Assembly: GCA_958296235.1 (NCBI GenBank)
Contig: OY282457.1
Coordinates: 3,095,338-3,159,337, forward strand
Reading direction: 5' to 3'
Length of the DNA stretch: 64,000 bases
Source: an uncultured Candidatus Binatia bacterium
GTDB taxonomy: Bacteria; Desulfobacterota; Binatia; Bin18
The position numbers and the translations under genes are program-made. Shown piece after piece: positions 1 to 64,000 of the stretch. Position 1 is the first letter of the stretch. Each line of letters opens with the position of its first letter. Under the pieces are notes generated by a model that ran no database searches, was not told the origin of the DNA, and saw only the letters and a program-made list of their open reading frames with translations.

Positions 1-25
1 GTTTTCGCTGTGGAATAAAGCCCTC

Positions 26-1054
26 ATGAAACGTGTGGCAAAAGATACAGAGACCGTTGCCGTGCCCGTTCTTGCCGAACCCGAACTGGCAGACTCCGCG
101 CCGGTTGAGCAGAAAGGGCCGTCAGAACCGCCCATCCAAGTCAGCGCCACCCCAGCCGACGAGGCTGACAAGATGGAGACGGCGCTCATCCCCACGGATT
201 CTCTCAATCGGTACATGGCAGAGATTCGTCGCTATGCCCTGCTCTCGCCCGAAGAGGAGCACGAGTTGGCGGTCCAGTATAAAGAGTACGGCGATGTGCA
301 GGCCGCCTATCGGCTCGTCACCGCAAACTTACGCTTAGTGGTCATGATTGCCCGGAGTTATCAGCGGGCATTTCAGAATTTGCTCGATTTAATCCAGGAG
401 GGGAATGTCGGCCTCATGGATGCGGTTCGGCACTTTGACCCGTACCGGGGCGTGCGGTTTCCCTCCTATGCGGTCTGGTGGGTACGGGCGTATATCATTC
501 GCTACATTATGAACAATTGGCGTATGGTGAAGCTGGGCACGACCCAGGCTCAGCGCAAGCTCTTCTTTAATCTGCAAAAGGAAAAAGAACGACTGGAAGC
601 CGAGGGATATTCCCCCGAGCCAAAATTGCTCGCCCACAACCTGGGAGTGAAAGAACGTGAGGTCGTGGAGATGGAGCAGCGCATGGCAGCCCGGGACCTC
701 TCGGTTGATGCGCCGCTTGACGCGGGGGACGCGTCTGCCACGTTTCTCGACTTCCTTGCCGACCAGGGCTCGAATGCAGAGGAGGCGGTCTCGACGCGCG
801 AATACCAGCAGCTGATTCGTCGCAAGCTGACCGACTTCGCCCAGACCTTGGAAGGCAAAGAAGAGGTGATATTCAATCAACGTCTCTTCGCCGAAGAGCC
901 CTCGACGCTTCAGGACATTGGCGACCAGTACGGCATCAGTCGTGAGCGGGTGCGCCAACTCGAAAGCCGACTCAAGAAAAAATTAAAGGAATACCTGGTC
1001 CGCGAGATTCCAGACCTGACGGATCTCGATATTGGCCTGGCCGACGCGGGGTAA
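26..1054 (+). CDS. rpoH: RNA polymerase sigma factor, sigma-32 (RpoH) type
   Basis: A 342-residue sigma-70-family factor that would direct core RNA polymerase to heat-shock or stress promoters. After a ~55-residue acidic, low-complexity N-terminus comes region 1.2 (LNRYMAEIRRYALLSPEEE), region 2 with the core-binding and -10-recognition stretch (NLLDLIQEGNVGLMDAVRHF and SYAVWWVRAYI), region 3, and a region 4 helix-turn-helix (LQDIGDQYGISRERVRQLES). Region 1.1 and the long non-conserved domain of RpoD are missing, and the TQAQRKLFFNL stretch near residue 175 resembles the RpoH box, so RpoH is more likely than RpoD. The ATG at 26 has no strong ribosome binding site and the frame stays open to the window edge, so a few more N-terminal residues are possible. 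Confidence 0.88.
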   Translation: MKRVAKDTETVAVPVLAEPELADSAPVEQKGPSEPPIQVSATPADEADKMETALIPTDSLNRYMAEIRRYALLSPEEEHELAVQYKEYGDVQAAYRLVTANLRLVVMIARSYQRAFQNLLDLIQEGNVGLMDAVRHFDPYRGVRFPSYAVWWVRAYIIRYIMNNWRMVKLGTTQAQRKLFFNLQKEKERLEAEGYSPEPKLLAHNLGVKEREVVEMEQRMAARDLSVDAPLDAGDASATFLDFLADQGSNAEEAVSTREYQQLIRRKLTDFAQTLEGKEEVIFNQRLFAEEPSTLQDIGDQYGISRERVRQLESRLKKKLKEYLVREIPDLTDLDIGLADAG

Positions 1055-1098
1055 TCTTTTCCTTCATATTGCCACAGAGCGGAGAATCGGTTTATAGT

Positions 1099-1842
1099 GT
1101 GATTGTGCATGAACTGGATGCGGGTATTGTCATCATTGGCAACGAGATACTGTCCGGCAAGACGGTCGATACCAATTCGTCCTTCCTGGCCAGGGAACTC
1201 CGCAAGATTGGGGTGACCCTGAAGCGGGTCGTGGTCATCCCTGACGAACTCGACATCATTACCGAGACGGTTCGTGATTTTCACCGCCAGTTCGATATTG
1301 TCTTTACCTCGGGTGGGGTTGGCCCGACGCATGACGACATTACCATTGAAGGGGTGGCGCGCGCCTTGGAGCGAAAGGTCATCCGCCATCCCATGCTGGA
1401 GGGAAAACTACGCTCCTATCTCAACGGCCGACCGGCAAATGACGCCTACCTCAAGATGGCGGAAGCGCCTGAAGGGGCTGAGTTGATTGAAGATGGCGCG
1501 GTCCGTTTCCCGACGATCAAAGTGGAAAATGTGTATGTCCTGCCGGGTATCCCGGATATTTTCCAGCAGAAATTCCTGGCGCTCAAGAGTCGCTTTGCCG
1601 CGGCCCCCTATTATCTCAAAGTGCTCTACACGCGCGAATATGAGAGCGTGATCGCCGGCTTCCTGAATGAAACCTTACGCGAGTATCCAGATGTGATGCT
1701 CGGGTCGTACCCGAAGAATAACGATCCTGAGTACCGGGTAAAAATTACCCTTGAGTCAAAAGACAAACACTACGTTGATCGGGCTTTTCAACATTTGGTC
1801 ACGTTGCTCCCCGAGGGGTGTGTGGTGAAAACAGAAGGATGA
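1099..1842 (+). CDS. CinA N-terminal / MoaB-MogA-like molybdopterin-binding domain protein
   Basis: About 247 residues with the MoCF-biosynthesis fold of the CinA N-terminal half: IVIIGNEILSGKTVDTNSSF, then FTSGGVGPTHDDITIEGVA, then the NVYVLPGIPDIFQQKF motif. The C-terminal nicotinamide-nucleotide amidase half of full CinA is absent; a separate CinA-C gene lies at 35355-35846 on the other strand. Family members are annotated as competence/damage-inducible proteins or NMN/ADP-ribose pyrophosphatases; the exact substrate here is not known. The frame opens at a TTG at 1069, but homology only begins at residue 13, so I place the start at one of two GTGs (1099 or 1105). It lies 45 bp after the sigma factor and may be cotranscribed with it. 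Confidence 0.8.
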   Translation: MIVHELDAGIVIIGNEILSGKTVDTNSSFLARELRKIGVTLKRVVVIPDELDIITETVRDFHRQFDIVFTSGGVGPTHDDITIEGVARALERKVIRHPMLEGKLRSYLNGRPANDAYLKMAEAPEGAELIEDGAVRFPTIKVENVYVLPGIPDIFQQKFLALKSRFAAAPYYLKVLYTREYESVIAGFLNETLREYPDVMLGSYPKNNDPEYRVKITLESKDKHYVDRAFQHLVTLLPEGCVVKTEG

Positions 1843-1852
1843 GGAGGATGTT

Positions 1853-2227
1853 ATGGGAAAAACGTTATCTGTCATGCTGTGCGGAAGTGTGCTGGGGCTG
1901 GCGCTGAGCGCGCCGCCGGCCGCGTCGTCCGACCTCGACTATCTCGAAGATGCCGGCATCGGAACGGCGACCGTGGCCGCCAACGTGTTCTACATCCCGG
2001 CCAAGCTGACGTATGCCACCCTGGGCGGTATTACGGGCGGTCTGGCCTATGTGCTGACCGGGACCAACCGCGAGATTGCCGAACGGGTGTGGAAGCCATC
2101 CATGGGCGGAGACTATGTGCTGAAACAGAAGCATATCCGGGGAGAGGAAACCATCTACTTCAGCGCGCCTCACCCCCGAGCGGATGCGGGCGGTATCATG
2201 TCGGAACCGCTCCCCGCGGCCTACTGA
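1853..2227 (+). CDS. small exported protein of unknown function
   Basis: A 124-residue protein with a clear Sec signal peptide (KTLSVMLCGSVLGLALSAPP, probable cleavage after AASS) followed by a glycine-rich hydrophobic stretch (LTYATLGGITGGLAYVLTG, about residues 54-72) that could be a membrane or outer-membrane-associated segment. A good ribosome binding site (GAGGA) precedes the ATG, 10 bp after the CinA-like gene, which suggests one transcript. I recognise no named domain beyond this 'signal plus Gly-rich hairpin' layout. It probably acts in the envelope. Confidence 0.7.
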   Translation: MGKTLSVMLCGSVLGLALSAPPAASSDLDYLEDAGIGTATVAANVFYIPAKLTYATLGGITGGLAYVLTGTNREIAERVWKPSMGGDYVLKQKHIRGEETIYFSAPHPRADAGGIMSEPLPAAY

Positions 2228-2247
2228 CCCGTCCTGAAGAGTAGTGC

Positions 2248-2859
2248 ATGAGCAAGCTGCGACTGGGCCTTTCCCTTGGCGCGCTCGCGCTGCTTGGCCT
2301 GGGCGTGTGGGCCGGCCTCTCTTTCCAGCGGATGCGGACCGCGGCGCTGCAATGGGAGGGGCCGGTCGCCGAAATCCTGAGCGAACGGCTCGACAAGCGC
2401 GCCGATACCATGACGATGGAGTTCACCTCCCGCCTCGATGCCCCGCTGGCCGATATCTGGCAGGCGTTCTCCGAGCCGGAACGGAGCGCGGAGTTCAGCG
2501 GGACCATCCGCGTGTCTCGCCTCCTTCAGGCCCAGGATAACAGGAAGCTGGTACTCTTTGAGATGGTCATGCTGGGCCAGCCACAGCGGCTGAGTATGCA
2601 GTTCACTTTTCTGCCCGGAGAAAACCGGGTCCGCATCCAGAGCGTCGAAAGCCAGCTCAGCGACATTCAGGGCGAATACCGCTTCACTGCTTCGCCGGAC
2701 GGAACCAAAACCCTGCTGACCTACACCGGCACGCTCAAGGACAAGGTGAGCCTGCCGATTCCCCTGGCCCTGCAAAAGAACGCCGCCCGGGAAAGCTTTG
2801 TGTCCACCGTGCGCGCCCTGAAGCAGGGTGTAGAGCGTCGAAATACGGCTGGCTCATAA
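2248..2859 (+). CDS. membrane-anchored SRPBCC (START/polyketide cyclase-like) protein
   Basis: 203 residues. An N-terminal hydrophobic segment (residues 4-23, LGLSLGALALLGLGVWAGL) looks like an uncleaved anchor or signal peptide. The remainder resembles the SRPBCC helix-grip fold: FTSRLDAPLADIWQAFSEPE is the usual opening strand and helix, and the C-terminus has the long amphipathic helix (RESFVSTVRALKQGVE) that closes such a ligand pocket. Ligand unknown. It follows the exported small protein by 20 bp, so the two likely form an envelope-related pair. The fold call is inference from pattern only. Confidence 0.6.
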   Translation: MSKLRLGLSLGALALLGLGVWAGLSFQRMRTAALQWEGPVAEILSERLDKRADTMTMEFTSRLDAPLADIWQAFSEPERSAEFSGTIRVSRLLQAQDNRKLVLFEMVMLGQPQRLSMQFTFLPGENRVRIQSVESQLSDIQGEYRFTASPDGTKTLLTYTGTLKDKVSLPIPLALQKNAARESFVSTVRALKQGVERRNTAGS

Positions 2860-2933
2860 AACGAATCGGCTTCTTGTCCTCCTCTGCGTTGGTGGGTATG
2901 GTGAGCCCCGGCCTCCTTCCCAGAGAAAACATC

Positions 2934-3359
2934 ATGAGCGTTGAATTGATCAGTGTCCTGATAGCAGTCGTGGCAGTAGGGGTGGCCCTGGCCGGGTTGA
3001 TACTGACCAGTCAGCGGGCCATCCGCGCCGAACTGGCGGAACAGCGCGCCGAACTGGCAGAACAGCGCGGAGAACTGGCCGCCCAGCGTCAATACTTCAG
3101 CACGGAGTTAGCCGCCCAGCGTCAATACTTCAGCACGGAGTTAGCCGCGCAACGTCAATACTTCAGCGCGGAGTTAGCCGCGCAGCGTCAATACTTTGAC
3201 GAGCGGTTTACAGCCCTGGAGCAGCAAATCGCCGAGTTGCGTACTCAAATTACCGAACTGCGCACTCAATTCGCCGAACTGCGCGAGCGCATGCCCCACC
3301 TCGAAGGATTACTTGACGGCCTGCGCGAGGCCATCGCCATCCGGCAGGGCGCCGCGTAA
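2934..3359 (+). CDS. small single-TM protein with repeated coiled coil
   Basis: 141 residues from the ATG at 2934: an N-terminal membrane helix (VELISVLIAVVAVGVALAGL) followed by a long Gln/Arg/Glu coiled coil. The coil contains 11-residue repeats (AAQRQYFSTEL) encoded by near-identical 33-bp DNA repeats at 3078-3194, a recent tandem expansion. A shorter paralogue with a single copy lies at 13100-13363, and the two share their N-terminus, the RQYFDERFTAL stretch and the LLDGLREAIAI ending. Presence of the paralogue inside the kinase/FHA island suggests that this gene belongs to the same system. It may be a membrane-tethered spacer or oligomerisation protein; function unknown. Confidence 0.65.
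   Translation: MSVELISVLIAVVAVGVALAGLILTSQRAIRAELAEQRAELAEQRGELAAQRQYFSTELAAQRQYFSTELAAQRQYFSAELAAQRQYFDERFTALEQQIAELRTQITELRTQFAELRERMPHLEGLLDGLREAIAIRQGAA
3078..3194 (+). repeat. 33-bp tandem repeat inside coiled-coil gene
   Basis: Three and a half near-identical 33-bp units starting at 3078, 3111, 3144 and 3177 (each beginning GCCGC.CAGCGTCAATACTT). Each encodes 11 residues, so copy-number changes keep the frame and alter coil length by three heptad-like turns. Confidence 0.85.
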
Positions 3360-3411
3360 CCCCACCAGAAATCCCCTCCCGTACCACCAAATTCGTTTCA
3401 TGAGCAAAGTC

Positions 3412-3450
3412 CCGCAGGTTGATGGGAGGGGCCAGCCCATCAACCTGCGG
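3412..3450. other. perfect 15-bp inverted repeat (hairpin)
   Basis: CCGCAGGTTGATGGG (3412-3426) is followed after 9 nt by its exact reverse complement (3436-3450). It lies 50 bp downstream of the coiled-coil gene. No T-run follows, so it is either a REP-type palindrome or a Rho-dependent 3' end structure rather than a classical intrinsic terminator. Confidence 0.75.
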
Positions 3451-3565
3451 ACTATCTCTCGGTCCGGGTGGCCGGGGGCACAACAAAGAGGACCAACAGG
3501 ACCACGAGCCCTGCGGGAATAAGCCACTCAGCCTGAAACGTTCCAGGGCGCGAGGGCAGCTACGG

Positions 3566-3707
3566 GACCGGGCGACCCTAGGACCGGGCCGCCACAGAAC
3601 CGGGCAACCCCAGGACCGGGCAACCCCAGGACCGGGCAACCATAGGGCCGGGCAACCCCAGAACCGGGCAACCACAGGGCCGGGCAACCACAGGGGGTTG
3701 CCCCTAC
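3566..3707. repeat. eight 16-bp tandem units ending in a palindrome
   Basis: Eight consecutive 16-bp units of the form RACCGGGCAACCMCAG run from 3566 to 3693 and end in GGGGTTGCCCCTAC, which is complementary to the last unit (GGGCAACC...GGTTGCCC). The same terminal palindrome recurs twice near 10670-10750. There are no spacers, so it is not CRISPR. The unit length is not a multiple of 3 and no gene covers it. Confidence 0.8.
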
Positions 3708-3712
3708 ATTTT

Positions 3713-3811
3713 GCTCCCTCTCCCCTTGAGGGAGAGGGCTGGGGTGAGGGGTCATCGGAACAGTCCCCTCTATACACCGCCCCCCTGCGCTGTCGGAAGC
3801 CGCCCCGCTCA
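3713..3811. repeat. ~100-bp repeat, left copy of an inverted pair
   Basis: These 99 bp are the reverse complement of 18958-19070, differing mainly by a 14-nt internal duplication in the right copy. The repeat contains the CTCCCTCTCCCCTTGAGGGA palindrome and a CGGAACAGTCCCCTCTATAC stretch. The two copies bracket the FHA/kinase/DGR-target island in opposite orientation. Confidence 0.8.
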
Positions 3812-3937
3812 CCCGCCCTACAGGTCCGCTTCCTCTGGCGGTCGCCCAGCAGAAACTTCTCCCTGCGCGGAAAGCGCTCCACCGTCGGCCCCAGCCAACG
3901 GCTGCCCAGTGCCTCTGTCATCTCCTCCTTCCTCCCC

Positions 3938-3968
3938 AAAAAATGCGACCAGGGGCCTCGCCCCCTGG
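3938..3968 (-). terminator. hairpin plus T-run downstream of DGR target 1
   Basis: Read on the minus strand after the stop of the FGE-like gene: CCAGGGG (3968-3962), loop, CCCCTGG (3955-3949), then GTCGCATTTTTT ending at 3938. The same arrangement follows the second FGE-like gene (16293-16324). It can act as an intrinsic terminator. In characterised DGRs a hairpin shortly after the variable region also promotes target recognition, so a double role is possible. Confidence 0.65.
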
Positions 3969-4001
3969 ACCCCCGGAGGTAAAGAGGTAAAGATTCACGA
4001 A

Positions 4002-5336
4002 CTAATCCAAACTCCGGGCAATGCGGAAGCCGAATCTGTAGCTCCGAAGGCCGGTGGAGTACCTGTAGCGGATAGCCGAGCGGCGGTTCCTCGGTCTGTC
4101 GAACCAGGAACCGCCGCGCAGGACACGACGACTACAATCCCCCCTTGTCCACGCCCGCCCGTTGCTCGGGGCCCCGGCGTAATTGGCATTCCAGCAATCC
4201 TCCACCCACTCATATACGTTCCCCGACATGTCATGTATGCCTAATTCATTGGCCTGCTTCTGTCCCACCGGATGCGTCTTCCCTTCGCTGTTCCTGACAT
4301 ACCACGCGACGGCATTCAGGTTGTCACTCCCCGCATACTCATACCCCCGGCTCTGCCGACCCCCCCGTGCCGCATATTCCCACTCCGCTTCGCTCGGCAG
4401 CCGATACCGCCCGCCCCCCGCATTCAGCTTGCGGAGAAATCCCTGGATGTCGTCCCAACTCACCCGCTCGACGGGACATTGGGCACAGCCTTGGAACCGG
4501 CTCGGGTTCGTCCTCATCACGGCTTCCCATAACTCTTGCGTCACTTCATATTTGCCGATCTCAAAGCTCCTCACCTCCACTTGATGCGCCGGCTTTTCAT
4601 CGTCATGACAATTGCTCTGCTCCCGCGTGCAGCCCATTGTAAAGCGCCCGCCCGGCGCCCGCACCATCTGTAATAATCTTCCATATTTTTCCGTCTGGGC
4701 CTGTTGCCGCGCTTCCGCCGCGCGTTGTTGTTCCGCTTGTTCCTGCAAGCGCTGCCGGGCGGCCCGCGCTGCGCTCACATGCCGCCCGGCGGGGTATTCT
4801 CGTACATACGCAGCATACCCTTCGGCGCTGTTGGTGCGCTCCGCTTCGGCATACGCCGCATCGTCCGCCCGCGCCACTTCTTGCGCTGCCTGCGCCTCTG
4901 CCGCCTGCGCCGCTTCTTGCGCCGCCCGCCCCAACTCCATCAATGCCGCCGCCTGCTCCTCTGTCACATACCCCGTCGCCTCCAGCCTCTTCGCCTTCTG
5001 CCACTCCCGAATCGCCTCTCGCGTTTGCGCCCCCGGCCCCCCGAACAGCCCGTCCACCGGCCCCGGCTCCTGCCCCACCGCCCCCAGCCCCCGTTGCACC
5101 AACCGCCGCGCCGCCCGGTCTAACCCCAACCCCGCTTCCAGACATTCTCGCGCCGCTGCCTCATACGCTCCCCCCGGATACTCCTCCAGGTACAGCCGCA
5201 TCTCCACGGCATCCTCACACACTACGCTTTGCCAAAAAACCTCCTCTACCTCCCGCGCTGTCTGCCCCCCGACCGGCCCCGCCCACAGCAGCGCGAGGAG
5301 TAACCCGGCTCCCCATCTCCGCATAGTCTCTGTCAT
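4002..5336 (-). CDS. secreted FGE-like (C-type-lectin fold) protein, DGR variable protein 1
   Basis: 444 residues from the ATG at 5336. Order: signal peptide (LLLALLWAGPVGGQ), helical region beginning REVEEVFWQSVVCEDAVEM, a peptidoglycan-binding-1-like segment (PGPVDGLFGGPGAQTREAI), an Ala/Glu/Gln-rich coiled coil, then an FGE-sulfatase/SUMF1 domain (GGRFTMGC, EVTQELWEAVM, YRLPSEAEWEYAARGG, GNVYEWVEDCW, RVLRGGSW). The catalytic Cys pair of true formylglycine-generating enzymes near the C-terminus is absent, so this is a binding scaffold rather than a sulfatase activator. The last ~40 residues match DGR variable regions (SWFDRPRNRRSAIRYRYSTG), with differences from the paralogue at 14752-16260 confined to a 72-bp core. 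It is transcribed away from the FHA/kinase genes and has its own MITE-bearing upstream region. Confidence 0.85.
   Translation of the reverse strand: MTETMRRWGAGLLLALLWAGPVGGQTAREVEEVFWQSVVCEDAVEMRLYLEEYPGGAYEAAARECLEAGLGLDRAARRLVQRGLGAVGQEPGPVDGLFGGPGAQTREAIREWQKAKRLEATGYVTEEQAAALMELGRAAQEAAQAAEAQAAQEVARADDAAYAEAERTNSAEGYAAYVREYPAGRHVSAARAARQRLQEQAEQQRAAEARQQAQTEKYGRLLQMVRAPGGRFTMGCTREQSNCHDDEKPAHQVEVRSFEIGKYEVTQELWEAVMRTNPSRFQGCAQCPVERVSWDDIQGFLRKLNAGGGRYRLPSEAEWEYAARGGRQSRGYEYAGSDNLNAVAWYVRNSEGKTHPVGQKQANELGIHDMSGNVYEWVEDCWNANYAGAPSNGRAWTRGDCSRRVLRGGSWFDRPRNRRSAIRYRYSTGLRSYRFGFRIARSLD
4032..4103 (-). other. DGR variable region (VR1) core
   Basis: 72-bp core of target 1. Compared with VR2 (16159-16230) it has 22 mismatches: 11 at codon position 1, 9 at position 2 and 2 at position 3. 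The flanks are identical: 37 bp on the 5' side from GGATTGTAGTCG to TCCTGG, and 30 bp on the 3' side from GGCTTCCGC through the stop codon. Every mismatch is compatible with an adenine in a common template. This is the expected product of adenine-specific mutagenic retrohoming. Confidence 0.85.
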
Positions 5337-5426
5337 GACGCCCTCTCTGGTGCTGTCACCTTCCTCGGATACATTTTTCTCACCCCTCATACCCCAGCCA
5401 CCCTCGTGGCTCAAGTTTGACCGATA

Positions 5427-5706
5427 GTGTCTCAGTTTGCCTTTTCCCCCTTCCCCCGCTGAGGACGTGTACTGCCCATTGTGTCGCCGGCCCCCCGGGC
5501 GGTCCGTCGGCCCCCTCACCCGGCCCTTCGACTTCGCTGGCGCTACGCTCAGGGTGAACGGAGGCCGTTCGTGCTGAGCGTAGCCCTGGAAGGGCGAAGT
5601 CGAAGCACCCTCGCCTCGCCCTGCGCCTCCTATTCCCTCCCCCCTGGAGGGGGAGGGTCAGGGTGGGGGGGCTGAGCCGGGGGAGGGAGATGCGAAACTG
5701 AGACAC
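5427..5706. mobile_element. MITE-like element with 12-bp terminal inverted repeats
   Basis: About 280 bp bounded by GTGTCTCAGTTT (5427-5438) and its exact complement AAACTGAGACAC (5695-5706). The sequence GACCG is found just outside on the left (5419-5423, three bases away) and on the right (5707-5711), a possible target duplication. Inside are REP-like palindromes (CCCTTCGACTTCGC..., CCCTCCCCCTGGAGG-type) and no gene. The element fills most of the 437-bp gap between the divergent DGR target 1 and the FHA operon, so the promoters of both must lie in its edges or flanks. Confidence 0.65.
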
Positions 5707-5773
5707 GACCGTCTGACCAGTTTACTATTATTTTCGTCGGGGCTACTATTTGCCGTGCAAAAGAGCTGCGCCC

Positions 5774-6205
5774 ATGTCTAAAATTCCCTGTGCCAGCATA
5801 GGACGGAGCAAGGCCGCGGCCATAACCATTGCGCATGAAACCGTGTCGCGTACGCACGCCGAAGTCATTCCCCTGACCGACGGGTGCGTCTATGTCACCG
5901 ACTGCGCCAGCCGTAACGGCACCTTTGTCAATGAAGACGGGCAATGGCGGCAGATACGCCAGGACTTTGCCGGGCCAGCCGCGCGGGTCCGATTCGGTGA
6001 TGTTGAGATGAGCGTTCGTGATCTGCTGACGGAAATCGCCCGCCGGCAAGGCTCCGCCGGAGCCGGAGCCAATGCCGGAGCGGCAAACGGGCCGGTCGCC
6101 GGCCAGCCGGTTGCCCGCCCGCCGGACAAACTCGACGCCAGTCAGGGCGTTGTGCGTAACCCCGAGACCGGCGAACCGATGCCGCTCGCCGACCAGAATC
6201 ATTAG
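5774..6205 (+). CDS. small FHA-domain protein
   Basis: 143 residues from the ATG at 5774. The N-terminal two thirds is a compact forkhead-associated domain with the phosphothreonine-binding signature in order: SIGRSKAAAITI (GR.. motif), ETVSRTHAEV (S.xH), DCASRNGTFVN (NG). A glycine/alanine-rich linker and a short tail (RNPETGEPMPLADQNH) follow. As first gene of the rightward cluster, 12 bp ahead of the ExbB-like gene, it is probably a cytoplasmic reader of phosphorylation by the kinase at 13403-14755. Confidence 0.85.
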   Translation: MSKIPCASIGRSKAAAITIAHETVSRTHAEVIPLTDGCVYVTDCASRNGTFVNEDGQWRQIRQDFAGPAARVRFGDVEMSVRDLLTEIARRQGSAGAGANAGAANGPVAGQPVARPPDKLDASQGVVRNPETGEPMPLADQNH

Positions 6206-6216
6206 AGAGAAGCAGC

Positions 6217-6975
6217 ATGAGCCAGAGAGGCACTGTTTTTGTAGGGGCGCTGCTGACCGGCCTTGTCCTGGTCGGCCTGCTGAGCTTCGTGCTGACTGAA
6301 GGGTTTTTTGCCGATTTCCTGCTTGACCGAAATACGCGGGCCATGCCATATCCGTTCACTATCCAGAACGTCATGTGGCTCGTGTTCTGTATCGGAGCCG
6401 GCGAACTGCTAGTGCGCTATCGTGAGACCGACCGGGAAATGCTGCAAATCCACAAAGGGCTGTTGCCCGAAGATGAGGCCACCCTGCTGAGAAAGCAGGA
6501 CTTGGGCGGCCTGTACAAACGGGTTAAAGAAACCCGGGCAGACGGGGCCTATTTCATGCAACGCCTGCTGGCCCGCTGTATGCTGCAATTTCAGGTCAGT
6601 GGCTCCATTGACAAAGCCAATAATCTGTTCAACTCCAGCCTGGAATTGTTCCAGCATGAGATTGAACTGAAATACAACGCCCTGCGCTATGTGGTCTGGC
6701 TCATCCCGACCCTGGGCTTTATCGGCACGGTGGTCGGCATAGCCCTGGCTCTGAGCGACGCCGGCAATGCCCCGGACTATCAGGACCCGGCCCTGCTCAA
6801 GCAGCTCACCCAAAGCCTGGGCGTAGCCTTTTACACCACCCTGCTGGCCCTGTTGCAGTCCGCGGTTTTGATGTTTGTGCTGCATGTTGTGCAAGGCAAG
6901 GAAGAAACCACCCTGAACACAATCGGGCAATACTGCCTGGATAACCTGATTAACCGCCTGTATGAAACCGACTAG
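6217..6975 (+). CDS. MotA/TolQ/ExbB-like membrane channel protein
   Basis: 252 residues. TM helices near residues 7-27 and 45-63, a long cytoplasmic helical domain with charged residues (residues 65-150), then two helices near 163-190 (VVWLIPTLGFIGTVVGIALA) and 205-230 (GVAFYTTLLALLQSAVLMFV). The IPTLGFIGTVVGIA.A and A.YTTL.. segments are the hallmark pore helices of MotA/TolQ/ExbB proteins, which form pentamers around a single-TM MotB/TolR/ExbD partner and use the proton or sodium gradient. The likely partner is 12247-12999. Good ribosome binding site (GAGAAGCAGC) overlaps the intergenic 11 bp. Confidence 0.82.
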   Translation: MSQRGTVFVGALLTGLVLVGLLSFVLTEGFFADFLLDRNTRAMPYPFTIQNVMWLVFCIGAGELLVRYRETDREMLQIHKGLLPEDEATLLRKQDLGGLYKRVKETRADGAYFMQRLLARCMLQFQVSGSIDKANNLFNSSLELFQHEIELKYNALRYVVWLIPTLGFIGTVVGIALALSDAGNAPDYQDPALLKQLTQSLGVAFYTTLLALLQSAVLMFVLHVVQGKEETTLNTIGQYCLDNLINRLYETD

Positions 6976-6984
6976 GAGGGGATC

Positions 6985-7716
6985 ATGCCCATAAAACGTG
7001 ACGCCGATGGCAACATCGTTGAGGAAAAAACGGAAAGAGCCGGCTCGTTCGGACGGGAAGCCCAGCCCGAAGACCCGACCGTAGGCAAGGGACCTGTGGA
7101 GGGCCGGCAGCCGGCTGTTGATGCCGGCCCCCGTGCCAACATTGCCCCACAGTCCGGTTATGAAGCCGATACCATACTCGCCAGGTCCAAACCGGCTGGC
7201 GGCCAGGCACAAGCCGCCCCAGCCGGCGCAGCCGACACAGCCCCGGAGAGCCGCACGCGAATCTACCGGCCCGGCGCCAAAAAAAGCCCGGCTCCCGAAC
7301 GACCGCCCGAGCAATCATCGGGTGTGGAACAAGCCGTCGAACCACCGGCAGCCAGCGCAATGGACGACCCGCCGGTCGGCTGGCTGGTAGTTATCCAGGG
7401 TCCGGGTCAGGGCAACGTCGTGACCATCGGCAATGGCTCGAACTCGCTCGGTCGTGATCCCAGCGAGCGTATCTGCGTTGATTTTGGTGATGAGATGATT
7501 TCCCGTCGCGGCCATACCACCATTACCTATGATCCCAGGGGCAAGAAGTTCTACATCCAGCACGGCGGCGGGACAAACCTGACGTATATGGAAGACAGCC
7601 CTGTGCTGTTGCCAACCGAACTCCAGGGGTTCTCCAAAATACAGCTTGGCGAGACCGTGCTGCTGTTTGTCCCCTTGTGCGGGGAGCGGTTCGATTGGGC
7701 AGAGTATGAACAATAG
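6985..7716 (+). CDS. FHA-domain protein with disordered N-terminus
   Basis: 243 residues. The first ~125 residues are Pro/Ala/Gly-rich with no predicted structure; the C-terminal ~115 form an FHA-like domain (GWLVVIQGPGQGNVVTIG, NSLGRDPSERICVDFGDEMI, SRRGHTTITYDP, then NLTYMEDSPVL and ETVLLFVPLCGERF). The second S-x-x-H position is kept as SRRGH and the NG-motif is replaced by GGTNLTYM, so phosphopeptide affinity may differ. It starts 9 bp after the ExbB-like gene, and its last 11 bp overlap the PP2C gene start, which implies coupled translation. Confidence 0.82.
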   Translation: MPIKRDADGNIVEEKTERAGSFGREAQPEDPTVGKGPVEGRQPAVDAGPRANIAPQSGYEADTILARSKPAGGQAQAAPAGAADTAPESRTRIYRPGAKKSPAPERPPEQSSGVEQAVEPPAASAMDDPPVGWLVVIQGPGQGNVVTIGNGSNSLGRDPSERICVDFGDEMISRRGHTTITYDPRGKKFYIQHGGGTNLTYMEDSPVLLPTELQGFSKIQLGETVLLFVPLCGERFDWAEYEQ

Positions 7717-8728
7717 TGCCGCCGGCTCTTCCAGCACAGCCGGGTCGTCCTGGAATGCGGTGGAACACTGGACCGCCGGCGATCAGATTCAGGGCGGGCG
7801 TGACTATCAGGAAGACGAGTTTGCCATCACCTTGCTGACGGGCGATCGGTCGGCCGGCGACCGCCTGCTGCTCGTGCTGGCAGACGGCATGGGCGGCCAC
7901 GCCGGTGGAAAGGTCGCCAGCCAGACAGCGGTACAGGCTTTTTGGGACGGTTTCCGCCAGCCGGCGACCGATATGGCCGCCCATCTCAACGCCGGCGTTG
8001 ATGCAGCCAACGAGGCGGTGCGGACCAAACAGCAGGCCGAGCCGGCCCTGTATGAAATGGGCACTACCCTGGTGGCGGCTCTGGTCCGGGACGGGCGCCT
8101 GTATTGGGCCAGCGTGGGCGATTCCCTGCTGTGGGTGTTCAGAGACGGTGCGTTGAAGCGGCTGAACGCGGATCACTCCATGCGTCCGCAACTGCTGTAT
8201 CTGGCCGAAATCGGGCGTATGACCGAGGAAGAAGCCCTGCACGACCCCAGGGGGCATCAGCTCCGGTCTGCCATTATGGGAGAAGAGATTCCGTTGCGCG
8301 ACATTGCAGCCGACGGCTATCCACTTGAGGCTGACGATGTGGTGCTGCTGGCCAGCGACGGCCTGGAAACCCTGTCCGAAGCCGACTTGGCCGACCTGAT
8401 AACGCAGTACGGCAACGACGCGCGAGCGCTGGTAGCTGCCCTGCTTGCGGCTGTCACCGCGGCCGGCATAGACCATCAGGACAACACCACCGTGCTGGCC
8501 TATCGAGTTGGCGACGAACAACACGGCCTGAGCGCCACCCTGGCCCAGATGGAAGCGCCCACCACGCTGGCCAAACAGGCGGGTGCAAAACCCCTACCGT
8601 CCAGGATTATCATCCGTGAGGGGGCCTTCCGCCAACCGACTCCAGAAACCCAACCGACCCAACCGACCCTAAAGACCCCAAATATCTGGACAAAAATCAA
8701 GACATACATGTCCGGCCCCGAGCGATAG
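7706..8728 (+). CDS. PP2C-type Ser/Thr protein phosphatase
   Basis: 340 residues from the ATG at 7706, overlapping the preceding FHA gene by 11 bp. PP2C metal-binding motifs occur in order: GRDYQEDEFAI, LVLADGMGGHAGGK, WASVGDSLLWVF, LLASDGLET and DHQDNTTVLAYR. The C-terminal ~65 residues are a Pro/Thr-rich tail. It would remove phosphates added by the transmembrane kinase encoded downstream at 13403-14755. Kinase, phosphatase and FHA readers together form a complete phospho-signalling module. No membrane segment is seen, so it should be cytoplasmic. Confidence 0.9.
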   Translation: MNNSAAGSSSTAGSSWNAVEHWTAGDQIQGGRDYQEDEFAITLLTGDRSAGDRLLLVLADGMGGHAGGKVASQTAVQAFWDGFRQPATDMAAHLNAGVDAANEAVRTKQQAEPALYEMGTTLVAALVRDGRLYWASVGDSLLWVFRDGALKRLNADHSMRPQLLYLAEIGRMTEEEALHDPRGHQLRSAIMGEEIPLRDIAADGYPLEADDVVLLASDGLETLSEADLADLITQYGNDARALVAALLAAVTAAGIDHQDNTTVLAYRVGDEQHGLSATLAQMEAPTTLAKQAGAKPLPSRIIIREGAFRQPTPETQPTQPTLKTPNIWTKIKTYMSGPER

Positions 8729-8736
8729 GAGCATCT

Positions 8737-10401
8737 GTGAAGATATTGACCGCGATAGCCTTGACCCTTGTCCTGTTATCCGTCCCGGCCGGAGCGGATG
8801 ACCCACCCGTTCCCGCCGCTCCCACTGATCCGGTAGCTCCCGCTACCCCTACTGACCCGCCCGCTCCCGCTACCCCCACCACTCCCCGCCCGGACTTCTC
8901 CACGATCCAAAAACATCTGGTCGTGGTCAAAGACGGACTTGAGAGCGCCAACCAATCTCCAGGTTTCAGCATCAGCGATCAGGGCCATATTGTGACCTAT
9001 GCCGGCGAGTTGCGGGACAGCCAGTCGTATCTGGTCGAGACTGCCGGGGGCCAGTTTTCAGCCACCAGAATCAAAGCCGACGAGACCACTGGCGTGTGGA
9101 TTCTCCAACTGTCCGACGCCGGTCACGGCCTGACCGGGCTGCCATTCGCCAGCACCGCGCTGCAAGCCGCGGCCCCGCTGCACGCAGTCAACTTCAATCC
9201 GTCCGGCTCCGAGCGGTTTACGTCGGTCCCCGGCAGTGTCACCCAACTCACGACGACCGAGCAGGGGCAGATGATCCGGCATAACGCCCTGTTCAGTGTG
9301 GCCTCAGCCGGCACACCGTTGTTGAACCGCTGCTTTCAGGCGGTTGGCGTCAACCTGCTGGAGGAAGAAGGGCGCTTCTTCTCGCGTCCAGTTGACCCGA
9401 CCCAAAAAGGCAGCGCCCTGTCCCTCGCGTCTGCTTCCCTGGACAGCCTACTGACCGGGCTTGGCCTGTCCCTGCCCGCGGCAGGCTCCGAATGCCTGAG
9501 TCTGGAAGAAGAACGAGAACAGGAACGAGAACAGGCCCGCCAGGCCCAGGAGGCCGAACGGCAAAGAGAACAGGAAGCCGCGGCCCAGCGCGTCAACGAA
9601 GCCGAGGAAGAAGCCCAACGCAAAGTGGAGCAAACCGAGCAGGAAAAGCAGGCCGCATTGCAAAGGCAACGAGAAGAAGCCGACCGCAGAGAAGCCGAGT
9701 TGCAAAGGGAGAAGGACGAAGCCCTGCGCAGAGAACAGGAAGCCGAGGAAGAAGCCCAACGCAAAGTGGAGCAGACCGAGCAGGAAAAGCAGGCCGCATT
9801 GCAAAGGCAACGAGAAGAAGCCGACCGCAGAGAAGCAGCCCTGCGCAGAGAACAGGAAAAAACCGAGCAGCGACAACGTCGCATTCTGCTGGTCGGTTCC
9901 GTCATTGGCGGGCTGGCGCTGCTGGGCGTGGCGTGGCTCATGCGCCGTAAACAAAAACGACTACAGACCACAGAGCAGGAAAAGCAGCACATCGAACAGG
10001 AAAAACAAAACATCTCGGGCGCTCTGAACCGGGCGCAGTCCGAACTGTTCCAGGCCGAGGAACAGAACCGGCTGCGCAGCACTGCGCCGGACGTTTTTAT
10101 TGAGGGCGAAACCCCGCCTATTGCCCTCAAAATTCCTGGCGCTGCGCTGGTAGAGCGGGCCGGCGCTATTGTTGGCAGAAGTCCATCAGCTTCGGTATTC
10201 GTCATCAATCACGAACAGATATCCCGACAACATTTCCGGCTCAGCCTGGTGTCGCAGCAAGTCATGATAGAGGATCTGGGTTCGACCAATGGCACCAGTG
10301 TTGATGGCGTAGCATTGGAACCGGGGCAGCAAAGGCCGGTCGGGGAGGGCAGCCGGCTCGGGCTTGGCGACCTGGAACTGACGCTGCACATAGGCGGGTG
10401 A
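8737..10401 (+). CDS. membrane protein: degenerate trypsin-like domain, coiled coil, TM, FHA
   Basis: 554 residues from a GTG start with RBS (TAGGAG). Layout: signal peptide (1-20), Pro/Thr/Ala linker (20-52), trypsin-like domain (~55-250), Gln/Glu/Arg coiled coil with duplicated 40-residue blocks (~255-375), TM helix (ILLVGSVIGGLALLGVAWLM, ~380-400), cytoplasmic coil and FHA domain (GRSPSASVFVIN, ISRQHFRL, EDLGSTNGTSV). Compared with its paralogue at 10798-12219, the catalytic histidine region reads VTYAGELR instead of LTNRHVTE and the serine loop reads SVASAGTPLLN instead of NSGNSGGPLF, so it is a pseudoprotease and probably a ligand sensor. It transmits an envelope signal to a phosphopeptide-binding domain inside the cell. 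Confidence 0.8.
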   Translation: MKILTAIALTLVLLSVPAGADDPPVPAAPTDPVAPATPTDPPAPATPTTPRPDFSTIQKHLVVVKDGLESANQSPGFSISDQGHIVTYAGELRDSQSYLVETAGGQFSATRIKADETTGVWILQLSDAGHGLTGLPFASTALQAAAPLHAVNFNPSGSERFTSVPGSVTQLTTTEQGQMIRHNALFSVASAGTPLLNRCFQAVGVNLLEEEGRFFSRPVDPTQKGSALSLASASLDSLLTGLGLSLPAAGSECLSLEEEREQEREQARQAQEAERQREQEAAAQRVNEAEEEAQRKVEQTEQEKQAALQRQREEADRREAELQREKDEALRREQEAEEEAQRKVEQTEQEKQAALQRQREEADRREAALRREQEKTEQRQRRILLVGSVIGGLALLGVAWLMRRKQKRLQTTEQEKQHIEQEKQNISGALNRAQSELFQAEEQNRLRSTAPDVFIEGETPPIALKIPGAALVERAGAIVGRSPSASVFVINHEQISRQHFRLSLVSQQVMIEDLGSTNGTSVDGVALEPGQQRPVGEGSRLGLGDLELTLHIGG

Positions 10402-10797
10402 AGAGGATTGGGAGCGGGGCTTTTGTCTTTCCCTCTCCCCTGGAACGTGTGATGCAAATTCAGTTGTTCAGCGGCCCAGGGCGCTGTTTCACCCTCACCT
10501 TACCCCCGCTCCCAGCGGGAGTGAGGCTCCTTTCTTTCCCTCTCCCCTGGAGGGAGAGGGTGGCCCTGAGCTTGTCGAAGGGCCGGGTGAGGGGGCGGAC
10601 GGACCGTCTGAGGGCTTGCGACACAATGGGTATCACACGTCTTGGGAGGGGTGGCCCGAAGGGCCGGGCAACCACAGGGGGTTGCCCCTACTGTTTGCCC
10701 CCTCGCTGGGACAACCGGGGCTGGGCAACCACAGGGGGTTGCCCCTACATTTTATTCCCTCGCCCTTGGGGGGGTGAGTAGGGCGAAGGGCAGAGCC
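10402..10797. repeat. intergenic REP cluster
   Basis: 396 bp without a gene. It holds a CCCTCTCCCCTGGAGGGAGA palindrome near 10538-10558, a GCCCTGAGCTTGTCGAAGGG element near 10562-10582, and two copies of GGGCAACCACAGGGGGTTGC (near 10667 and 10725), the same palindrome that closes the 16-bp tandem array at 3566-3707. No obvious promoter could be singled out. A ribosome binding site-like GGGCGAAGGG precedes the next ATG. Confidence 0.7.
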
Positions 10798-12219
10798 ATG
10801 AATCACCGTATATTATGCTGTCTGACGCTTGTTTGGCTGGCCGGCTGGGCCGCGCCGCTGTATGGATTTGAGTTGAGTCGGGTTGAGCGTAGCGTAGTGC
10901 GTGTCATCAACCAGACCCGGAGCGGTGTGGGAACGGGGTCGGGGACGGTCATCAACGCCAACGGCGATGTGCTGACCAACCGGCATGTGACTGAGGGTAG
11001 CAACAATCTGTTCGTAATTTCCGAATTTTCCAATGGAGAACAACCAGCCCGGATTGTGTGGGAATCAGAGGAAAAGGACTTGGCCCTTATTCGGGCGTTG
11101 GGCCTGGGCCTGCCGGCCGCCACGCTCTTCTCCGGGGAACCTGAAAAAGGAGCCCCGGTGTTTGCCTTGGGCTATCCGGGTGCGGCTGACCTTGGTTCGC
11201 TGGCCTTGGATGCCACGCTGACGGATGGGCTGCTCGGTCGTGTCTTCCAGAGTTCAAGGGGATGGAATGTCACAATTTTGCAGCACAACGCCGAAATCAA
11301 CTCTGGAAACAGCGGCGGACCGCTCTTCGACGACTGTGGGCGGGTCATCGGCGTGAATACCGCGGGACCGGCTGAAACCGGAACACGGGGAATCAACTGG
11401 AGTTCTCATATCAAGGAGGCCATCGCTCTTCTGCGGGCAAGAGGTATCGAGTTTTCATCGGAGGCTTCCCCATGCGTGGCCGCCGCGCCCAGTTCTTCGG
11501 GCGCTGGGGTTGACGAACAAGCCAGGGCGCAGGCCGAACAGGCCACCCAAGCCGTAGAAGATGTCAGGAGCGGGATCAATTCCGCCACCCAGACCGCACA
11601 GGACGCCCGGACACAAGCCGAACAGGCCACCCAGGCGGTGGAGGACGTCCGGGGTGGGGTCGAGTCTGCCACCCAGACCGCGCAGGACGCCCAGGCGCAG
11701 GCCGAGCAGGCTGCGCAGGCCGTGGAAGAAGCCAGGTCGGTCGGCCGGCTGACCAATACCCTGGTGGCCCTGGTTGCCGTGGTCACGCTGGTGGCCTTGG
11801 GGCTGGCGCTCCGAAAGCCCCGCCAGGAGATCGTTCGGGTTGCCGGACAAATAGCCGCGCCGCTCAGCCGGCTGGTCCAGTCCGTCCGACGCAAAAAGCC
11901 GGCTGTCGCCCTGACCGGCTTTGATGCCCAGGGCCGGCCGGTTACGCTCATGTTGGGCCGGGCCGACCTGGACACCCAGCAGGGCGGCTTTACGGTCGGG
12001 CGGCATCCGTTATTGGTTGATCAGGTGCTTGAGGGGGAACGGTTGTCAAAGCGCCACGCCCGGTTTTCGGGCAGTAACGGGTCCATCTTTGTTGAAGACC
12101 TCAATTCGAGCAACGGCACCAGCGTCAACGGGACGGTCTGTCCGCCCTTTCAGCCCATGCAGATACAACCCGGCGACATGATTGATGTCGGCGATATTGC
12201 TCTGCGCGTCTCGTCCTGA
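10798..12219 (+). CDS. membrane-anchored trypsin-like protease with cytoplasmic FHA domain
   Basis: 473 residues from the ATG at 10798; the frame is open further upstream but only through repeat DNA. Signal peptide (LLCCLTLVWLAGWAAPLYG-like), then an HtrA/trypsin-2-type domain with an intact triad: His63 (LTNRHVTE), Asp94 (EKDLALI) and Ser172 (NSGNSGGPLF). Next is an Ala/Gln coiled coil with 30-residue repeats (EQATQAVEDVRSG...), a TM helix at ~317-338 (LVALVAVVTLVALGLALR), and a C-terminal FHA domain (FTVGRHPLL, LSKRHARFSG, EDLNSSNGTSVNG). The protease would sit in the periplasm and the FHA domain in the cytoplasm. The pair of active and inactive proteases suggests regulated cleavage or competitive ligand sensing. 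Confidence 0.88.
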   Translation: MNHRILCCLTLVWLAGWAAPLYGFELSRVERSVVRVINQTRSGVGTGSGTVINANGDVLTNRHVTEGSNNLFVISEFSNGEQPARIVWESEEKDLALIRALGLGLPAATLFSGEPEKGAPVFALGYPGAADLGSLALDATLTDGLLGRVFQSSRGWNVTILQHNAEINSGNSGGPLFDDCGRVIGVNTAGPAETGTRGINWSSHIKEAIALLRARGIEFSSEASPCVAAAPSSSGAGVDEQARAQAEQATQAVEDVRSGINSATQTAQDARTQAEQATQAVEDVRGGVESATQTAQDAQAQAEQAAQAVEEARSVGRLTNTLVALVAVVTLVALGLALRKPRQEIVRVAGQIAAPLSRLVQSVRRKKPAVALTGFDAQGRPVTLMLGRADLDTQQGGFTVGRHPLLVDQVLEGERLSKRHARFSGSNGSIFVEDLNSSNGTSVNGTVCPPFQPMQIQPGDMIDVGDIALRVSS

Positions 12220-12246
12220 GTACCGCCCGCCACAGGAGCATCGCCC

Positions 12247-12999
12247 ATGAGAGCACGCAGCCGGGAAATCAATATCTTCAGCATGTCGGCCCTGGACCTG
12301 TTCGCCTCGGCCCTGGGCGCGTTCATTCTGATTGCCGTGCTCCTGTTTCCCTACTTTCCGAATACCGGCGACTCCCCGGAGCGGGTGGCCGAAGTCCGGG
12401 CACAACTGGAACAGGTCCAAAGTCAGTTGCAAGCCTCCCAAGCGGAACTGCAAGCCTCCCAAGCCCAGCTTGGCGCGTGCGAAACGCAGCGACAAGAGGT
12501 ACAGGCCGCCCTGGACGCGTGTGAGGAACAGCTTGCGTCATCTGCGTCACAAGATGCCCTGGGCGCGTGTGAGAGCCGCAATCAGCAGTTGGAGGCGAAC
12601 CTTGAGACGTGTCAGGCCCAGGCCCGGAAGAAATTTCTGTTAGTCCTCATGAGTTGGGGCACTGCGGATGATATTGACCTGCATGTGATAGACCCTGCCG
12701 GGCAGGAGTTCTTTTACCAAAGCAGGTCATTCTCAGGTTCTCGGGCCAAGCTGGAAGAGGACAATACCCGCGGCCCCGGCAATGAAATCTGGCTGCATCC
12801 TGCTGCCGAGCCCGGCCCCTATCGAATATACTATAAATATTTTGGGCGCATATCCAATGGTGGGGTGCGGGTGCGCGGAGCCGTCCTGACGCCGGACGGG
12901 AGGACTCCGTTACCGAATACAACGCTCAGAAGAGAAGGCCAAAAGCCCCTCATCGCCACTGTTACGGTTGATTCCGAGGGCAATATGCGTGTGTCGTGA
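12247..12999 (+). CDS. single-TM ExbD/MotB-like protein with DUF2135-like C-terminal domain
   Basis: 250 residues. Short cytoplasmic N-terminus, then one TM helix (SALDLFASALGAFILIAVLL, ~16-38) containing an Asp at its cytoplasmic edge, as in MotB/TolR/ExbD-type stator subunits. A periplasmic coiled coil with Cys-containing repeats (LGACETQ, LDACEEQ, LGACESR, LETCQAQ) follows. The C-terminal domain (LVLMSWGTADDIDLHVIDPA ... GPYRIYYKYFG) resembles YfaP/DUF2135 beta-sandwiches rather than the OmpA peptidoglycan-binding domain. I infer that it pairs with the ExbB-like protein at 6217-6975. The four periodically spaced cysteines could crosslink a dimer. Confidence 0.7.
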   Translation: MRARSREINIFSMSALDLFASALGAFILIAVLLFPYFPNTGDSPERVAEVRAQLEQVQSQLQASQAELQASQAQLGACETQRQEVQAALDACEEQLASSASQDALGACESRNQQLEANLETCQAQARKKFLLVLMSWGTADDIDLHVIDPAGQEFFYQSRSFSGSRAKLEEDNTRGPGNEIWLHPAAEPGPYRIYYKYFGRISNGGVRVRGAVLTPDGRTPLPNTTLRREGQKPLIATVTVDSEGNMRVS

Positions 13000-13099
13000 A
13001 GATAAGGGGCGTGTGCCGTATTGCTCCCTCTTTCCTGTTGGTGATAATTGACCGTGTAGGCGCTTCTCAACGCTGCTCCGAATACTGGAGAAAGCTTGT

Positions 13100-13363
13100 A
13101 TGAGTGTGGAACTGCTCGGAGTCCTGATAGCGGTGGTGGCGGTAGGGGCGACCCTGGCCGGGTTGATGCTGAACGGTCAACGGGCCATTCGGACCGAGTT
13201 GACGGAACTCCGCCGGGAGTTGGCGGCCCAGCGTCAGTATTTTGACGAGCGATTCACGGCCCTGAAGCAGCAAATCGCCGAACTGTGCGAGCGCATGGCG
13301 CATCTGGACGGCCTGCTGGACGGCCTGCGCGAGGCCATCGCCATTCAGCGCGGCGCGGCCTGA
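13100..13363 (+). CDS. small single-TM coiled-coil protein (paralogue of 2934-3359)
   Basis: 87 residues: TM helix (LLGVLIAVVAVGATLAGLML), a short basic linker (NGQRAIRTEL), and a coiled coil containing one RQYFDERFTAL block and the ending LDGLLDGLREAIAIQRGAA. This is the unexpanded form of the protein at 2934-3359, and the two are very similar at DNA level. It lies 39 bp before the kinase gene and is probably cotranscribed. Unknown function; a membrane-bound accessory of the kinase complex is the simplest guess. Confidence 0.75.
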   Translation: MSVELLGVLIAVVAVGATLAGLMLNGQRAIRTELTELRRELAAQRQYFDERFTALKQQIAELCERMAHLDGLLDGLREAIAIQRGAA

Positions 13364-13402
13364 CGCCGGCTGGCAAATCCGACCAAGCATAAAGGATAAT
13401 CT

Positions 13403-14755
13403 ATGGAGCATCTGAACGCGTTGCCAGGCGGGACACAGCTCGCGGACTACGAAGTCGTGGACGTGTTGGGGGCAGGCGGGTTTGGGATCACGTACCGGGC
13501 GTGGGACACCAAGCTGGAGAAATACGTGGCCCTCAAGGAATATCTGCCCCGGGACTTTGCCACGCGCACGGCCACCTACACCGTGGTGCCGACCTCCCCG
13601 ACAGACCAAACCGACTACAAATGGGGGTTAGAGCGGTTTCTGGACGAGGCGCGCACCCTGGCGCGGTTCGATCATCCGCATCTGAACAAAGTGTATCGCT
13701 TTTTCGAGACCAACGGCACGGCCTACCTGGTCCTGGAGTACGTAGAGGGCCAAACCCTCAGCCACCTGCTCAGCACACATCCCACCCTCCCGGATACCCA
13801 CCTGCAACAGATTATCGCCGACATATCAAGCGGGCTCGAAGAAGTGCATGCGGCGGGCTATGTGCATCGCGACATCAAGCCGAGCAACATCATGCTGCGC
13901 GGGGACGGGAGCGCGGTGTTGCTGGACTTTGGGGCGGCGCGCCAAGCGGTCGGGCAGCGGTCAAAGAGCCTCACATCAATCCTGACACCAGGCTATGCGC
14001 CGATTGAACAGTACGACACCAAGGCAGAAGACGTCGGGCCGTGGAGTGACCTGTATGCGCTGGGGATGGTGGCCTATCGGGGTGTGAGCGGGTTGCGGGA
14101 CACCGACTTGCCGGACGCGGTAACGCGGGCCCGCACCCAGCGCAAGGGCGGCCCCGACCTGACCCCGGCGGTCGAGGTAGGAAAAGGGGCCTATGCCGCC
14201 GACTTCCTCAAAGCGATTGACTGGGCAATTCGGGTCAACGAAGAAGAACGGCCTCAGACGCTTGCGGCATGGCTCATGACCCTCTCCCCCGGCTGGGGCG
14301 AGGCGGCCCCCTCCCCGAGTCCGGTCCCGGCCGCTGCCTCGCCGGCGAAGGCTATCGCCGACTCGGGCGGGAGCGGTCCGCGTGGCTGGGTGTCCAAAGT
14401 CGCGCTGGCTGTGGTTGGGGTGGCGATCATCGGAGCAGGGCTGTGGGTCATGTATCCGGGTATGAATATGGTGAAAAAATCTGCCGTCAATCCGCCCGAG
14501 CCGCCGGAAGAAAGACCGGAAGAAAGACCGGAAGAAAGACCGGAAGAAAGACCGGAAGAAAGACCGGAACCAGTCCCGGTCACGCCTGTTCCTGTCGTCC
14601 AAGCCGAGCCGCCCGGCGATGCCCTTGCCGATTGGCGGAACGCGCAACAAACCGACACGTCGGACGCCTACCGCGCGTTCGTGGCGCGGCACCCGGGCAG
14701 TCCATTGCGCCGACTGGCAGAAAAGAAATTGGCGGAGAAGGGACCGACGCGATGA
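13403..14755 (+). CDS. transmembrane Ser/Thr protein kinase (Hanks type)
   Basis: 450 residues. N-terminal kinase domain: glycine loop LGAGGFGITYRA, catalytic Lys45 (YVALKEYL), HRDIKPSN with Asp157, DFG Asp175 (LLDFGAARQ), and an activation segment with several Ser/Thr residues followed by TPGYAPIEQY. A TM helix at ~330-350 (KVALAVVGVAIIGAGLWV) separates it from a short periplasmic tail with five PEER repeats (14504-14563) and a sporulation-repeat-like end (YRAFVARHPGSPLRRLAEKK). Its stop overlaps the start of the DGR target gene (ATGA), so kinase and variable protein are made together. It likely phosphorylates FHA partners in the same cluster, opposed by the PP2C phosphatase. Confidence 0.92.
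   Translation: MEHLNALPGGTQLADYEVVDVLGAGGFGITYRAWDTKLEKYVALKEYLPRDFATRTATYTVVPTSPTDQTDYKWGLERFLDEARTLARFDHPHLNKVYRFFETNGTAYLVLEYVEGQTLSHLLSTHPTLPDTHLQQIIADISSGLEEVHAAGYVHRDIKPSNIMLRGDGSAVLLDFGAARQAVGQRSKSLTSILTPGYAPIEQYDTKAEDVGPWSDLYALGMVAYRGVSGLRDTDLPDAVTRARTQRKGGPDLTPAVEVGKGAYAADFLKAIDWAIRVNEEERPQTLAAWLMTLSPGWGEAAPSPSPVPAAASPAKAIADSGGSGPRGWVSKVALAVVGVAIIGAGLWVMYPGMNMVKKSAVNPPEPPEERPEERPEERPEERPEERPEPVPVTPVPVVQAEPPGDALADWRNAQQTDTSDAYRAFVARHPGSPLRRLAEKKLAEKGPTR
14504..14563 (+). repeat. five 12-bp tandem repeats in kinase tail
   Basis: CCGGAAGAAAGA repeated five times exactly, encoding PEER units just after the kinase TM helix. This forms a stiff, charged spacer of slippage-prone length. Confidence 0.9.
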
Positions 14756-16260
14756 GCGAGCCGACAAGGGGAGGGGCCGGCCTTCCCATGCGCGGGCGGT
14801 GGGGACTTGGCAGGGCCTGGGCGCGGGCGGCGTGTCTCCTCGCGCTGCTGTGGGCGGGGCCGGCCGGGGGGCAGACAGCGGAGGAGGTAGAAGAAGTCTT
14901 CTGGCAAAGCGTAGTGTGCGAGGATGCCGTGGAGATGCGGCTGTACCTGGAGGAGTATCCGGGAGGAACCTACGAAGCGGAGGCGCGGGCGTGTCTGGAA
15001 GCGGGGTTGGGGTTGGATCAGGCGGCGCGACGGTTGGTGCAACGGGGGCTGGCGGCGGTGGGGCAGGCGCCGGGGCCGGCGGACGGGCTGTTCGGGGGGC
15101 CGGGGGCGCAAACGCGGGAGGCGATTCGGGAGTGGCAGAAGGCGAAGAGGCTGGAGGCGACGGGGTATGTGACAGGGGAGCAGGCGGCGGCATTGATGGA
15201 GTTGGGGCGGGCGGCGGCGCAAGAAGCGGCGCAGGCGGCAGAGGAGCAGGCAGCGCAAGAAGCGGCGCGGGCGGACGATGCGGCGTATGCCGAAGCGGAG
15301 CGCACTAACACTGCCGAAGGGTATGGGGCGTACTTGGCAGCGTACCCAACGGGGCAGCACGCGGCAACGGCGCGGGAGCGACAAGCGGCGCGCGAGGAAG
15401 CCGAACGGTGGCGTGCCGGGCGAACCTTCCGGGATTCCCTGCGCTCGGGGGGCACAGGGCCGGAGATGGTAGTAGTGCCGGCGGGGACCTATCAGATGGG
15501 GTCGCCGTCGTATGAAGGGGGGCGGGATGACGATGAAGGGCCGGTGCATCAGGTGACGATAGCGGAGCCGTTTGCTGTCGGGGTGTACGAAGTGAGGCGG
15601 GAGGAATACGCGCAGTTCGTGGAGGCGACGGGATATGCAGGGGGGAATGCGTGCTGGACCTACGAGGGCGGGGAGTGGGCAGATCGGGCTGGGCGGAGTT
15701 GGCGGGATGCGGGGTATCGGCAAAGCGGGCAGCATCCGGTGGTATGCGTGAATTGGGAGGACGCGCGAGCCTACGCCGCATGGCTATCCCGGCAAACCGG
15801 CCAGGGCTACCGTTTACTGAGCGAAGCGGAATGGGAATACGTGGCGCGGGGAGGCACGGCGACAGCGCGGTACTGGGGGGAGGGAGAGACAGGGCAGTGC
15901 CGTCATGCGAACGGGGCGGATGCGACGGCGAAGCGAGAACATCCCGACTGGACGACAGTTGCGTGTACCGATGGCCACGCCCGTACGGCACCAGTGGGGA
16001 GCTATGCAGAGAACGGGTATGGGCTATACGACGTCTTGGGGAACGTATGGGAGTGGGTGGCGGACTGTTGGCATGAGAGTTATGAGGGAGCGCCGAGAGA
16101 TGGGCAAGCGTGGACGGGAGGGGATTGTAGTCGTCGTGTCCTGCGCGGCGGTTCCTGGAGCGACGTCCCGGGGTTCCTCCGCTCGGCTATCCGCCTCAGG
16201 TACACCGCCGGCAGTCGGTACGTCAGTAACGGCTTCCGCATTGCCCGGAGTTTGGATTAG
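14752..16260 (+). CDS. secreted FGE-like (C-type-lectin fold) protein, DGR variable protein 2
   Basis: 502 residues. Signal peptide (ACLLALLWAGPAGGQ), the same EVEEVFWQSVVCEDAVEM region, PG-binding-1-like segment (PGPADGLFGGPGAQTREAI) and Ala-rich coil as the protein at 4002-5336, then an FGE-sulfatase domain: VVVPAGTYQMGSPS, VHQVTIAEPFAVGVYEVRRE, CVNWEDARAYAAWLSR, YRLLSEAEWEYVARGG, GNVWEWVADCW, RVLRGGSW. The central part of the FGE domain is longer than in protein 1 and clearly diverged, while the last ~140 bp are again nearly identical apart from the variable core. The FGE catalytic cysteines are missing. Exported and translationally coupled to the kinase, it is a good candidate for the variable ligand-binding arm of the signalling complex. 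Confidence 0.88.
   Translation: MSEPTRGGAGLPMRGRWGLGRAWARAACLLALLWAGPAGGQTAEEVEEVFWQSVVCEDAVEMRLYLEEYPGGTYEAEARACLEAGLGLDQAARRLVQRGLAAVGQAPGPADGLFGGPGAQTREAIREWQKAKRLEATGYVTGEQAAALMELGRAAAQEAAQAAEEQAAQEAARADDAAYAEAERTNTAEGYGAYLAAYPTGQHAATARERQAAREEAERWRAGRTFRDSLRSGGTGPEMVVVPAGTYQMGSPSYEGGRDDDEGPVHQVTIAEPFAVGVYEVRREEYAQFVEATGYAGGNACWTYEGGEWADRAGRSWRDAGYRQSGQHPVVCVNWEDARAYAAWLSRQTGQGYRLLSEAEWEYVARGGTATARYWGEGETGQCRHANGADATAKREHPDWTTVACTDGHARTAPVGSYAENGYGLYDVLGNVWEWVADCWHESYEGAPRDGQAWTGGDCSRRVLRGGSWSDVPGFLRSAIRLRYTAGSRYVSNGFRIARSLD
16159..16230 (+). other. DGR variable region (VR2) core
   Basis: 24 codons, from AGC after GGTTCCTGG to AAC before GGCTTCCGC. Thirteen codons differ from VR1, and all but two of the 22 changed bases are at codon positions 1 or 2. 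Several positions show T against G or C against T, which no single substitution from a non-A ancestor explains simply but an A in the template does. Encoded residues (S.DV..G FL, L, TA, S, YVSN) are the surface positions that vary in known C-type-lectin DGR targets. Confidence 0.85.
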
Positions 16261-16292
16261 CTCGTGAATCTTGGCTTCTTTACTTCAGGGGG

Positions 16293-16324
16293 GACCAGGG
16301 GCGTGGCCCCTGGTCGCATTTTTT
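16293..16324 (+). terminator. 10-bp hairpin plus T-run after DGR target 2
   Basis: GACCAGGGGC (16293-16302), GTG loop, GCCCCTGGTC (16306-16315), then GCATTTTTT. It is a strong intrinsic terminator for the kinase/target operon. The same structure follows DGR target 1, and a hairpin at this distance after the variable region is a known DGR target feature. Confidence 0.75.
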
Positions 16325-16339
16325 GGGGTGGGAATGCTA

Positions 16340-18211
16340 CTACTCCTGGGGCGCGGCTGTCGTCGCCGGGCTGGTTTCGGCAGGGGCCGGCGGGGCCTCC
16401 GCTTGTTCAGGCTTCGATTTTGGCGTCCAGCAGGCCCAGACTTCGACACTGCGGTCTTTCGCCCGGTTCATTTCTGATGCCTCTCCTCTCACGTACAGCG
16501 GACCGGCACTCAGGAGCAGGGTCCGCTCTCGTAACGCCTTCTTCTGCTCCGGTGTCGTAAATTTCTTGACCAACTCATCCCAAATCCATTTCGCCCGACC
16601 TTGGGCCAAGCCACTACTTGAGCCATAGAGGGCGAGCGTTTGCTTACAGACCGGTCTGGCATCTGACCGTCCAACCAGAACGAGTTGCCCGAGTGTAGAC
16701 TCTGCGAATTTTTTCTCCATCTCGATAAACAGAGCATTCAGTTGCTTTTGCCCGTCAGAATTTTGTTCGAGTTCGTGCTCCTCTTTGGGAAAGGGCCAGA
16801 TAGTCGTTACTTTTTTCCAGCCCTGCGGACAATGGCCCTGGACCGGGGGCTGACCCGGGGGCTGGACCGGGGGCTGGCCTCCACAAGAGATGTTCAGTCC
16901 CTTGATTGCTGCGGAGATTTCCGTCGTATTGCTGTTGAGTTCCTTGGTTATTTTATTCGTATGGTTATTAACTGCCTCGGTGACTCCATCCAGGCCGGGG
17001 TCAATCACGACTGTCAGAGGATTGAAGCCGCTGACTGTTTGATTCAGCGTATTGATTGCCTGAACGATATTCGGATTAGCCACGACCGCTCGATTAAGAT
17101 TTTTGAGTTCCTTGGTTATTTTATTCGTATTTTTCCTACTATTTTCCTTGATAGCGGCGATGGCTGCGACGATATTGGGCAGGCCGACTTGAGGAGATAC
17201 CTCTTTCTCTTCTTCCTCTTCTCCCTTCGGATTGAACTCCAGGGAAGCTATGTTGGCGGTTGGTATGATGAATGGCCGCCCGTTCTCGCATTTCTTGGGT
17301 CTTCCATCCTTATTCTTCAAGGCTACCCCATTCTCATCTATCAGGGCCTCCCCGCATTCATAGAAAAAATGAAAACTGCTCGTCGTGCCGAGAAGTAAGG
17401 TACGGTCTGATGGGGGGATGTTGGGCGAGGCTCCGTCTTGACGAAGCGTAACCCTGACACGGCGCTCCTCGTCTTTTAACGCAGCCTTGCCATCGCTCAC
17501 GCCTGCCAGGAAGGGAAGGATGAGGATAGCCCCTGCCAGGAGAACAAAAGCAAAGAGCCTACTCCCCAATGTGATTCGGTCGCCCCTGCTGACGTTCCGC
17601 AAAAGCCTGTAGAAGTAGTAGACAAAAAGGACAGGGACGATGGCGCTAACCAGATAGAATGACACCTTAATTCCGATAGAGATAAAAGGCTCAGACCAGT
17701 CCCACTCCCACAAGAAGTAGGATGAGGTCACCCAAAGGTAGTAGAAGATAAGGAGAGTAAACAGCCCGGAGACAAACAGCAAACTGGCTACCTCCTGTTT
17801 GATCCGGGACTCCTGTTCTTTCCTGCGTTTGTCCCCACCAAATTGATAGGCGCTATAAATACTTGAGTTATAGAAACGATAGGCAGTGATGCCGATGCTA
17901 ATTAAGGTCGCAACGACTCCGATAACCAGCATTTTCATGTCCTGAAAGGCGCTGAGCAGGAAATCCGGAGTATCGAAGAAGTCAAAAATGTGAAGAGAGT
18001 CAAAATGTGAATAAAAAGCCCAGCTATAGGTCACGCCAATGAGCGAGAGAAGAATATACCATGAGGCGGCCCAAGCTGCTATTGTGGGCTGTGCGAAGAA
18101 TCTTACGATTTTCCATCTTACCCCCTTTTGGGCTGCAAATAGGACTCGTTCTCTGGCCGCGCCGGCCCGGCGTCGGGCCAGTGCGGATTGAGTTTCGGCA
18201 GACTCGCTCAT
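16340..18211 (-). CDS. multi-TM membrane protein with OmpA-like C-terminal domain
   Basis: 623 residues. Five hydrophobic helices in the first ~250 residues (for example SWYILLSLIGVTYSWAFY, MLVIGVVATLISIGITAY, ILILPFLAGV), an extended region with Asp/Glu stretches (EEEEEKEV), helical segments carrying repeated NKITKEL motifs, a Pro/Gln linker (CGGQPPVQPPGQPPVQG), and a C-terminal OmpA/MotB-type peptidoglycan-binding domain (LVLVGRSDARPV, YGSSSGLAQGRA, MNRAKDRSVEVWACW) with the usual Asp and Arg positions. With five helices and a cytoplasmic start, the OmpA domain should face the periplasm. It converges on DGR target 2. It could supply the cell-wall anchor that the ExbD-like protein lacks. Its GC content is lower than that of its neighbours. 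Confidence 0.75.
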   Translation of the reverse strand: MSESAETQSALARRRAGAARERVLFAAQKGVRWKIVRFFAQPTIAAWAASWYILLSLIGVTYSWAFYSHFDSLHIFDFFDTPDFLLSAFQDMKMLVIGVVATLISIGITAYRFYNSSIYSAYQFGGDKRRKEQESRIKQEVASLLFVSGLFTLLIFYYLWVTSSYFLWEWDWSEPFISIGIKVSFYLVSAIVPVLFVYYFYRLLRNVSRGDRITLGSRLFAFVLLAGAILILPFLAGVSDGKAALKDEERRVRVTLRQDGASPNIPPSDRTLLLGTTSSFHFFYECGEALIDENGVALKNKDGRPKKCENGRPFIIPTANIASLEFNPKGEEEEEKEVSPQVGLPNIVAAIAAIKENSRKNTNKITKELKNLNRAVVANPNIVQAINTLNQTVSGFNPLTVVIDPGLDGVTEAVNNHTNKITKELNSNTTEISAAIKGLNISCGGQPPVQPPGQPPVQGHCPQGWKKVTTIWPFPKEEHELEQNSDGQKQLNALFIEMEKKFAESTLGQLVLVGRSDARPVCKQTLALYGSSSGLAQGRAKWIWDELVKKFTTPEQKKALRERTLLLSAGPLYVRGEASEMNRAKDRSVEVWACWTPKSKPEQAEAPPAPAETSPATTAAPQE

Positions 18212-18239
18212 TAGGCGTAATTCCTATATCCTACACGTC

Positions 18240-18728
18240 TCAGTCCGCGGCTTTTTGTTCATTTTCCAGGGCTTTTAGTTCCTCCTTCAGGCGCTCTTGT
18301 TCGTTTTCCAGGGCCTTTCGTTCGTTTTCCAGGGCTTTTTTTGCTCCGTCCGCTGCGATTTGGGCTTTGTTTACCTCGGTTTCAATTTTCTTGATAGCGC
18401 TTTCCGCAGAATTTTTGGCGTTCTTGATAGCTTCGTTCGCTTGGGTTTGGGCTTTGTTTACCTCGGTTTCAACTTTCTTGATAGCTTCGTTCGCTTGGGT
18501 TCGGGCTTTGTTTACCTCGGTTTCAATTTTCTTGATAGCGCTTTCCGCAGAATTTTTGGCGTTCTTGATAGCTTCGTCCGCTCGGGTTTTGTGTGTTTTG
18601 ACTTCTTCGATAGCTTTTTTGACTTCTTCGGCAGCAGCTTGAGATTGAGCGGCGTAGTTCGCTTGTGTTTGAGCCTTGCCGATTTGGTCTTGATAAGGGT
18701 CTACTCGGTTTTGAGCGTCGTCAGCCAT
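18240..18728 (-). CDS. long coiled-coil protein with internal repeats
   Basis: 162 residues of almost uninterrupted helix. The repeating block is AIKNAKNSAESAIKKIETEV / NKARTQANEAIKKVETEV and the underlying DNA is repeated nearly exactly (for example CTTTCCGCAGAATTTTTGGC at both ~18400 and ~18540). No signal peptide or TM. RBS AAGGAAT precedes the start. It lies 28 bp upstream of the OmpA-like membrane protein on the same strand, so the two form an operon. It resembles apolipoprotein/tropomyosin-like low-complexity coils; function unknown, possibly a filament or scaffold for the adjacent membrane complex. Confidence 0.75.
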   Translation of the reverse strand: MADDAQNRVDPYQDQIGKAQTQANYAAQSQAAAEEVKKAIEEVKTHKTRADEAIKNAKNSAESAIKKIETEVNKARTQANEAIKKVETEVNKAQTQANEAIKNAKNSAESAIKKIETEVNKAQIAADGAKKALENERKALENEQERLKEELKALENEQKAAD

Positions 18729-19141
18729 ATTCCTTACCTCCCCTTGGATTCTTGGAATAGAAACCTTTGTAGGACAGTCTCTCTCCGTTTGTCAACCGAA
18801 AGGAGACCGAGCCAGGCTGTGGAGCGGGCGTTCCTTCCCTCCTGGGAGCGCGGGCATCTTGCCCGCCCAGGGGCAGGCTGGAAGCCTGCACTCCCAGGGA
18901 AAGGGGCCAGCTTCATGGCCATCACCCGTGTCAGGAGCGAGGGCGCAAGAGGGAAAATGAGCGGGGCGGCTTCCGACAGCGCAGGGGAGCGGTGTATGGG
19001 GGGCGGTGTATAGAGGGGACTGTTCCGATGACCCCTCACCCCAGCCCTCTCCCTCAAGGGGAGAGGGAGCAGAAGGGGGAGAGGGCGCAAAAGGGAAAAG
19101 TTGCGTTGACTTTTCGGGCCGGGGGGCGGTGTGTGGGTTGT
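18729..19141. repeat. intergenic repeat region
   Basis: About 410 bp without a convincing gene. It contains a GCGGGCATCTTGCCCGCC palindrome near 18850, an AGGCTGGAAGCCTGCACTCC unit near 18870, and the right copy of the inverted ~100-bp repeat (18958-19070). Open frames across it consist of repeat translation only. Confidence 0.7.
18958..19070. repeat. ~100-bp repeat, right copy of the inverted pair
   Basis: Reverse complement of 3713-3811 with one 14-nt internal duplication (two copies of GCGGTGTAT). It closes the accessory island on the right. Confidence 0.8.
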
Positions 19142-19387
19142 ATGTGGAGCAGCTTCTTTAGCGGCTGGGGTTTGCTGGGCACGTTTACCGCTTTGGTAAT
19201 AGCCACCATCAGCTTTGCCCTGTGGGACCGGCGGACCATGCTGCGCCCGGTGGAGGGGCGGGTGACGAGCCTGGAAGAAGAGATGGCCGGCAATCGGCCC
19301 CGGACGGCTGCTCTGCTGGACTCCTTACGCACGCTCAGTCAGCGCGACCCCGAGTTGGCCGCGGTGCTCAAAACCTTCAATCTGTGA
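19142..19387 (+). CDS. small single-TM protein with short coiled coil
   Basis: 81 residues from the ATG at 19142; the frame extends upstream only through repeat DNA. TM helix (GWGLLGTFTALVIATISFAL) followed by a charged helix (LRPVEGRVTSLEEEMAGN...LLDSLRTLSQRD). Its plan (TM then ~50-residue coil) is the same as that of 2934-3359 and 13100-13363, but sequence similarity is not obvious. Its last 63 bp overlap the convergent gene at 19325-19867, so one of the two ends may be mis-called. Confidence 0.5.
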   Translation: MWSSFFSGWGLLGTFTALVIATISFALWDRRTMLRPVEGRVTSLEEEMAGNRPRTAALLDSLRTLSQRDPELAAVLKTFNL

Positions 19388-19867
19388 AGCCGCGGCAATG
19401 ACCTCTTCCTTATGTTCCCGCAGGAACTGGGCGACCTCTTTTGAAGCGCGGAGCAGAATCTCGATATAGGCGATGTCTGCACTCGATACGCTGGCCAGCG
19501 TATGCTGATAGGCGCCCAGGGCAGCTATGAGGTCTGTCTGCCGGTCTGGGATCACTTCAAATTTTTCTGTCAGACAGGCGTTAATGCGTTCCGCCAACGC
19601 ATCGAAGGTTTCCTGCTCAACGCCTTCGGTCGTTCCTGAGATCATCTCCTGCCAGAGCATCTCCAGGGCATACCGGGCGGGGTGGTCGCGCCGCAGGCCG
19701 GCGCTGAGCTGGTAGAGTTGATTGGCCAGGGGCTGCCAGCGCGCAGGACGTTTGTGGGAGACTAAGGCGTTGGCCTGCAGCAGACGGGCGTGCAAGGCGC
19801 TGAGCCCATACTGTTCGGTTAAAAGCTGAATCAGCGTATCAAACTCACCTGACGTGACGTGTGCCAT
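19325..19867 (-). CDS. hypothetical helical protein
   Basis: 180 residues from the ATG at 19867, preceded by RBS AAGGAAC. It appears all-helical and soluble. The first ~70 residues (EFDTLIQLLTEQYGLSALHA ...) form a small helical bundle vaguely like the effector-associated (EAD-type) adaptor domains of bacterial conflict systems, but this is only an impression. The rest (EQETFDALAERINACL, AYIEILLRASKEVAQFLREH) is amphipathic helix. It is at the edge of the FHA/kinase island and could be its last member. Function unknown. Confidence 0.6.
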   Translation of the reverse strand: MAHVTSGEFDTLIQLLTEQYGLSALHARLLQANALVSHKRPARWQPLANQLYQLSAGLRRDHPARYALEMLWQEMISGTTEGVEQETFDALAERINACLTEKFEVIPDRQTDLIAALGAYQHTLASVSSADIAYIEILLRASKEVAQFLREHKEEVIAAASQIEGFEHRGQLGVALTERA

Positions 19868-20077
19868 AATGTTCCTTTCTGATGGTATCCGGGTTCGGTT
19901 TGGTGACTCGTATGCCAGTAATCGCGCGATCATGACAAAAACCCGCGCCGCTCGCAATGCGCTCGTTTTCTTGCCCCCCGTTCAGACTTGGTCTAAAGAA
20001 GAGAAGGCGGTGGTTGGAAACTCCTGCAAGAGCGGTCACGGCTGAGGGCTGTTCAAGCCACAAAAGAGGGGAACAGG

Positions 20078-20797
20078 ATGGCGACAGACCACGAAAAAAT
20101 TCTTGAAATTATTCGCCTCAAAGATAAGGTCCCGCTGGTCCTGGCGCATGACAAAACCGCCCTGCTGGTGATTGATATGCAGCGCTATTTTGTCAGCCCC
20201 CATTATCCGCTGATGCAAACCTTTGAGAAATTGGTCCCAGGGGTAAGCGCCGCCTACTGCGAGCGGGTCAATGCGTCCGTCATTCCCAATATCAATCGTT
20301 TGCTGGGCTGCTTTCGGGCGCGGCAGATGCCGGTTATGTACACCGCAATCGGTACCTGCCTGAAGGACGGTCAGGATTTGAACCCCATGTGGAAGGCGCT
20401 GGATCAGCTCAGCCTGGACACGATAGGTGAGCGCATGTTTCCCGCGGTTGACGAGCCAAGCTGGCAGATTGATGACAGCGTTGCGCCGCAGCCGGGTGAG
20501 CTGGTTGTGAACAAAACTTCGAGTGGGACCCTGAACTCGACCATGCTCGATCAGACGCTCCGCAATATGGGGATAACCTCGCTCCTGATCTGTGGGGTGA
20601 CAACGGATGTGTGTGTCGAAACCACGGCCCGAGACGCGGCTGACCGGGGCTTTGACGTCACCATTGTCGAGGATGCCTGCACGGCCTTCAGTTCGGACCT
20701 GCACCGCGCCGCTCTGCAAGCCTTCAGCTACGCATTCGGTCGGGTCCGCAAGACGCATGAGTTGATTGATATGGTGAACACCACAGAGGAAGTATGA
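20078..20797 (+). CDS. isochorismatase-family cysteine hydrolase
   Basis: 239 residues. Catalytic triad of the family is visible: Asp in ALLVIDMQRYF, Lys in LVVNKTSSGTL and Cys in CGVTTDVCVETTARDA. Such enzymes hydrolyse amides (nicotinamidase, N-carbamoylsarcosine amidase, ureidoacrylate/biuret hydrolase) or the isochorismate vinyl ether; the substrate cannot be chosen here. The C-terminus (CTAFSSDLHRAALQAF) is typical of the N-carbamoyl/peroxyureidoacrylate-like group. Its stop overlaps the start of the alcohol dehydrogenase gene by 4 bp (ATGA), so the two act in one catabolic operon. Confidence 0.88.
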   Translation: MATDHEKILEIIRLKDKVPLVLAHDKTALLVIDMQRYFVSPHYPLMQTFEKLVPGVSAAYCERVNASVIPNINRLLGCFRARQMPVMYTAIGTCLKDGQDLNPMWKALDQLSLDTIGERMFPAVDEPSWQIDDSVAPQPGELVVNKTSSGTLNSTMLDQTLRNMGITSLLICGVTTDVCVETTARDAADRGFDVTIVEDACTAFSSDLHRAALQAFSYAFGRVRKTHELIDMVNTTEEV

Positions 20798-21993
20798 AAG
20801 CACTCGTCTTTGCCAAGACAGCCCAGAAAGACGCGCCGCCGGCCCCGGACTTTTTGCCCGGTCTGGCCAATCTCCAGCTACGCGAGGTGCCGACTCCCGA
20901 TCTGCCCAATGAACGCTGGGTGGTGGTCAAGAGTAAAATTTCCGGTATCTGCGGCAGCGACCTGGGCTTTTTGCAGTGGAAGCCCATGCCCGCGGCCGAG
21001 CCGTATTTCGAGTTGCCCCTCATTCCCGGTCACGAACTGTTCGGAGAGGTGGCCGCGGTGGGCAAGCGCGTGCGCGGGCTGCATGTGGGCCAACGGGTGA
21101 CCATCGATCCCACGCTCGGCTGTCGGGAACGGGGTTTTCGGAAGCTGTGCCCACAGTGCCGGAACGGCAACCCCGGGATTTGTGAACATATTGCCGAGGG
21201 CCAGCTTCGTCCCGGACTGTTAATCGGCATTTGTCCCGACACGGGTGGCGGCTGGGGCGAGTATTTCGTTGCCCCCGCGCACCGGCTGACACCTCTGCCG
21301 GATACAATTGATGATGATGAAGCCTCGCTGATTGAACCGTTTGCCGTGTGTCTGCGGGCGGTGCTCAACAATCCGCCCCGCCGCAAAGAGTTGGTGGTTG
21401 TGATCGGCGCCGGGACTATCGGTCTGATGAATATCGCTGCGCTCAAGGCCATTGAGCCGTCGTGCCGGGTGGCGTGTGTCGCCAAGTACCCGTTTCAGGC
21501 CAGACTGGCGCGTCGCCTTGGAGCGGATCATATTATTGATGCCCAAGGCCAGGATGTTATGACCCAGGTTGGTGAGCTGGCCCAGACCAAGGTCTATCCG
21601 CTCTCCGGCGGTGGTGCAGTTTTGGCCGGTGGGGTGCGGCTGGTGTACGATACGATCACCAGCGCTGTGACCTTAAACCAGGCCCTCCGCATGGCACAGG
21701 GCAAGGGGAGCGTTGTTGTGCTGGGTTTGGCCGCGCTGCCTGAAGGCGTTGACTGGACGCCGACCTGGATGAAAGAAATTGCCATCGTCGGCAGTCTGAC
21801 GTATGGAGCTGAGACCTTTCGGGGCAAACGCCAGGATACGTTTGTGCGCGCGGTTGAACTCCTGAAACGCCGGCGCGCGGACCTGCGCGCGATCCGTCCG
21901 CGTAAATATCCGCTCGCGCAGTTCCGACAGGCCCTGACCGAAGCCGCCAGCAAGAAAACCTCGGGAGCGGTCAAGGTCTCATTTGTGCCCTGA
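20794..21993 (+). CDS. zinc-dependent medium-chain alcohol dehydrogenase
   Basis: 399 residues. Catalytic zinc ligands CGSDLGF and GHELFGEV, a structural-zinc lobe with four Cys (CRERGFRKLCPQCRNGNPGI), and a Rossmann motif VVVIGAGTIGLMNIA. The family oxidises alcohols, polyols or formaldehyde adducts with NAD(P). An insertion around YPLSGGGAVLAGGVRLVYDT and the long N-terminus make it longer than the usual 340-350 residues. It is coupled to the isochorismatase-like hydrolase upstream. Confidence 0.9.
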   Translation: MKALVFAKTAQKDAPPAPDFLPGLANLQLREVPTPDLPNERWVVVKSKISGICGSDLGFLQWKPMPAAEPYFELPLIPGHELFGEVAAVGKRVRGLHVGQRVTIDPTLGCRERGFRKLCPQCRNGNPGICEHIAEGQLRPGLLIGICPDTGGGWGEYFVAPAHRLTPLPDTIDDDEASLIEPFAVCLRAVLNNPPRRKELVVVIGAGTIGLMNIAALKAIEPSCRVACVAKYPFQARLARRLGADHIIDAQGQDVMTQVGELAQTKVYPLSGGGAVLAGGVRLVYDTITSAVTLNQALRMAQGKGSVVVLGLAALPEGVDWTPTWMKEIAIVGSLTYGAETFRGKRQDTFVRAVELLKRRRADLRAIRPRKYPLAQFRQALTEAASKKTSGAVKVSFVP

Positions 21994-22026
21994 CCGCCCC
22001 GAAGAGAAGCGCGCTTCCTGCGGCGT

Positions 22027-22407
22027 TTATTGCAGAGCTTCCATCAACGGGGCGATTGTTCCGCTGTCAAAATAATCGCACCATTTGCTGATTTTGCCAT
22101 CGGTGATGGTGAAGACGCCGAGGACGGGCAGCAGGACCTGAACGTCCCCTTTGACCCAGGTCTCCAGGCGCTCGTTTGTGACGATATTGCCAGCTGAGGC
22201 CGTGTGAGTGATTTCCATTTTCTGCAATAAGTTTGCGCCAACAAAAGGGTCAAGGACCTCATGCACGCCGGCATGACCAGTCACCGGAGCCCAGGGCATG
22301 TTATGATAGAATACGTCCTCTGACAGATAGGACACCACCGTGTCCATATTCCCACTGCCCAAGGCGTTGCAAAACTCCGTCACAAGGGCTGCATTCTCCG
22401 CGCTCAT
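22027..22407 (-). CDS. limonene-1,2-epoxide hydrolase / SnoaL-like protein
   Basis: 126 residues with the NTF2-like cone fold typical of the limonene-epoxide-hydrolase family: VTEFCNALGSGNMDTVVSYL, then EDVFYHNMPWAPVTGHAGV, then TNERLETWVKGD and ITDGKISKWCDYFDSG. The Arg/Asp residues needed for epoxide opening (NERLE, CDYFD) are in place. Good AGGAGG ribosome binding site and, just upstream, a perfect 16-bp palindrome (22423-22438) that could be an operator. Confidence 0.8.
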   Translation of the reverse strand: MSAENAALVTEFCNALGSGNMDTVVSYLSEDVFYHNMPWAPVTGHAGVHEVLDPFVGANLLQKMEITHTASAGNIVTNERLETWVKGDVQVLLPVLGVFTITDGKISKWCDYFDSGTIAPLMEALQ

Positions 22408-22422
22408 ACTTCCTCCTTATAT

Positions 22423-22438
22423 GCCTATGCGCATAGGC
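22423..22438. promoter_or_regulatory. 16-bp palindrome upstream of epoxide-hydrolase-like gene
   Basis: GCCTATGCGCATAGGC is a perfect palindrome located 16 bp upstream of the start at 22407, immediately before the ribosome binding site. The position fits a dimeric repressor operator. The protein that binds it is unknown. Confidence 0.5.
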
Positions 22439-22446
22439 TTGTGTCT

Positions 22447-22601
22447 CGCTAGAGCAAATTGCAATTCGGTGTAGCCACCTGTCATTCCTGCGGAAGCCGG
22501 AATCCAGGCCCCCAGCCCCCGCCGCCGGCTGGAGGCCGGACCACGTCCGGCAGGACGGGAGCCCCCGGCACGGCTACAGACTAGCGTAAAATGCTTTAGC
22601 A
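22447..22601. repeat. MITE-like element in 350-bp intergenic region
   Basis: Imperfect ~29-bp terminal inverted repeats (GCTAGAGCAA...GGTGTAGCC at 22447-22475 and its counterpart at 22573-22601) enclose the dispersed GTCATTCCTGCGGAAGCCGG repeat. A relative of the internal repeat is found at 59805-59879. The rest of the 22408-22758 gap is unremarkable and should hold the mutS2 promoter. Confidence 0.5.
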
Positions 22602-22758
22602 TAGGGGGGGTAGCGGCTGCAAGCGAATCCGGGCGCGCGACCGGTTATGCCGGACACCGGAATTCCGGCCTGTGGGACTCGCCTGTATTGCGCTGAACGG
22701 GCGGAGTGTGCAAAACATGCAGCATGGGTCGCTCTGGCAGACCCCATAACCGTTTCTT

Positions 22759-25098
22759 ATGCGCGAGCGCGACCTTCTGGCTTTAGAGTTTGATAAAGTC
22801 CTGCAACTTCTGGCCGACTACGCCCTGTCGTCTGCCGGCCGGGAAGCCTGTCTGGCCCTCAAACCGCAGATTGCCGAGCCGTTCGTCGAAGAAGACAGCG
22901 AGCGAACGTGGCAGTGCTTTCGGCTGGTAGAAGAACGCTTGAGCTTACCGCTCGGACCGTTCCCCGATATCCGTCCGACCTGTGAGAAAGCTGACCTCAG
23001 CGGCGTCGCGCTTGAGGGGCAAAAGCTCCGCGACGTTCTGGCTGTGGTGACACGCGCCCGACTTCTTGCCGGGTTTTTCCGTCGAGACGCCGCGGCATTT
23101 GACCGCCTGAAAGGCTATGCCGACCGCCTGCCGGCTCTGCCTGACCTGGAGGCTGCCCTGGACCGTTGCCTGGACGAGAACGGCAGCCTCAAAGACGGGG
23201 CCAGTGCGACGCTGCGTTCACTCCGGCGGCAGGTCCACAGCCTGGGCGAGGACATTGAACGCCGCCTGCAACGCACCCTGCGCTCAAGCGAGGCCCAGGA
23301 GGTGGTAACTGACCAGTTTGTTACGATTCGGAATAACCGTTTTGTCATTCCCGTCCGGCCCAATTTTCAGGCGCGGTTGCCGGGGATTGTCCAGGATCGT
23401 TCCGGGTCGGGTGAGACCGTGTTCATCGAACCGCTGTTCGCGGTCGAACTCAACAATAGACTGCTGCTCGCGCAGAAAGAAGTCGCGGCCGAGGAACACC
23501 GGATTCTGGTCGGGCTGACCGTGCTGGTGCGGGAGAACCTGGATCAACTCAAACAGACGTTTGCAACCCTGACAGAAATCGACGTTCTCCACGCCAAGGT
23601 TGTGTTTGCGCAAGAATACGGCGCAATAAAGCCGTCCTTCGGGTCGGCCATCCAGCTCCGTGGTGCCAGGCATCCCTTGCTGGCGGCCTCGGACACTGAG
23701 GTTGTCCCTATCGATGTGATCCTGCCGAACGATAAACGCGGGCTGATTATTACCGGTCCGAATACGGGTGGAAAAACGGTCGCCCTGAAAACCTTGGGTC
23801 TCATCTGTCTCATGGCCCAGACCGGCTTTCTGATCCCGACGGACGAAGCCAATGAACTGCCCATCTTTCGGAGCGTGTTTGCCGATATTGGGGATGCCCA
23901 GTCCCTGGAGCACAGCCTCTCTACCTTCTCGGCCCATATCACCAATGTCAGGGATATGCTGGCGACGCTGGCAGAGCCGGCGCTTCTCCTGCTTGATGAA
24001 CCCGGCGGCGGCACAGACCCGGCCGAAGGAGGGGCCCTGGCAAACGGGCTGCTTACCGTTCTGAAAGATCGCCGGGTGTCCCTGGCTCTGGCCACGCATC
24101 TGAGTCCGGTCAAACTCTTTGCTGTGGGAGACGGAAGTTATCAGATTGCGGCGGTGGCGTTTGATCTGGAGACCCTCCAGCCGCGCTATCAGCTCCAGTA
24201 CGACGTCATGGGTCAGAGCCTCGGGCTGCCCCTGGCCCGGCGTCTCGGGTTGCCCGAAGCCGTGTGTCGCGCGGCAGAGGCGGCACTGTCCGCAGAGGCG
24301 CGTCAATTCTCTGAAGCCTTGACCCGGCTCGAAGCCACCTCGATCAGCCTGGAACGCGAACGGACCCGGATACAGTCTGAACGTGAACAGGCGACCGCCC
24401 AGCGTGCGCGTCAAGAGCGACTTGTGGCCGAAACCGAGGAAAAATGTCGGCAGCTCTGGCAGGACGAGGCGCGCGAAGCCAAACTGCTGGTCCGCCGTGT
24501 TCGTGAGGAAGGCCGCGAGATCATCGCGCAGCTACGCAAAAACCTGCACACCCCGCCCGATGAGGCCCGCCGCGACCTCTCACGGTTTTTACGCGAGCGG
24601 CACAAGGAGATCGCCGCAAAAGAGCAAATGTTCCAGACCGAGCCCGTCACTGATACACCACCGCCACAGATCGGGGATGAGGTCGAGATTCGTGGTGGGA
24701 AAATTCGGGGCACCTTGCTGACGCTCAATGGTAGCAAAGCCAGGGTGCGTCGGGGTGGGACGACGTTTGAGGTTCCCGTTGTCCAGGTCCGGCGGACGTC
24801 CGAGAAAAAACCTGTGCCAAGCGTTCGGGTTGCCGTCGATCACGCGCCGCCGAGTCAGCCCGAAATCAATCTGCTCGGCCTGCGGGTTCGGGAGGCCCTG
24901 CCGCGTTTGGAAGTCTTCCTGGATCATGCCCTCCTCAATAATCAATCCTCAGTGCGTATCGTGCACGGTATGGGAACTGGTGCGTTGAGGCGGGCGGTAC
25001 GGGCGTATTTATCCGACTCTCCGTACTGCGCGTCCTTTAACGAAGCGCCCCGGAGTGAAGGGGGTGGGGGCGCAACAGTTGCGGAGCTCTCCTCATGA
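22759..25098 (+). CDS. mutS2: MutS2 family DNA-binding ATPase with Smr domain
   Basis: 779 residues, the usual MutS2 length. N-terminal clamp/lever region (LEFDKVLQLLADYALSSAGR), ATPase with Walker A GPNTGGKTVALKTLG, the ST..SAH signature STFSAHITNV, Walker B LLLLDEPGGGTDPAEG, a long coiled coil (~500-600), and a C-terminal Smr nuclease-like domain (INLLGLRVREALPRLEVFLD, IVHGMGTGALRRAV). The DLHG-type motif of Smr is altered to NLLGL, which may weaken endonuclease activity. MutS2 acts in anti-recombination and in splitting collided ribosomes. It overlaps the following gene by 4 bp. Confidence 0.96.
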   Translation: MRERDLLALEFDKVLQLLADYALSSAGREACLALKPQIAEPFVEEDSERTWQCFRLVEERLSLPLGPFPDIRPTCEKADLSGVALEGQKLRDVLAVVTRARLLAGFFRRDAAAFDRLKGYADRLPALPDLEAALDRCLDENGSLKDGASATLRSLRRQVHSLGEDIERRLQRTLRSSEAQEVVTDQFVTIRNNRFVIPVRPNFQARLPGIVQDRSGSGETVFIEPLFAVELNNRLLLAQKEVAAEEHRILVGLTVLVRENLDQLKQTFATLTEIDVLHAKVVFAQEYGAIKPSFGSAIQLRGARHPLLAASDTEVVPIDVILPNDKRGLIITGPNTGGKTVALKTLGLICLMAQTGFLIPTDEANELPIFRSVFADIGDAQSLEHSLSTFSAHITNVRDMLATLAEPALLLLDEPGGGTDPAEGGALANGLLTVLKDRRVSLALATHLSPVKLFAVGDGSYQIAAVAFDLETLQPRYQLQYDVMGQSLGLPLARRLGLPEAVCRAAEAALSAEARQFSEALTRLEATSISLERERTRIQSEREQATAQRARQERLVAETEEKCRQLWQDEAREAKLLVRRVREEGREIIAQLRKNLHTPPDEARRDLSRFLRERHKEIAAKEQMFQTEPVTDTPPPQIGDEVEIRGGKIRGTLLTLNGSKARVRRGGTTFEVPVVQVRRTSEKKPVPSVRVAVDHAPPSQPEINLLGLRVREALPRLEVFLDHALLNNQSSVRIVHGMGTGALRRAVRAYLSDSPYCASFNEAPRSEGGGGATVAELSS

Positions 25099-25715
25099 AA
25101 GTTGCCACCCGTGACGCATTAGCCGACCTGCTGCTTGAAGCCCTGGACGATGCGGCCACCGCCGCCACAGTGTGTGGTCTTGCCGCCGCCGCCCGAACGA
25201 GCGAGGCAGAGCCGCGCCCGCGCGCGCTTGAGGCGATGCTGCGCTCCGCGCTTCCGTCGGGTTTTGACGTAGAGTGGCCGGCGATCAGAGCCACACTCAT
25301 TCAATATGGAGCAGCCTTGGAGAACTGGTCCGGGCCGGCTGGAGGCGCAACGCGCGATGTTGTTCTGCAGAAAAGTGCGCTCCTCTTTAATCATCATCTG
25401 TTCTTTGAGGTGCATGAAGTTCTGGAACCGCAGTGGATGCAGGAGCGGGGCGAGGTCAAAAAATTTTTGCAGGGGCTGATTCAGATTGCGGTCGCGTTCT
25501 ACCATCTCGGACGTGGCAACCTGGCCGGTGCCCGCTCCTTGCTGCACGAGGGACTGATAAAAATCTCCCCCCACGCGCCGGCCTGGCTTGGCGTTGAACT
25601 CCAGGATTTCATTGCCGGTCTTGAGAAATGCCGGCAGGTCATCTCAAGTCTGAGCCCTGAAACCTACAAGCAGTTCTCTCCAGACGCGATTCCCCGGATG
25701 CGCCTCAGCGCGTAA
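25095..25715 (+). CDS. DUF309-domain protein
   Basis: 206 residues. The C-terminal ~130 residues carry the DUF309 signature (NHHLFFEVHEVLEPQWMQE, FLQGLIQIAVAFYHLGRGNL, ARSLLHEGLIKI), a small helical metal-independent fold with conserved His/Glu of unknown function. The N-terminal ~85 residues are Ala-rich and lineage-specific. Its ATG overlaps the mutS2 stop (ATGA), so the two are translated together. Confidence 0.8.
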   Translation: MKVATRDALADLLLEALDDAATAATVCGLAAAARTSEAEPRPRALEAMLRSALPSGFDVEWPAIRATLIQYGAALENWSGPAGGATRDVVLQKSALLFNHHLFFEVHEVLEPQWMQERGEVKKFLQGLIQIAVAFYHLGRGNLAGARSLLHEGLIKISPHAPAWLGVELQDFIAGLEKCRQVISSLSPETYKQFSPDAIPRMRLSA

Positions 25716-25736
25716 CCCTGTTGGTGGTATATCGTC

Positions 25737-26264
25737 ATGCAAGTGGAGCGGCTCATTGTCACGGCCCGAGCGCAGACTATACCGGGCCCACTTTCGAGTG
25801 AGGCCATTGTGGAGCGTGTTGCGGATGGAAGCTGGGAGGCCGCAAAGAGGCAACGTGGCCTTCCAATCGACAACAACGCTGGACCTGTTGCCTCTTCGGA
25901 CCGCATTCTCCTGGCAACAGGCAAAGTCGGAGCCGGGGAACAGTATATTCAGGCGGTTGAGGCGCTTCAGCAGCGCGGCATTGTCGCCATTATCGCGCCG
26001 GCCTTTGCCTGGCCGTTCTTGCGGCTCTGTCTCAACATCGGTCTGCCGCCGCTGACCCTCTGGGAAGCCGGGGAAATTCGGACAGGCGACCGGCTGCGGA
26101 TCGATGTGAATAACCGCATTGTGAAATCCATGAGCGCCGGCAGCCGCTATCCGATTCGGGACCTGCCCGACCTGTATATCGAGGTTCTGGCCTGTGGCGG
26201 GCTGGAGGGCTATGTGCGGGCGCGGCTGGCCGAACAGCGCAGGGCGGCCTCCTCATACCAGTAG
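25737..26264 (+). CDS. aconitase-swivel / LeuD-like small-subunit protein, degenerate
   Basis: 175 residues resembling the small subunit of isopropylmalate dehydratase or homoaconitase: IVAIIAPAFAWPFLRLCLNI, then GLPPLTL and GDRLRIDVNN are the swivel-domain landmarks. The substrate-binding FG.GSSREHA loop is replaced by KVGAGEQYIQAVEA, with no Ser-Arg pair, and no large subunit is nearby. It may be a paralogue of altered function. Located 21 bp after the DUF309 gene. Confidence 0.6.
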   Translation: MQVERLIVTARAQTIPGPLSSEAIVERVADGSWEAAKRQRGLPIDNNAGPVASSDRILLATGKVGAGEQYIQAVEALQQRGIVAIIAPAFAWPFLRLCLNIGLPPLTLWEAGEIRTGDRLRIDVNNRIVKSMSAGSRYPIRDLPDLYIEVLACGGLEGYVRARLAEQRRAASSYQ

Positions 26265-26359
26265 GATACAGGTAGGAACGAGGGAACCCTGTCTGTTCTC
26301 TTCTCCCTTTTCCCTCCCTGTCCGGGCTGGTAGCATAGGCGCTTACACAGGCAACTGAC

Positions 26360-28630
26360 ATGCGACGCATTCGAGACCTGCGGAAATATGAGCTGCCGGA
26401 CTCCTTGCTTGAAATCTGGGAACGCCAGCAGGGTGAATTTCTTTTACCCGTGCAGGAAGTTGCGGTACAGCGCTATGGACTTTTTGACGGGCGCAGCCTC
26501 GTCATCTCTTCTCCGACTTCATCCGGCAAAACATTTGTGGGCGAAATGGCGGCCATGCGCTCAGCCTTTGCCGGCCAGCGCGTGCTCTATCTGACGCCAC
26601 TCCGCGCGCTGGCGGAAGAAAAATATGAAACGTTTCGGGCGCGCTATGGAACGTATGGCGTGAAAGTAGTCGTGGCGACGCGCGATAGACGCGAGTTTGA
26701 CCAGGATATTGAACGCGGCGACTTCCACCTGGCTGTCCTGGTGTATGAAAAACTCGCGCAGCTGCTCGTCCGCCATCCGCATGTGCTGCGGACCGTCGCC
26801 CTGGTTGTGGTAGATGAGCTTCAGATGCTGGGCGACCCGGAACGCGGGTCTGGGCTGGAACTGACGTTGACAAAACTCCTGAGCGCCGCCCCGCGGCCAC
26901 AGCTTTTGGGACTCTCCGCGGTCCTGCGTGAGGCTGCGCAAGTCGCTGAATGGTTGAATGCCGACCTTCTCTTACAAGACGAACGTCCGGTTGAACTCTA
27001 CCGGGGCGTTGCGCTTGGCGACCGCTTTCGCTACCGCACGTATAACACGGGCGAAGAAGGCGAGGAGCAACTGGCTTCCGTTGAGTCAGACGACCCGCGT
27101 GAACTCTTATACGCCCACGTCACGCATCTCGCACGGCAGGGGGAGCAGATCCTCATCTTTCTGAAAGGCAAACGGGATACGGTCCAGTGCGTCCTGGAAC
27201 TGGCTGAAGCCTCCGAGCTGCCGCCGGCACCCGACGCGCTGGCGGCGCTTGAGCCCCTCGAAGAAACATCCCTCAAGGCCCAGTTACGTGCCGCCCTTGC
27301 TGGGGGTGTGGCGTTTCACCACGCCGACCTGACCTCGGCGGAGCGGACGATTGTTGAGGCTGCCTACCGCCAGGGTGAAGTGCGGGTCATCGCGTGTACC
27401 ACCACACTGGCCTTTGGGGTGAATCTGCCGGCCTCCACGGTGTTTATCGAAGCCGTCAAATGGGACACGGACAAACGGACCGGCACGGCGATTGAAGTCC
27501 CGCTCTCCTGGGCCGAATATGAAAACATCTCCGGTCGAGCCGGCCGCCTCGGGTTTGCGTCGCCTCCCCCTTCTGTGGGGGGCCGCCCTGAGCCAGTCGA
27601 AGGGCGAGGGGGCAGAGAGGCATTTGGCCGGTCCGTTTTGATAGCCACCAATCAGTTCCAGGCGGACTTATTGTGGCGCGGCTATGTGATGGGCGAGCAG
27701 GAGCAGTTTACGCCGGCTCCGGGCCAGACCGGACTTACGGATCGTATCCTCAACCTGATTGCCTCCAAAACCTGCCTTTCGACTGACGAACTCCACGACT
27801 TTCTGGGGCTGACGTATCTCGGATTTCAGCAGCGCGGCAAAAACGCTCAGGCTCCAGCCCTTGCCCCAGGTGAAGCAGAGCTGGCGCTGAATGTGCTCAT
27901 GAAAGCTCAACTTATCAATCGCAGTGAGGACGGGCGGCTGGAAGCCTCAACCCTGGGAGAGGTTGCAGCCCGCAAAGGCATCCGCGCGGCCACCGCGGTG
28001 AAGCTGGCCCGATTCTTTGAGTCTGCCCACGGACGCGACGTGCCCGAGCTGGAACTCTTTTATGCGCTGAGTCTGACCGAAGACGGCCAGAAAATACAGA
28101 TTCCGTTGTCGTCTGCCGAACACCGCGGCCGGGGATATGAAAGCCAAGTGGGCGAGTGGATACGCGAACGCGGCTATGAGCCGGGCGACGATCTCCAGAA
28201 ACTTCTCAACGCCGGTATGCTGCCGACAACCCAAGAGGCTCGGTCGGCCAAGCTCTCGCTGCTGCTGCTGGGCTGGATTAATGGGGATGCGCTGGCGTCC
28301 TTGGAAAACCGTTGTCAGTGTTACGCTGGCACGATTCTTACCCTGACGGATGAAGTCGGCTGGCTGGTGGATGCCGCGGCGGAGATTGCCCAGGTCATGG
28401 GTTGGGCGTCGGCCAAACAGCTGTCCGAACTGGCAGAACGGGCGCGCCTCGGGGTCGATTCGCCGAGCCTGGAATTGGCCCGGGCGCAGTTGCCAGGGCT
28501 CAATCGCGAAGAAATCAAGACGCTGGTGTCTGCGGGTTTCGACTCGCCCCTGGCCGTGCGCGAAGCGTCTCCAGAAGCCCTGGAGCCCTACCTGTCGCCG
28601 CCACAAATTGAGGCGTTGCGCACGCCCTGA
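26360..28630 (+). CDS. Ski2/Hel308-like DEAD/DEAH-box helicase
   Basis: 756 residues. Motif I SSPTSSGKTFVGEMAA, Ia LTPLRALAEEKY, motif II VVVDELQMLGDPERG (DELQ rather than DExH), motif III LGLSAVLREA, motif IV-V CTTTLAFGVNLPA and motif VI ENISGRAGRLGF. The C-terminal part carries helix-hairpin-helix-like sequence (LPGLNREEIKTLVSAG), as in Hel308 DNA-repair helicases. An in-frame REP-type repeat insertion (27562-27621, PPPSVGGRPEPVEGRGGR) sits just after motif VI. It is followed 31 bp later by an unknown gene that may be its partner. Confidence 0.88.
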   Translation: MRRIRDLRKYELPDSLLEIWERQQGEFLLPVQEVAVQRYGLFDGRSLVISSPTSSGKTFVGEMAAMRSAFAGQRVLYLTPLRALAEEKYETFRARYGTYGVKVVVATRDRREFDQDIERGDFHLAVLVYEKLAQLLVRHPHVLRTVALVVVDELQMLGDPERGSGLELTLTKLLSAAPRPQLLGLSAVLREAAQVAEWLNADLLLQDERPVELYRGVALGDRFRYRTYNTGEEGEEQLASVESDDPRELLYAHVTHLARQGEQILIFLKGKRDTVQCVLELAEASELPPAPDALAALEPLEETSLKAQLRAALAGGVAFHHADLTSAERTIVEAAYRQGEVRVIACTTTLAFGVNLPASTVFIEAVKWDTDKRTGTAIEVPLSWAEYENISGRAGRLGFASPPPSVGGRPEPVEGRGGREAFGRSVLIATNQFQADLLWRGYVMGEQEQFTPAPGQTGLTDRILNLIASKTCLSTDELHDFLGLTYLGFQQRGKNAQAPALAPGEAELALNVLMKAQLINRSEDGRLEASTLGEVAARKGIRAATAVKLARFFESAHGRDVPELELFYALSLTEDGQKIQIPLSSAEHRGRGYESQVGEWIRERGYEPGDDLQKLLNAGMLPTTQEARSAKLSLLLLGWINGDALASLENRCQCYAGTILTLTDEVGWLVDAAAEIAQVMGWASAKQLSELAERARLGVDSPSLELARAQLPGLNREEIKTLVSAGFDSPLAVREASPEALEPYLSPPQIEALRTP
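27562..27621 (+). repeat. REP-type palindrome inserted in frame in helicase gene
   Basis: CCTCCCCCTTCTGTGGGGGG and the GCCCTGAGCCAGTCGAAGGG unit, matching the intergenic repeats near 10570 and 34520. The insertion encodes a Pro/Gly-rich loop directly after the SGRAGRLG motif without breaking the frame. Confidence 0.75.
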
Positions 28631-28661
28631 GACACGCCGCAGTAACCGGCTACTTGCTCAT

Positions 28662-30128
28662 ATGACCAGCCTACCTCCTGCTGCTGTTTTGGAACTGGCT
28701 CTCCAGACCCTGGAAGCCGAACTGGTTGAGCCTGACCGCCTGGCGGCTTTTCGGACTGTGCTGCATACAACCGAGCCAGTCGTTGAGGCGGACCGTTTCC
28801 GCTGGTATGCGAACGGGCAGGTCTGCCTGGAACGCTCTGCTCACGGGACGCTGACGTTCTTCCTGCCGGCCATTTCTGCGAGTTCGGCCCCGCGCCGTCT
28901 GGGGACTTTTGATCGTCAGGGGCGTTTGCTTTCACTTTTTTTCTATGCCGCCGATGGGCTGGCGCAGCAGTTTAAGGTGCGCAATATGGACGGCCATTTT
29001 CTCGGTGTCGTCCGAGGCGCAGTATCCCATCTGGGCTGGGGCAGGTCCGACGTGATTGGGGCGTTGGCCGGTGAGGGCGGCTTTGAGATGGACAGGACGC
29101 TCACCTTCTTCCGCTCGGTCTCGTATGAAGATGTGGAGACCCTACCGCCGTTAGATGCTCCGATGCGCCTCCCGTCCGGTGGCGGCGCCGCCATCTTGAA
29201 TGTGCTGGCGCGGTTAGGGCAGGACCAGGAAAAACAGGCGTTGCGCTACTATGGACCGTACCCCAGTGACCAGCTCTTTTTTACCCTGCGCGAGTCCTTC
29301 GTCTGTAGTGGGGAGGTTGGGGCCAATCGCGAGCGTTTCACCCAGGGAGCCGAAGAGGCCGCCCTGCATATGCGTATGGTTGAGAGTGTGGTTGACTGGC
29401 GGCCCGCCCCGCACGAACGGTTTTATCCGGGGGCGCATACCTGCGTGCAGCTGCGCAACGGAGTCGAAAAAGTCTACGACCACGGCCATACCTATTACCG
29501 GGCCGACCTGGTGGCCGAAGCCCATCGGCTCCGCGTGCTCCAGACCGAAGCGGGACAACGCCGCTATATCGCCAGCCTGACCATACTGGGACAGGCGCTT
29601 GAGGATCATCTTATCCTGGATGAACACGGGGAGATTCTCGAACGTCTGCCTCAGCCCGTACAGCCTGTCCTGCGGGGCGACCCGGTCCTCTCTCCAGACT
29701 GGAAGGCTGCCCTCGTCCGTCTCATTGCCGCAGAGAGCACGACGCTGCTGCACACCGCGTTGTGGCCGGCGATGGATGAACTGACCGTCCTGTGGGGGAG
29801 GGTGCCTAAAGAACTGTGGGCGCTGAGTGGGAATGATCTCGTTTTGCACGCGGGGATGATTGCCGTCCATCAGGACATGCAGAGCCGGGCCAACAGCGCA
29901 GCCGAAAAAATCCTCATCGCCTCTCGCTTTCTGTCCGAATTAGCCCGGCTGGTCGGTCCGGTGGTCCGCGGCCGGGCCCAAGCCCAGCTGGCCAGCCTCT
30001 CGCCGGCGGACCAGAATGTGGCGCTCTTGTTCGCGGCCGCGGATACGCCAGGGCTGGCGGATAACGAGTTGCGGGCGTTTCTGACGGGTCTGGCGCAGGG
30101 GGAAGAGCTGCCGCTGATAGTCGAGTAA
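28662..30128 (+). CDS. hypothetical protein downstream of helicase
   Basis: 488 residues from the ATG at 28662; the frame runs further upstream but overlaps the helicase gene. No signal peptide or TM helix. The sequence looks like a mixed alpha/beta soluble protein with motifs such as RFRWYANGQVCLERS, RLGTFDRQGRLLSLFFYAAD, CVQLRNGVEKVYDHGHTYY and a helical C-terminus (ANSAAEKILIASRFLSELAR). I do not recognise the family. Close spacing behind the helicase (31 bp) suggests joint function in nucleic-acid metabolism. Confidence 0.7.
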   Translation: MTSLPPAAVLELALQTLEAELVEPDRLAAFRTVLHTTEPVVEADRFRWYANGQVCLERSAHGTLTFFLPAISASSAPRRLGTFDRQGRLLSLFFYAADGLAQQFKVRNMDGHFLGVVRGAVSHLGWGRSDVIGALAGEGGFEMDRTLTFFRSVSYEDVETLPPLDAPMRLPSGGGAAILNVLARLGQDQEKQALRYYGPYPSDQLFFTLRESFVCSGEVGANRERFTQGAEEAALHMRMVESVVDWRPAPHERFYPGAHTCVQLRNGVEKVYDHGHTYYRADLVAEAHRLRVLQTEAGQRRYIASLTILGQALEDHLILDEHGEILERLPQPVQPVLRGDPVLSPDWKAALVRLIAAESTTLLHTALWPAMDELTVLWGRVPKELWALSGNDLVLHAGMIAVHQDMQSRANSAAEKILIASRFLSELARLVGPVVRGRAQAQLASLSPADQNVALLFAAADTPGLADNELRAFLTGLAQGEELPLIVE

Positions 30129-30177
30129 AGGAGAGCAAAGGGCTGCTACGCCAAATGCGAGAGAAGGAGCAGCAAGA

Positions 30178-30345
30178 ATGAGTGTTTTAGAGCGGTTTCA
30201 GTTGGCTATTGGCGCCGGCTTATTTATCTCACTCGCTGTCCTGGGGGGTCACTCGACACTCACGCCGGGACAGGAGCCTGTAGTCTTTGCCGCTCTTATC
30301 GTCTGGCAATGGGCGGCCACAATCCGATTGATATCCCGCGCATAG
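30178..30345 (+). CDS. possible small membrane protein
   Basis: A 55-residue frame starting at ATG 30178 behind a strong ribosome binding site (GAGAAGGAGC). It has two hydrophobic stretches (LAIGAGLFISLAVLGG and VVFAALIVWQWAATIRLI). Its last 97 bp overlap the 3' end of the opposite-strand histone-deacetylase-like gene, so it may be spurious; the ribosome binding site and hydrophobicity are the arguments for it. Confidence 0.4.
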   Translation: MSVLERFQLAIGAGLFISLAVLGGHSTLTPGQEPVVFAALIVWQWAATIRLISRA

Positions 30346-31166
30346 CCGCCGCCTAAGGTTACAGCAAGGGGTATGCCCGCCCGTCGGGCGAAGTCGCACG
30401 TTATCCGGTCCCGTTCCCCAACCCCAGCCATCGACAGCGCCAACTTCCCAAACCGGTCGCCCTGGAGCACATCCACGCCGGCCTGATACAGGATCAGGTC
30501 TGGCCGGGCTCGTTTGAGGAGGAGAGGCAGGCTCTCTTCCAGTCGGCCTAGATACTGTTCGTCCGTTGTGCCGTCCGGCAATGCAATATCCCACGAGCTG
30601 TGTTCTTTGTGGGCGGGGTAGTTATTGGCGGCGTGCATGGAAAAGGTGAAGGTGTCCGGGTCAGTCTGACACAACGCAGCCGTGCCGTTCCCCTGATGTA
30701 CGTCAAGATCGAGAATGAGGGCGCGGCTGATACCGCCCTCGGCCCGCAACCGTCTCAGGACGATGACCAAGTCGTTAAAAATACAATAGCCTTCTCCGTG
30801 GTCGGCGAAGGCATGATGGGTGCCCCCGGCCAGATTGGCGGCAATCCCATCCCTCAGGGCAGTCCGGGCCGCCCCCAGCGTTCCGCCAAGCACGGCCAGC
30901 GCGCGCTGGACAAGTTGCCGAGACCAGGGCAAGCCGAGGCGGAGCAGGGCCTTGCGCTCCAGCGTCCCGTTAAGAAAGGCGTGGACATACGCCGGCGTAT
31001 GCACGCGAAGAATATCTTCAAGGGCTATCGGCTGCGGCTCAACGATTTCCTCTGATGTGAGGATGCCCTCGGCCAGTAGCCGTTCCGGGACCAGGCGATA
31101 CTTGGTCATGGGATAGGAGTGATTCCCCATGGGTGGGGTGTAACGGGCGGAAGTGTAGGCCTGCAT
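30249..31166 (-). CDS. histone deacetylase-like amidohydrolase
   Basis: 305 residues from the ATG at 31166 (MQAYTSARYTPP); an upstream extension of the frame is not conserved-looking. Family motifs: the double histidine in GGTHHAFADHGEGYCIFND, zinc ligands in LILDLDVHQGNGTA and YQAGVDVLQGD, and the LGGGYARD loop. Bacterial members deacetylate acetoin-utilisation proteins, acetylpolyamines or other N-acetyl substrates. The substrate here is open. No operon partner on the same strand apart from the distant DUF2939 gene upstream. Confidence 0.9.
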   Translation of the reverse strand: MQAYTSARYTPPMGNHSYPMTKYRLVPERLLAEGILTSEEIVEPQPIALEDILRVHTPAYVHAFLNGTLERKALLRLGLPWSRQLVQRALAVLGGTLGAARTALRDGIAANLAGGTHHAFADHGEGYCIFNDLVIVLRRLRAEGGISRALILDLDVHQGNGTAALCQTDPDTFTFSMHAANNYPAHKEHSSWDIALPDGTTDEQYLGRLEESLPLLLKRARPDLILYQAGVDVLQGDRFGKLALSMAGVGERDRITCDFARRAGIPLAVTLGGGYARDINRIVAAHCQTIRAAKTTGSCPGVSVE

Positions 31167-31201
31167 AACGAGGGTCTGGCGTTTTCGACGCTCCCGCCGC
31201 C

Positions 31202-31747
31202 TCACTCCCTGAATACCGCCTTCATCAACGCCTGAACATTGGTTGCCCGGACGACCCGCCACCGACCTTCCGGGGTAGAGCGGAGCCCGACCTCAATCTC
31301 TTCGCCGCTGTCGAGTGGAACGGAAAAGTAGCGGATGTCTTCCCGAGTATCCCCGCCGATGACCGTTCCGATAAGGGCAATAGTCGGGAGCTGCGGAAGC
31401 GCCAGGTCCGGGTTTTGAAAGGCTTGCTGTACGGCAAACGTCACTCCCGCCTTGGCCAGGTCCTGGACATTCCGGGTCAGACTCTTGAGCCCCTTGTGCA
31501 GGAGCCCGGCGAGGGAGTCCGGCGGAGCGGCCCGCGGTTGCGGGACATCCGGTACGCTCTGCCCCAAATCCTCCAGGGCATAACTGACCACACTGTCGAT
31601 ATCGACATATTGCGTAAAGGTCTCATAGTTGCGCGTCCTGAGAGACTGTTGGATGTGATAGACCGCATAGGAGGGAGTCTGCATCCAGGCGTAGACGCCA
31701 CCCAGCCCGAGGAGGACACAGAGGACGAGCGCTCGTAGGCTTTTCAT
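31202..31747 (-). CDS. DUF2939-family exported or anchored protein
   Basis: 181 residues from the ATG at 31747 (MGH- or MMGH-starts 9-12 bp upstream are also possible). N-terminal hydrophobic segment (LRALVLCVLLGLGGVYAWM) then the DUF2939 pattern: SYAVYHIQQSLRTRNYETFT, YVDIDSVVSYALEDLGQ, and a beta-rich end (EEIEVGLRSTPEGRWRVVRA). Members are small envelope proteins of unknown function. It is divergently arranged from the dehydrogenase at 31863. Confidence 0.75.
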   Translation of the reverse strand: MKSLRALVLCVLLGLGGVYAWMQTPSYAVYHIQQSLRTRNYETFTQYVDIDSVVSYALEDLGQSVPDVPQPRAAPPDSLAGLLHKGLKSLTRNVQDLAKAGVTFAVQQAFQNPDLALPQLPTIALIGTVIGGDTREDIRYFSVPLDSGEEIEVGLRSTPEGRWRVVRATNVQALMKAVFRE

Positions 31748-31862
31748 GTGCCCCATCATACGGGAGGAATACCCGGTACGAAATGCGGGGTGCGGAGGCA
31801 GTCCGACTCTGGTATGCAGGAGCGATGGTTTGACAGGCGGAGCAGCCTGAGAGAGAGACGCG

Positions 31863-32750
31863 ATGCAGGCAATAGGCATCCTATACCCCGGTGATATGGG
31901 CCATAATGTAGGGCGCGTGCTGAAAGAGGACGGCTTTGCCGTTGTCACGACGCTGGTCGGGCGGAGCCGGCGCACGCGACAGCTCAGCGCCCAGGCCGCA
32001 ATAACCGAGCTCGACTCTCTGCTGGCGGTCGTCGAACAGGCGGATATCGTCCTCTCGATTATTCCCCCAACGGCCGCCCGAGCCGTCTCACGCGATTTTG
32101 CCCAGGCCGCGCGGCAGGCGAACCGGAGGCCGCTATTCGTCGACGCGAATGCCGTTTCTCCCATGACCGTTAGCCAGGTCGGTGAGACCGTTCGGGCCGC
32201 GGGCTGTGACTTTCTCGATGCCTGTATCATTGGTCCGGCCCGGGATGTGCGGGGCCGCTGCACCCTGTATGTCAGCGGTCCGAATGTCCGGGAGTTTGAA
32301 TCGGCTCTCGGGCAATCGCTCCGCATGCATCCTTTAGGGGATACCATCGGTCAAGCCTCGGCCTTCAAGATGTTGTTCTCCGGCCTCAATAAAGGCCTGG
32401 TTGCCGTGCTGAGCGAGCTGACGGTGGCCGCGCAGGAGTATGATTTCCTGGACCCTCTGCTTGCCTGTTACACCGAGCTTTTTCCAGGCGTCATGCAGTC
32501 GTTGGAATGGCTTGTGCCGACCTATCCCTTTCATGCCGCCAGACGGGCTGAAGAAATGCGTGAGTTGGCCGAAACGCTGGAACATCTACGCTCTTCCGCA
32601 GTCATGGCGCGCGGGACTCAGCAGACCCTGGCCGAGATTGGCCAGCTCAACCTGACTGATCAATTCCCGGAGCATGGAGAACACGGCTGGACTTTGCGTC
32701 AAGTGATTGAGGCGCTTGGCCACTGTGGAGCGCTGAAACGGGATTCCTGA
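31863..32750 (+). CDS. DUF1932 / 6-phosphogluconate-dehydrogenase-like NAD(P)-binding protein
   Basis: 295 residues. N-terminal Rossmann fold opens with AIGILYPGDMGHNVGRVL, an atypical glycine motif found in this family, followed by a beta-hydroxyacid-dehydrogenase-like core (DIVLSIIPPTAARAVSRDF, FVDANAVSPMT, DACIIGP). The C-terminal all-helical DUF1932 domain (ASAFKMLFSGLNKGLVAVL) carries the conserved Lys-x5-Asn-like stretch. Likely oxidises or reduces a hydroxyacid; substrate unknown. Confidence 0.82.
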   Translation: MQAIGILYPGDMGHNVGRVLKEDGFAVVTTLVGRSRRTRQLSAQAAITELDSLLAVVEQADIVLSIIPPTAARAVSRDFAQAARQANRRPLFVDANAVSPMTVSQVGETVRAAGCDFLDACIIGPARDVRGRCTLYVSGPNVREFESALGQSLRMHPLGDTIGQASAFKMLFSGLNKGLVAVLSELTVAAQEYDFLDPLLACYTELFPGVMQSLEWLVPTYPFHAARRAEEMRELAETLEHLRSSAVMARGTQQTLAEIGQLNLTDQFPEHGEHGWTLRQVIEALGHCGALKRDS

Positions 32751-32818
32751 TATATGCGCTGTCCGGGCATGTTGACACGGATGGGGATAACAGGTTAGAG
32801 ACGAAGCCAATATTCCAA

Positions 32819-32835
32819 TACTGAACTATTCAGTA
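32819..32835. promoter_or_regulatory. short inverted repeat upstream of diiron protein
   Basis: TACTGA-ACTAT-TCAGTA, 25 bp ahead of the start codon at 32860 and just upstream of the AAGGAG ribosome binding site. It could be a TetR-type operator; no regulator gene adjoins it. Confidence 0.35.
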
Positions 32836-32859
32836 AACTTCAAAAACAAGGAGAATCTG

Positions 32860-33855
32860 ATGTCACAGACGCATACAGTGAAGGCAACCTCCGATGCAAT
32901 TTTTACCCAACTGCTCGATGTCCAGGACCAGGACATGCGTCGTCTGTACGAGAAGGCGAAACGCGACCAGTGGAATGCTTCGACCGATATTGACTGGGAG
33001 GCCGGGGGCGACCCGGACTGTGGCATTTTACCCGATGGATTGATTGATATTTACGGTACACAATACTGGGACAAGCTGGACGACAAGCGCCGACTCGCCC
33101 TGAATCGGCACTTCTCCGCCTGGCGAATCAGCCAGCTCATATACGGCGAGCAATTCGCCCTCATGGTCTGTGGTCAGATTGCTAATATTGTTCCGGGTAT
33201 CGACTCGAAGTTTTTTATGGCGACCCAGGTCGCGGATGAGGCGCGGCACTCAGAGGTACTTGCCCGCTATCTGTACGACAAAGTCGGCGTCACGTATCCG
33301 CTGACCACCAGCCTCAAGAATCTGTTCGACCGCACCCTGGCCACGCCGCAGTGGTATCTCAAGACTGTGGGAACCCAACTCGTCGCGGAAACCCTGGCGG
33401 TCTCGCTGTTTCGGATGCTGGCCGACCACAGCCCGGACCCGTTAATCAGCCAAATCTGCCGCCGTATTCTCTCTGACGAATCCCGCCATATGGGCTTTGG
33501 GATGCTCAGTCTGCCCGACCAGATACAGGAATTGTCAGAGCAAGAGCTCGAAGAAGTCGAAGAGTTTGCCTGCGAAGCAACCGCGGGAGTCCTGCAGGGC
33601 CAGTTTCCGCGAGAAGCGTATGAAGCCGTCGGTTTTACCCAGGCCGAGATAGAAGACATCCGAACCATGCGTTACGAAGTGGCCAAAAAGAACGAATACG
33701 TGGCGTTTCGGGCCTTTTTTAAGAAAGACTTTCATGCCGCCTTGTGGGGCAATATGGAGAAAGTCGGCCTGCTGAGTGAGCGGGCGATTGGGAAGCTCGG
33801 AGCCATGGGCATTGCCGCTCCACAGTCACAGCCACGGGCGCAAGCGGCTGCATAA
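32860..33855 (+). CDS. ferritin-like diiron oxygenase-type protein
   Basis: 331 residues, mostly helical. Carboxylate/histidine ligands of a ferritin-like di-iron centre can be picked out: Glu in YGEQFALMVCG, QVADEARHSEVLARYL (E..H), ETLAVSLFRM, and ILSDESRHMGFGML (E..H). This four-helix layout fits AurF/CmlI-type N-oxygenases or other ferritin-like oxidases; exact activity is unclear. It has its own AAGGAG ribosome binding site and inverted repeat upstream, and a good intrinsic terminator (33904-33932) follows, so it is a one-gene unit. Confidence 0.82.
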   Translation: MSQTHTVKATSDAIFTQLLDVQDQDMRRLYEKAKRDQWNASTDIDWEAGGDPDCGILPDGLIDIYGTQYWDKLDDKRRLALNRHFSAWRISQLIYGEQFALMVCGQIANIVPGIDSKFFMATQVADEARHSEVLARYLYDKVGVTYPLTTSLKNLFDRTLATPQWYLKTVGTQLVAETLAVSLFRMLADHSPDPLISQICRRILSDESRHMGFGMLSLPDQIQELSEQELEEVEEFACEATAGVLQGQFPREAYEAVGFTQAEIEDIRTMRYEVAKKNEYVAFRAFFKKDFHAALWGNMEKVGLLSERAIGKLGAMGIAAPQSQPRAQAAA

Positions 33856-33871
33856 GGGCGGACATGCGGGG

Positions 33872-33888
33872 GCGGGTTTGAAACCCGC
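33872..33888. repeat. palindrome GCGGGTTT-G-AAACCCGC
   Basis: Perfect 8-bp arms with one-base centre directly after the diiron gene stop; a short REP-type palindrome. Confidence 0.7.
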
Positions 33889-33903
33889 TTTCACCTTTCT
33901 TCA

Positions 33904-33932
33904 GCAGGAGGCTTCGGCTTCCTGCTTTTTTT
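33904..33932 (+). terminator. intrinsic terminator with TTCG tetraloop
   Basis: GCAGGAGGC-TTCG-GCTTCCTGC forms a 9-bp stem (one G-T pair) closed by a TTCG tetraloop and is followed by seven T residues. Ends the diiron oxygenase transcript. Confidence 0.85.
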
Positions 33933-34094
33933 GTTCTTGGCCCCTCCCGACCCTGTAGGTCTCAGACGTGGCGTGTTGTCCGGCCGGTGAGCGCTATACT
34001 CCCCCCGCTCGTATAGTATAATCAAGCCTGCTTGAGCTGCCGATTGATCTGTAGGCCGGTCATGCGAGACGCCGGCAGCAAAAGGAGCAACGCT

Positions 34095-34385
34095 ATGGCC
34101 GCCAGCCAGACCAATGTCCACAAGAAGATGGACAAGATATTGCACAAGCTGAATACGTTGGAAAACAATGATAAAGCGCTGGCCAAGCAGACTAACTACC
34201 TGGCGCAGTTGGTGGTATTGGCCAAGCAGGACTCTGCGCGCCAGCACCAGGAGTCGCAGGCCATGCTGCGTGAATCGCAGGCCATGTTACGCGACATGGG
34301 GCAGATACTGTTGGAAGTCAGGCAATCCTCCGCCCGGACGGAAGAGCGGGTGGCCGCTATTCTGGCCGGGACCCGCCAGCATTGA
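34095..34385 (+). CDS. small coiled-coil protein
   Basis: 96 residues from the ATG at 34095, chosen because an AAAGGAG ribosome binding site lies 7 bp upstream. Entirely helical and charged, with no signal or TM: KKMDKILHKLNTLENNDKAL then a duplicated QESQAML/RESQAML block. Resembles short structural coils; no known family. REP DNA follows immediately. Confidence 0.6.
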   Translation: MAASQTNVHKKMDKILHKLNTLENNDKALAKQTNYLAQLVVLAKQDSARQHQESQAMLRESQAMLRDMGQILLEVRQSSARTEERVAAILAGTRQH

Positions 34386-34450
34386 ACCCTACGCGATACC
34401 CCGGTAATCACGAAGTTCCACAGTCCGAAGGCGAACAGGAACCCACCCGG

Positions 34451-34531
34451 CCCTTCGACTTCGCCTGCGCTACGCTCAGGGTGAACGGAGGTGCCGTTCG
34501 TGCTGAGCCTGCCCTGAGCCGAGTCGAAGGG
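34451..34531. repeat. REP-type inverted repeat
   Basis: CCCTTCGACTTCGC...GCTCAGGG at the left and CCCTGAGCCGAGTCGAAGGG at the right form an inverted pair. The same units recur at ~5525-5605, ~10560-10582 and inside the helicase gene. Confidence 0.75.
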
Positions 34532-34583
34532 CGTAGCCCCACAGGGGCGCAGTCGAGGTACGCTGCGGGTCATGTCAGGTGCA

Positions 34584-34856
34584 TTACACGTCCAGGGAGG
34601 GGATAGGAGCCAGGCGTGGGGAGGGGAACTCGCCACTGTTTCCCTGCTCCACCCCGATAATGACAAAGTTCTGCGAGGCTTGCTGCCAGTCAACACTGAC
34701 CTTCGTTCCCTGCCTTGGAAAATTCGGCAGCCTGTAGGCCCCACTGACTCCTCTCAGGAACTTTATCCCCAGCGTGGTCACAACGCTACGGGCAATAACC
34801 GAAAGTGAGAGCACGAGCAGGACAGGCAGCACTTTGGAACGGCATAGCGCCATCAA
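34584..34856 (-). CDS. small exported or membrane-anchored hypothetical protein
   Basis: 90 residues with an N-terminal hydrophobic stretch (KVLPVLLVLSLSVIARSVV) and a polar remainder (PRQGTKVSVDWQQASQNFVI). It begins 15 bp after the end of the exported protein at 34871-35344 on the same strand, so it is probably the last gene of that operon. No known family. Its length and weak signals leave real doubt. Confidence 0.45.
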   Translation of the reverse strand: MMALCRSKVLPVLLVLSLSVIARSVVTTLGIKFLRGVSGAYRLPNFPRQGTKVSVDWQQASQNFVIIGVEQGNSGEFPSPRLAPIPSLDV

Positions 34857-34870
34857 TTATTTGCACCCGA

Positions 34871-35344
34871 CTACTCAAAGCCGACAATGCGAACGTTTTC
34901 GAGTCGAAACTCGCCGTCGCGTTGCGCGTACCAGCCGGTGAGTTCGAGCGGGGTGCCGGGCTGGGCCTGGGCAATTTTTGTGAGCATGTCTCGGGGGCCG
35001 GTCACATCAAGGTCGGTTTTTCTCTTGCCGGCCCGGTGGAGAAAAATCTGCCGCGGGGTGAGTCGGGGCGAGTCGGGCGCGGTGACATTTGTAACCTCCA
35101 GTTGGAAATCGCCCCGATAGCCGGTCACGCCCAGCTGGATGACCGCCAAGGCATCTGGGGCCGGGTCGGTATTGAGAAAGCCGGTTACCACCACTTTGAA
35201 AGGAAAGCGACGGGTCTTGGCCGAGGGCCGGTCACCGCCCACGCCGGCTCCACCCTGCGCCAAGACTGAGGGGGCGGGCAGCAGACTCAGGCAACAGACC
35301 AGGAAGAGGGATGTTTTGAGCGCTGTGCGCATACGACACGCCAT
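34871..35344 (-). CDS. exported hypothetical protein
   Basis: 157 residues with a signal peptide (TALKTSLFLVCCLSLLPAPS, cleavage near VLAQ) and a beta-rich mature part (FPFKVVVTGFLNTDPAPDAL, RPRQIFLHRAGK-like basic patch, GTPLELTGWYAQRDGEFRLE). The end resembles OB-fold-like periplasmic proteins that judge 'TGWYxxRDGxFRLxNV', but I do not know the family. It begins 10 bp after the CinA-C gene on the same strand. Confidence 0.65.
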   Translation of the reverse strand: MACRMRTALKTSLFLVCCLSLLPAPSVLAQGGAGVGGDRPSAKTRRFPFKVVVTGFLNTDPAPDALAVIQLGVTGYRGDFQLEVTNVTAPDSPRLTPRQIFLHRAGKRKTDLDVTGPRDMLTKIAQAQPGTPLELTGWYAQRDGEFRLENVRIVGFE

Positions 35345-35354
35345 ACAAATCTCC

Positions 35355-35846
35355 TTACGCGGCGCTTTTTTGAATGGACCGGGCTAACAAATCAAGCGCA
35401 GTGTGGGTGAAGGTCCACATGTTTGCTTCCCGGTCCGGGCTGCCGGTCTCTAATGTCAGCGTTTCTTCAACCGGCCCGACAATAGCAAAACAGGCATGCC
35501 CGGCTGCATCACCGTAGCGGTTGCCGGTCGGTCCGGTTGCGCCGGTTTCACTCAGCCCCCAGGTGGTCTCGAAACGCTCCCGAACCTGACGGGCAAGCCG
35601 TAGCGCATATTCCTCGGTGCTCGCTCGAATCCCTTCAAGCGCTTCGTCAGGCAGGGCCAGCAGTGACCGCCGCGCCGCATGAGTATAGATCACCCCGCCG
35701 CCCAGAAAATACGCCGACGCTCCCGGCACAGTCAGGAGGGCCGCGGAAATCAACCCACCAGCCGAAGACTCGGCTACCGCAATCGTGTGGCCCTGCGCCT
35801 TGAGCAGTTCACCAACCGTACGTCCTAAGAGTGTTAAATTTTGCAT
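35355..35846 (-). CDS. CinA C-terminal-type nicotinamide-nucleotide amidohydrolase
   Basis: 163 residues, a stand-alone CinA-C/PncC domain: IAVAESSAGGLISAALLTVP, YFLGGGVIYTHAARRSLL, LARQVRERFETTWGLSETGA, and TGPTGNRYGDAAGHACFAI. The usual AESCTGG active-site motif reads AESSAGG, so the Cys and Thr are replaced but the catalytic Ser remains. PncC deamidates NMN in the pyridine nucleotide cycle. It heads a three-gene minus-strand group with two small exported proteins. The CinA-N-like half is encoded separately at 1099-1842. Confidence 0.85.
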   Translation of the reverse strand: MQNLTLLGRTVGELLKAQGHTIAVAESSAGGLISAALLTVPGASAYFLGGGVIYTHAARRSLLALPDEALEGIRASTEEYALRLARQVRERFETTWGLSETGATGPTGNRYGDAAGHACFAIVGPVEETLTLETGSPDREANMWTFTHTALDLLARSIQKSAA

Positions 35847-36074
35847 GACTCTCTTGTACTGTGAGCAGAGCGGAAGAAAAAGCCCCGCTCCCTTTCTCAG
35901 AATGATTCCTGGCGACTGGGCATTATGCTTGGCGCGTCAACTGCCTGACAGGCATAGAAAGGCGGCCCGCGAGTGTGCCCGGCGTCTGGTTGCCACGCTT
36001 GAGCCCCTACCGTAAAAGAGGGCCACGTCGCAGTATCTTGCGAGACCTCTAACGATTAAAGAGCTCCAAGCCTG

Positions 36075-37013
36075 TCAGAAACGTTTCTTCCCTGCCGCTC
36101 GGTCCAGCCACGTCAAGACCGCCTCCATAAACGGCGGCAGGCTTTTATACCGCCGCATAGACGGCGGGAGGGCGCGCAGGACCGCGGCCAACTGGGTGGC
36201 GCGGTCTGGTTGAGCGGCAAGCTGAGCGAGTGGCCTGACATAGACGCGGATGGTGAAGAGGATATCGTGGGTGCGCGGCAGACGGCGAAGGGTCTGGCGT
36301 TCCATACGCAGCCAGAGTGTGTCCCCAGCATTCTCTGGCGTGATGTCGGTATTGGTTCCTGTTCGACCATGCCCGGTCGGCTGAAAAAGGGTCGGGTCGT
36401 CCATCAGGCTCCAGTTGAGCCGCCAGACGGGCTTCTCGACTTTCAGCCGGTCAAAAAACTTATCCATGATGGTGGCGAGCTGTTCTGCATAGCCGGGAAT
36501 CGGCGCATGAATCGTATTGAGGGGCTTGCCGATTTTGTCCGCCAAGCGCCAGCGCGTCGGAAAGCATAGCGACGCTCCGACCAGATGGTAGACCTGCGTG
36601 TGTGTCTGTCGCTGCATGAGACACAGGTCTTCCTGGACAAGCCGCCCGGCCAGATCGAGAGGATGCAGCGGCGAGGCGTGAATCTCCCACCGTTGACCGG
36701 TGGCAAGATTGTCGAGCCGATGTCCGTTTCTCTTGTACACCTCTGGAAATTGGCTTGGAAGATGCTCAACAAGCAGCGCCAGGGCTTCGGCCGAACCTGG
36801 GGCCGCTTCCGGCAGGGCGGCAAAGACCTCATCATGCCGTTCGGTAAGGAGGCGTTCTTTCTCTTTCAGCTCGACGGCGCACTGGGTATCAGGTTCGATC
36901 CAGTCTGTGAGATCAAGTGGCATGAGTCCCATTGAGAGCCGAAACGGCCCGGCCTTGAACGGAGCGTAGTCAGGTGGGGACGGAAAGGGCATATCTGGGG
37001 GTGAGATTGTCAT
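36075..37013 (-). CDS. DUF3445 heme-dependent oxidative N-demethylase-like protein
   Basis: 312 residues with DUF3445 landmarks: PFKAGPFRLSMGLMPLDL near the N-terminus, QEDLCLMQRQ, LVGASLCFPTRWRLADKIGK, IHAPIPGYAEQL, LRMERQTLRRLPRTHDILF and RYKSLPPFMEAV at the end. The family includes the alpha subunit of dimethylamine-type heme N-demethylase. The other subunits are not nearby, so the substrate is uncertain. Its ATG overlaps the stop of the upstream MATE exporter gene (ATGA), so the two are cotranscribed. Confidence 0.85.
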   Translation of the reverse strand: MTISPPDMPFPSPPDYAPFKAGPFRLSMGLMPLDLTDWIEPDTQCAVELKEKERLLTERHDEVFAALPEAAPGSAEALALLVEHLPSQFPEVYKRNGHRLDNLATGQRWEIHASPLHPLDLAGRLVQEDLCLMQRQTHTQVYHLVGASLCFPTRWRLADKIGKPLNTIHAPIPGYAEQLATIMDKFFDRLKVEKPVWRLNWSLMDDPTLFQPTGHGRTGTNTDITPENAGDTLWLRMERQTLRRLPRTHDILFTIRVYVRPLAQLAAQPDRATQLAAVLRALPPSMRRYKSLPPFMEAVLTWLDRAAGKKRF

Positions 37014-38410
37014 CAGTCTGCGACCTGCACGGAAGCGGCTGTCTGCCCCCTCCTCTTACGCCGCGGAGCGAAAATATCAATCTCCCGCCAGCGGCCTCGG
37101 GAGAAGCGCCACCATAAACCAAAGCCAAACAACGAGACGTTGATGGTTCCGGCCAGCCACGGGCCGAGGGATTCGAGATTGGTCAAGAGCACGGAACCAA
37201 GACTGAGCGGCGTGAAGACGCAGACTAAAAGCGTTAGCGTCAAACCGGCAATCCAGTGGGTATCTCCCGCCCCACGCAGGGCGCCGGCAAAAGTAATCCC
37301 CATACTATCAAAAACCTGTAGCAGGGCGGCGCAGATCAGCAGGCTGCTGCCGACCTGGATGACGGTCGGGTCCTGGCTGAAAAAGCCCAGGAAAGAGGAC
37401 CGAAACAGGACGTAGCACACGCCCATCAGAGCCATATACGACATAGCCAGAAAGAACGCCTCATACACGCGTTGGACGGCAAGTTCAGGCTTTCCCTCTC
37501 CAATATAGCGTCCGACCAGCGCGGTCAGCGCCTGGCCGAGTCCAAGCGCGGGCATGAATGAGACCGTCATGTATTGAATGGCGATATTACTGGCGGCCAA
37601 TTGCTGCTTGCCAAACTGGCCCACCATTAAAATAATCAGGACGCCCCAGCCCAAGACATCGATGGCCATCTGCGTCCCAGCCGGCCAGCCAATATGCAGT
37701 AAACGGCGGGTAGAGGTCCAACTCGGCTTCCAGCCCGCCCGGGTGGCAAACTGGGTTGCGTACGGCTTGGAGAGGAACACCCGAAAGAGTACCGCGAACT
37801 GCACGACAAAGCTGAACACCATTGCCAAGGCCGCCCCCTTGAGTCCCAGGGCGGGTACGCCGAATTTACCAAAGATCAAGGTGTAGGCGAAAAAGACGTT
37901 TACGATATTGGCCACCACCGTAGCGGCCAGGGGCACCTTGGGCCGGTGCAGCCCGTAGAAGAATCCGCTCAGCGCGCCGATGGCCACCGAAAAGCCTATC
38001 CCCCACAGCCGGACACGGAAGTAGACGACCTCCAGCGCGATAATGTCTGGCTCGTGTCCGAACAGGGAAAAGAAGCCGGGCGCGGCTGGCCACAAGGCGA
38101 AGAACACCAGGCCAACCAGGCCACTCAAATACAGCCCCTGCCAGGCGACCAGCGAACCCTCTTCGGGCGTCCCCCGCCCCAGGGCCTGAGCGGCGAACGT
38201 ACTCACGCACTGCGTAATGCCCAGCGGCAGGGCGGTGAGCGTATAGGCAATAATGCCGGCCGGCATGGCCGCGGCCAGCTCAGCCGTGCCGACCTGGGCC
38301 ACCATCCAGGTATCCACAAAACCAATCACGGTATATGAGGCCATCGACAGAATAATCGGGAGGGCCAGATATAGAATTTCGTTGAGCCCGGTTCGGGTGG
38401 GAATAAACAT
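37013..38410 (-). CDS. MATE-family multidrug/metabolite efflux transporter
   Basis: 465 residues with about twelve TM helices arranged as two homologous halves: LALPIILSMASYTVIGFVDT near the start and GWPAGTQMAIDVLGWGVLI at the start of the second half. Typical MATE pattern features include the conserved Pro in helix 1 and the FVDTWMVAQVG stretch. It exports cationic compounds in exchange for Na+ or H+ across the inner membrane. Downstream gene DUF3445 overlaps by 4 bp. Confidence 0.9.
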   Translation of the reverse strand: MFIPTRTGLNEILYLALPIILSMASYTVIGFVDTWMVAQVGTAELAAAMPAGIIAYTLTALPLGITQCVSTFAAQALGRGTPEEGSLVAWQGLYLSGLVGLVFFALWPAAPGFFSLFGHEPDIIALEVVYFRVRLWGIGFSVAIGALSGFFYGLHRPKVPLAATVVANIVNVFFAYTLIFGKFGVPALGLKGAALAMVFSFVVQFAVLFRVFLSKPYATQFATRAGWKPSWTSTRRLLHIGWPAGTQMAIDVLGWGVLIILMVGQFGKQQLAASNIAIQYMTVSFMPALGLGQALTALVGRYIGEGKPELAVQRVYEAFFLAMSYMALMGVCYVLFRSSFLGFFSQDPTVIQVGSSLLICAALLQVFDSMGITFAGALRGAGDTHWIAGLTLTLLVCVFTPLSLGSVLLTNLESLGPWLAGTINVSLFGFGLWWRFSRGRWREIDIFAPRRKRRGQTAASVQVAD

Positions 38411-38484
38411 GGATATGGTTTGCAGTCAGCGCGTGTTTTGTATAGGCAGATGAAAGATCAATTCTCTCCTGGGTAAACGCCGGT

Positions 38485-39699
38485 ATGGCAGACCAGTTTG
38501 ACCTTATCATCATTGGCGGTGGAATCCTTGGTCTGGCTACTGCCCTGACCGTTACCCGCCAATACCCCAGGCTCAAACTGGGCGTCCTCGAAAAGGAGAC
38601 CCGCCTGGCCGTACATCAAACCGGTCATAACAGCGGGGTTATTCACTCTGGTCTTTACTATAAACCCGGCTCGCTCAAGGCCCGGACCTGTGTGAGTGGC
38701 GGTACGCTGCTCACCGAATTCTGCGACCGACACGATATCCCCTATGAACGCTGCGGGAAAGTCGTGGTGGCAACGTCCGCGGATGAGCTCCCCCGGCTTG
38801 AGGAACTCCACCGGCGCGGCACGGCTAACGGGGTGGCGGGGCTGGAAATGATCGGTCCTGAGCGGCTGCGGGAACTCGAACCCCATGCCGCCGGCATCCG
38901 CGCTCTGTATGCCCCCCCCACCGGGATTATTGATTATGTCCGGGTGGCTGAGCAGTATGCCGCCCTGGTTCAGGAGGCTGGGGGCGAGATCCAGTGTGGG
39001 CGGCAGGTACAAAAAATTGTCTCAGCCGACGGCCAGCTGGTGGTCGAGACTGCCAGCGGCGCCATACGGGCGCGGGCCGTCATTAACTGTGGCGGTCTCC
39101 AGTGTGACCGGATTGCACGCCTGGCAGGAGCTGAGCCGGCATTGCAGATTGTCCCGTTCCGAGGTGAGTATTATACTCTGGCTCCGCACAAACACGCCCT
39201 GGTGAACAATCTCATCTATCCGGTTCCAGACCCGGCCTTTCCTTTTCTGGGCGTCCATTTCACCCGGACTATGAGCGGAGAGCGGGAAGCCGGTCCGAAT
39301 GCGGTTCTGGCCTTTGCCCGAGAGGGCTATCAATGGGCGGACCTGGACCCGCAAGAGTTATGGGAAACGCTGCGCTTCCCGGGGTTTCGGACGATAGCGC
39401 GCAAATACTGGCAGACCGGCCTGGGGGAAATATATCGGTCTTTGCATAAAGCGGCGTTTCTGCGCGCGCTCCAGCGCCTGCTCCCCGAGTTGCAGGCCGA
39501 AGACTTACTGCCGGGCGGCAGCGGCGTACGCGCCCAAGCGATTTCAGCCGCCGGCGCTTTGGTGGACGATTTTGTCATTGCCAACTCGCCGCGCGCCATC
39601 CATGTGCTGAACGCGCCCTCGCCGGGCGCAACCGCTTCGCTCGCCATCGGGCAGCAGGTTGTGAGGCAGGCCGCGCAGGCGTTCTCGTGGGGGACGTAG
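38485..39699 (+). CDS. lhgO: L-2-hydroxyglutarate oxidase
   Basis: 404 residues, FAD-dependent DAO family. Dinucleotide motif DLIIIGGGILGLATALTV, the family-specific VHQTGHNSGVIHSGLYYKPG stretch, and C-terminal FAD-contact region (GGSGVRAQAISAAGALVDDF). LhgO removes L-2-hydroxyglutarate, feeding electrons to the membrane quinone pool. It is divergent from the MATE gene (74-bp gap) and followed after 14 bp by folK. Confidence 0.93.
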   Translation: MADQFDLIIIGGGILGLATALTVTRQYPRLKLGVLEKETRLAVHQTGHNSGVIHSGLYYKPGSLKARTCVSGGTLLTEFCDRHDIPYERCGKVVVATSADELPRLEELHRRGTANGVAGLEMIGPERLRELEPHAAGIRALYAPPTGIIDYVRVAEQYAALVQEAGGEIQCGRQVQKIVSADGQLVVETASGAIRARAVINCGGLQCDRIARLAGAEPALQIVPFRGEYYTLAPHKHALVNNLIYPVPDPAFPFLGVHFTRTMSGEREAGPNAVLAFAREGYQWADLDPQELWETLRFPGFRTIARKYWQTGLGEIYRSLHKAAFLRALQRLLPELQAEDLLPGGSGVRAQAISAAGALVDDFVIANSPRAIHVLNAPSPGATASLAIGQQVVRQAAQAFSWGT

Positions 39700-39713
39700 C
39701 GGGGCAAGGGGCG

Positions 39714-40217
39714 ATGTTTCGTCGAGTCTTCATTGGCGTCGGGTCAAATCTCGGCAACCGCCGGGCGTATTATCAAAAGGCGCTCGCCCTTATGGCTGAC
39801 CTCTCCCGGACATCCATTGTGCGCGGTTCTGCGTTGTATGAGAGTGAACCGATTGGGGAGGCGAAGAGCTGGTATGTCAATGGTGTGGTTGAGTTGGAGA
39901 CCGGGCTGAGCCCTCAGCAGCTTCTCAGTCGCCTGCAAAAAATCGAGTCGGCGCTCGGGCGCAAGCGGACCGCTCTGACAAAAAAATGGGCGTCGCGCAC
40001 CATTGATCTCGATATCTTGCTTTTTGACAGGCATATTGTGAATGAAGAGCGGTTGAAGATCCCGCATCCTGAGATGCACCGGCGTCGGTTTGTCCTTTTG
40101 CCGCTCTCTGAACTGGCCCCGCAGTTTGCCCATCCCCTCCTCGGTTCGACGGTGACTGAACTCCTGGGCGGTCTTGTGGACGACAAACAGGTCCGGCGCC
40201 TGCCTTCAAACGGTTGA
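39714..40217 (+). CDS. folK: 2-amino-4-hydroxy-6-hydroxymethyldihydropteridine pyrophosphokinase
   Basis: 167 residues from the ATG at 39714 (the frame opens 27 bp earlier, inside lhgO). HPPK motifs: VFIGVGSNLGNRRAYYQKAL at the N-terminus, SRLQKIESALGRKRTAL, then WASRTIDLDILLFD (the D-x-D Mg-binding pair) and IPHPEMHRRRFVLLPL. It transfers pyrophosphate from ATP to the pterin in folate synthesis. Confidence 0.94.
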   Translation: MFRRVFIGVGSNLGNRRAYYQKALALMADLSRTSIVRGSALYESEPIGEAKSWYVNGVVELETGLSPQQLLSRLQKIESALGRKRTALTKKWASRTIDLDILLFDRHIVNEERLKIPHPEMHRRRFVLLPLSELAPQFAHPLLGSTVTELLGGLVDDKQVRRLPSNG

Positions 40218-40258
40218 GCCAGAAAGGGCGGCAGATTGCCGGCAGAGGCCGCGTGTGA

Positions 40259-40720
40259 TTATTCGGCAGCCAGGAGCGTCTCGACTCGCGCCGCCTGGTC
40301 TCGGACCGCCTGGGTCTGGGACCGAAAATGATCGAGGCTGCCAGGTTGAACGCGGAGTCGGTCAGCTTCTGTAACGAGGCTTTGATACACATCGAGGAGC
40401 CGGTTGAAGGCCGCCAGCGAGGGCCGGTCGGCGTAGCGCTGGGCCACAATGCGGGAAAAGTCCCGCGCCCGTTCGAGCGGATACAAGAACTCGTTCAGCA
40501 TGACTGGGGTCAGCGTGTCGTGGTCTTCCAGGAGCCGATTCATTTTGTCGGTCATCGCCCCCATGAGTTGGATATGGGTGCGCATGAGTTTTTCGTACTT
40601 GAGCCAGTAACATCCTCCCAAACTGCACTGCAGCGCAAGACCCAGCAGGAGGCCGACGCGCAGCAGGGGCTGGAGGGCGGGAGGCCGGGCTTGACGATTA
40701 GGAAACCAGCGGCCTAACAT
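40259..40720 (-). CDS. putative lipoprotein
   Basis: 153 residues from the ATG at 40720 (an upstream ATG at 40804 would add 28 polar residues before the signal). Lipoprotein signal: hydrophobic core (LLRVGLLLGLALQC) and lipobox SLGGC. The mature part is helical (LMRTHIQLMGAMTDKMNRLL, LERARDFSRIVAQRYADRPS). Probably an anchored periplasmic helical bundle; unknown role. Divergent from the PAS protein gene. Confidence 0.65.
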   Translation of the reverse strand: MLGRWFPNRQARPPALQPLLRVGLLLGLALQCSLGGCYWLKYEKLMRTHIQLMGAMTDKMNRLLEDHDTLTPVMLNEFLYPLERARDFSRIVAQRYADRPSLAAFNRLLDVYQSLVTEADRLRVQPGSLDHFRSQTQAVRDQAARVETLLAAE

Positions 40721-40802
40721 AGTGGAGCAAGAATACTCCTGAGCGGCACTTGAAGAATGCTGCTCAGCTCTCGGTGCAGAGTGAACAAGTAAGTGGTCTT
40801 CC

Positions 40803-42287
40803 ATGTTCCAGCTTTCCTCTGTTTATTTTGAACGGCTCCTCGAAAGTTCTCTCGACATTGTCATTGCCGTCGATCATCGAGGACAAATCATCTTCTACAA
40901 CGACGGGGCGAGCAAGACCCTGGGCTATACCCGAGAGGAGGTCCAGGGGAAGCGGGTCCTGCTCTATCCGAGCATCGAAGAAGCCCGGCGGGTGCTGGAG
41001 ACGATGCGGAGCGAGGACATTGGGGAAAAGGGCAAGGTCAAGAATTTTGAAACAGCCCTGGTCGCAAAGAGCGGCGAGCATATTCCCATCTCTTTCTCGG
41101 GCTCGATTATTTACGACGAAAACGGGGCAGAAATCGGTTCGATCGGCTTTCACCGCGACCTGCGTGAGATCCGTTTACCGCCGGGATATTTCGAGCGCTT
41201 GCTTGAAAATTCCCTCGATATCGTTATTGCGCTCGACCATAAGGGTCAGATTATTTTTTATAACGACGGCGCGCATCAGACCCTCGGCTATACCTCACAA
41301 GAGATCCTCGGCGAGCGGGTCTGGGCCTCCGTCTACCCGGACATCGATGAGGCGCGGCGCGTCATGGAGGCCATGCGAAGTGAAGAAGTCGGCGAGAAGG
41401 GAAAAGTAAAGAATTTCGAGACCACGCTGGTGACAAAGAGCGGCGAGCATATCCCGGCCGCCATTTCCGCTTCTATTATTGCTGATGAGGCCGGGAACGA
41501 GGCCGGCTCCATTGGCTTTCTGAAAGATCTGCGGGAGATCCGCCGCCGGGATCAGTTAGCGACTCTGGGTGAATTAGCCGTTGGCCTCGGACATCGGATT
41601 AATAACCCGCTTGAGGTCATCTTTAACAATCTGGATATTCTGACCAAACACATGGCGCAAAGTTTTCCAGACGAAGAATACGTGGTCCAGGAAGAACGGG
41701 TGGAATCTATTCAGCGGGAGCTGGCAAAGATTCGGGGGATCGTCGCGCGGATTGACGATATGGCTCACGGTGAGCGCTATGACACGACCGAGTACCTGCA
41801 CGGCTCTCGGATGGCGGACCTGGGGCGGGATGAAGTGGTTGCTCCCCATCACACGAGTGTCCGGCCAGCAACACAGGCCCTGGCCGGGCTGCGGCTCCTG
41901 GTGGTCGATGACGATCTTGGCGTGTGTTACTCACTGCGCGACTTGTTGGTCGAAGACGGCGGTCATGTTGAGGTCGCGACCAACGGTATTGAGGCGCTGA
42001 AGATCCTTGATCGGAGTTTTCTTGACCAGAACCCTTTCCATATGGTGCTGAGTGACGTGGTGATGCCTGACCTGGACGGGTACGATCTCTATATGGAGGC
42101 AAAGGAGCGCTACCCGCAACTGCCGGTTGTCCTGATGACGGCCTATTTTTACGACAAAGACCATGTGATCAAACGGAGCCGTCTGGAAGGACTGGAGGAT
42201 GTCTTGTTCAAGAAGCCGGTTGATCCCGACCGGCTGAAAGAGATGATTCTCAAACTGTGTAAACCTGAAGAAGCGCCTCAAGCCTAG
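40803..42287 (+). CDS. PAS-PAS-HisKA-like-receiver protein lacking an ATPase domain
   Basis: 494 residues. Two PAS domains, obvious duplicates of each other (residues ~1-120 and ~125-245, each with DIVIA.DH.GQIIFYNDGA and EVGEKGKVKNFET-type ends). Then a HisKA-like helix pair with an H-box LATLGELAVGLGHRINNPLE, and after a ~60-residue linker directly a receiver domain (LLVVDDDLGVCYSLRDLL, LSDVVMPDLDGYD, LFKKPVDPDRL). No HATPase motifs (N, G1, F, G2) are present, so it cannot autophosphorylate; it may be a phosphorelay shuttle or a dimerisation/sensing scaffold. A hairpin overlaps its stop codon. Confidence 0.82.
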   Translation: MFQLSSVYFERLLESSLDIVIAVDHRGQIIFYNDGASKTLGYTREEVQGKRVLLYPSIEEARRVLETMRSEDIGEKGKVKNFETALVAKSGEHIPISFSGSIIYDENGAEIGSIGFHRDLREIRLPPGYFERLLENSLDIVIALDHKGQIIFYNDGAHQTLGYTSQEILGERVWASVYPDIDEARRVMEAMRSEEVGEKGKVKNFETTLVTKSGEHIPAAISASIIADEAGNEAGSIGFLKDLREIRRRDQLATLGELAVGLGHRINNPLEVIFNNLDILTKHMAQSFPDEEYVVQEERVESIQRELAKIRGIVARIDDMAHGERYDTTEYLHGSRMADLGRDEVVAPHHTSVRPATQALAGLRLLVVDDDLGVCYSLRDLLVEDGGHVEVATNGIEALKILDRSFLDQNPFHMVLSDVVMPDLDGYDLYMEAKERYPQLPVVLMTAYFYDKDHVIKRSRLEGLEDVLFKKPVDPDRLKEMILKLCKPEEAPQA

Positions 42288-42301
42288 CGTCTTGAGGCGC
42301 T
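42272..42301. terminator. hairpin across the stop codon of the PAS-receiver gene
   Basis: AGCGCCTCAAG (42272-42282) and CTTGAGGCGCT (42291-42301), 11-bp perfect arms with an 8-nt loop containing the stop. No T-run follows, so it may stabilise the mRNA end or act with Rho. Confidence 0.5.
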
Positions 42302-42495
42302 GGGCCCCTCAGTGGAAAGCCCCCTCTGGGACTGGCTCGCCACCTGCCCGATACTGGACGGAACTGCCTGAAAAGTCTATTCTTTGGGCCAGAAGCATTC
42401 TTGACGCTCTCCCTGGGGCGAGATATAAAAAAATCTTATCCTTCTTTGTCTTCAGTATTAGAATCCACTCTTATTCAGAGGAGACCCCCCCGACT

Positions 42496-44241
42496 ATGCC
42501 AACCCCACTCGAACAATGGGTCGAAGAAACGGCCCGGCTCACGCGACCAAAGAACATTCACTGGTGTGATGGATCGGAAGAAGAAAATCAACGCTTGATT
42601 GAGGGGATGCTCGATGACGGGACCCTGACCGCGTTAAACCAGGAGAGATATCCGAACTGTTATTTACATCGGAGTGACCCCAAAGATGTCGCGCGCACCG
42701 AGCACCTGACCTTTGTGTGCACGCGGGAAAAAGAAGACGCCGGTCCGAATAATAATTGGATGGCCCCCGCGCAGGCCAAGGAAAAGGTCGGCGGACTCTT
42801 TCAGGGGGTCATGAAAGACCGCACCCTGTACGTCGTGCCGTATATCATGGGGCCCGTTACGTCGCCCTACAGTCAGGTTGGCGTAGAAATCACTGACAGC
42901 CCGTACGTCGCAGCCAGTATGCGCATCATGACCCGCATGGGCAGGGCCGCGCTTGAGCGGCTGGGTTCATCCGAGAATTATGTCCAGGGCCTCCACTCGC
43001 TCGGAGACCTCAGCCCTGACCGCCGGTTTATCATGCACTACCCGGAAGACCGCGCGATCTGGTCCATTGGTTCCGGCTACGGTGGAAACGCGTTGCTTGG
43101 AAAAAAATGTTTCGCTTTACGCCTGGGGAGCTATATGGCGCGTGAAGAAGGCTGGCTGGCCGAGCATATGCTGATCATCGGCATTGAGGAGCCGAGCGGT
43201 CGCACAACGTATATTGCGGCCGCCTTCCCCAGCGCCTGCGGAAAAACGAATCTGGCCATGCTGATCCCACCGGAAAGCCAAAAGGGCTATAAAGTCTGGA
43301 CGGTGGGCGATGATATTGCCTGGATGCACCCCGGACCGGATGGACGGCTGTGGGCGATCAATCCCGAGGCTGGATTTTTTGGTGTTGCGCCGGGAACAAA
43401 CTCTCACACCAATCCGAATGTCATGGCGACGGTTACGAAGAACTCCATCTTTACGAATGTCGCGCTCACTCCAGACGGCACTCCCTACTGGGAGGGCCTG
43501 GACGGTGGTCCGCCGGCCGAGGCGATTGACTGGCAGGGCAAGCCCTGGACACCCCGGTCCGAGGGGAAAGCCGCCCACCCCAACTCGCGTTTTACCACGC
43601 CCGCCCGCCAGTGTCCGGTCATGTCTTCAGAGTGGGAATCTCCCCAGGGGGTGCCGATCTCGGCCTTCCTCTTTGGCGGCCGCCGCGCGGGTTTGATTCC
43701 GCTCGTCTGTCAGTCTTTTAACTGGCAGCATGGGGTGTCGCTGGGCACGACGATGGCTTCTGAAACAACGGCCGCGGCGACCGGAAAGGTCGGGAAGATT
43801 CGGCGCGATCCCATGGCCATGCTGCCCTTCTGTGGCTATAACATGGGCGACTATTTCGGCCATTGGCTCAACATGGGCAAAAAGCTCGCCGATCCGCCAA
43901 AAATTTTCCGGGTGAACTGGTTCCGGACAAACCAGGAGGGCAAATTCCTCTGGCCCGGCTTTGGAGAAAACCTGCGGGCGCTGCGTTGGGTTATTGCCCG
44001 GGTCCACGGTGAGGCCGAAGCGCGCGAGACCGAAATCGGCTATCTGCCGCATACCAACGACATTGATACGACTGGGATCGATGTCTCGCCAGCGGTGCTT
44101 GACGAACTCCTCAGTGTAGACCGGCCGGGCTGGGTAAACGCCGCGGAGAGGCAACGCGAATTCTTCCAACAGTTTGGAGACCGGCTCCCGCGGGAGCTGT
44201 GGCAAGAAAACGCGGCGCTGGATAAACGCCTGCAAGCCTGA
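42496..44241 (+). CDS. pckG: phosphoenolpyruvate carboxykinase (GTP)
   Basis: 581 residues from the ATG at 42496; an upstream continuation of the frame is not PEPCK-like. Signature motifs: AAFPSACGKTNLAMLIP (GTP-type kinase 1 loop with the mobile Cys), VGDDIAWMHPGPDGRLWAIN, PEAGFFGVAPGT, ATGKVGKIRRDPMAML and FRVNWFRTNQEGKFLWPGF. It converts oxaloacetate plus GTP to PEP in gluconeogenesis, in the cytoplasm. The 208-bp gap upstream should hold its promoter. Confidence 0.96.
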   Translation: MPTPLEQWVEETARLTRPKNIHWCDGSEEENQRLIEGMLDDGTLTALNQERYPNCYLHRSDPKDVARTEHLTFVCTREKEDAGPNNNWMAPAQAKEKVGGLFQGVMKDRTLYVVPYIMGPVTSPYSQVGVEITDSPYVAASMRIMTRMGRAALERLGSSENYVQGLHSLGDLSPDRRFIMHYPEDRAIWSIGSGYGGNALLGKKCFALRLGSYMAREEGWLAEHMLIIGIEEPSGRTTYIAAAFPSACGKTNLAMLIPPESQKGYKVWTVGDDIAWMHPGPDGRLWAINPEAGFFGVAPGTNSHTNPNVMATVTKNSIFTNVALTPDGTPYWEGLDGGPPAEAIDWQGKPWTPRSEGKAAHPNSRFTTPARQCPVMSSEWESPQGVPISAFLFGGRRAGLIPLVCQSFNWQHGVSLGTTMASETTAAATGKVGKIRRDPMAMLPFCGYNMGDYFGHWLNMGKKLADPPKIFRVNWFRTNQEGKFLWPGFGENLRALRWVIARVHGEAEARETEIGYLPHTNDIDTTGIDVSPAVLDELLSVDRPGWVNAAERQREFFQQFGDRLPRELWQENAALDKRLQA

Positions 44242-44286
44242 AGAGGGATGCGGTTGTAGCCCCGGGCCTCTCAGCCCCACGTCGCA

Positions 44287-45027
44287 ATGGTCCGTATTAC
44301 AAAAGTTTATACTCGGACGGGTGATAAGGGTTCGACCCGGCTCGTCGGGGGAAAAAAGATCGCCAAGGACGCGGCCCGTATTGAGGCGTATGGGACGCTG
44401 GACGAACTGAACGCCGTTGTGGGCCTGGCCCGAGTATTCAATGCCGACCTGAAGAGTAAACGTATCCAGCCTTCGCCGGCGAGTGGAGGACACGTTTACT
44501 CTTTGAAGCCGGAGCTGCCGGCCGCCGAAAACCTGGACAATATTCTCCGCCAACTCCAGAATGAACTGTTCGATCTGGGGAGTGAACTGGCGACTCCTGC
44601 AGACTTTTCCTACGAGGGCATGTTTCGAGTCAGCGAGCAGGAGGTGCAGGGCCTCGAACGCCTTATCGATTCCTGTCAGAAAGACCTGGAGCCCCTCAAC
44701 TCTTTTATCCTGCCCGGCGGCGGAAAAGTGAGCGGTTTCCTGCATCAGGCCCGCACTGTCTGTCGGCGGGCCGAGCGCGATATCCTGCGCCTCTCGCGTG
44801 AAGAAGAAGTCAGCCCCTGGCCGCTCATGTATGTGAATCGGCTCAGCGATCTGCTGTTCGTACTCTCCCGCTGGGTGAGTCAAAAGCTGGCAGAGCCGGA
44901 ATATCTCTGGGAGCGCGGCCTGCGCAGCAGTGAGCAAAAGGCGGCTCGGTCCGGCCGGGCGCAAAAGGCAACACCCGCCCGAAGAGCCAAAAAATCCGCG
45001 AAGAAACGCTCGCAGAAGGGGACGTGA
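44287..45027 (+). CDS. cob(I)alamin adenosyltransferase (PduO type) with palindromic insertion
   Basis: 246 residues. Family motifs: VYTRTGDKGSTRLVGGKKIA at the N-terminus (the ATP loop), RIEAYGTLDELNAVVGLA, QNELFDLGSELATP, FILPGGGKVSGFLHQARTVC and RRAERDILRL...PLMYVNRLSDLLFVL. It adenosylates corrinoids for B12-dependent enzymes. Between LARVFNADL and LPAAENLDNILRQLQ about 20 extra residues (KRIQPSPASGGHVYSLK) interrupt the usual loop; the DNA there is a palindrome (44452-44503). The Lys/Ala-rich tail (ARRAKKSAKKRSQKG) is unusual. Its TGA overlaps the ATG of the next gene. Confidence 0.92.
   Translation: MVRITKVYTRTGDKGSTRLVGGKKIAKDAARIEAYGTLDELNAVVGLARVFNADLKSKRIQPSPASGGHVYSLKPELPAAENLDNILRQLQNELFDLGSELATPADFSYEGMFRVSEQEVQGLERLIDSCQKDLEPLNSFILPGGGKVSGFLHQARTVCRRAERDILRLSREEEVSPWPLMYVNRLSDLLFVLSRWVSQKLAEPEYLWERGLRSSEQKAARSGRAQKATPARRAKKSAKKRSQKGT
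44452..44503 (+). repeat. in-frame palindromic insertion in adenosyltransferase gene
   Basis: AAGAGTAAACGT (44452-44463) and its exact complement ACGTTTACTCTT (44492-44503) enclose 28 bp. The segment falls in a loop of the enzyme where homologues run on without these residues. Confidence 0.7.
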
Positions 45028-45710
45028 TGGCGGAGTCTTCCCTCTATTTTAAGCAAATCGAAATTGGTCCCATGCAGAATTTCGCCTACCTGATTGGAGA
45101 TACGGCCACGCGCGAAGCGGTCGTGATCGACGCCGCCTGGGATATTCCGGCCATCGTCCAGACTGCGGAACACGACGGTTTCACCATTACCCAAGCGCTG
45201 GTGACCCACTATCACCAGGACCACCTTGGCGGTGATTTGTTTGGCACCCACATCCAGGGGGTGGTTGAACTGCTCGAACAGGTGAAAGCCAAGGTGTATA
45301 TCCACAAGGCCGAGGCCGAATTTCTGGGCCGTCTGGTCGGCTTGTCCGATTCCGACATCGTTCAGGTCGAGGGCGGCGATACGACCGCTGTGGGCGCTCT
45401 TGGCATCAAATTCATTCACACACCCGGACATACGCCCGGCTCACAATGTTTTCTGATTGAGCATCGTCTGGTGGCCGGTGACACGCTATTCATCAACTCG
45501 TGCGGCCGGGTTGACCTGCCGGGCAGCAGCCCGGAAGACATGTACGCGAGTCTGCAAACGCTCTCGCAGTTGGCGGACGAGACCGTTCTCTATCCCGGCC
45601 ATAACTATGCTGCTCAACCCTGGGATACCCTGGGGGCCCAAAAACGTCACAATATGTATCTGCATCTCAGCGCCAGGGGCCGCCAGGAATTTCTCGCCGC
45701 CCTGAGATAA
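45027..45710 (+). CDS. MBL-fold metallohydrolase (glyoxalase II-like)
   Basis: 227 residues from ATG 45027 (a GTG 3 bp upstream is also possible). Metal motif ALVTHYHQDHLGGDLFGTHI (HxHxDH), then HTPGHTPGSQCFLIE and AGDTLFINSCGRVDLPGS and LYPGHNYAA. This matches the single-domain hydroxyacylglutathione-hydrolase/persulfide-dioxygenase-like group. An insertion (~75-100, IQGVVELLEQVKAKVYIHKA) distinguishes it from short GloB. The start overlaps the adenosyltransferase stop, so translation is coupled. Confidence 0.88.
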   Translation: MAESSLYFKQIEIGPMQNFAYLIGDTATREAVVIDAAWDIPAIVQTAEHDGFTITQALVTHYHQDHLGGDLFGTHIQGVVELLEQVKAKVYIHKAEAEFLGRLVGLSDSDIVQVEGGDTTAVGALGIKFIHTPGHTPGSQCFLIEHRLVAGDTLFINSCGRVDLPGSSPEDMYASLQTLSQLADETVLYPGHNYAAQPWDTLGAQKRHNMYLHLSARGRQEFLAALR

Positions 45711-45730
45711 ACGGACACAAAGGAGCACGG

Positions 45731-46789
45731 GTGCGTATCCGCAAAAAGCGCGGTCATTTTCTCGAAGATTTCTCGGTTGGTCAGCTGTTTCGACATAAGG
45801 TCGGGAAAACCGTGACTGAAGGCTTGTTTAACGCCTTTACCGAATTCGGCATGACCACCAATCCGCTGTCGAAAAACGTGCGCTACGCCGAACAGTACGG
45901 GTTCCGTAGTCTGGTTGCCCCGCCCGGTCTGGTGCTGAATATCGTCTTCAGCCAGAGCGTTGAAGATATTTCGGAAAACGCGCGGGCCAATCTCGAATAC
46001 CGCGATATCCGGTTTGGCGCTCCGGTGTATATCGGCGATACAATAGAGGTTGAGACGACCATCCTCGGTATCAAGCCTTCCTCACGCGACCAGGACCGAG
46101 GCGTTGTGCACGTGCAGACGACCGGTCGGAACCAGTCTGGCGAAATCGTGCTGACCCTGCAACGCAAAGTCCAAATCTGGAAAGACAACAGGGACGCCCG
46201 GGTCGAAGCGGCGGCCCTGGCCGAGATCCCGGATATTGCCTGCGCTCTCGGCGTGCCGGAGTATGAGAAGAGTCGGCGTTATGAAAACCTGGCCCACTTG
46301 GCCAATCCCGATACTTATTTCGAGGACTTTCGGCCCGGCGACACGCTCGAACATTCCCGTGGACGGACAGTGACTACTGCTCACATGGAATGGACCGCCC
46401 TCTTGGACAACACCTCTCAGGTCCACTCCAACCAGTATATGATAGACCGGAATCCGGAGCGCTATATTGGCGGTCAGCTGATTGTCTACGGTGGGATTCC
46501 GTTTAATCTCTGCCTGGGCCTGTCCTGTCCCGACGTTGGCGATAACGCTGTTGGGGATGTCCGCTATGCGACTGGCCGACACACGGGACCGGTTTTTGTT
46601 GGTGATACCGTCTTCGCCTCGACCGAGATCACCGGCACCCGTGCATATCCCGGTCGGCCCGACCTGGGTATTGTCGAGACCATCCTGCGCGGGCATAAAT
46701 TCAGCCCACAGGGCGGTGCTGAGGAAAAGGTGGAGATTTTCTATCTCGAACGTGAACTGGCCGTAAAACGGCGCAGCCATTATACCTGA
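45731..46789 (+). CDS. double-hotdog MaoC-type hydratase, mesaconyl-CoA-hydratase-like
   Basis: 352 residues from a GTG start. Two hot-dog halves: the first has the hydratase-like entry FLEDFSVGQLFRHKVGKTVT and APVYIGDTIEVETTILG, the second FEDFRPGDTLEHSRGRTVTT and TGPVFVGDTVFASTEITG. This layout and length fit mesaconyl-CoA / beta-methylmalyl-CoA dehydratase-type enzymes. MaoC members hydrate or dehydrate acyl-CoA thioesters. Neighbouring B12 adenosyltransferase is compatible with an acyl-CoA carbon-skeleton pathway, but no mutase is seen. Confidence 0.8.
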   Translation: MRIRKKRGHFLEDFSVGQLFRHKVGKTVTEGLFNAFTEFGMTTNPLSKNVRYAEQYGFRSLVAPPGLVLNIVFSQSVEDISENARANLEYRDIRFGAPVYIGDTIEVETTILGIKPSSRDQDRGVVHVQTTGRNQSGEIVLTLQRKVQIWKDNRDARVEAAALAEIPDIACALGVPEYEKSRRYENLAHLANPDTYFEDFRPGDTLEHSRGRTVTTAHMEWTALLDNTSQVHSNQYMIDRNPERYIGGQLIVYGGIPFNLCLGLSCPDVGDNAVGDVRYATGRHTGPVFVGDTVFASTEITGTRAYPGRPDLGIVETILRGHKFSPQGGAEEKVEIFYLERELAVKRRSHYT

Positions 46790-46866
46790 CCGCCCAAGCA
46801 AAGAGCGGCCCGCGGTGCCTGTCTCGCCTTTTCCCCGGTCTCGACGGCTGATAAGGCGTCAACAGG

Positions 46867-48048
46867 ATGACCTTCCGTCGGATCGTATGGCCGCTGGCGG
46901 TTGCGGAAACGCTGGTCTGGGCGGCGCTCTATTATTCATTTCCCGCGCTGCTGCTTGAGTGGGAGCGTGACCTGGGCTGGTCGAAAACCGAGCTTGCCGG
47001 CGCGCTGACGCTGGCCCTGATGACTTCGGCCCTGCTCGGGCCCGTGACCGGGCGCTTGATAGACCGCGGCGTCGGACGGCTGGTCTTCAGCGGCAGCGCC
47101 GCCCTGGGGGCGGTCCTCCTGGCTGGCCTCGCCTGGGTTGAACACCTGTGGCAATTCTACTGTGTGTGGTTCGGCATAGGCGTGGCCATGGCTGGCTCGT
47201 TGTATGACGCGTGCTTCTCGGTCCTGACGCATTCCCTGGGCAATGCGGCCCGCAAAGCCATTACCCTCGTCACCCTAGTGGCCGGGTTCGCCGGGACACT
47301 CGCCTTTCCGAGTATCCACCTGCTCGTCGGCGGGTTGGGCTGGAGAAATACCGTAGTCATTGTCGCTGGGGTCAATCTCCTCATTGCGGTTCCCCTCATC
47401 TGGAAGGCCTGCCAGCATGCGGACCAATACAGAGCCGCTCAACGCGCGCCAGGCAGCGCTCACCCCAGAGCCGCCTCACGCGCGCTCAGAACACCGGTCT
47501 TCTGGCTCCTCGCCGTGGCATTCGGCATGGCCTCTGTGGAACATTTCAGCCTGCTGACGCATCTCCTGCCGCTGTTATCTGAACGGGGTCTGTCAGCTGA
47601 GGTGGCAGTCCTCACGGCCTCCTCGATCGGACCCATGCAGGTAGCGGGTCGCCTGGCCATGTTGGCAGTGGAGAAATACGTTTCGACGTTTTGGATAGCG
47701 CTCGCCTGTTTCCTTGCGATGAGCGGGGCGGCAATAGCCCTGTTCTGCTCCAAGGCCGTTCCCTTGCTGCTCCCGCTCTTTGTGGTACTCCAGGGAGCGG
47801 GGATTGGGATAAGCAGCATCCTCCGCCCGGTGATGACCGCCGAGCTGTTGGGCAGAGCCCATTTCGGGGTCATCTCCGGCTTCCTGGCCATCCCGTCCAT
47901 CCTGGCCGCGGCACTCGCCCCAACCCTGGCTGCCCTGGTGTGGAGAATGGGAGGAGGCTATGAGATGGTCATTTTGATGGCAATTGTTACCGCAGTGATT
48001 GGGCTGGGCTGCATCAGCAGCATCCCTCTGCTGGCATCTCGGCGTTGA
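46867..48048 (+). CDS. major facilitator superfamily transporter
   Basis: 393 residues with twelve hydrophobic helices. The MFS motif between helices 2 and 3 reads GPVTGRLIDRGVGRLVFSGS, and further motifs are GIGVAMAGSLYDACFSVL and GAGIGISSILRPVMTAELLG. This resembles the oxalate/formate-antiporter-like MFS subgroup. Substrate unknown. The final codons overlap the start of the BRCT gene. Confidence 0.88.
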   Translation: MTFRRIVWPLAVAETLVWAALYYSFPALLLEWERDLGWSKTELAGALTLALMTSALLGPVTGRLIDRGVGRLVFSGSAALGAVLLAGLAWVEHLWQFYCVWFGIGVAMAGSLYDACFSVLTHSLGNAARKAITLVTLVAGFAGTLAFPSIHLLVGGLGWRNTVVIVAGVNLLIAVPLIWKACQHADQYRAAQRAPGSAHPRAASRALRTPVFWLLAVAFGMASVEHFSLLTHLLPLLSERGLSAEVAVLTASSIGPMQVAGRLAMLAVEKYVSTFWIALACFLAMSGAAIALFCSKAVPLLLPLFVVLQGAGIGISSILRPVMTAELLGRAHFGVISGFLAIPSILAAALAPTLAALVWRMGGGYEMVILMAIVTAVIGLGCISSIPLLASRR

Positions 48049-48347
48049 CGGACTATGGTGAAACTGTTGTCTTTACCGGAGCGTTAAAGGTTCCTAGAAG
48101 AGATGCTGCTGATGTGGCAGCGAAGGTTGGGTGCGCGGTGGGTTCTGATGTTACCAAGAAAACTACCATCCTCATAGTTGGTACGCAGGACAAAGATAAA
48201 CTCAACGGGTACGAGAAGAGTAGTAAGCATCGTAAAACTGAGGAATTGATCAATAAGGGAGTAGATATCCAGATTCTATCTGAAAGTGATTTTTGGAATC
48301 TTGTTGGCATTTATGAATCTTCGTATTTGCCCGAGTCAACACCATGA
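48045..48347 (+). CDS. stand-alone BRCT-domain protein
   Basis: 100 residues from a TTG start overlapping the MFS stop by 4 bp. The sequence is essentially one BRCT domain: ETVVFTGALKVPRRDAADVA, GCAVGSDVTKKTTILIVGTQ, KHRKTEELINKGVDIQILSE, FWNL. BRCT domains bind phosphopeptides or DNA ends and are normally part of ligase or exonuclease. Here it is alone, AT-richer than its neighbours and without the enzymatic part, so it is either a transferred fragment or the C-terminal piece of a broken gene. A further AT-poorer 50-codon frame (48313-48465) overlaps its end. Confidence 0.78.
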   Translation: MTDYGETVVFTGALKVPRRDAADVAAKVGCAVGSDVTKKTTILIVGTQDKDKLNGYEKSSKHRKTEELINKGVDIQILSESDFWNLVGIYESSYLPESTP

Positions 48348-48465
48348 GTACCGACGCCGAACCGCTCAAGCCGCTACGGAACTGGAGACCGTCCTGAGTT
48401 CTTTTGCCGGACAGATCGAAACCAGCGCGCACTATATGCGCTTCTATCTGACGAAGAAGCTGTAG
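48313..48465 (+). CDS. possible small ORF or gene remnant
   Basis: A 50-codon frame (ends QIETSAHYMRFYLTKKL) lying between the BRCT gene and the histidine kinase. Its last 28 residues look like the C-terminus of a normal soluble helical protein, whereas the first 20 do not, suggesting a frame-shifted or truncated remnant. No ribosome binding site. Confidence 0.3.
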   Translation: MNLRICPSQHHEYRRRTAQAATELETVLSSFAGQIETSAHYMRFYLTKKL

Positions 48466-48489
48466 GGGGAGAGAAGCGAGGATTTGCGG

Positions 48490-50133
48490 ATGCCGCCTTT
48501 TGTTGAAGAATCTGCCGAAGAATCGTTAGCCGAACATCTGACGCGCATCGAACATTATATGCGCGGGTGTGAGTTGCTTGATTTCCCGCGCGAAGCCAGC
48601 GCCCTGCGGACCGAACTTGCCGCGTTCATGCGAGCCCACGCCACCGCGGTTGTCCAGGCCTGGGTCGAACTGATTGCCCCCACATTCCCGCTTCCGCCCG
48701 AGCGCATCCTGGGCGTTACGCGCGATATGCGGGCGGCCCTCCTGCGGTGGGCCCAGCATATCGAGGACCCCCAGGATACGCAGACGTACGCCTACCTGCG
48801 CGCCCATGCCTGGCAAGGGTTTATCTCGCTTTTCCCGGCCTCCCGTTTCCTGGCCAGCCAGATGAAAATCCGCCTCCTGCTCGTAGAACGCTTGCGCCAC
48901 GCCTATGCGAAAAATCGGAAGCAGCTCGTTGCGCTGCTGACCCTGCTGGACCAGGAGTTTTCCGAACGGCTGCTGCATATTACGGATTTCTTTGTTGAGG
49001 CCCGAGAAGAAGCGCTCCGGGATGAGGAGGAGCGCCATCGCAAGGCGGTTGATTATGCGCCGGCTCCGATCTTTCAGATCAGCGGTCGTGACGGCACGAT
49101 TCAGCAGGCCAATCGAGAAGCGGAGAAAGTCACCGGCATGGCCCAGGCGGAGCTTGCCGGCCAGGCCATCTGGGACCTGCATCCCCCAGAGGAAAAAGCC
49201 CATGTCCGCCGGCTCTATCACGAGACCTTGAAGCGGAGCTATCTGGGCTGGGAAGACCTGCGTCTGGTAACGAAAAAAGGTGAGGACGCAGTGCCCGTCT
49301 CGGTTTATTTTGGGGCGATCGAGCACCGCGGAGAAAAAACCATCCAGGGGATTTATGTCGATATTTCCGACCGGCGTCAGTTGGAGAGCCAACTCATCCA
49401 ATCCGAAAAAATGGCCGCCATCGGCCAGCTGGCAGCGGGGATTGCCCACGAGATTCGCAATCCCCTCGGCATTATTTTGAATGCGTTATACGACCTGGAC
49501 CATATTGACGATACCACCAGCCCGGACTTTCAAGAGGACCTGCACATCGCCAAGGGAGAAATTGCGCGCGCCCAGGAAATCATCACCAATCTGCTTGAGT
49601 TCTCACGCGAGGGCGGAACCGATATGGAAGAGGTTGATCTTGACGATCTGCTGGGAAAAACGCTCCAACTCTTGCGGAAATATCTGGAGACGCATCAGAT
49701 TCAGGTCACAACCCGTTTGGGTGATGTTGGCCGCTGTCTGACCAACCAGAATGCGTTGCGCCAAGTCTTTCTGAACCTCATCACCAATGCGGTCCAGGCC
49801 ATGCCTCAGGGGGGCGAGTTGCGCTTGCAGACGCGACGGAACGCCCACAATCACATCTCGATTGAAGTCAGCGACACCGGGGTCGGGATTCCCGAACACC
49901 AGTTAAACAGCATCTTCAATCCCTTTTTTACGACCAAGGAGCCTGGACAGGGGACCGGACTCGGCCTCTCGATCGTCCATTCGGTAATCAAACGCTACCA
50001 GGGCAGCATTGCCGTGCACAGCGATGTGAACCAGGGGACGACCTTTCTCATTGAGCTTCCCTGCCCGTGCGCGGATGAAGCCCCTGGGCTGGAAGTGTCC
50101 TCGACTGCCCTCCCTCGGCCGGCCGTTTCCTGA
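48490..50133 (+). CDS. PAS-domain sensor histidine kinase
   Basis: 547 residues from ATG 48490 (TTG 48484 is the other candidate). An N-terminal ~180-residue helical region of unknown fold (TELAAFMRAHATAVVQAWVE) is followed by a PAS domain (FQISGRDGTIQQANREAEKV), HisKA with H-box AAIGQLAAGIAHEIRNPLGI, and a HATPase (VFLNLITNAVQAMPQG, EVSDTGVGIPEHQL, GTGLGLSIVHSVI). No TM segments, so it is a cytoplasmic sensor. It is followed directly by its NtrC-type partner. Confidence 0.93.
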   Translation: MPPFVEESAEESLAEHLTRIEHYMRGCELLDFPREASALRTELAAFMRAHATAVVQAWVELIAPTFPLPPERILGVTRDMRAALLRWAQHIEDPQDTQTYAYLRAHAWQGFISLFPASRFLASQMKIRLLLVERLRHAYAKNRKQLVALLTLLDQEFSERLLHITDFFVEAREEALRDEEERHRKAVDYAPAPIFQISGRDGTIQQANREAEKVTGMAQAELAGQAIWDLHPPEEKAHVRRLYHETLKRSYLGWEDLRLVTKKGEDAVPVSVYFGAIEHRGEKTIQGIYVDISDRRQLESQLIQSEKMAAIGQLAAGIAHEIRNPLGIILNALYDLDHIDDTTSPDFQEDLHIAKGEIARAQEIITNLLEFSREGGTDMEEVDLDDLLGKTLQLLRKYLETHQIQVTTRLGDVGRCLTNQNALRQVFLNLITNAVQAMPQGGELRLQTRRNAHNHISIEVSDTGVGIPEHQLNSIFNPFFTTKEPGQGTGLGLSIVHSVIKRYQGSIAVHSDVNQGTTFLIELPCPCADEAPGLEVSSTALPRPAVS

Positions 50134-50156
50134 GCGATGTGGTTGAGACTCCCCTC

Positions 50157-51518
50157 ATGCGTGGACATCTGCTCCTGGTTGAAGACGAAGCGAATATGGC
50201 CAGGATGCAGGCCAAGATTCTGCAACGTCGCGGCTATACGGTAGAAGCCGTCGGTCATGGGCAGGACGCCCTCCGCCTGCTGGGCCAGATCAATTTTGAT
50301 GTCGTCATTACCGACCTGAAGATGCCGGTCATGGATGGCATGCAACTCCTGGACGCAATGCGGGCCGGCGCGTATGAGTGTCCGGTCATTGTCCTGACCG
50401 GACACGGCACAATCGAGAGTGCGGTTGCGGCCATGCAGTCCGGGGCGGCGGATTATCTGACAAAGCCCTGCAACCCGGATGAGCTGCTGCTGAAGGTCGA
50501 GAAGCTGGTTGCAACCCATCGGCTCCGTCAGGAGGTGACGCAGCTCCGTCACGAGGTCCGGCGCTATAAACGCTTTGGCGAACTCATCGGACACAGTGCT
50601 GCCATGCGCCACCTCTATACCCTCATTGGTTCGATCAGCAGCAATAAAAGTACGGTGCTCATCACCGGCGAGAGCGGAACGGGCAAAGAGCTGGTGGCCC
50701 GCACCATCCATCTCAAAGGGCCGTGGGCCGCTCAGCCCTTTCTGGCTCTCAACTGTGGGGCCATGTCCGAGACGCTGCTTGACAGCCAACTGTTTGGCCA
50801 TAAGCGGGGCGCTTTTACCGGGGCCATTGCAGATCACGACGGCATGTTCCAGGCGGCCAGCGGCGGCACCCTGTTCCTGGATGAAGTGGCAGAAATTCCC
50901 CTGCCACTCCAGGCCAAATTTCTGCGCGCCGTGCAAGAGCGGGAAGTCACGCCGTTGGGGGCCAGCCGCCCAGTCAGGGTCGATGTCCGTATCATCGCGG
51001 CGAGCAATACCAATCTCGAACAGGCCGTTGCCGCGGGAACGTTTCGGAAGGATTTATTCTATCGTCTGAACGTCGTCCCCATCCATCTGCCACCGCTCAG
51101 GGAACGGCGGGATGACATCCCGCTACTGGTCAGGCATCTCGTGGCCGTGTTCAGCGCGGCCTACAAGGTTCAGCCCAAGCGCCTGACCGCGGCGGCGCTG
51201 GACAAGCTGGTCGCGTATGCGTGGCCGGGAAATGTGCGTGAGTTGCAAAATGTGATTGAGCGTCTGTTCGCCCTGCACCACGGGCAAGAGATTGCCGCGG
51301 CCGATCTGCCGGCCCCTGTCAGCGGGGTTGTCCAAGCCGAACCACATTTTGAGGCGTGGACGGACCTGCCTTCCCTGGCGTCTATGGAACGGTCTCTCAT
51401 ATCGGCGGCCCTGCGGCGGGGACGCGGCAACAAAAACGAGGCCGCCCGCCTGCTCAAAATTGATCGCCAGCGTCTGTATCGGAAGATGGAGAAGTATCAG
51501 CTCGAGGGCGGCGACTGA
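50157..51518 (+). CDS. sigma-54-dependent response regulator (NtrC/AtoC family)
   Basis: 453 residues from ATG 50157; a GTG at 50139 would add six. Receiver (HLLLVEDEANMARMQAKILQ, VITDLKMPVMDGM, YLTKPCN), AAA+ domain with Walker A ITGESGTGKELVARTIH, the sigma-54 contact loop KRGAFTGAIADHDG, Walker B GGTLFLDEVAEI, and a C-terminal Fis-type helix-turn-helix (GNKNEAARLLKIDRQRLYRK). It activates sigma-54 promoters when phosphorylated by the kinase encoded just upstream (gap of about 23 bp). Confidence 0.94.
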   Translation: MRGHLLLVEDEANMARMQAKILQRRGYTVEAVGHGQDALRLLGQINFDVVITDLKMPVMDGMQLLDAMRAGAYECPVIVLTGHGTIESAVAAMQSGAADYLTKPCNPDELLLKVEKLVATHRLRQEVTQLRHEVRRYKRFGELIGHSAAMRHLYTLIGSISSNKSTVLITGESGTGKELVARTIHLKGPWAAQPFLALNCGAMSETLLDSQLFGHKRGAFTGAIADHDGMFQAASGGTLFLDEVAEIPLPLQAKFLRAVQEREVTPLGASRPVRVDVRIIAASNTNLEQAVAAGTFRKDLFYRLNVVPIHLPPLRERRDDIPLLVRHLVAVFSAAYKVQPKRLTAAALDKLVAYAWPGNVRELQNVIERLFALHHGQEIAAADLPAPVSGVVQAEPHFEAWTDLPSLASMERSLISAALRRGRGNKNEAARLLKIDRQRLYRKMEKYQLEGGD

Positions 51519-51549
51519 GCCGCCGTCCTCCGATTATTCAGGCGTTATC

Positions 51550-54500
51550 ATGGACAACCGCTTCTTCGACCAGCCTATCCGGAACTCACCCTACGAGTAT
51601 CCCAGGCAACACTGGGAGCTTGATGACCAGGGGCAGCCAACGCAGCAGATCATCGAGAGCCGTCGCCGGGCCGAGTTTATTACGCCAATTCCAAAGCCGA
51701 GAAAACGCAAAGGCGCAGCGCAGCAGCAACTCGTCCTGGATGAGGGCAAAGGACTCTCAACCGCTGAGCAGCAGTACGACTCCACGTCAATTATCACCGC
51801 GTTGCGGCGTCAGGTGGACCAGTGGCGCAGCCGACCCAATCCGGCCGACTGGCAGGTAACGCCTGAAACCGCTCGTCTGCTGCAACACTGGCGGCAGCAT
51901 CCGTTCAGCAATATCCGTCCCTTCTTCTGTCAAGTGGAAGCGGCTGAAACCGCTATCTGGCTAACCGAAGTCGCCCCGAACGCGGGCAAGACCGGCAGAG
52001 ATTTTCTCGAACACCTGACGAATGCCAACAACGACGCCAATCCGGGCTTGCTGCGCCTAGCCCTCAAGCTGGCCACTGGCGCAGGCAAGACCACCGTTAT
52101 GGCCATGCTGATTGCCTGGCAGACCATCAACGCGGTCCGCCATCCCAACAGCCGGAGGTTCACCCGAGGCTTTCTGGTCGTCACGCCCGGCATCACCATC
52201 AAGGACCGGCTGCGCGTCCTGCAACCGAACGACCCGGACAGCTATTACGCCAGCCGGGAGCTTGTGCCGGGCGACCTGCTGGGCGACCTCGACCGGGCCA
52301 AGATCGTTATTACCAACTATCACGCCTTTAAGCGGCGCGAGCGCCTGGCGCTTTCAAAAGGGGGCCGCTCGCTGCTCCAGGGTCGAGGCGCGGAGTTGGA
52401 CACTCTGGAGACCGAAGGGCAGATGCTCCAGCGCGTCATGCCCGACCTCATGGGTATGAAAAATGTCGTAGTGATGAACGACGAGGCCCACCATTGCTAC
52501 CGTGAGAAACCGGAAAAAGACGACGAAGGAACGCTGAAAGGCGACGAGCGAAAAGAAGCTGAGAAGAACAATGAGGCCGCTCGGCTCTGGATTTCCGGCC
52601 TGGAAGCCGTACAGCGTAAGCTGGGTCTGGCTCGGATCATAGACGTATCGGCCACCCCATTTTTCTTGCGCGGCTCAGGCTATGCCGAGGGGACGCTTTT
52701 TCCCTGGACGATGAGCGATTTTTCACTCATGGACGCCATCGAATGCGGTATCGTCAAGCTGCCCCGGGTGCCGGTGGCTGACAATATCCCTGGCGGCGAA
52801 ATGCCCAAGTTCCGCAACCTGTGGGAACATATTCGGTCTCGTATGCCGAAGAAGGGCCGGGGCAAGGCCAAGACCCTTGACCCGCTCAGCCTGCCGGTTG
52901 AACTCCAGACCGCTCTGGAAGCCCTGTACGGCCATTACGAGAAGACCTTCAAGCTCTGGCAGCGGGAGGGCATTCAGGTTCCGCCCTGTTTTATCGTGGT
53001 GTGCAATAATACCTCGACATCCAAGCTGGTATATGACTATATCTCGGGCTTTTGGCGGGACAATGCAGACGGCTCAAAGACGCTTGAGAATGGCCGTTTC
53101 TCCCTCTTTCAGAATTTCGATGAACGCGGCAATCAACTGGCGCGCCCGCGTACCCTGCTTATCGACAGCCAGCAGCTCGAATCCGGCGAGGCCCTGGACA
53201 CCAATTTCCGAGCGATGGCGGCTGATGAGATTGAGCGTTTCCGCCGCGAGATTATCGAACGTACCGGCGACCGGCGTCAGGCCGAAAATCTTTCAGACCA
53301 GGAATTGCTTCGAGAAGTGATGAACACGGTCGGTAAACCGGGCCGGTTGGGCGAGTCGATTCGCTGTGTGGTGTCGGTTTCCATGCTGACCGAGGGCTGG
53401 GACGCCAACACCGTCACCCATGTGTTAGGCGTGCGCGCCTTTGGCACGCAACTGCTGTGCGAGCAGGTCATTGGGCGCGCCTTGCGGCGGCAATCCTACG
53501 CCTTGAATGAAGACGGGCGGTTCAATGTGGAATACGCCGATGTGCTGGGGATTCCGTTTGACTTCACCGCCAAGCCGGTTGTCGCCCCGCCCCAACCGCC
53601 CCGCGAGACCGTTCAAGTCCGAGCGATGCGGCCTGACCGCGATGATCTTGCCATCCAGTTTCCCCGGGTCGAAGGCTATCGCGTCGAGCTGCCGGAGGAG
53701 CGACTCAGCGCCGAGTTCAACGACGATTCCATTCTGGAATTGACCCCGGACCTGGTTGGTCCCTCAATTACCCGGAACGCGGGCATTATCGGCGAAGACG
53801 TTGACCTGAGCCTGGCACATCTGGAAGACCTGCGCCGCTCAACCCTCTCGTTCCACGTTGCCAAGCGTTTGCTCTACACCAAATGGCGCGACCCTGGCGA
53901 AGAGCCGAAGCTCCACCTCTTCGGCCAGTTGAAGCGTATCACCACACAATGGCTCGATACCTGCCTGATCTGCAAAGGCAGTACCTATCCCGCTCAACTC
54001 ATGTACCAGGAACTGGCCGATATGGCCTGCGAACGCATTACTGCCGGCATTACCCGTTCCTTCATAGGCAACCGACCTGTGAAAGCGGTATTGGACCCCT
54101 ACAACCCTACTGGCTCAACCATGCACGTCAACTTCAATACCTCAAAAGCGCACCGCTGGGAGACGGACGCACGGAAGTGTCACCTCAACTGGGTCGTCCT
54201 CGACAGCGATTGGGAGGCCGAGTTCTGCCGTGTGGCCGAATCGCACCCTGCCGTGCAGGCATACGTGAAAAATCACAACCTCGGCCTGGAAGTGCCCTAC
54301 CGCTACGGCTCGACGCTGCGGACCTATATTCCTGACTTTATCGTCCTGCTGAATGACGGTCACGACGACCCCTTGCACCTGATTGTTGAGATCAAGGGCT
54401 ATCGGGGTGAAGACGCCAAGGAAAAGAAGTCTACAATGGAGACCTACTGGATTCCCGGCGTGAATCATCATGGGCAGTATGGCCGCTGGGCGTTTGCCGA

Positions 54501-54588
54501 GTTCACGGAGGTATATCAGATTGAAGCCGACTTTCAGGCTACGCTCGAAGCCCGCTTCGACAGGCTCATCGATCAAGCCAGCAAGTGA
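51550..54588 (+). CDS. type III-like restriction enzyme, helicase/nuclease subunit
   Basis: 1012 residues from the ATG at 51550; the frame extends 294 bp upstream through the regulator gene in another frame. SF2 helicase motifs: Walker A LATGAGKTTVMAMLIAWQ, DEAH box VVMNDEAHHCY, SATPFFLRGSG, and motif VI CEQVIGRALRRQSY. The C-terminus carries a PD-(D/E)xK-type nuclease (YIPDFIVLL ... LIVEIKGYRG). The whole resembles the BPTD_3080-type restriction endonuclease group, which pairs with a beta-class methyltransferase, here 56329-59649. It cleaves unmethylated foreign DNA after ATP-driven translocation. Confidence 0.9.
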   Translation: MDNRFFDQPIRNSPYEYPRQHWELDDQGQPTQQIIESRRRAEFITPIPKPRKRKGAAQQQLVLDEGKGLSTAEQQYDSTSIITALRRQVDQWRSRPNPADWQVTPETARLLQHWRQHPFSNIRPFFCQVEAAETAIWLTEVAPNAGKTGRDFLEHLTNANNDANPGLLRLALKLATGAGKTTVMAMLIAWQTINAVRHPNSRRFTRGFLVVTPGITIKDRLRVLQPNDPDSYYASRELVPGDLLGDLDRAKIVITNYHAFKRRERLALSKGGRSLLQGRGAELDTLETEGQMLQRVMPDLMGMKNVVVMNDEAHHCYREKPEKDDEGTLKGDERKEAEKNNEAARLWISGLEAVQRKLGLARIIDVSATPFFLRGSGYAEGTLFPWTMSDFSLMDAIECGIVKLPRVPVADNIPGGEMPKFRNLWEHIRSRMPKKGRGKAKTLDPLSLPVELQTALEALYGHYEKTFKLWQREGIQVPPCFIVVCNNTSTSKLVYDYISGFWRDNADGSKTLENGRFSLFQNFDERGNQLARPRTLLIDSQQLESGEALDTNFRAMAADEIERFRREIIERTGDRRQAENLSDQELLREVMNTVGKPGRLGESIRCVVSVSMLTEGWDANTVTHVLGVRAFGTQLLCEQVIGRALRRQSYALNEDGRFNVEYADVLGIPFDFTAKPVVAPPQPPRETVQVRAMRPDRDDLAIQFPRVEGYRVELPEERLSAEFNDDSILELTPDLVGPSITRNAGIIGEDVDLSLAHLEDLRRSTLSFHVAKRLLYTKWRDPGEEPKLHLFGQLKRITTQWLDTCLICKGSTYPAQLMYQELADMACERITAGITRSFIGNRPVKAVLDPYNPTGSTMHVNFNTSKAHRWETDARKCHLNWVVLDSDWEAEFCRVAESHPAVQAYVKNHNLGLEVPYRYGSTLRTYIPDFIVLLNDGHDDPLHLIVEIKGYRGEDAKEKKSTMETYWIPGVNHHGQYGRWAFAEFTEVYQIEADFQATLEARFDRLIDQASK

Positions 54589-54801
54589 ACCGTATTTCGT
54601 CCACGCCTACCACAAGGAATCCCGCGTGCACGGAGCAGCCTTTGCGAGTGAGAGTGGGTTGACAACTGTACAAATTGCTTGCAACTAATGAACTAACCAG
54701 CCCCTTGGCAGTACGTCTTGCTCCCGGCTCAGCCGGTGATCCTGAGCGAGGCTGAGCCCTTGGGGCTTTTATTTTGCCCGAGCCTGAGAAAGAATCGCCA
54801 G

Positions 54802-54930
54802 ATGACCAAGGCAGCGATTCTCATTGATGGCGGGTACTTCCTGAAACGGTTGCCCTGGGTCCGGCACGATGTCGATACGTCGGACCCCGACGATTTGGCT
54901 TGAACGCTTATTGCCTATTATCAGAAAAAA
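54802..54930 (+). pseudogene. truncated NYN-domain gene
   Basis: Begins ATGACC... and encodes KAAILIDGGYFLKRLPWVRH, the N-terminal strand and helix of a NYN/PIN-like nuclease, but stops after 33 residues (TGA 54901-54903). Codons after the stop (LIAYYQKK) still look like the same gene. It then gives way to the HigB-like toxin gene, which begins in the same frame. Either the TA cassette landed inside the NYN gene or a deletion joined the two. Nonfunctional. Confidence 0.6.
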
Positions 54931-54936
54931 GTGATA

Positions 54937-55323
54937 ATGAACGTGTGGGACTTCCGAGAATATAAGAGTGCAGCAGGGAAGTTTCCCGTATCGGAATGGT
55001 ATAAAGGGCTGTCACCGGGCAGTCGAGCGAAGGCAGGCAGGTCCATGCGTATCGCCCGGAAGCTGGAGCGACTTGAGATGCCGGCCTTCAAGAGTCTACG
55101 AGGGAAGAAGTTCAAAGGATTATTGGAAGCGCGGTGGCCCGGTGAAAACAATGTTCCGCATCGGATATTCTGTTACGTCCCGTCTGGCAAGCAAGTGATA
55201 TTTCTGTGTGGCTGCATCCACAAGAACAAGCGGTATAATCCGACAAACGCATACGATACGGCTGTAAGACGCCGTAAGGAAATACAGAATGGGGGAGCAA
55301 GCACACGTGAGTTCGATTTCTAA
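54937..55323 (+). CDS. RelE/HigB-type toxin (phage Gp49-like)
   Basis: 128 residues. The family pattern is visible: EYKSAAGKFPVSEWYKGLSP, LEMPAFKSLRGKKFKGLLEA, NVPHRIFCYVPSGKQVIFLC and FIHKNK-type ending CIHKNKRYNPTNAYDTA. HigB-like RNases cleave mRNA at the ribosome. GTG at 54931 is another start. The toxin gene precedes the antitoxin, the usual order for HigBA, and overlaps it by 35 bp. Located between the two R-M subunits. Confidence 0.85.
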   Translation: MNVWDFREYKSAAGKFPVSEWYKGLSPGSRAKAGRSMRIARKLERLEMPAFKSLRGKKFKGLLEARWPGENNVPHRIFCYVPSGKQVIFLCGCIHKNKRYNPTNAYDTAVRRRKEIQNGGASTREFDF

Positions 55324-55927
55324 GCTCTGGCGAAAATTACATAACAAAGAATACCGGGACGGCTACACCGAGGCGCAGCTTTCCATCGAGGTTCCATTCC
55401 AAATTCGGGCGCTCCGAAAAGCGTGCGGCTGGACGCAAGCCCAACTCGCTGAGCGGTGCGGCATTCCGCAAGCCCGGATATCCCACATTGAACAGCCCGG
55501 TCGTGACCCGCTCTCATTACGGACACTGTACCGGCTGTCATCAGCCTTTGATGTGGGATTACTGGTTCAGTTTGTCCCGTTCAGTGAGTTGGTACACCGC
55601 GAAGCGGCCTTTGATCCCAAGACCTTTCATGTCCCCAGCTTCAAGGACGACCGGATAGAGAGGGTTGTCCATAGCACTGATACAGCGTTGCCATTGCCGC
55701 TTCTCAAAACCGAATCCACACTTGGAGTCCGGTGGGACAGCACTACGCCGTTTCTCAAAACCGAACAGATACAGATCGGAGGGAAAGCACAGATGCGGCG
55801 ATCTTCCCCTGAGAAGAAGCAGAAAATCAACGTGTCACTAGCCAACACGAAACTTGAGCCGCCCTTCTTCAGTCAAGATTACAACGAGAGGATACAGTAT
55901 GGCTACGAAACGCAAGCCACAGGATAA
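55289..55927 (+). CDS. HigA-type antitoxin with XRE helix-turn-helix
   Basis: 212 residues, longer than usual HigA. The Cro/C1 helix-turn-helix is at ~30-85: IRALRKACGWTQAQLAERCG, IPQARISHIEQPGRDPLSLR. The remaining ~110 residues (AFDPKTFHVPSFKDDRIER, then a duplicated FLKTE/LLKTE segment) are not known to me. It should repress the TA operon and neutralise the toxin. The following DUF3467 gene overlaps its end by 29 bp. Confidence 0.82.
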   Translation: MGEQAHVSSISKLWRKLHNKEYRDGYTEAQLSIEVPFQIRALRKACGWTQAQLAERCGIPQARISHIEQPGRDPLSLRTLYRLSSAFDVGLLVQFVPFSELVHREAAFDPKTFHVPSFKDDRIERVVHSTDTALPLPLLKTESTLGVRWDSTTPFLKTEQIQIGGKAQMRRSSPEKKQKINVSLANTKLEPPFFSQDYNERIQYGYETQATG

Positions 55928-56213
55928 GCCTATAACCATCGATGAATTGCCCCAGCAGCAGGCGGCAGCGTACGTTTCGGCATATTCGAATAATGTTCAA
56001 ATAGGGACCACGCCTTGGGACTTCCAGTTTCTCTTCTTCGATATGACGGAAGATGAAACCGGAGAGCTAATACGAGAAAAGAAGGCGCGCGTGGTTATTT
56101 CCCCTCAGCAGGCGATAGCCTTTGCCCAAATGTTGAACGACACAATTGAAAGGTGGGTGAAAGAGTACGCTTCTGATGCACGAAACATACTTGCCCAAAA
56201 GCTCGACGCCTAA
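55899..56213 (+). CDS. DUF3467-family protein
   Basis: 104 residues from the ATG at 55899 with RBS GAGAGGA. DUF3467 hallmarks: SAYSNNVQIGTTPWDFQFLF, DETGELIREKKARVVISPQQ, IAFAQMLNDTIERW. Members are small proteins of unknown function that often occur beside mobile or defence genes. It overlaps the antitoxin gene, and is cotranscribed with the TA pair. Confidence 0.82.
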   Translation: MATKRKPQDKPITIDELPQQQAAAYVSAYSNNVQIGTTPWDFQFLFFDMTEDETGELIREKKARVVISPQQAIAFAQMLNDTIERWVKEYASDARNILAQKLDA

Positions 56214-56274
56214 CCAAAAATAACACGCTGTTAAGATATCTGCCCCTTGAGAGTATGCCCGCTCACTTATCCAG

Positions 56275-56326
56275 AGCGTGTGTAGAAATCCTGGGGCTTT
56301 TTAATATCTACACGCTGGATACAATC
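56275..56326. promoter_or_regulatory. imperfect inverted repeat upstream of methyltransferase gene
   Basis: AGCGTGTGTAGA (56275-56286) against TCTACACGCT (56317-56326), 10-bp arms with a 2-nt bulge, ending three bases before the methyltransferase ATG. Might be an operator controlling the methyltransferase. Confidence 0.35.
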
Positions 56327-56328
56327 CC

Positions 56329-59300
56329 ATGCCCCGAAAACCTCAGAGAACAAAAAAGACTGTCGCAACACTCACCCACCCTGACGCGTCGCGCAAGAAT
56401 ATCCCGACGGCTGAGTTTCAGTCGGTGATGCGGAAGGATGAGCAAAACCCGGTCCGGGTTGCCTATGAGCGGCGCAATCGGGATTTGGACCCGCAGTTGG
56501 TCTGGCGGGGCAAGGACGAACAGGACTGGTCGGATTTGGTCGTGCAGGCGCCGCCGCTGTATATCCAGGAGAAAGTGCATCCCAAGGTGCTGATTGATGA
56601 GCTGATGAGGAGTGGCGAGTGGAGAGTGGAGAGTGGAGAGCGGGGCATAGGGGAACTGTCCACTCAACTCGACCTGTTCGCCGACTTCAACGGCTTGCCC
56701 GATGAGGCCCGCTCTGCCGATTTCTACCAGCATGACGCCAACTGGACGAACCGCATGATTCTGGGCGATGGCCTGCAAGTGATGGCGTCATTGGCCGAGC
56801 GTGAGGGGCTGCGCGGTAAGGTGCAGTGTATCTACCTCGACCCGCCCTATGGCATCAAGTTCAACTCCAATTTTCAGTGGTCCACGACGAGCCGCGATGT
56901 GAGGGACGGCAAGGCCGGCCACATCACGCGGGAGCCGGAGCAGGTCAAGGCGTTTCGGGATACGTGGCGGGATGGGATTCATTCGTATCTGACGTACCTG
57001 CGCGACCGGCTGACCGTGGCGCGGGATTTATTGACGGAGAGCGGTTCGGTGTTCGTGCAGATTGGGGATGAGAACGTCCATCGGGTACGGGCGCTGGCAG
57101 AGGAAGTATTCGGAGAAGATAATTTTATTTCTCTGATCGTTGTGTGGAAGACAAGCTCGCAAACTTCAGCAGTGCTTTCTACTACATGTGATTATATTGT
57201 GTGGTTCGCTAAAAACAGGGAGCATCTGAAGTATCGCCAAATTTTCACAGGGAAAGATTTTGGCGACACAAACTCATCTGCTGGGGAATACAAAAATTTT
57301 TGGGTAGGATTTGGGGAGTACCTGACAGATAAGCAGGCAACGGAAGCTGAAAAACAGGAACTGAAGCGGTTTCGCCCATCGCCGACAACAAGCCAATCTG
57401 GCTCGGAAACTACTCGTTTCCCTTTTAGTTTTCACGGGGCAGTATTCAGACCAGGACCAGGAGGATGGAAGTCGAACAATGTTGGATTTCATCGTTTGGC
57501 TAAGGCTGATCGAATAATAGCTCGGGAAAAGAGTGTGTCGTACGTTCGGTTCTTGGCGGATTTTCCGGTTGTTCCAATCTCGGAGTTGTGGACGGATGTT
57601 CGATGGGGCTTTGATGCCTCGTTGAAACGCTACGTTGTAGAAACCAACCCACGTGTGGTCCAACGCTGCATCCTCATGTCCACCGACCCCGGCGACCTCG
57701 TCCTTGACCCAACCTGCGGCGCTGGCACGACGGCCTACGTGGCTGAACAATGGGGCCGGCGCTGGATCACGGTTGATACGTCCCGTGTGGCGCTGGCATT
57801 GGCCCGTGCCCGCATTATGGGCGCGCGCTATCCGTATTATCTCCTGGCGGACAGCCGCGAGGGACGGAAGAAGAGTGGAGAGTGGACAGTGGACAGCGGC
57901 GAGCAAGAAAAACTATCCACTCATCACTCTTCACTAGCCACTCTTTTACCCACTCATTCCATCCGCCAGGGTTTTGTCTACGAGCGCGTGCCGCATATTA
58001 CGCTCAAATCCATTGCCAATAATGCCGAAATAGATGTGATCTGGGAGAAGTTTCAGGAAACGCTGGAACCGCTGCGCGAGCAACTGAATTGTACACTGGG
58101 ACAAGAGAAGACACCGTGGGAGGAGTGGGAAATTCCTCGTGAGGCTGACGGGGGGTGGTCGGAGGAGGCGAAGCAGCTCCATGCAGAGTGGTGGGAGCAG
58201 CGGATTGCACGGCAAAAGGAAATTGATGCGTCTATCGCGGCCAAGGCCGACTATGAGTACCTGTACGACAAACCCTACGAGGATAAGAAAAAGGTCCGGG
58301 TTGCCGGGCCGTTTACGGTCGAGAGTCTGTCCCCGCACCGGGTGTTGAGCGTGGACGAAGACGACGAACTGATCGACGGCGTTGCCGAGCCGGAAGCCGG
58401 GTACGGCGGAGAGCATGACTTCGCCGGGATGATTCTGGAAAACCTCAAGACCGCCGGCGTACAGCAGGCCCATAAGGAAGACAAAATCACCTTCACCGCA
58501 ATCACCCCCTGGCCGGGCGAGTTGATTTGTGCGGAAGGAAGGATTAGTGGAGAGTGGCAAGTGAAGAGTGGAGAGCAGGGGGATGGAAAACTGTCCACTC
58601 GCCACTCGCCACTTACCACTGAAAATCGTGTTGCGATTTTCATCGGCCCGGAGTTCGGCACGGTCTCGCGGCCGGACTTGGTTCAAGCGGCCCGTGAGGC
58701 GGGTGACGCGGATTTCGACGCGCTGATTACCTGCGCCTTCAACTACGACGCACGCTCATCCGAATTTGACAAGCTCGGCCGCATTCCTGTGCTCAAAGCC
58801 CGCATGAACGCCGACCTGCACATGGCGGACGATCTGAAGAATACGGGCAAGGGCAATTTGTTTGTCATCTTTGGCGAGCCGGATATTACAGTGGCGAGTG
58901 AAGAGTGGTTAGTGGATAGTGGTGGAAACAGGATTGCGCCTTATGACATCTTTACGCTCGTATCGGGAGTTGATCGTCTGGCAGAAATCAATGGACTTGA
59001 CGGTGAGGATTTACGCGCTTACGCGGAGCTTTCCCGCCGAGGAGAGATATGGGATTACCTCACAAATGCGGCGGGCGGCGTACTCGATACCGGCAAATAT
59101 CGCGGAAGGGCAGGCAAGGCGTACGACGGGGGAGTTTCTTCAGTCGCTTGGCGTTGCGCGGGGCTCGCTGGCGGAACTGGAAACCTTCCTGACCTTGTCC
59201 GAAAGGCTGGAGTTGATGCGAAGCGAGACCTGCGGGAGCTTGTCGAACGATTGCGCCGAGATCAGCAAAACGCTCAACGCGCTGATGGCCTCACTCTCCA

Positions 59301-59649
59301 CTCGCCACTAACCACTGTCCACTACAGCCAGGTCGCTGTTCATGGCGTGGACGTGTTCCATCCGAACACCGGTGAAATCCGCAGTGACAGCGCCGACGGC
59401 ATCGCCTGCTGGTTTATCGACACGGACTACAACGAAGAGAGCTTCTTCGTGCGCCACGCCTATTTCCTCGGAGCCAACGATCCCTACAAAGCCCTCAAGA
59501 CCACCCTCAAAGCCGAGATTAACGCAGACGCCTGGGCAACCCTCAACAGCGACACCTCCCGCCCGTTCGACAAACCGCAGTCTGGACGGATTGCGGTCAA
59601 GGTCATCAACCACCTGGGGGATGAGGTGATGAAGGTGTTTCGGGTGTGA
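56329..59649 (+). CDS. type III-like DNA methyltransferase (Mod), with repeat insertions
   Basis: 1106 residues, longer than relatives because of insertions. Beta-class order: motif IV [20 protein letters not shown] first, then motif I [20 protein letters not shown]. The target-recognition region lies between them and is AT-richer. C-terminal part: [11 protein letters not shown] ... [40 protein letters not shown]. Four segments made of GTGGAGAGTGG-type palindromes interrupt it in frame (56610-56669, 57872-57943, 58545-58620 and 58890-59325), the last enclosing a complete four-helix-bundle gene. Whether the enzyme still works is open; the open frame through all four suggests selection or recent insertion. 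Together with 51550-54588 it makes the restriction-modification pair. Confidence 0.85.
   Translation: [1106 protein letters not shown]
56610..56669 (+). repeat. in-frame palindromic insertion 1 in Mod gene
   Basis: AGTGGCGAGTGGAGAGTGGA-type left arm and CTGTCCACTCAACT right arm. Encodes [20 protein letters not shown] between VLIDELM and LDLFADFNG. Confidence 0.75.
57872..57943 (+). repeat. in-frame palindromic insertion 2 in Mod gene
   Basis: AGAGTGGAGAGTGGACAGTG on the left and CTATCCACTCATCACTCTTC on the right. It falls immediately after the motif I region ([12 protein letters not shown]) and before [14 protein letters not shown]. Confidence 0.75.
58545..58620 (+). repeat. in-frame palindromic insertion 3 in Mod gene
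   Basis: Left arm TAGTGGAGAGTGGCAAGTGA, right arm CTGTCCACTCGCCACTCGCC. Encodes a loop between ELICAEGRI and [13 protein letters not shown]. Confidence 0.75.
58890..59325 (+). mobile_element. IVS-like element carrying a four-helix-bundle gene, inserted in Mod
   Basis: About 435 bp between inverted arms: GTGGCGAGTG / CACTCGCCAC (58891-58900 and 59299-59308) and GTGGTTAGTGG / CCACTAACCAC (58905-58915 and 59306-59316). It separates FGEPDITV from [15 protein letters not shown], which are adjacent in normal relatives of this enzyme. It contains the ORF 58943-59311. The arms are the same sequence family as the three small insertions and as the tandem array at 61055-61117, suggesting that the small ones are ORF-less derivatives. 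Confidence 0.75.
58943..59311 (+). CDS. four-helix-bundle protein (23S rRNA intervening-sequence protein family)
   Basis: 122 residues from the ATG at 58943, in a different frame from the methyltransferase that surrounds it. The family signature is clear: SYRELIVWQKSMDLTVRIYA, YGITSQMRRAAYSIPANIAE, GQARRTTGEFLQSLGVARGS, LAELETFLTLSERLEL. IVP proteins form pentameric helical bundles and are known from insertions in 23S rRNA genes, but many lie elsewhere. A mobile role has been suggested but not shown. Here it sits inside a methyltransferase reading frame, flanked by inverted repeats. No ribosome binding site was recognised. Confidence 0.85.
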   Translation: MTSLRSYRELIVWQKSMDLTVRIYALTRSFPAEERYGITSQMRRAAYSIPANIAEGQARRTTGEFLQSLGVARGSLAELETFLTLSERLELMRSETCGSLSNDCAEISKTLNALMASLSTRH

Positions 59650-59804
59650 GAACAGCATTTATTTTCTCATATGCTCAATTATATCTGTTTTAATGTATAA
59701 ATGGGTATAAACAGGTATAGCAAAAAAAGTTGGGCGGTAGCCTACTTCAATCCAAGTAGACCGTGAAACGCTCCAGCACGTTTTACGCTGCTGTGTAGCT
59801 CCCC

Positions 59805-59879
59805 GTCATTCCGGCGAAAGCCGGAATCCAGGCCCGCCGTCCCCCCGCCCGCTGGATGCCGGATCAGGTTCGGCATGAC
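59805..59879. repeat. dispersed repeat truncating a toxin gene
   Basis: GTCATTCCGGCGAAAGCCGG...GGATCAGGTTCGGCATGAC, an imperfect inverted repeat of the type also found at ~22480-22555. It lies just beyond codon 15 of the toxin remnant (59887-59943). The rest of the 290-bp gap (59650-59804) is AT-rich with no gene. Confidence 0.7.
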
Positions 59880-59886
59880 AAGAGCG

Positions 59887-59943
59887 TCACGACAGGGTTA
59901 CAACTCCGAAATCGGCCATGTAAATCTCGCCCGGCTGGATCAT
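59887..59943 (-). pseudogene. truncated MazF/PemK-like toxin
   Basis: Minus-strand ATG at 59943 overlaps the stop of the antitoxin-like gene (ATGA). The 18 codons read MIQPGEIYMADFGVVTLS; the first 14 match the start of MazF/PemK toxins (xRGEIYWADxG), after which the dispersed repeat brings a stop. The rest of the toxin is not found downstream. Confidence 0.6.
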
Positions 59944-60158
59944 GACGCCTCATTCATACGGCCAGCGGCGTTACGTAAGGCCACTGCGTGGATCTCCTGC
60001 TGACGCTCCTCTTCCTCCAGAAGCTCCTGGATAGCGGTATAATCCGTCTCCCGGATAAGGACATAGGCGGTGTTGGTCCGAGGATCAATGATACGTGGCA
60101 GGCTGGTTTCCTGTATGTCCAGCGCCCGCTGTTGCTGCGGGGTCAGTTGAATACTCAT
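59940..60158 (-). CDS. orphan type II antitoxin-like protein
   Basis: 72 residues: MSIQLTPQQQRALD opening, PRIIDPRTNTAYVLIRETDY in the middle (a short beta hairpin and helix as in Phd/AbrB-like antitoxins) and an acidic helical end (IQELLEEEERQQEIHA). Immediately followed by the truncated MazF-like toxin, with the overlap typical for antitoxin-toxin pairs. It probably survives as an antitoxin without a partner. Confidence 0.65.
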   Translation of the reverse strand: MSIQLTPQQQRALDIQETSLPRIIDPRTNTAYVLIRETDYTAIQELLEEEERQQEIHAVALRNAAGRMNEAS

Positions 60159-60209
60159 GTTGTTCTCCTTAACAGAACATTCTACTTTTCCAGCAGGAAG
60201 AAGGACACT

Positions 60210-61034
60210 CTAGCGATTATCCCCAAACGCGGCGTCGCGTTCCTTGGCCCGCTTCGACCCGGAGAAGGTGTCTTCGCCTTTTTCCAGCCGATACATGCGG
60301 GTGAGGGCATACGACTGAAACGCGCCGGTGACGCCGGTCCGAAAGCCGGCTTCGTCCTGCATCTGGTTCATTGAGAATTTGGCAATCCGTAGCGCATAGG
60401 CGTCTTGCAGGGCAATGCGCCGGGCCAGCTCCAGGGTCTTCGCTTCGAGCTGGTCACGCGGCACCACCTCGTTGACCAGCCCCAGCCGTTCGGCCTCTGC
60501 GGCGGTGATCCAGTCGCCGGTAAAGAGGTATTGCTTGGCCTTGCGAAAGCCGATGTCCCAGGCCAGGCTGGCATACTGGACATGAGCGCCGGCCCAGCGC
60601 ACAGTGCGATCACAAAACTTGGCGTCGTCCGCAGCAATAATGAGATCGCAGGCCGAGGCCAACATCAGCCCACCCATAATGCAGTAGCCCTGGACCTGGG
60701 CAATGGTCGGCTTGGGGCAATCCCGCCAGCGCAGGGTGCAGTCGAGATACAGGTCTCGGCCACGCTTATATTCGCCTGGCATGCCCTTCGGATAGGGGCG
60801 TTTTTTCCAGTCTGCCCGTTCTTGGGGGGTGCCGATGTCATGACCGGCGGAAAAATGCTTGCCGGCCCCGGCCACGATAATGACTTTGACCGACTCGTCT
60901 TCCGCGGCGGCGGCCAGGGCGTGGTCAAACTCTTCCAGCATCAGGCGGCTCTGGGCATTGAGCGCCTCGGGGCGATTGACGGTGATGGTCAGGACCGCCT
61001 CGTCCTGTTTCCGGGTCAGGGTTTCATAGCGCAT
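60210..61034 (-). CDS. enoyl-CoA hydratase/isomerase family protein
   Basis: 274 residues. Crotonase fold motifs: AVLTITVNRPEALNAQSRLM, oxyanion loop VAGAGKHFSAGHDIGTP and QGYCIMGGLMLASACDLIIA; the usual catalytic Glu pair is only partly conserved (CDRTVRWAG stretch), so the substrate may be unusual. A strong RBS (AAGGAGGG) precedes the start. Long C-terminal helix (AYALRIAKFSMNQMQDEAGF) is trimerisation-like. Monocistronic, preceded by the GTGGATAGTGG repeat array. Confidence 0.88.
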   Translation of the reverse strand: MRYETLTRKQDEAVLTITVNRPEALNAQSRLMLEEFDHALAAAAEDESVKVIIVAGAGKHFSAGHDIGTPQERADWKKRPYPKGMPGEYKRGRDLYLDCTLRWRDCPKPTIAQVQGYCIMGGLMLASACDLIIAADDAKFCDRTVRWAGAHVQYASLAWDIGFRKAKQYLFTGDWITAAEAERLGLVNEVVPRDQLEAKTLELARRIALQDAYALRIAKFSMNQMQDEAGFRTGVTGAFQSYALTRMYRLEKGEDTFSGSKRAKERDAAFGDNR

Positions 61035-61054
61035 GGGTCCCTCCTTGGTGGGAT

Positions 61055-61117
61055 CAGTGAAAAGTGGATAGTGGACAGTGAAAAGTGGATAGTGGATAGT
61101 GAAAAGTGGTGAGTGGG
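61055..61117. repeat. GTGGATAGTGG-type tandem array
   Basis: Five or six degenerate units (AGTGAAAAGTGGATAGTGGA) between the enoyl-CoA hydratase and the SIS-domain gene. Same family as the insertions in the methyltransferase gene, here without the opposing arm. Confidence 0.75.
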
Positions 61118-61133
61118 GAAACTCCCTCCCTGG

Positions 61134-61781
61134 TTATGTTCTGAGGGCCAGTTCTTCTTGTGCTTCTTTGCGGGCGCGTCTCCCCAAATAGCCCCCGTGG
61201 TGGAACTTGGCGTAATCGGCTTTGGTAAAGCGTTTACGGGTCATGAGGACCAGGGTCAGGGCATCGCCCAGGGCCAGGATGGCTGTGGTGCTGGCCGAGG
61301 GCGTCAGGCCGATCGGACAGGGTTCTTTAATAGCGCCAACACTGAGGACGAGGTCGCTTTTCCGGGCAATGGGCGAGCGCGGATGACCGGTCACGGCGAT
61401 GAGCGGTATGTCGTACAACTGTTTGGCCCGGTCAATGGTTTCCAAGACCTCGCGCGTTCTGCCGCTGTTGGAAAACGTCACAATAACGTCGTTTTCGCTG
61501 ACGAGTCCGAGGTCGCCGTGAGCGGCCTCGCCGGGGTGCAGAAAACAGGCCGGTGTGCCGGTTGAGGAAAGCGTGGTCGCAATTTTCATGGCAATAATCC
61601 CGACTTTTCCCATGCCGGTGAGAATCACTTTGCCGCGGCAGCGCTCCAGCATATCCACGGTACGCAGAAAATCGTGGTTGAGACGAATAGAACGGATCGC
61701 CTCGGCTTCGGCCTCAAGAACGGCTCGGGCGTGCGTCAGCTCATCCGGTTGTCTGGTGTGGGCGGTGCGGTCTTTGGGCAT
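61134..61781 (-). CDS. SIS-domain sugar-phosphate isomerase (KdsD/GutQ-like) without CBS domains
   Basis: 215 residues. SIS domain motifs: GKVILTGMGKVGIIAMKIAT, STGTPACFLHPGEAAHGDLG, VSENDVIVTFSNSGRTREVL, IPLIAVTGHPRSPIARKSDL, and the KdsD-type ending TKADYAKFHHGGYLGRR. It would interconvert ribulose-5-phosphate and arabinose-5-phosphate for KDO. The two CBS domains normally present after the SIS domain (total ~320 residues) are missing, as in some short isomerases. Confidence 0.88.
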   Translation of the reverse strand: MPKDRTAHTRQPDELTHARAVLEAEAEAIRSIRLNHDFLRTVDMLERCRGKVILTGMGKVGIIAMKIATTLSSTGTPACFLHPGEAAHGDLGLVSENDVIVTFSNSGRTREVLETIDRAKQLYDIPLIAVTGHPRSPIARKSDLVLSVGAIKEPCPIGLTPSASTTAILALGDALTLVLMTRKRFTKADYAKFHHGGYLGRRARKEAQEELALRT

Positions 61782-61890
61782 GGATAGTCCTTTACGGCTC
61801 GGTCGGGCTGTCCGCCTTTAGCAGTTTATGAGCGCCCTGATATTCTCCGAGGAAGCCAATCTGCCGCAAAGGCGCGTCTCCCGACCCCGC

Positions 61891-64000
61891 TCAGCGTTGC
61901 CAGCGCGCGCGCCGGCCCCGAGACAGGGCTTTGCTGGCGCTCCGCGCGGCAGCCTTTTTCGGGCGGCTCCGGCCGGCCGGTTTCCTGGCTGTCGAGGCCG
62001 GAGTATCCGTTGCCGCGCGTGAGGCGACTGCTTCGCCGGGCAGACCCAGGGCGCGCCGTTCCAAATCCTGCACGCGGTCCCGGAGCTCTGCCGCCTGTTC
62101 AAAATCCAGGGCCGCGGCCGCGGCCTTCATTTCCTTACGGGCCTGTTCGATCAGCTTGGGCAGGTCTTGGGCGGCAATATATTCTTTGCTGTCCTCGGAA
62201 ACGATGGGGACTGTCACATGGTCGGCCTCATAGACCTTCACCAGGGGCGAAGACAGGGCTTTGCGGATACTCTCGGGGGTGATGCCGTGCTGCTTATTAT
62301 ACTTGGACTGGATGCGCCGCCGCCGCAGGGTTTCATCAATGGCCCGCTGCATCGAATTGGTAATTTTGTCGGCGTAGAGGAGGACGGTCCCATTCACATT
62401 CCGGGCAGCGCGGCCAATGGTTTGAATCAGGGAACGCTCAGAGCGCAGATAGCCCTCTTTGTCCGCATCGAGAATGGCCACCAGAGAGACCTCAGGAATA
62501 TCGAGCCCCTCACGCAGGAGGTTGATGCCAATCAGGACATCGAAGCTGCCCTGGCGGAGCGCGCGAATAATTTCGACGCGCTCAAGCGTGTCGATGTCCG
62601 AGTGGAGATAGCGCACCCGGACGCCTATGTCCTGATAGTAATCGGTCAGGTCTTCAGCCAACCGTTTGGTCAGGGTGGTGGCCAGCACCCGCTCGCCTTT
62701 TTCAGCCCGCAGCCGGATTTCTTCCAGCAGGTCGTCCACCTGTTCTCCGGCCGGTCGGACTGCAATTTCGGGGTCCAGCAGGCCGGTGGGACGAATGAGC
62801 TGTTCCACAATGCGGCCTTTGCCCTGTTCGCGCTCATAGTCACCCGGCGTCGCCGAGACATAGACCGTCTGGCCGGCGCGCCGCTCGAATTCATGAAAGC
62901 TGAGGGGGCGGTTATCCAGGGCGGAGGGCAGCCGAAAGCCATACTCCACCAGGGTGGTCTTGCGCGAGCGGTCGCCGCGATACATGCCCCCAATCTGGGG
63001 GACGGTGACATGGCTTTCATCAATGAAGACGAGGTAGTCGTCAGGAAAATAATTGAGCAGCGTATGGGGCGGTTCGCCCGGCTGGCGGCCATCCAGATGG
63101 CGCGAGTAATTCTCGATGCCCGGACAAAAGCCCATTTCGCGTAAGAGCGCCAGATCGTACAGGGTGCGCTGCTCCAGGCGTTGGCTTTCGAGGAGTTTGT
63201 CTTCCTGTTGCAGCGCTGTGAGCCGCTCTGCCAGCTCCTCTTGGATGGCCTGCGTGGCGTACTTCAGCCGGCTGGAGGTGGTGACATAGTGGCTGGCCGG
63301 GTAAATGGCAATTTTATCCAGCCGCCGTAGCGCCTTGCCCCTGAGCGGATCGATCTCGGTAATCGCATCAACCGTATCACCGAAGAACTCGACCCGTACC
63401 GCCCGACTCTCCTCATAGGCGGGAAAGACCTCGACCACATCGCCCCGGACCCGAAACGTGCCGCGATGAAAATCAAAATCGTTGCGCTGGTACTGAATAT
63501 CGACCAGTTTACGGAGCAGCGCGTCCCGGTCCACTTCGCTGCCCTCTTCAATAAAGAGAATGAGATCAAAATACGATTCGGGCGACCCGAGCCCATAGAT
63601 GCACGAAACACTGGCGACGATAATCGTATCGCGCCGCTCCAACAGCGCCTTGGTTGCGGAGTGACGCATCTTATCGATTTCTTCGTTAATCGAGGCGTCT
63701 TTCTCCACATAGGTGTCGCTCTGGGGGACGTAGGCTTCGGGCTGGTAGTAATCGTAATAGCTGACGAAGTAGCGGACCGCATTGTCAGGGAAGAGTTCTT
63801 TGAATTCATTATAGAGCTGGGCCGCCAGGGTTTTATTGGGTGCCATGACCAGCGCCGGCCGGTTCAGCCGCGCAATAACATGGGCCATGGAAAAGGTTTT
63901 GCCCGAGCCGGTCACGCCCAGCAGAACCTGATGTGACAGCCCGTCCTGCAAGCCTTGGGTCAGCTGCTCGATCGCCTGGGGCTGGTCGCCCTGAGGCTGA
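61891..64000 (-). CDS. uvrB: excinuclease ABC subunit UvrB (5' end beyond window)
   Basis: Runs off the right edge: codons up to position 63999 read [17 protein letters not shown], the normal UvrB N-terminus, so only ~10 residues are missing. Motifs: Walker [20 protein letters not shown], beta-hairpin [66 protein letters not shown] and the C-terminal UVR domain ([20 protein letters not shown]). An Arg/Ala/Lys-rich tail of ~55 residues follows. It verifies damage and loads UvrC in nucleotide excision repair. Confidence 0.97.

Follow-up and report, generated by a model that had tools for sequence, protein, structure and literature searches.

Two FGE-type genes in the window (the whole 64,000-nucleotide stretch that was analyzed), here called A and B, are very likely the surviving targets of a diversity-generating retroelement (DGR) that probably decayed at the gene B locus, leaving both genes with DGR-type variable regions that are probably frozen. 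As judged from sequence comparison, a DGR origin of these variable regions is strongly supported. The features concerned, by position in the window, are as follows.

3709 to 3811, minus strand: dispersed repeat, starting just past the avd fragment
3826 to 3921, minus strand: probable truncated avd, with an ATG start and about 32 codons resembling the DGR accessory protein Avd, 80 nt past the gene B stop on the same strand
4002 to 5390, minus strand: gene B (P0103, 462 aa), with PG_binding_1 and FGE-sulfatase domains (Pfam) and a variable region at its 3' end
4032 to 4103, minus strand: variable-region core of gene B, 72 nt, from alignment to the gene A core
6217 to 14755, plus strand: signalling cluster between B and A, with MotA/ExbB, FHA, PP2C, two Trypsin_2+FHA proteins, one protein without a Pfam match, and a Ser/Thr kinase
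14752 to 16260, plus strand: gene A (P0001, 502 aa), with PG_binding_1 and FGE-sulfatase domains (Pfam) and a variable region at its 3' end
16120 to 16158, plus strand: flank before the gene A core, 39 nt, identical to gene B
16159 to 16230, plus strand: variable-region core of gene A, 72 nt, from alignment to the gene B core
16231 to 16260, plus strand: flank after the gene A core, 30 nt, identical to gene B and ending at the stop codon

The two cores align without gaps and differ at 22 sites, of which 11, 9, and 2 lie at codon positions 1, 2, and 3, respectively. An earlier note on this DNA had described these mismatches and the identical flanks, and we reproduced both, including the 30 nt of identity after the core, with the correction that the identity before the core spans 39 nt and not 37. 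Upstream of this 39-nt block, A and B share 92 of 156 nt (ungapped). Uneven variability, across both codon positions and sites, was likewise seen in comparisons between paralogues and congeners. On its own, flank identity is nonetheless weak as evidence, since A and B match at 92% over another 390 nt close to the 5' end, and with such similar stretches common to both genes we dropped it as a stand-alone proof of a DGR. The shared 390 nt point to other exchange between the two paralogues, and gene conversion could account in part for the identical flanks.

Stronger evidence came from templates of two other sources, at whose adenines the variable regions differ. The congener G004 carries an intact DGR (L020, on contig G004:C177) that comprises an FGE target with its variable region (VR), Avd (NF033474, 99.4 bits against a cut-off of 80), a reverse transcriptase (RT; RVT_1 match, with motifs GNLTSQ and YVDD), and a template repeat (TR); within this cassette, 18 of 24 VR/TR mismatches lie at TR adenines, while the other 6 do not. 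When the A and B cores were compared with the G004 TR, which has 29 adenines among the 72 sites, 17 of the 22 mismatches fell on adenines (p = 3e-5, or p = 0.0016 for codon positions 1 and 2 only). A search pattern that combined the G004 TR with the orphan VRs matched a single place in viral contigs, namely the 3' terminus of a gene for a DGR-type RT on an IMG/VR contig (L207). On the 28 adenines of this second template, we counted 18 of the 22 mismatches (p = 1e-6), and 10 of the 13 mismatches in the part of the core that lies outside the search pattern (p = 5e-4), while A and B agreed at 40 of the 44 non-A sites. The earlier claim that all mismatches fit an adenine template thus holds for most sites, 20 of 22 when either template is allowed, but not for the 2 that fall on no adenine of either.

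The same signature extends to homologous genes. Seven VR-type genes (A, B, C3, L025, L026, L028, and VR4) were chosen for having 32-aa tails and resembling gene A in DNA sequence. All 28 template-A sites vary among them, as do 20 of the 44 others. For a conserved FGE gene from the seven genus genomes, taken as a control, the seven orthologues differ at 1 of the 28 sites and 9 of the 44, largely in third codon positions. All 21 pairwise tests among the seven genes, which are not independent of each other, yielded p < 0.05 with either template, and restriction to codon positions 1 and 2 preserved this in 19 of 21 (G004) and 21 of 21 (L207). The set excluded L027, which is one codon longer and was tested apart, and also L030 to L033 and L150, whose tails are longer. 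Upon widening the set to further 32-aa tails of the genus, which belong to more distant genes (L011, L013, L149, L151, and L152), all 28 template-A sites varied, but so did 36 of the 44 others; L149, L151, and L152 had a weaker template-A pattern or none, with no excess for L151 against A or B and an excess for L152 against B only.

Codon usage and residue choice follow the templates as well. Four-fold codons at template-Asn columns of A, B, and a third gene end in C or T in 11 of 11 cases, a test of 11 codons only, compared to 134 of 690 in the rest of the three genes. Across all 39 template-Asn codons, the third base is C or T in 37, but this count was dropped as evidence, since the conserved FGE gene looks similar (C8 T3 G2 of 13). 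Among the 106 of 120 homologues that have a 32-aa tail, the other 14 being left out, entropy amounts to 3.38 bits at template-Asn columns versus 1.04 at other core columns, and columns 9 and 18 hold Arg, Gly, or Trp in 84 and 90 of the 106 tails, as expected for NGG codons arising from AGG. Lys, Gln, Glu, Met, and Trp at template-Asn columns are not at zero (51 of 1378), and column 7, which reads AAA in the L207 template, permits such residues.

We found neither an RT of the DGR type nor a template in the host genome (G000), which is assembled as one 4.62-Mb contig at 98.45% completeness. RVT_1 (PF00078) had no match in G000, although the same search finds matches in five of the seven genus genomes, and the G004 RT as query had none in G000 at E <= 1e-10. 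A DNA search of G000 for the template returned only the three gene copies, plus four short matches (15 to 17 nt), and the template patterns, run on 16 genomes of the family, gave 0 matches in G000 and 0 in the window. The earlier note had read the variable regions as belonging to a DGR whose RT and template the full genome should contain; their DGR origin is strongly supported by two real templates, the conserved-FGE control, and 106 homologous tails, but the retroelement itself is absent from the assembled genome. Absence of RT and template was one of two findings that, according to the note, would together refute its reading; the other, even variability over codon positions in other strains, finds no parallel between paralogues and congeners. 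Given these empty searches, we regard A and B as orphan targets whose DGR has probably been lost, and our reading changed from a live DGR to a relic.

The RTs of G001 to G003 (L017, L018, L019, and L022) were rejected as group-II-intron-like, and L023 and L024 (G001) and L021 (G006) as other RTs, in each case as judged by length, sequence, and known features; none of these four genomes had a match to the G004 RT at E <= 1e-10. Among the best 80 of 536 relatives, 4 had a match to DGR-type RTs (E <= 1e-8) in their available DNA, one of them at only ~30% identity and another only a fragment.

The fragment at 3921 to 3826 is probably a truncated avd of which only the N-terminal part is left, judging by its similarity to Avd. 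By tblastn, 15 of 20 residues are identical (E = 7e-6 for the window, E = 0.003 for the whole genome), and it is one of only two places at E <= 0.1 in the seven genomes. Its sole NCBIfam match is the DGR Avd model NF033474 (E = 0.0017; 18.7 bits, below the cut-off of 80), and it has no Pfam match. The frame stays open into the dispersed repeat, which has a second copy at 18958 to 19074 and shorter pieces across the genome (repeat comparisons I4, 99%, and I6, 93%); the query window:3690-3925 had at least 42 genome matches, itself included (40 of 162 candidates scored). Since no avd fragment accompanies the syntenic counterpart of B in G002, residence of the cassette at the B locus is seen in one genome only. 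The cassette that likely produced the variable regions, running from target B through avd and the RT to the template, has probably decayed at this locus. We hypothesize that the dispersed repeat either caused or followed the deletion, and that B was the cassette's own target while A was a remote target served in trans. The variable regions of both would then no longer change.

A DGR that is alive elsewhere, with RT and template on an unassembled plasmid or missed by assembly and with A and B still being rewritten in trans as remote targets, appears improbable. RTs related to that of the G004 DGR do occur on plasmids (13 of 72,556 records at E <= 1e-40, all below 60% identity) and in phages (7 of 50,697), trans activity is reported for Thiohalocapsa PB-PSB1 (PMC10907252), and the near-identity of A and B at the L207 non-A sites fits fairly recent homing; yet the single contig at its high completeness, the empty RT and TR searches, and the truncation of the Avd-like gene next to B all speak against it.

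We also consider it unlikely that A and B arrived by horizontal transfer, already diversified and without the machinery, the avd scrap having come along with B. Such a history would suit the distribution in the genus: of its seven genomes, several of which are drafts, one has Avd and an intact cassette, while five (G000 to G004) have gene A-like FGE genes ending in VR-like tails. It would also suit the wide occurrence of homologues, gene A being matched at E <= 1e-3 by 6823 of the 7997 candidates scored. However, synteny with G004 and G002 at the A and B loci indicates that such genes were likely present before the species split. Much of the signalling cluster recurs in G004:C270, and G002:C344 matches part of it. 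Furthermore, most differences between B and its syntenic G002 counterpart, in two genomes where no DGR RT was detected, lie at template-A sites (16 to 20 of 28, versus 6 to 9 of 44 others, the range reflecting the placement of a one-codon gap), which calls for DGR activity after the species split. Hardly credible, finally, is that no DGR was ever involved and that gene conversion exchanged the 3' ends while diversifying selection changed the binding-site residues: exchange between A and B does happen, and selection would likewise favor codon positions 1 and 2, but neither accounts for variable sites that match the adenines of two outside templates even within these positions, for four-fold third bases of C or T in genes that prefer G, for the Arg/Gly/Trp alternation at two columns, or for an Avd-like fragment in cassette position.

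Orphan targets and repeat-eroded DGRs are already in print. For Treponema denticola isolates, one report describes DGR target genes kept without RT genes and TRs, which its authors regard as remnants of core DGR components (PMC4891356); A and B likewise lack both, but here an Avd-like stump by a dispersed repeat adjoins the target, and the architecture combines FGE and peptidoglycan-binding domains. In Thiohalocapsa PB-PSB1, according to another report, MITE-like repeats have taken the place of the RT gene or template at certain loci, and some targets have FGE-type C-type-lectin domains, as here; there, by contrast, other DGR components remain and 8 of 9 loci still vary, whereas we found no DGR RT (PMC10907252). 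Cyanobacterial remote variable proteins, in a third report that also covers a degraded cassette, lie distant from any RT, as A and B do, while its example all3226 holds remnant TR-VR homology and no template was found here (PMC7517822). The G004 DGR has an FGE-type target, the same tail motif, and the order of target then avd as at the B locus; its cassette is intact, lies on a different contig from the syntenic A/B locus, and has a template that differs at some columns, such as CAG instead of AGG at column 9.

DGRs are commonly detected via their RT, and genomes that have lost it are therefore easily overlooked even though their proteins are DGR-shaped. Here, the orphan targets were recognized by a codon fingerprint of A-derived NNC, NGG, and NCC codons between fixed ones, and this pattern together with the template of one congener located a DGR template in a public contig. 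The fingerprint suggests an RT-free route to fossil DGRs, and a way to ask how long diversified proteins outlast the machinery. It is conceivable, though we hold it only tentatively, that the genus uses DGRs as throw-away engines that are acquired, diversify surface binding proteins, and are shed, with the variants kept as a frozen inherited repertoire beside signalling genes; the signature of such a habit would be the VR-type FGE genes in five of the seven genomes (G000 to G004) next to a DGR in one.

The protein products may serve in binding. The PF03781 match ends three residues short of the C-terminus in both A (499 of 502) and B (459 of 462), which places the variable region at the C-terminal end of a CLec/FGE-type domain. 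By sequence, gene A matches the Treponema denticola variable protein 1 (2y3c, E = 1.3e-8) and shares its FGE-sulfatase domain with PvdO (5hha, E = 6.6e-57) and formylglycine-generating enzymes (6s07), but it does not reach the PvdO model NF051459 (234 of 500 bits). Where 6s07 has LCHESYC, which includes what we take to be the catalytic and copper-binding Cys pair of the formylglycine-generating enzyme, A has no Cys in the alignment and carries a variable tail instead, in line with the earlier description of proteins lacking the FGE catalytic cysteines. Both A and B appear to be exported, judged by eye from their hydrophobic N-termini, and could bind ligands through the variable surface of a C-type-lectin-like FGE fold. 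The signalling cluster is likely the context of these binding proteins, and their binding would perhaps feed the neighboring kinase, FHA, and phosphatase genes; from the coordinates, the stop of the kinase gene (13403 to 14755) is overlapped by the gene A ATG (ATGA). By inspection, the true start of gene B likely lies near 5336. In the homologue search, the nearest other protein covers 61% of the query at 84% identity.

Upon comparing the 3′ ends of genes A and B, two FGE-like genes on opposite strands, we found that their cores differ as the earlier note had claimed, with 22 mismatches in 72 nt that fall at codon positions 1, 2 and 3 in numbers of 11, 9 and 2. The genes compared, including a third from the same genome, are as follows.

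14752..16260, + strand: gene A, core 16159-16230
4002..5390, − strand: gene B, core 4032-4103
G000:C1:1125942-1126143 (L003, L010): C3, another FGE gene here, whose tail (RGGSQFNSPRDLRSANRLWNATVRRNRNVGFR) is VR-like (variable-region-like)

The identical flanks are likewise present, 30 nt long downstream as claimed, with an upstream length of 39 nt rather than 37 nt. The 3′ end stands out because the 156 nt upstream of the flank block match at only 92 positions in an ungapped side-by-side comparison. Near their 5′ ends, however, A and B have 390 nt in common at 92%, and flank identity by itself is therefore no proof of homing. The claim that all mismatches fit an adenine template is not fully borne out: 20 of the 22 sites carry an adenine in at least one of two real templates. 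After weighing five further tails, we consider it very likely that A and B are targets of a decayed diversity-generating retroelement (DGR).

The first of these templates belongs to an intact DGR cassette in the congener G004 (L020), where VR, avd (encoding the DGR accessory protein), reverse transcriptase (RT) and template all lie inside about 2 kb. Its Avd scores 99.4 bits, above the NF033474 cut-off of 80, and its RT contains the motifs GNLTSQ and YVDD. The VR and template of this cassette differ at 24 sites, 18 of them template adenines. The A/B mismatches, which were defined independently of the G004 template, coincide with one of its 29 adenines among the 72 sites in 17 of 22 cases (p=3e-5), and the excess is also seen at codon positions 1 and 2 alone (p=0.0016). 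The second template was obtained with one 27-base pattern that combined the G004 template with codons seen in the orphan tails. This pattern had a single matching stretch in the viral contig collection, located at the 3′ end of the RT gene of IMG/VR contig L207, whose product shares 70% identity with the G004 RT. Adenines of the L207 template (28 of 72 sites) carry 18 of the 22 A/B mismatches (p=1e-6), including 10 of 13 in the part of the core outside the 27-base pattern (p=5e-4), and its AAA codon explains one of the two third-position mismatches. The contig itself (IMGVR_UViG_3300044670_003238) carries this DGR-type RT gene, with the template at the gene's 3′ end, at its edge (7551-8831, minus strand); its remaining ORFs appear partly phage-like by eye, and the part available showed no repeat of ≥40 nt, hence no VR was found.

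Seven VR-type genes, selected by DNA similarity to gene A, varied at 28/28 core sites with adenine in the template (template-A sites) versus 20/44 others, while the control, a conserved FGE gene represented by one orthologue from each of the seven genus genomes, varied at 1/28 and 9/44, respectively, with 7 of its 10 variable sites at codon position 3. Adding five more distant 32-residue tails to the VR-type set gave 28/28 and 36/44. Among individual tails, the differences that separate L011 and L013, from the same genome as A and B, from these two genes lie mainly at template-A sites; the pattern was less clear for L149, absent for L151 and seen against B only for L152. At the protein columns matching template Asn codons, C or T is the last base of 11/11 four-fold codons in A, B and C3, compared to 134/690 elsewhere in the genes. 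The two tails L011 and L013 close the two FGE domains of a single 1310-codon open frame (G000:C1:665088-668024), which has tandem repeats of about 60 residues between these domains and a VR-like stretch in mid-protein.

Gene A has 6823 homologues at E<=1e-3 among 7997 scored candidates. A tail of 32 residues is present in 106 of the best 120; in these, template-Asn columns have an entropy of 3.38 bits versus 1.04 at other core columns, and K/Q/E/M/W make up 51/1378 residues at template-Asn columns versus 4733/23850 in the up to 225 preceding residues. Arg, Gly or Trp occupies column 9 in 84 and column 18 in 90 of these tails, the outcome expected from first-base mutation of AGG. A caspase-like PF00656 domain is fused to the FGE domain in 23 of the best 120 (P0005, P0056 and others), many of which also have PG_binding_1. 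In an uncultured Thiotrichaceae MAG (L110), FGE genes whose variable tails closely resemble these share a locus with a fragment matching DGR-type RTs, perhaps another eroded DGR.

The check proposed in the earlier note, a genome-wide search for a DGR RT and a template repeat, yielded neither in this genome, a single contig of 4,624,001 bases that is 98.45% complete. An RVT_1 search gave zero matches there and was positive in 5/7 genus genomes; the tail of gene A had seven matches, namely A, B, C3 and four of 15-17 nt; and template patterns found none. A trace of the machinery probably survives beside gene B, where an ATG-started frame lies 80 nt past the stop on the same strand, its first ~32 codons Avd-like. 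Aligned with the Avd of G004, this fragment has 15/20 residues identical, at E=7e-6 when the window is searched and E=0.003 for the entire genome, and an Avd search of the seven genus genomes at E<=0.1 returned two places only, the fragment and the intact G004 gene. DGR Avd was its sole NCBIfam family (E=0.0017, under the cut-off), and Pfam gave zero matches. The resemblance is over by 3826, next to a dispersed repeat.

3690-3811, second copy 18958-19074: dispersed repeat, starting at 3811 beside the avd-like fragment

Pieces of this possibly MITE-like or REP-like element have at least 42 matches across the genome (40 of 162 candidates scored), and a 40-63 nt piece (about 3690-3752) occurs at at least about 40 places. 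Tandem 16-nt units (GGGCAACCCCAGGACC-like) occupy 3554-3697, downstream of the fragment. At the syntenic B locus, no avd was found in the congener G002, and in G004 a remaining piece resembles the N-terminal half of an avd-like gene. The G004 counterpart of gene A has a VR-like tail and is probably interrupted, as its open frame spans just 153 codons.

Compared with its syntenic counterpart in G002, gene B differs at 16-20/28 template-A sites and 6-9/44 others, the range reflecting placement of a one-codon gap, and no DGR RT was detected in either genome (G002 being a draft of 540 contigs). If the two are true orthologues, some diversification would post-date the species split, with the machinery lost later. 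A and B resemble the orphan DGR targets without RT or template reported for Treponema denticola (PMC4891356) and the repeat-eroded DGR loci of Thiohalocapsa PB-PSB1 (PMC10907252); for cyanobacteria, PMC7517822 proposes machinery removal following selection, and PMC4159848 and PMC8144416 were also considered for placement. As these phenomena are already published, A and B constitute a well-documented further example of a known one.

Both proteins combine PG_binding_1 and FGE-sulfatase domains with N-termini that look hydrophobic by eye, and the FGE cysteine pair is absent in gene A, as had been noted. Among solved structures, PvdO is nearest by sequence to the FGE domain of A, and Treponema denticola variable protein 1 also matches. 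Gene A starts with an ATG that overlaps the stop codon of a Ser/Thr kinase gene, and the cluster lying between the two genes codes for FHA, PP2C, Trypsin_2+FHA and MotA/ExbB proteins. A and B are putative exported binding proteins linked to signalling. Directly 3′ of the stop in A, B and the G004 target, a G+C-rich hairpin is seen by eye (16264-16320, 3940-4000 and L020 615-690, respectively), with a T run after it in A and B; it is a candidate terminator or DGR hairpin.
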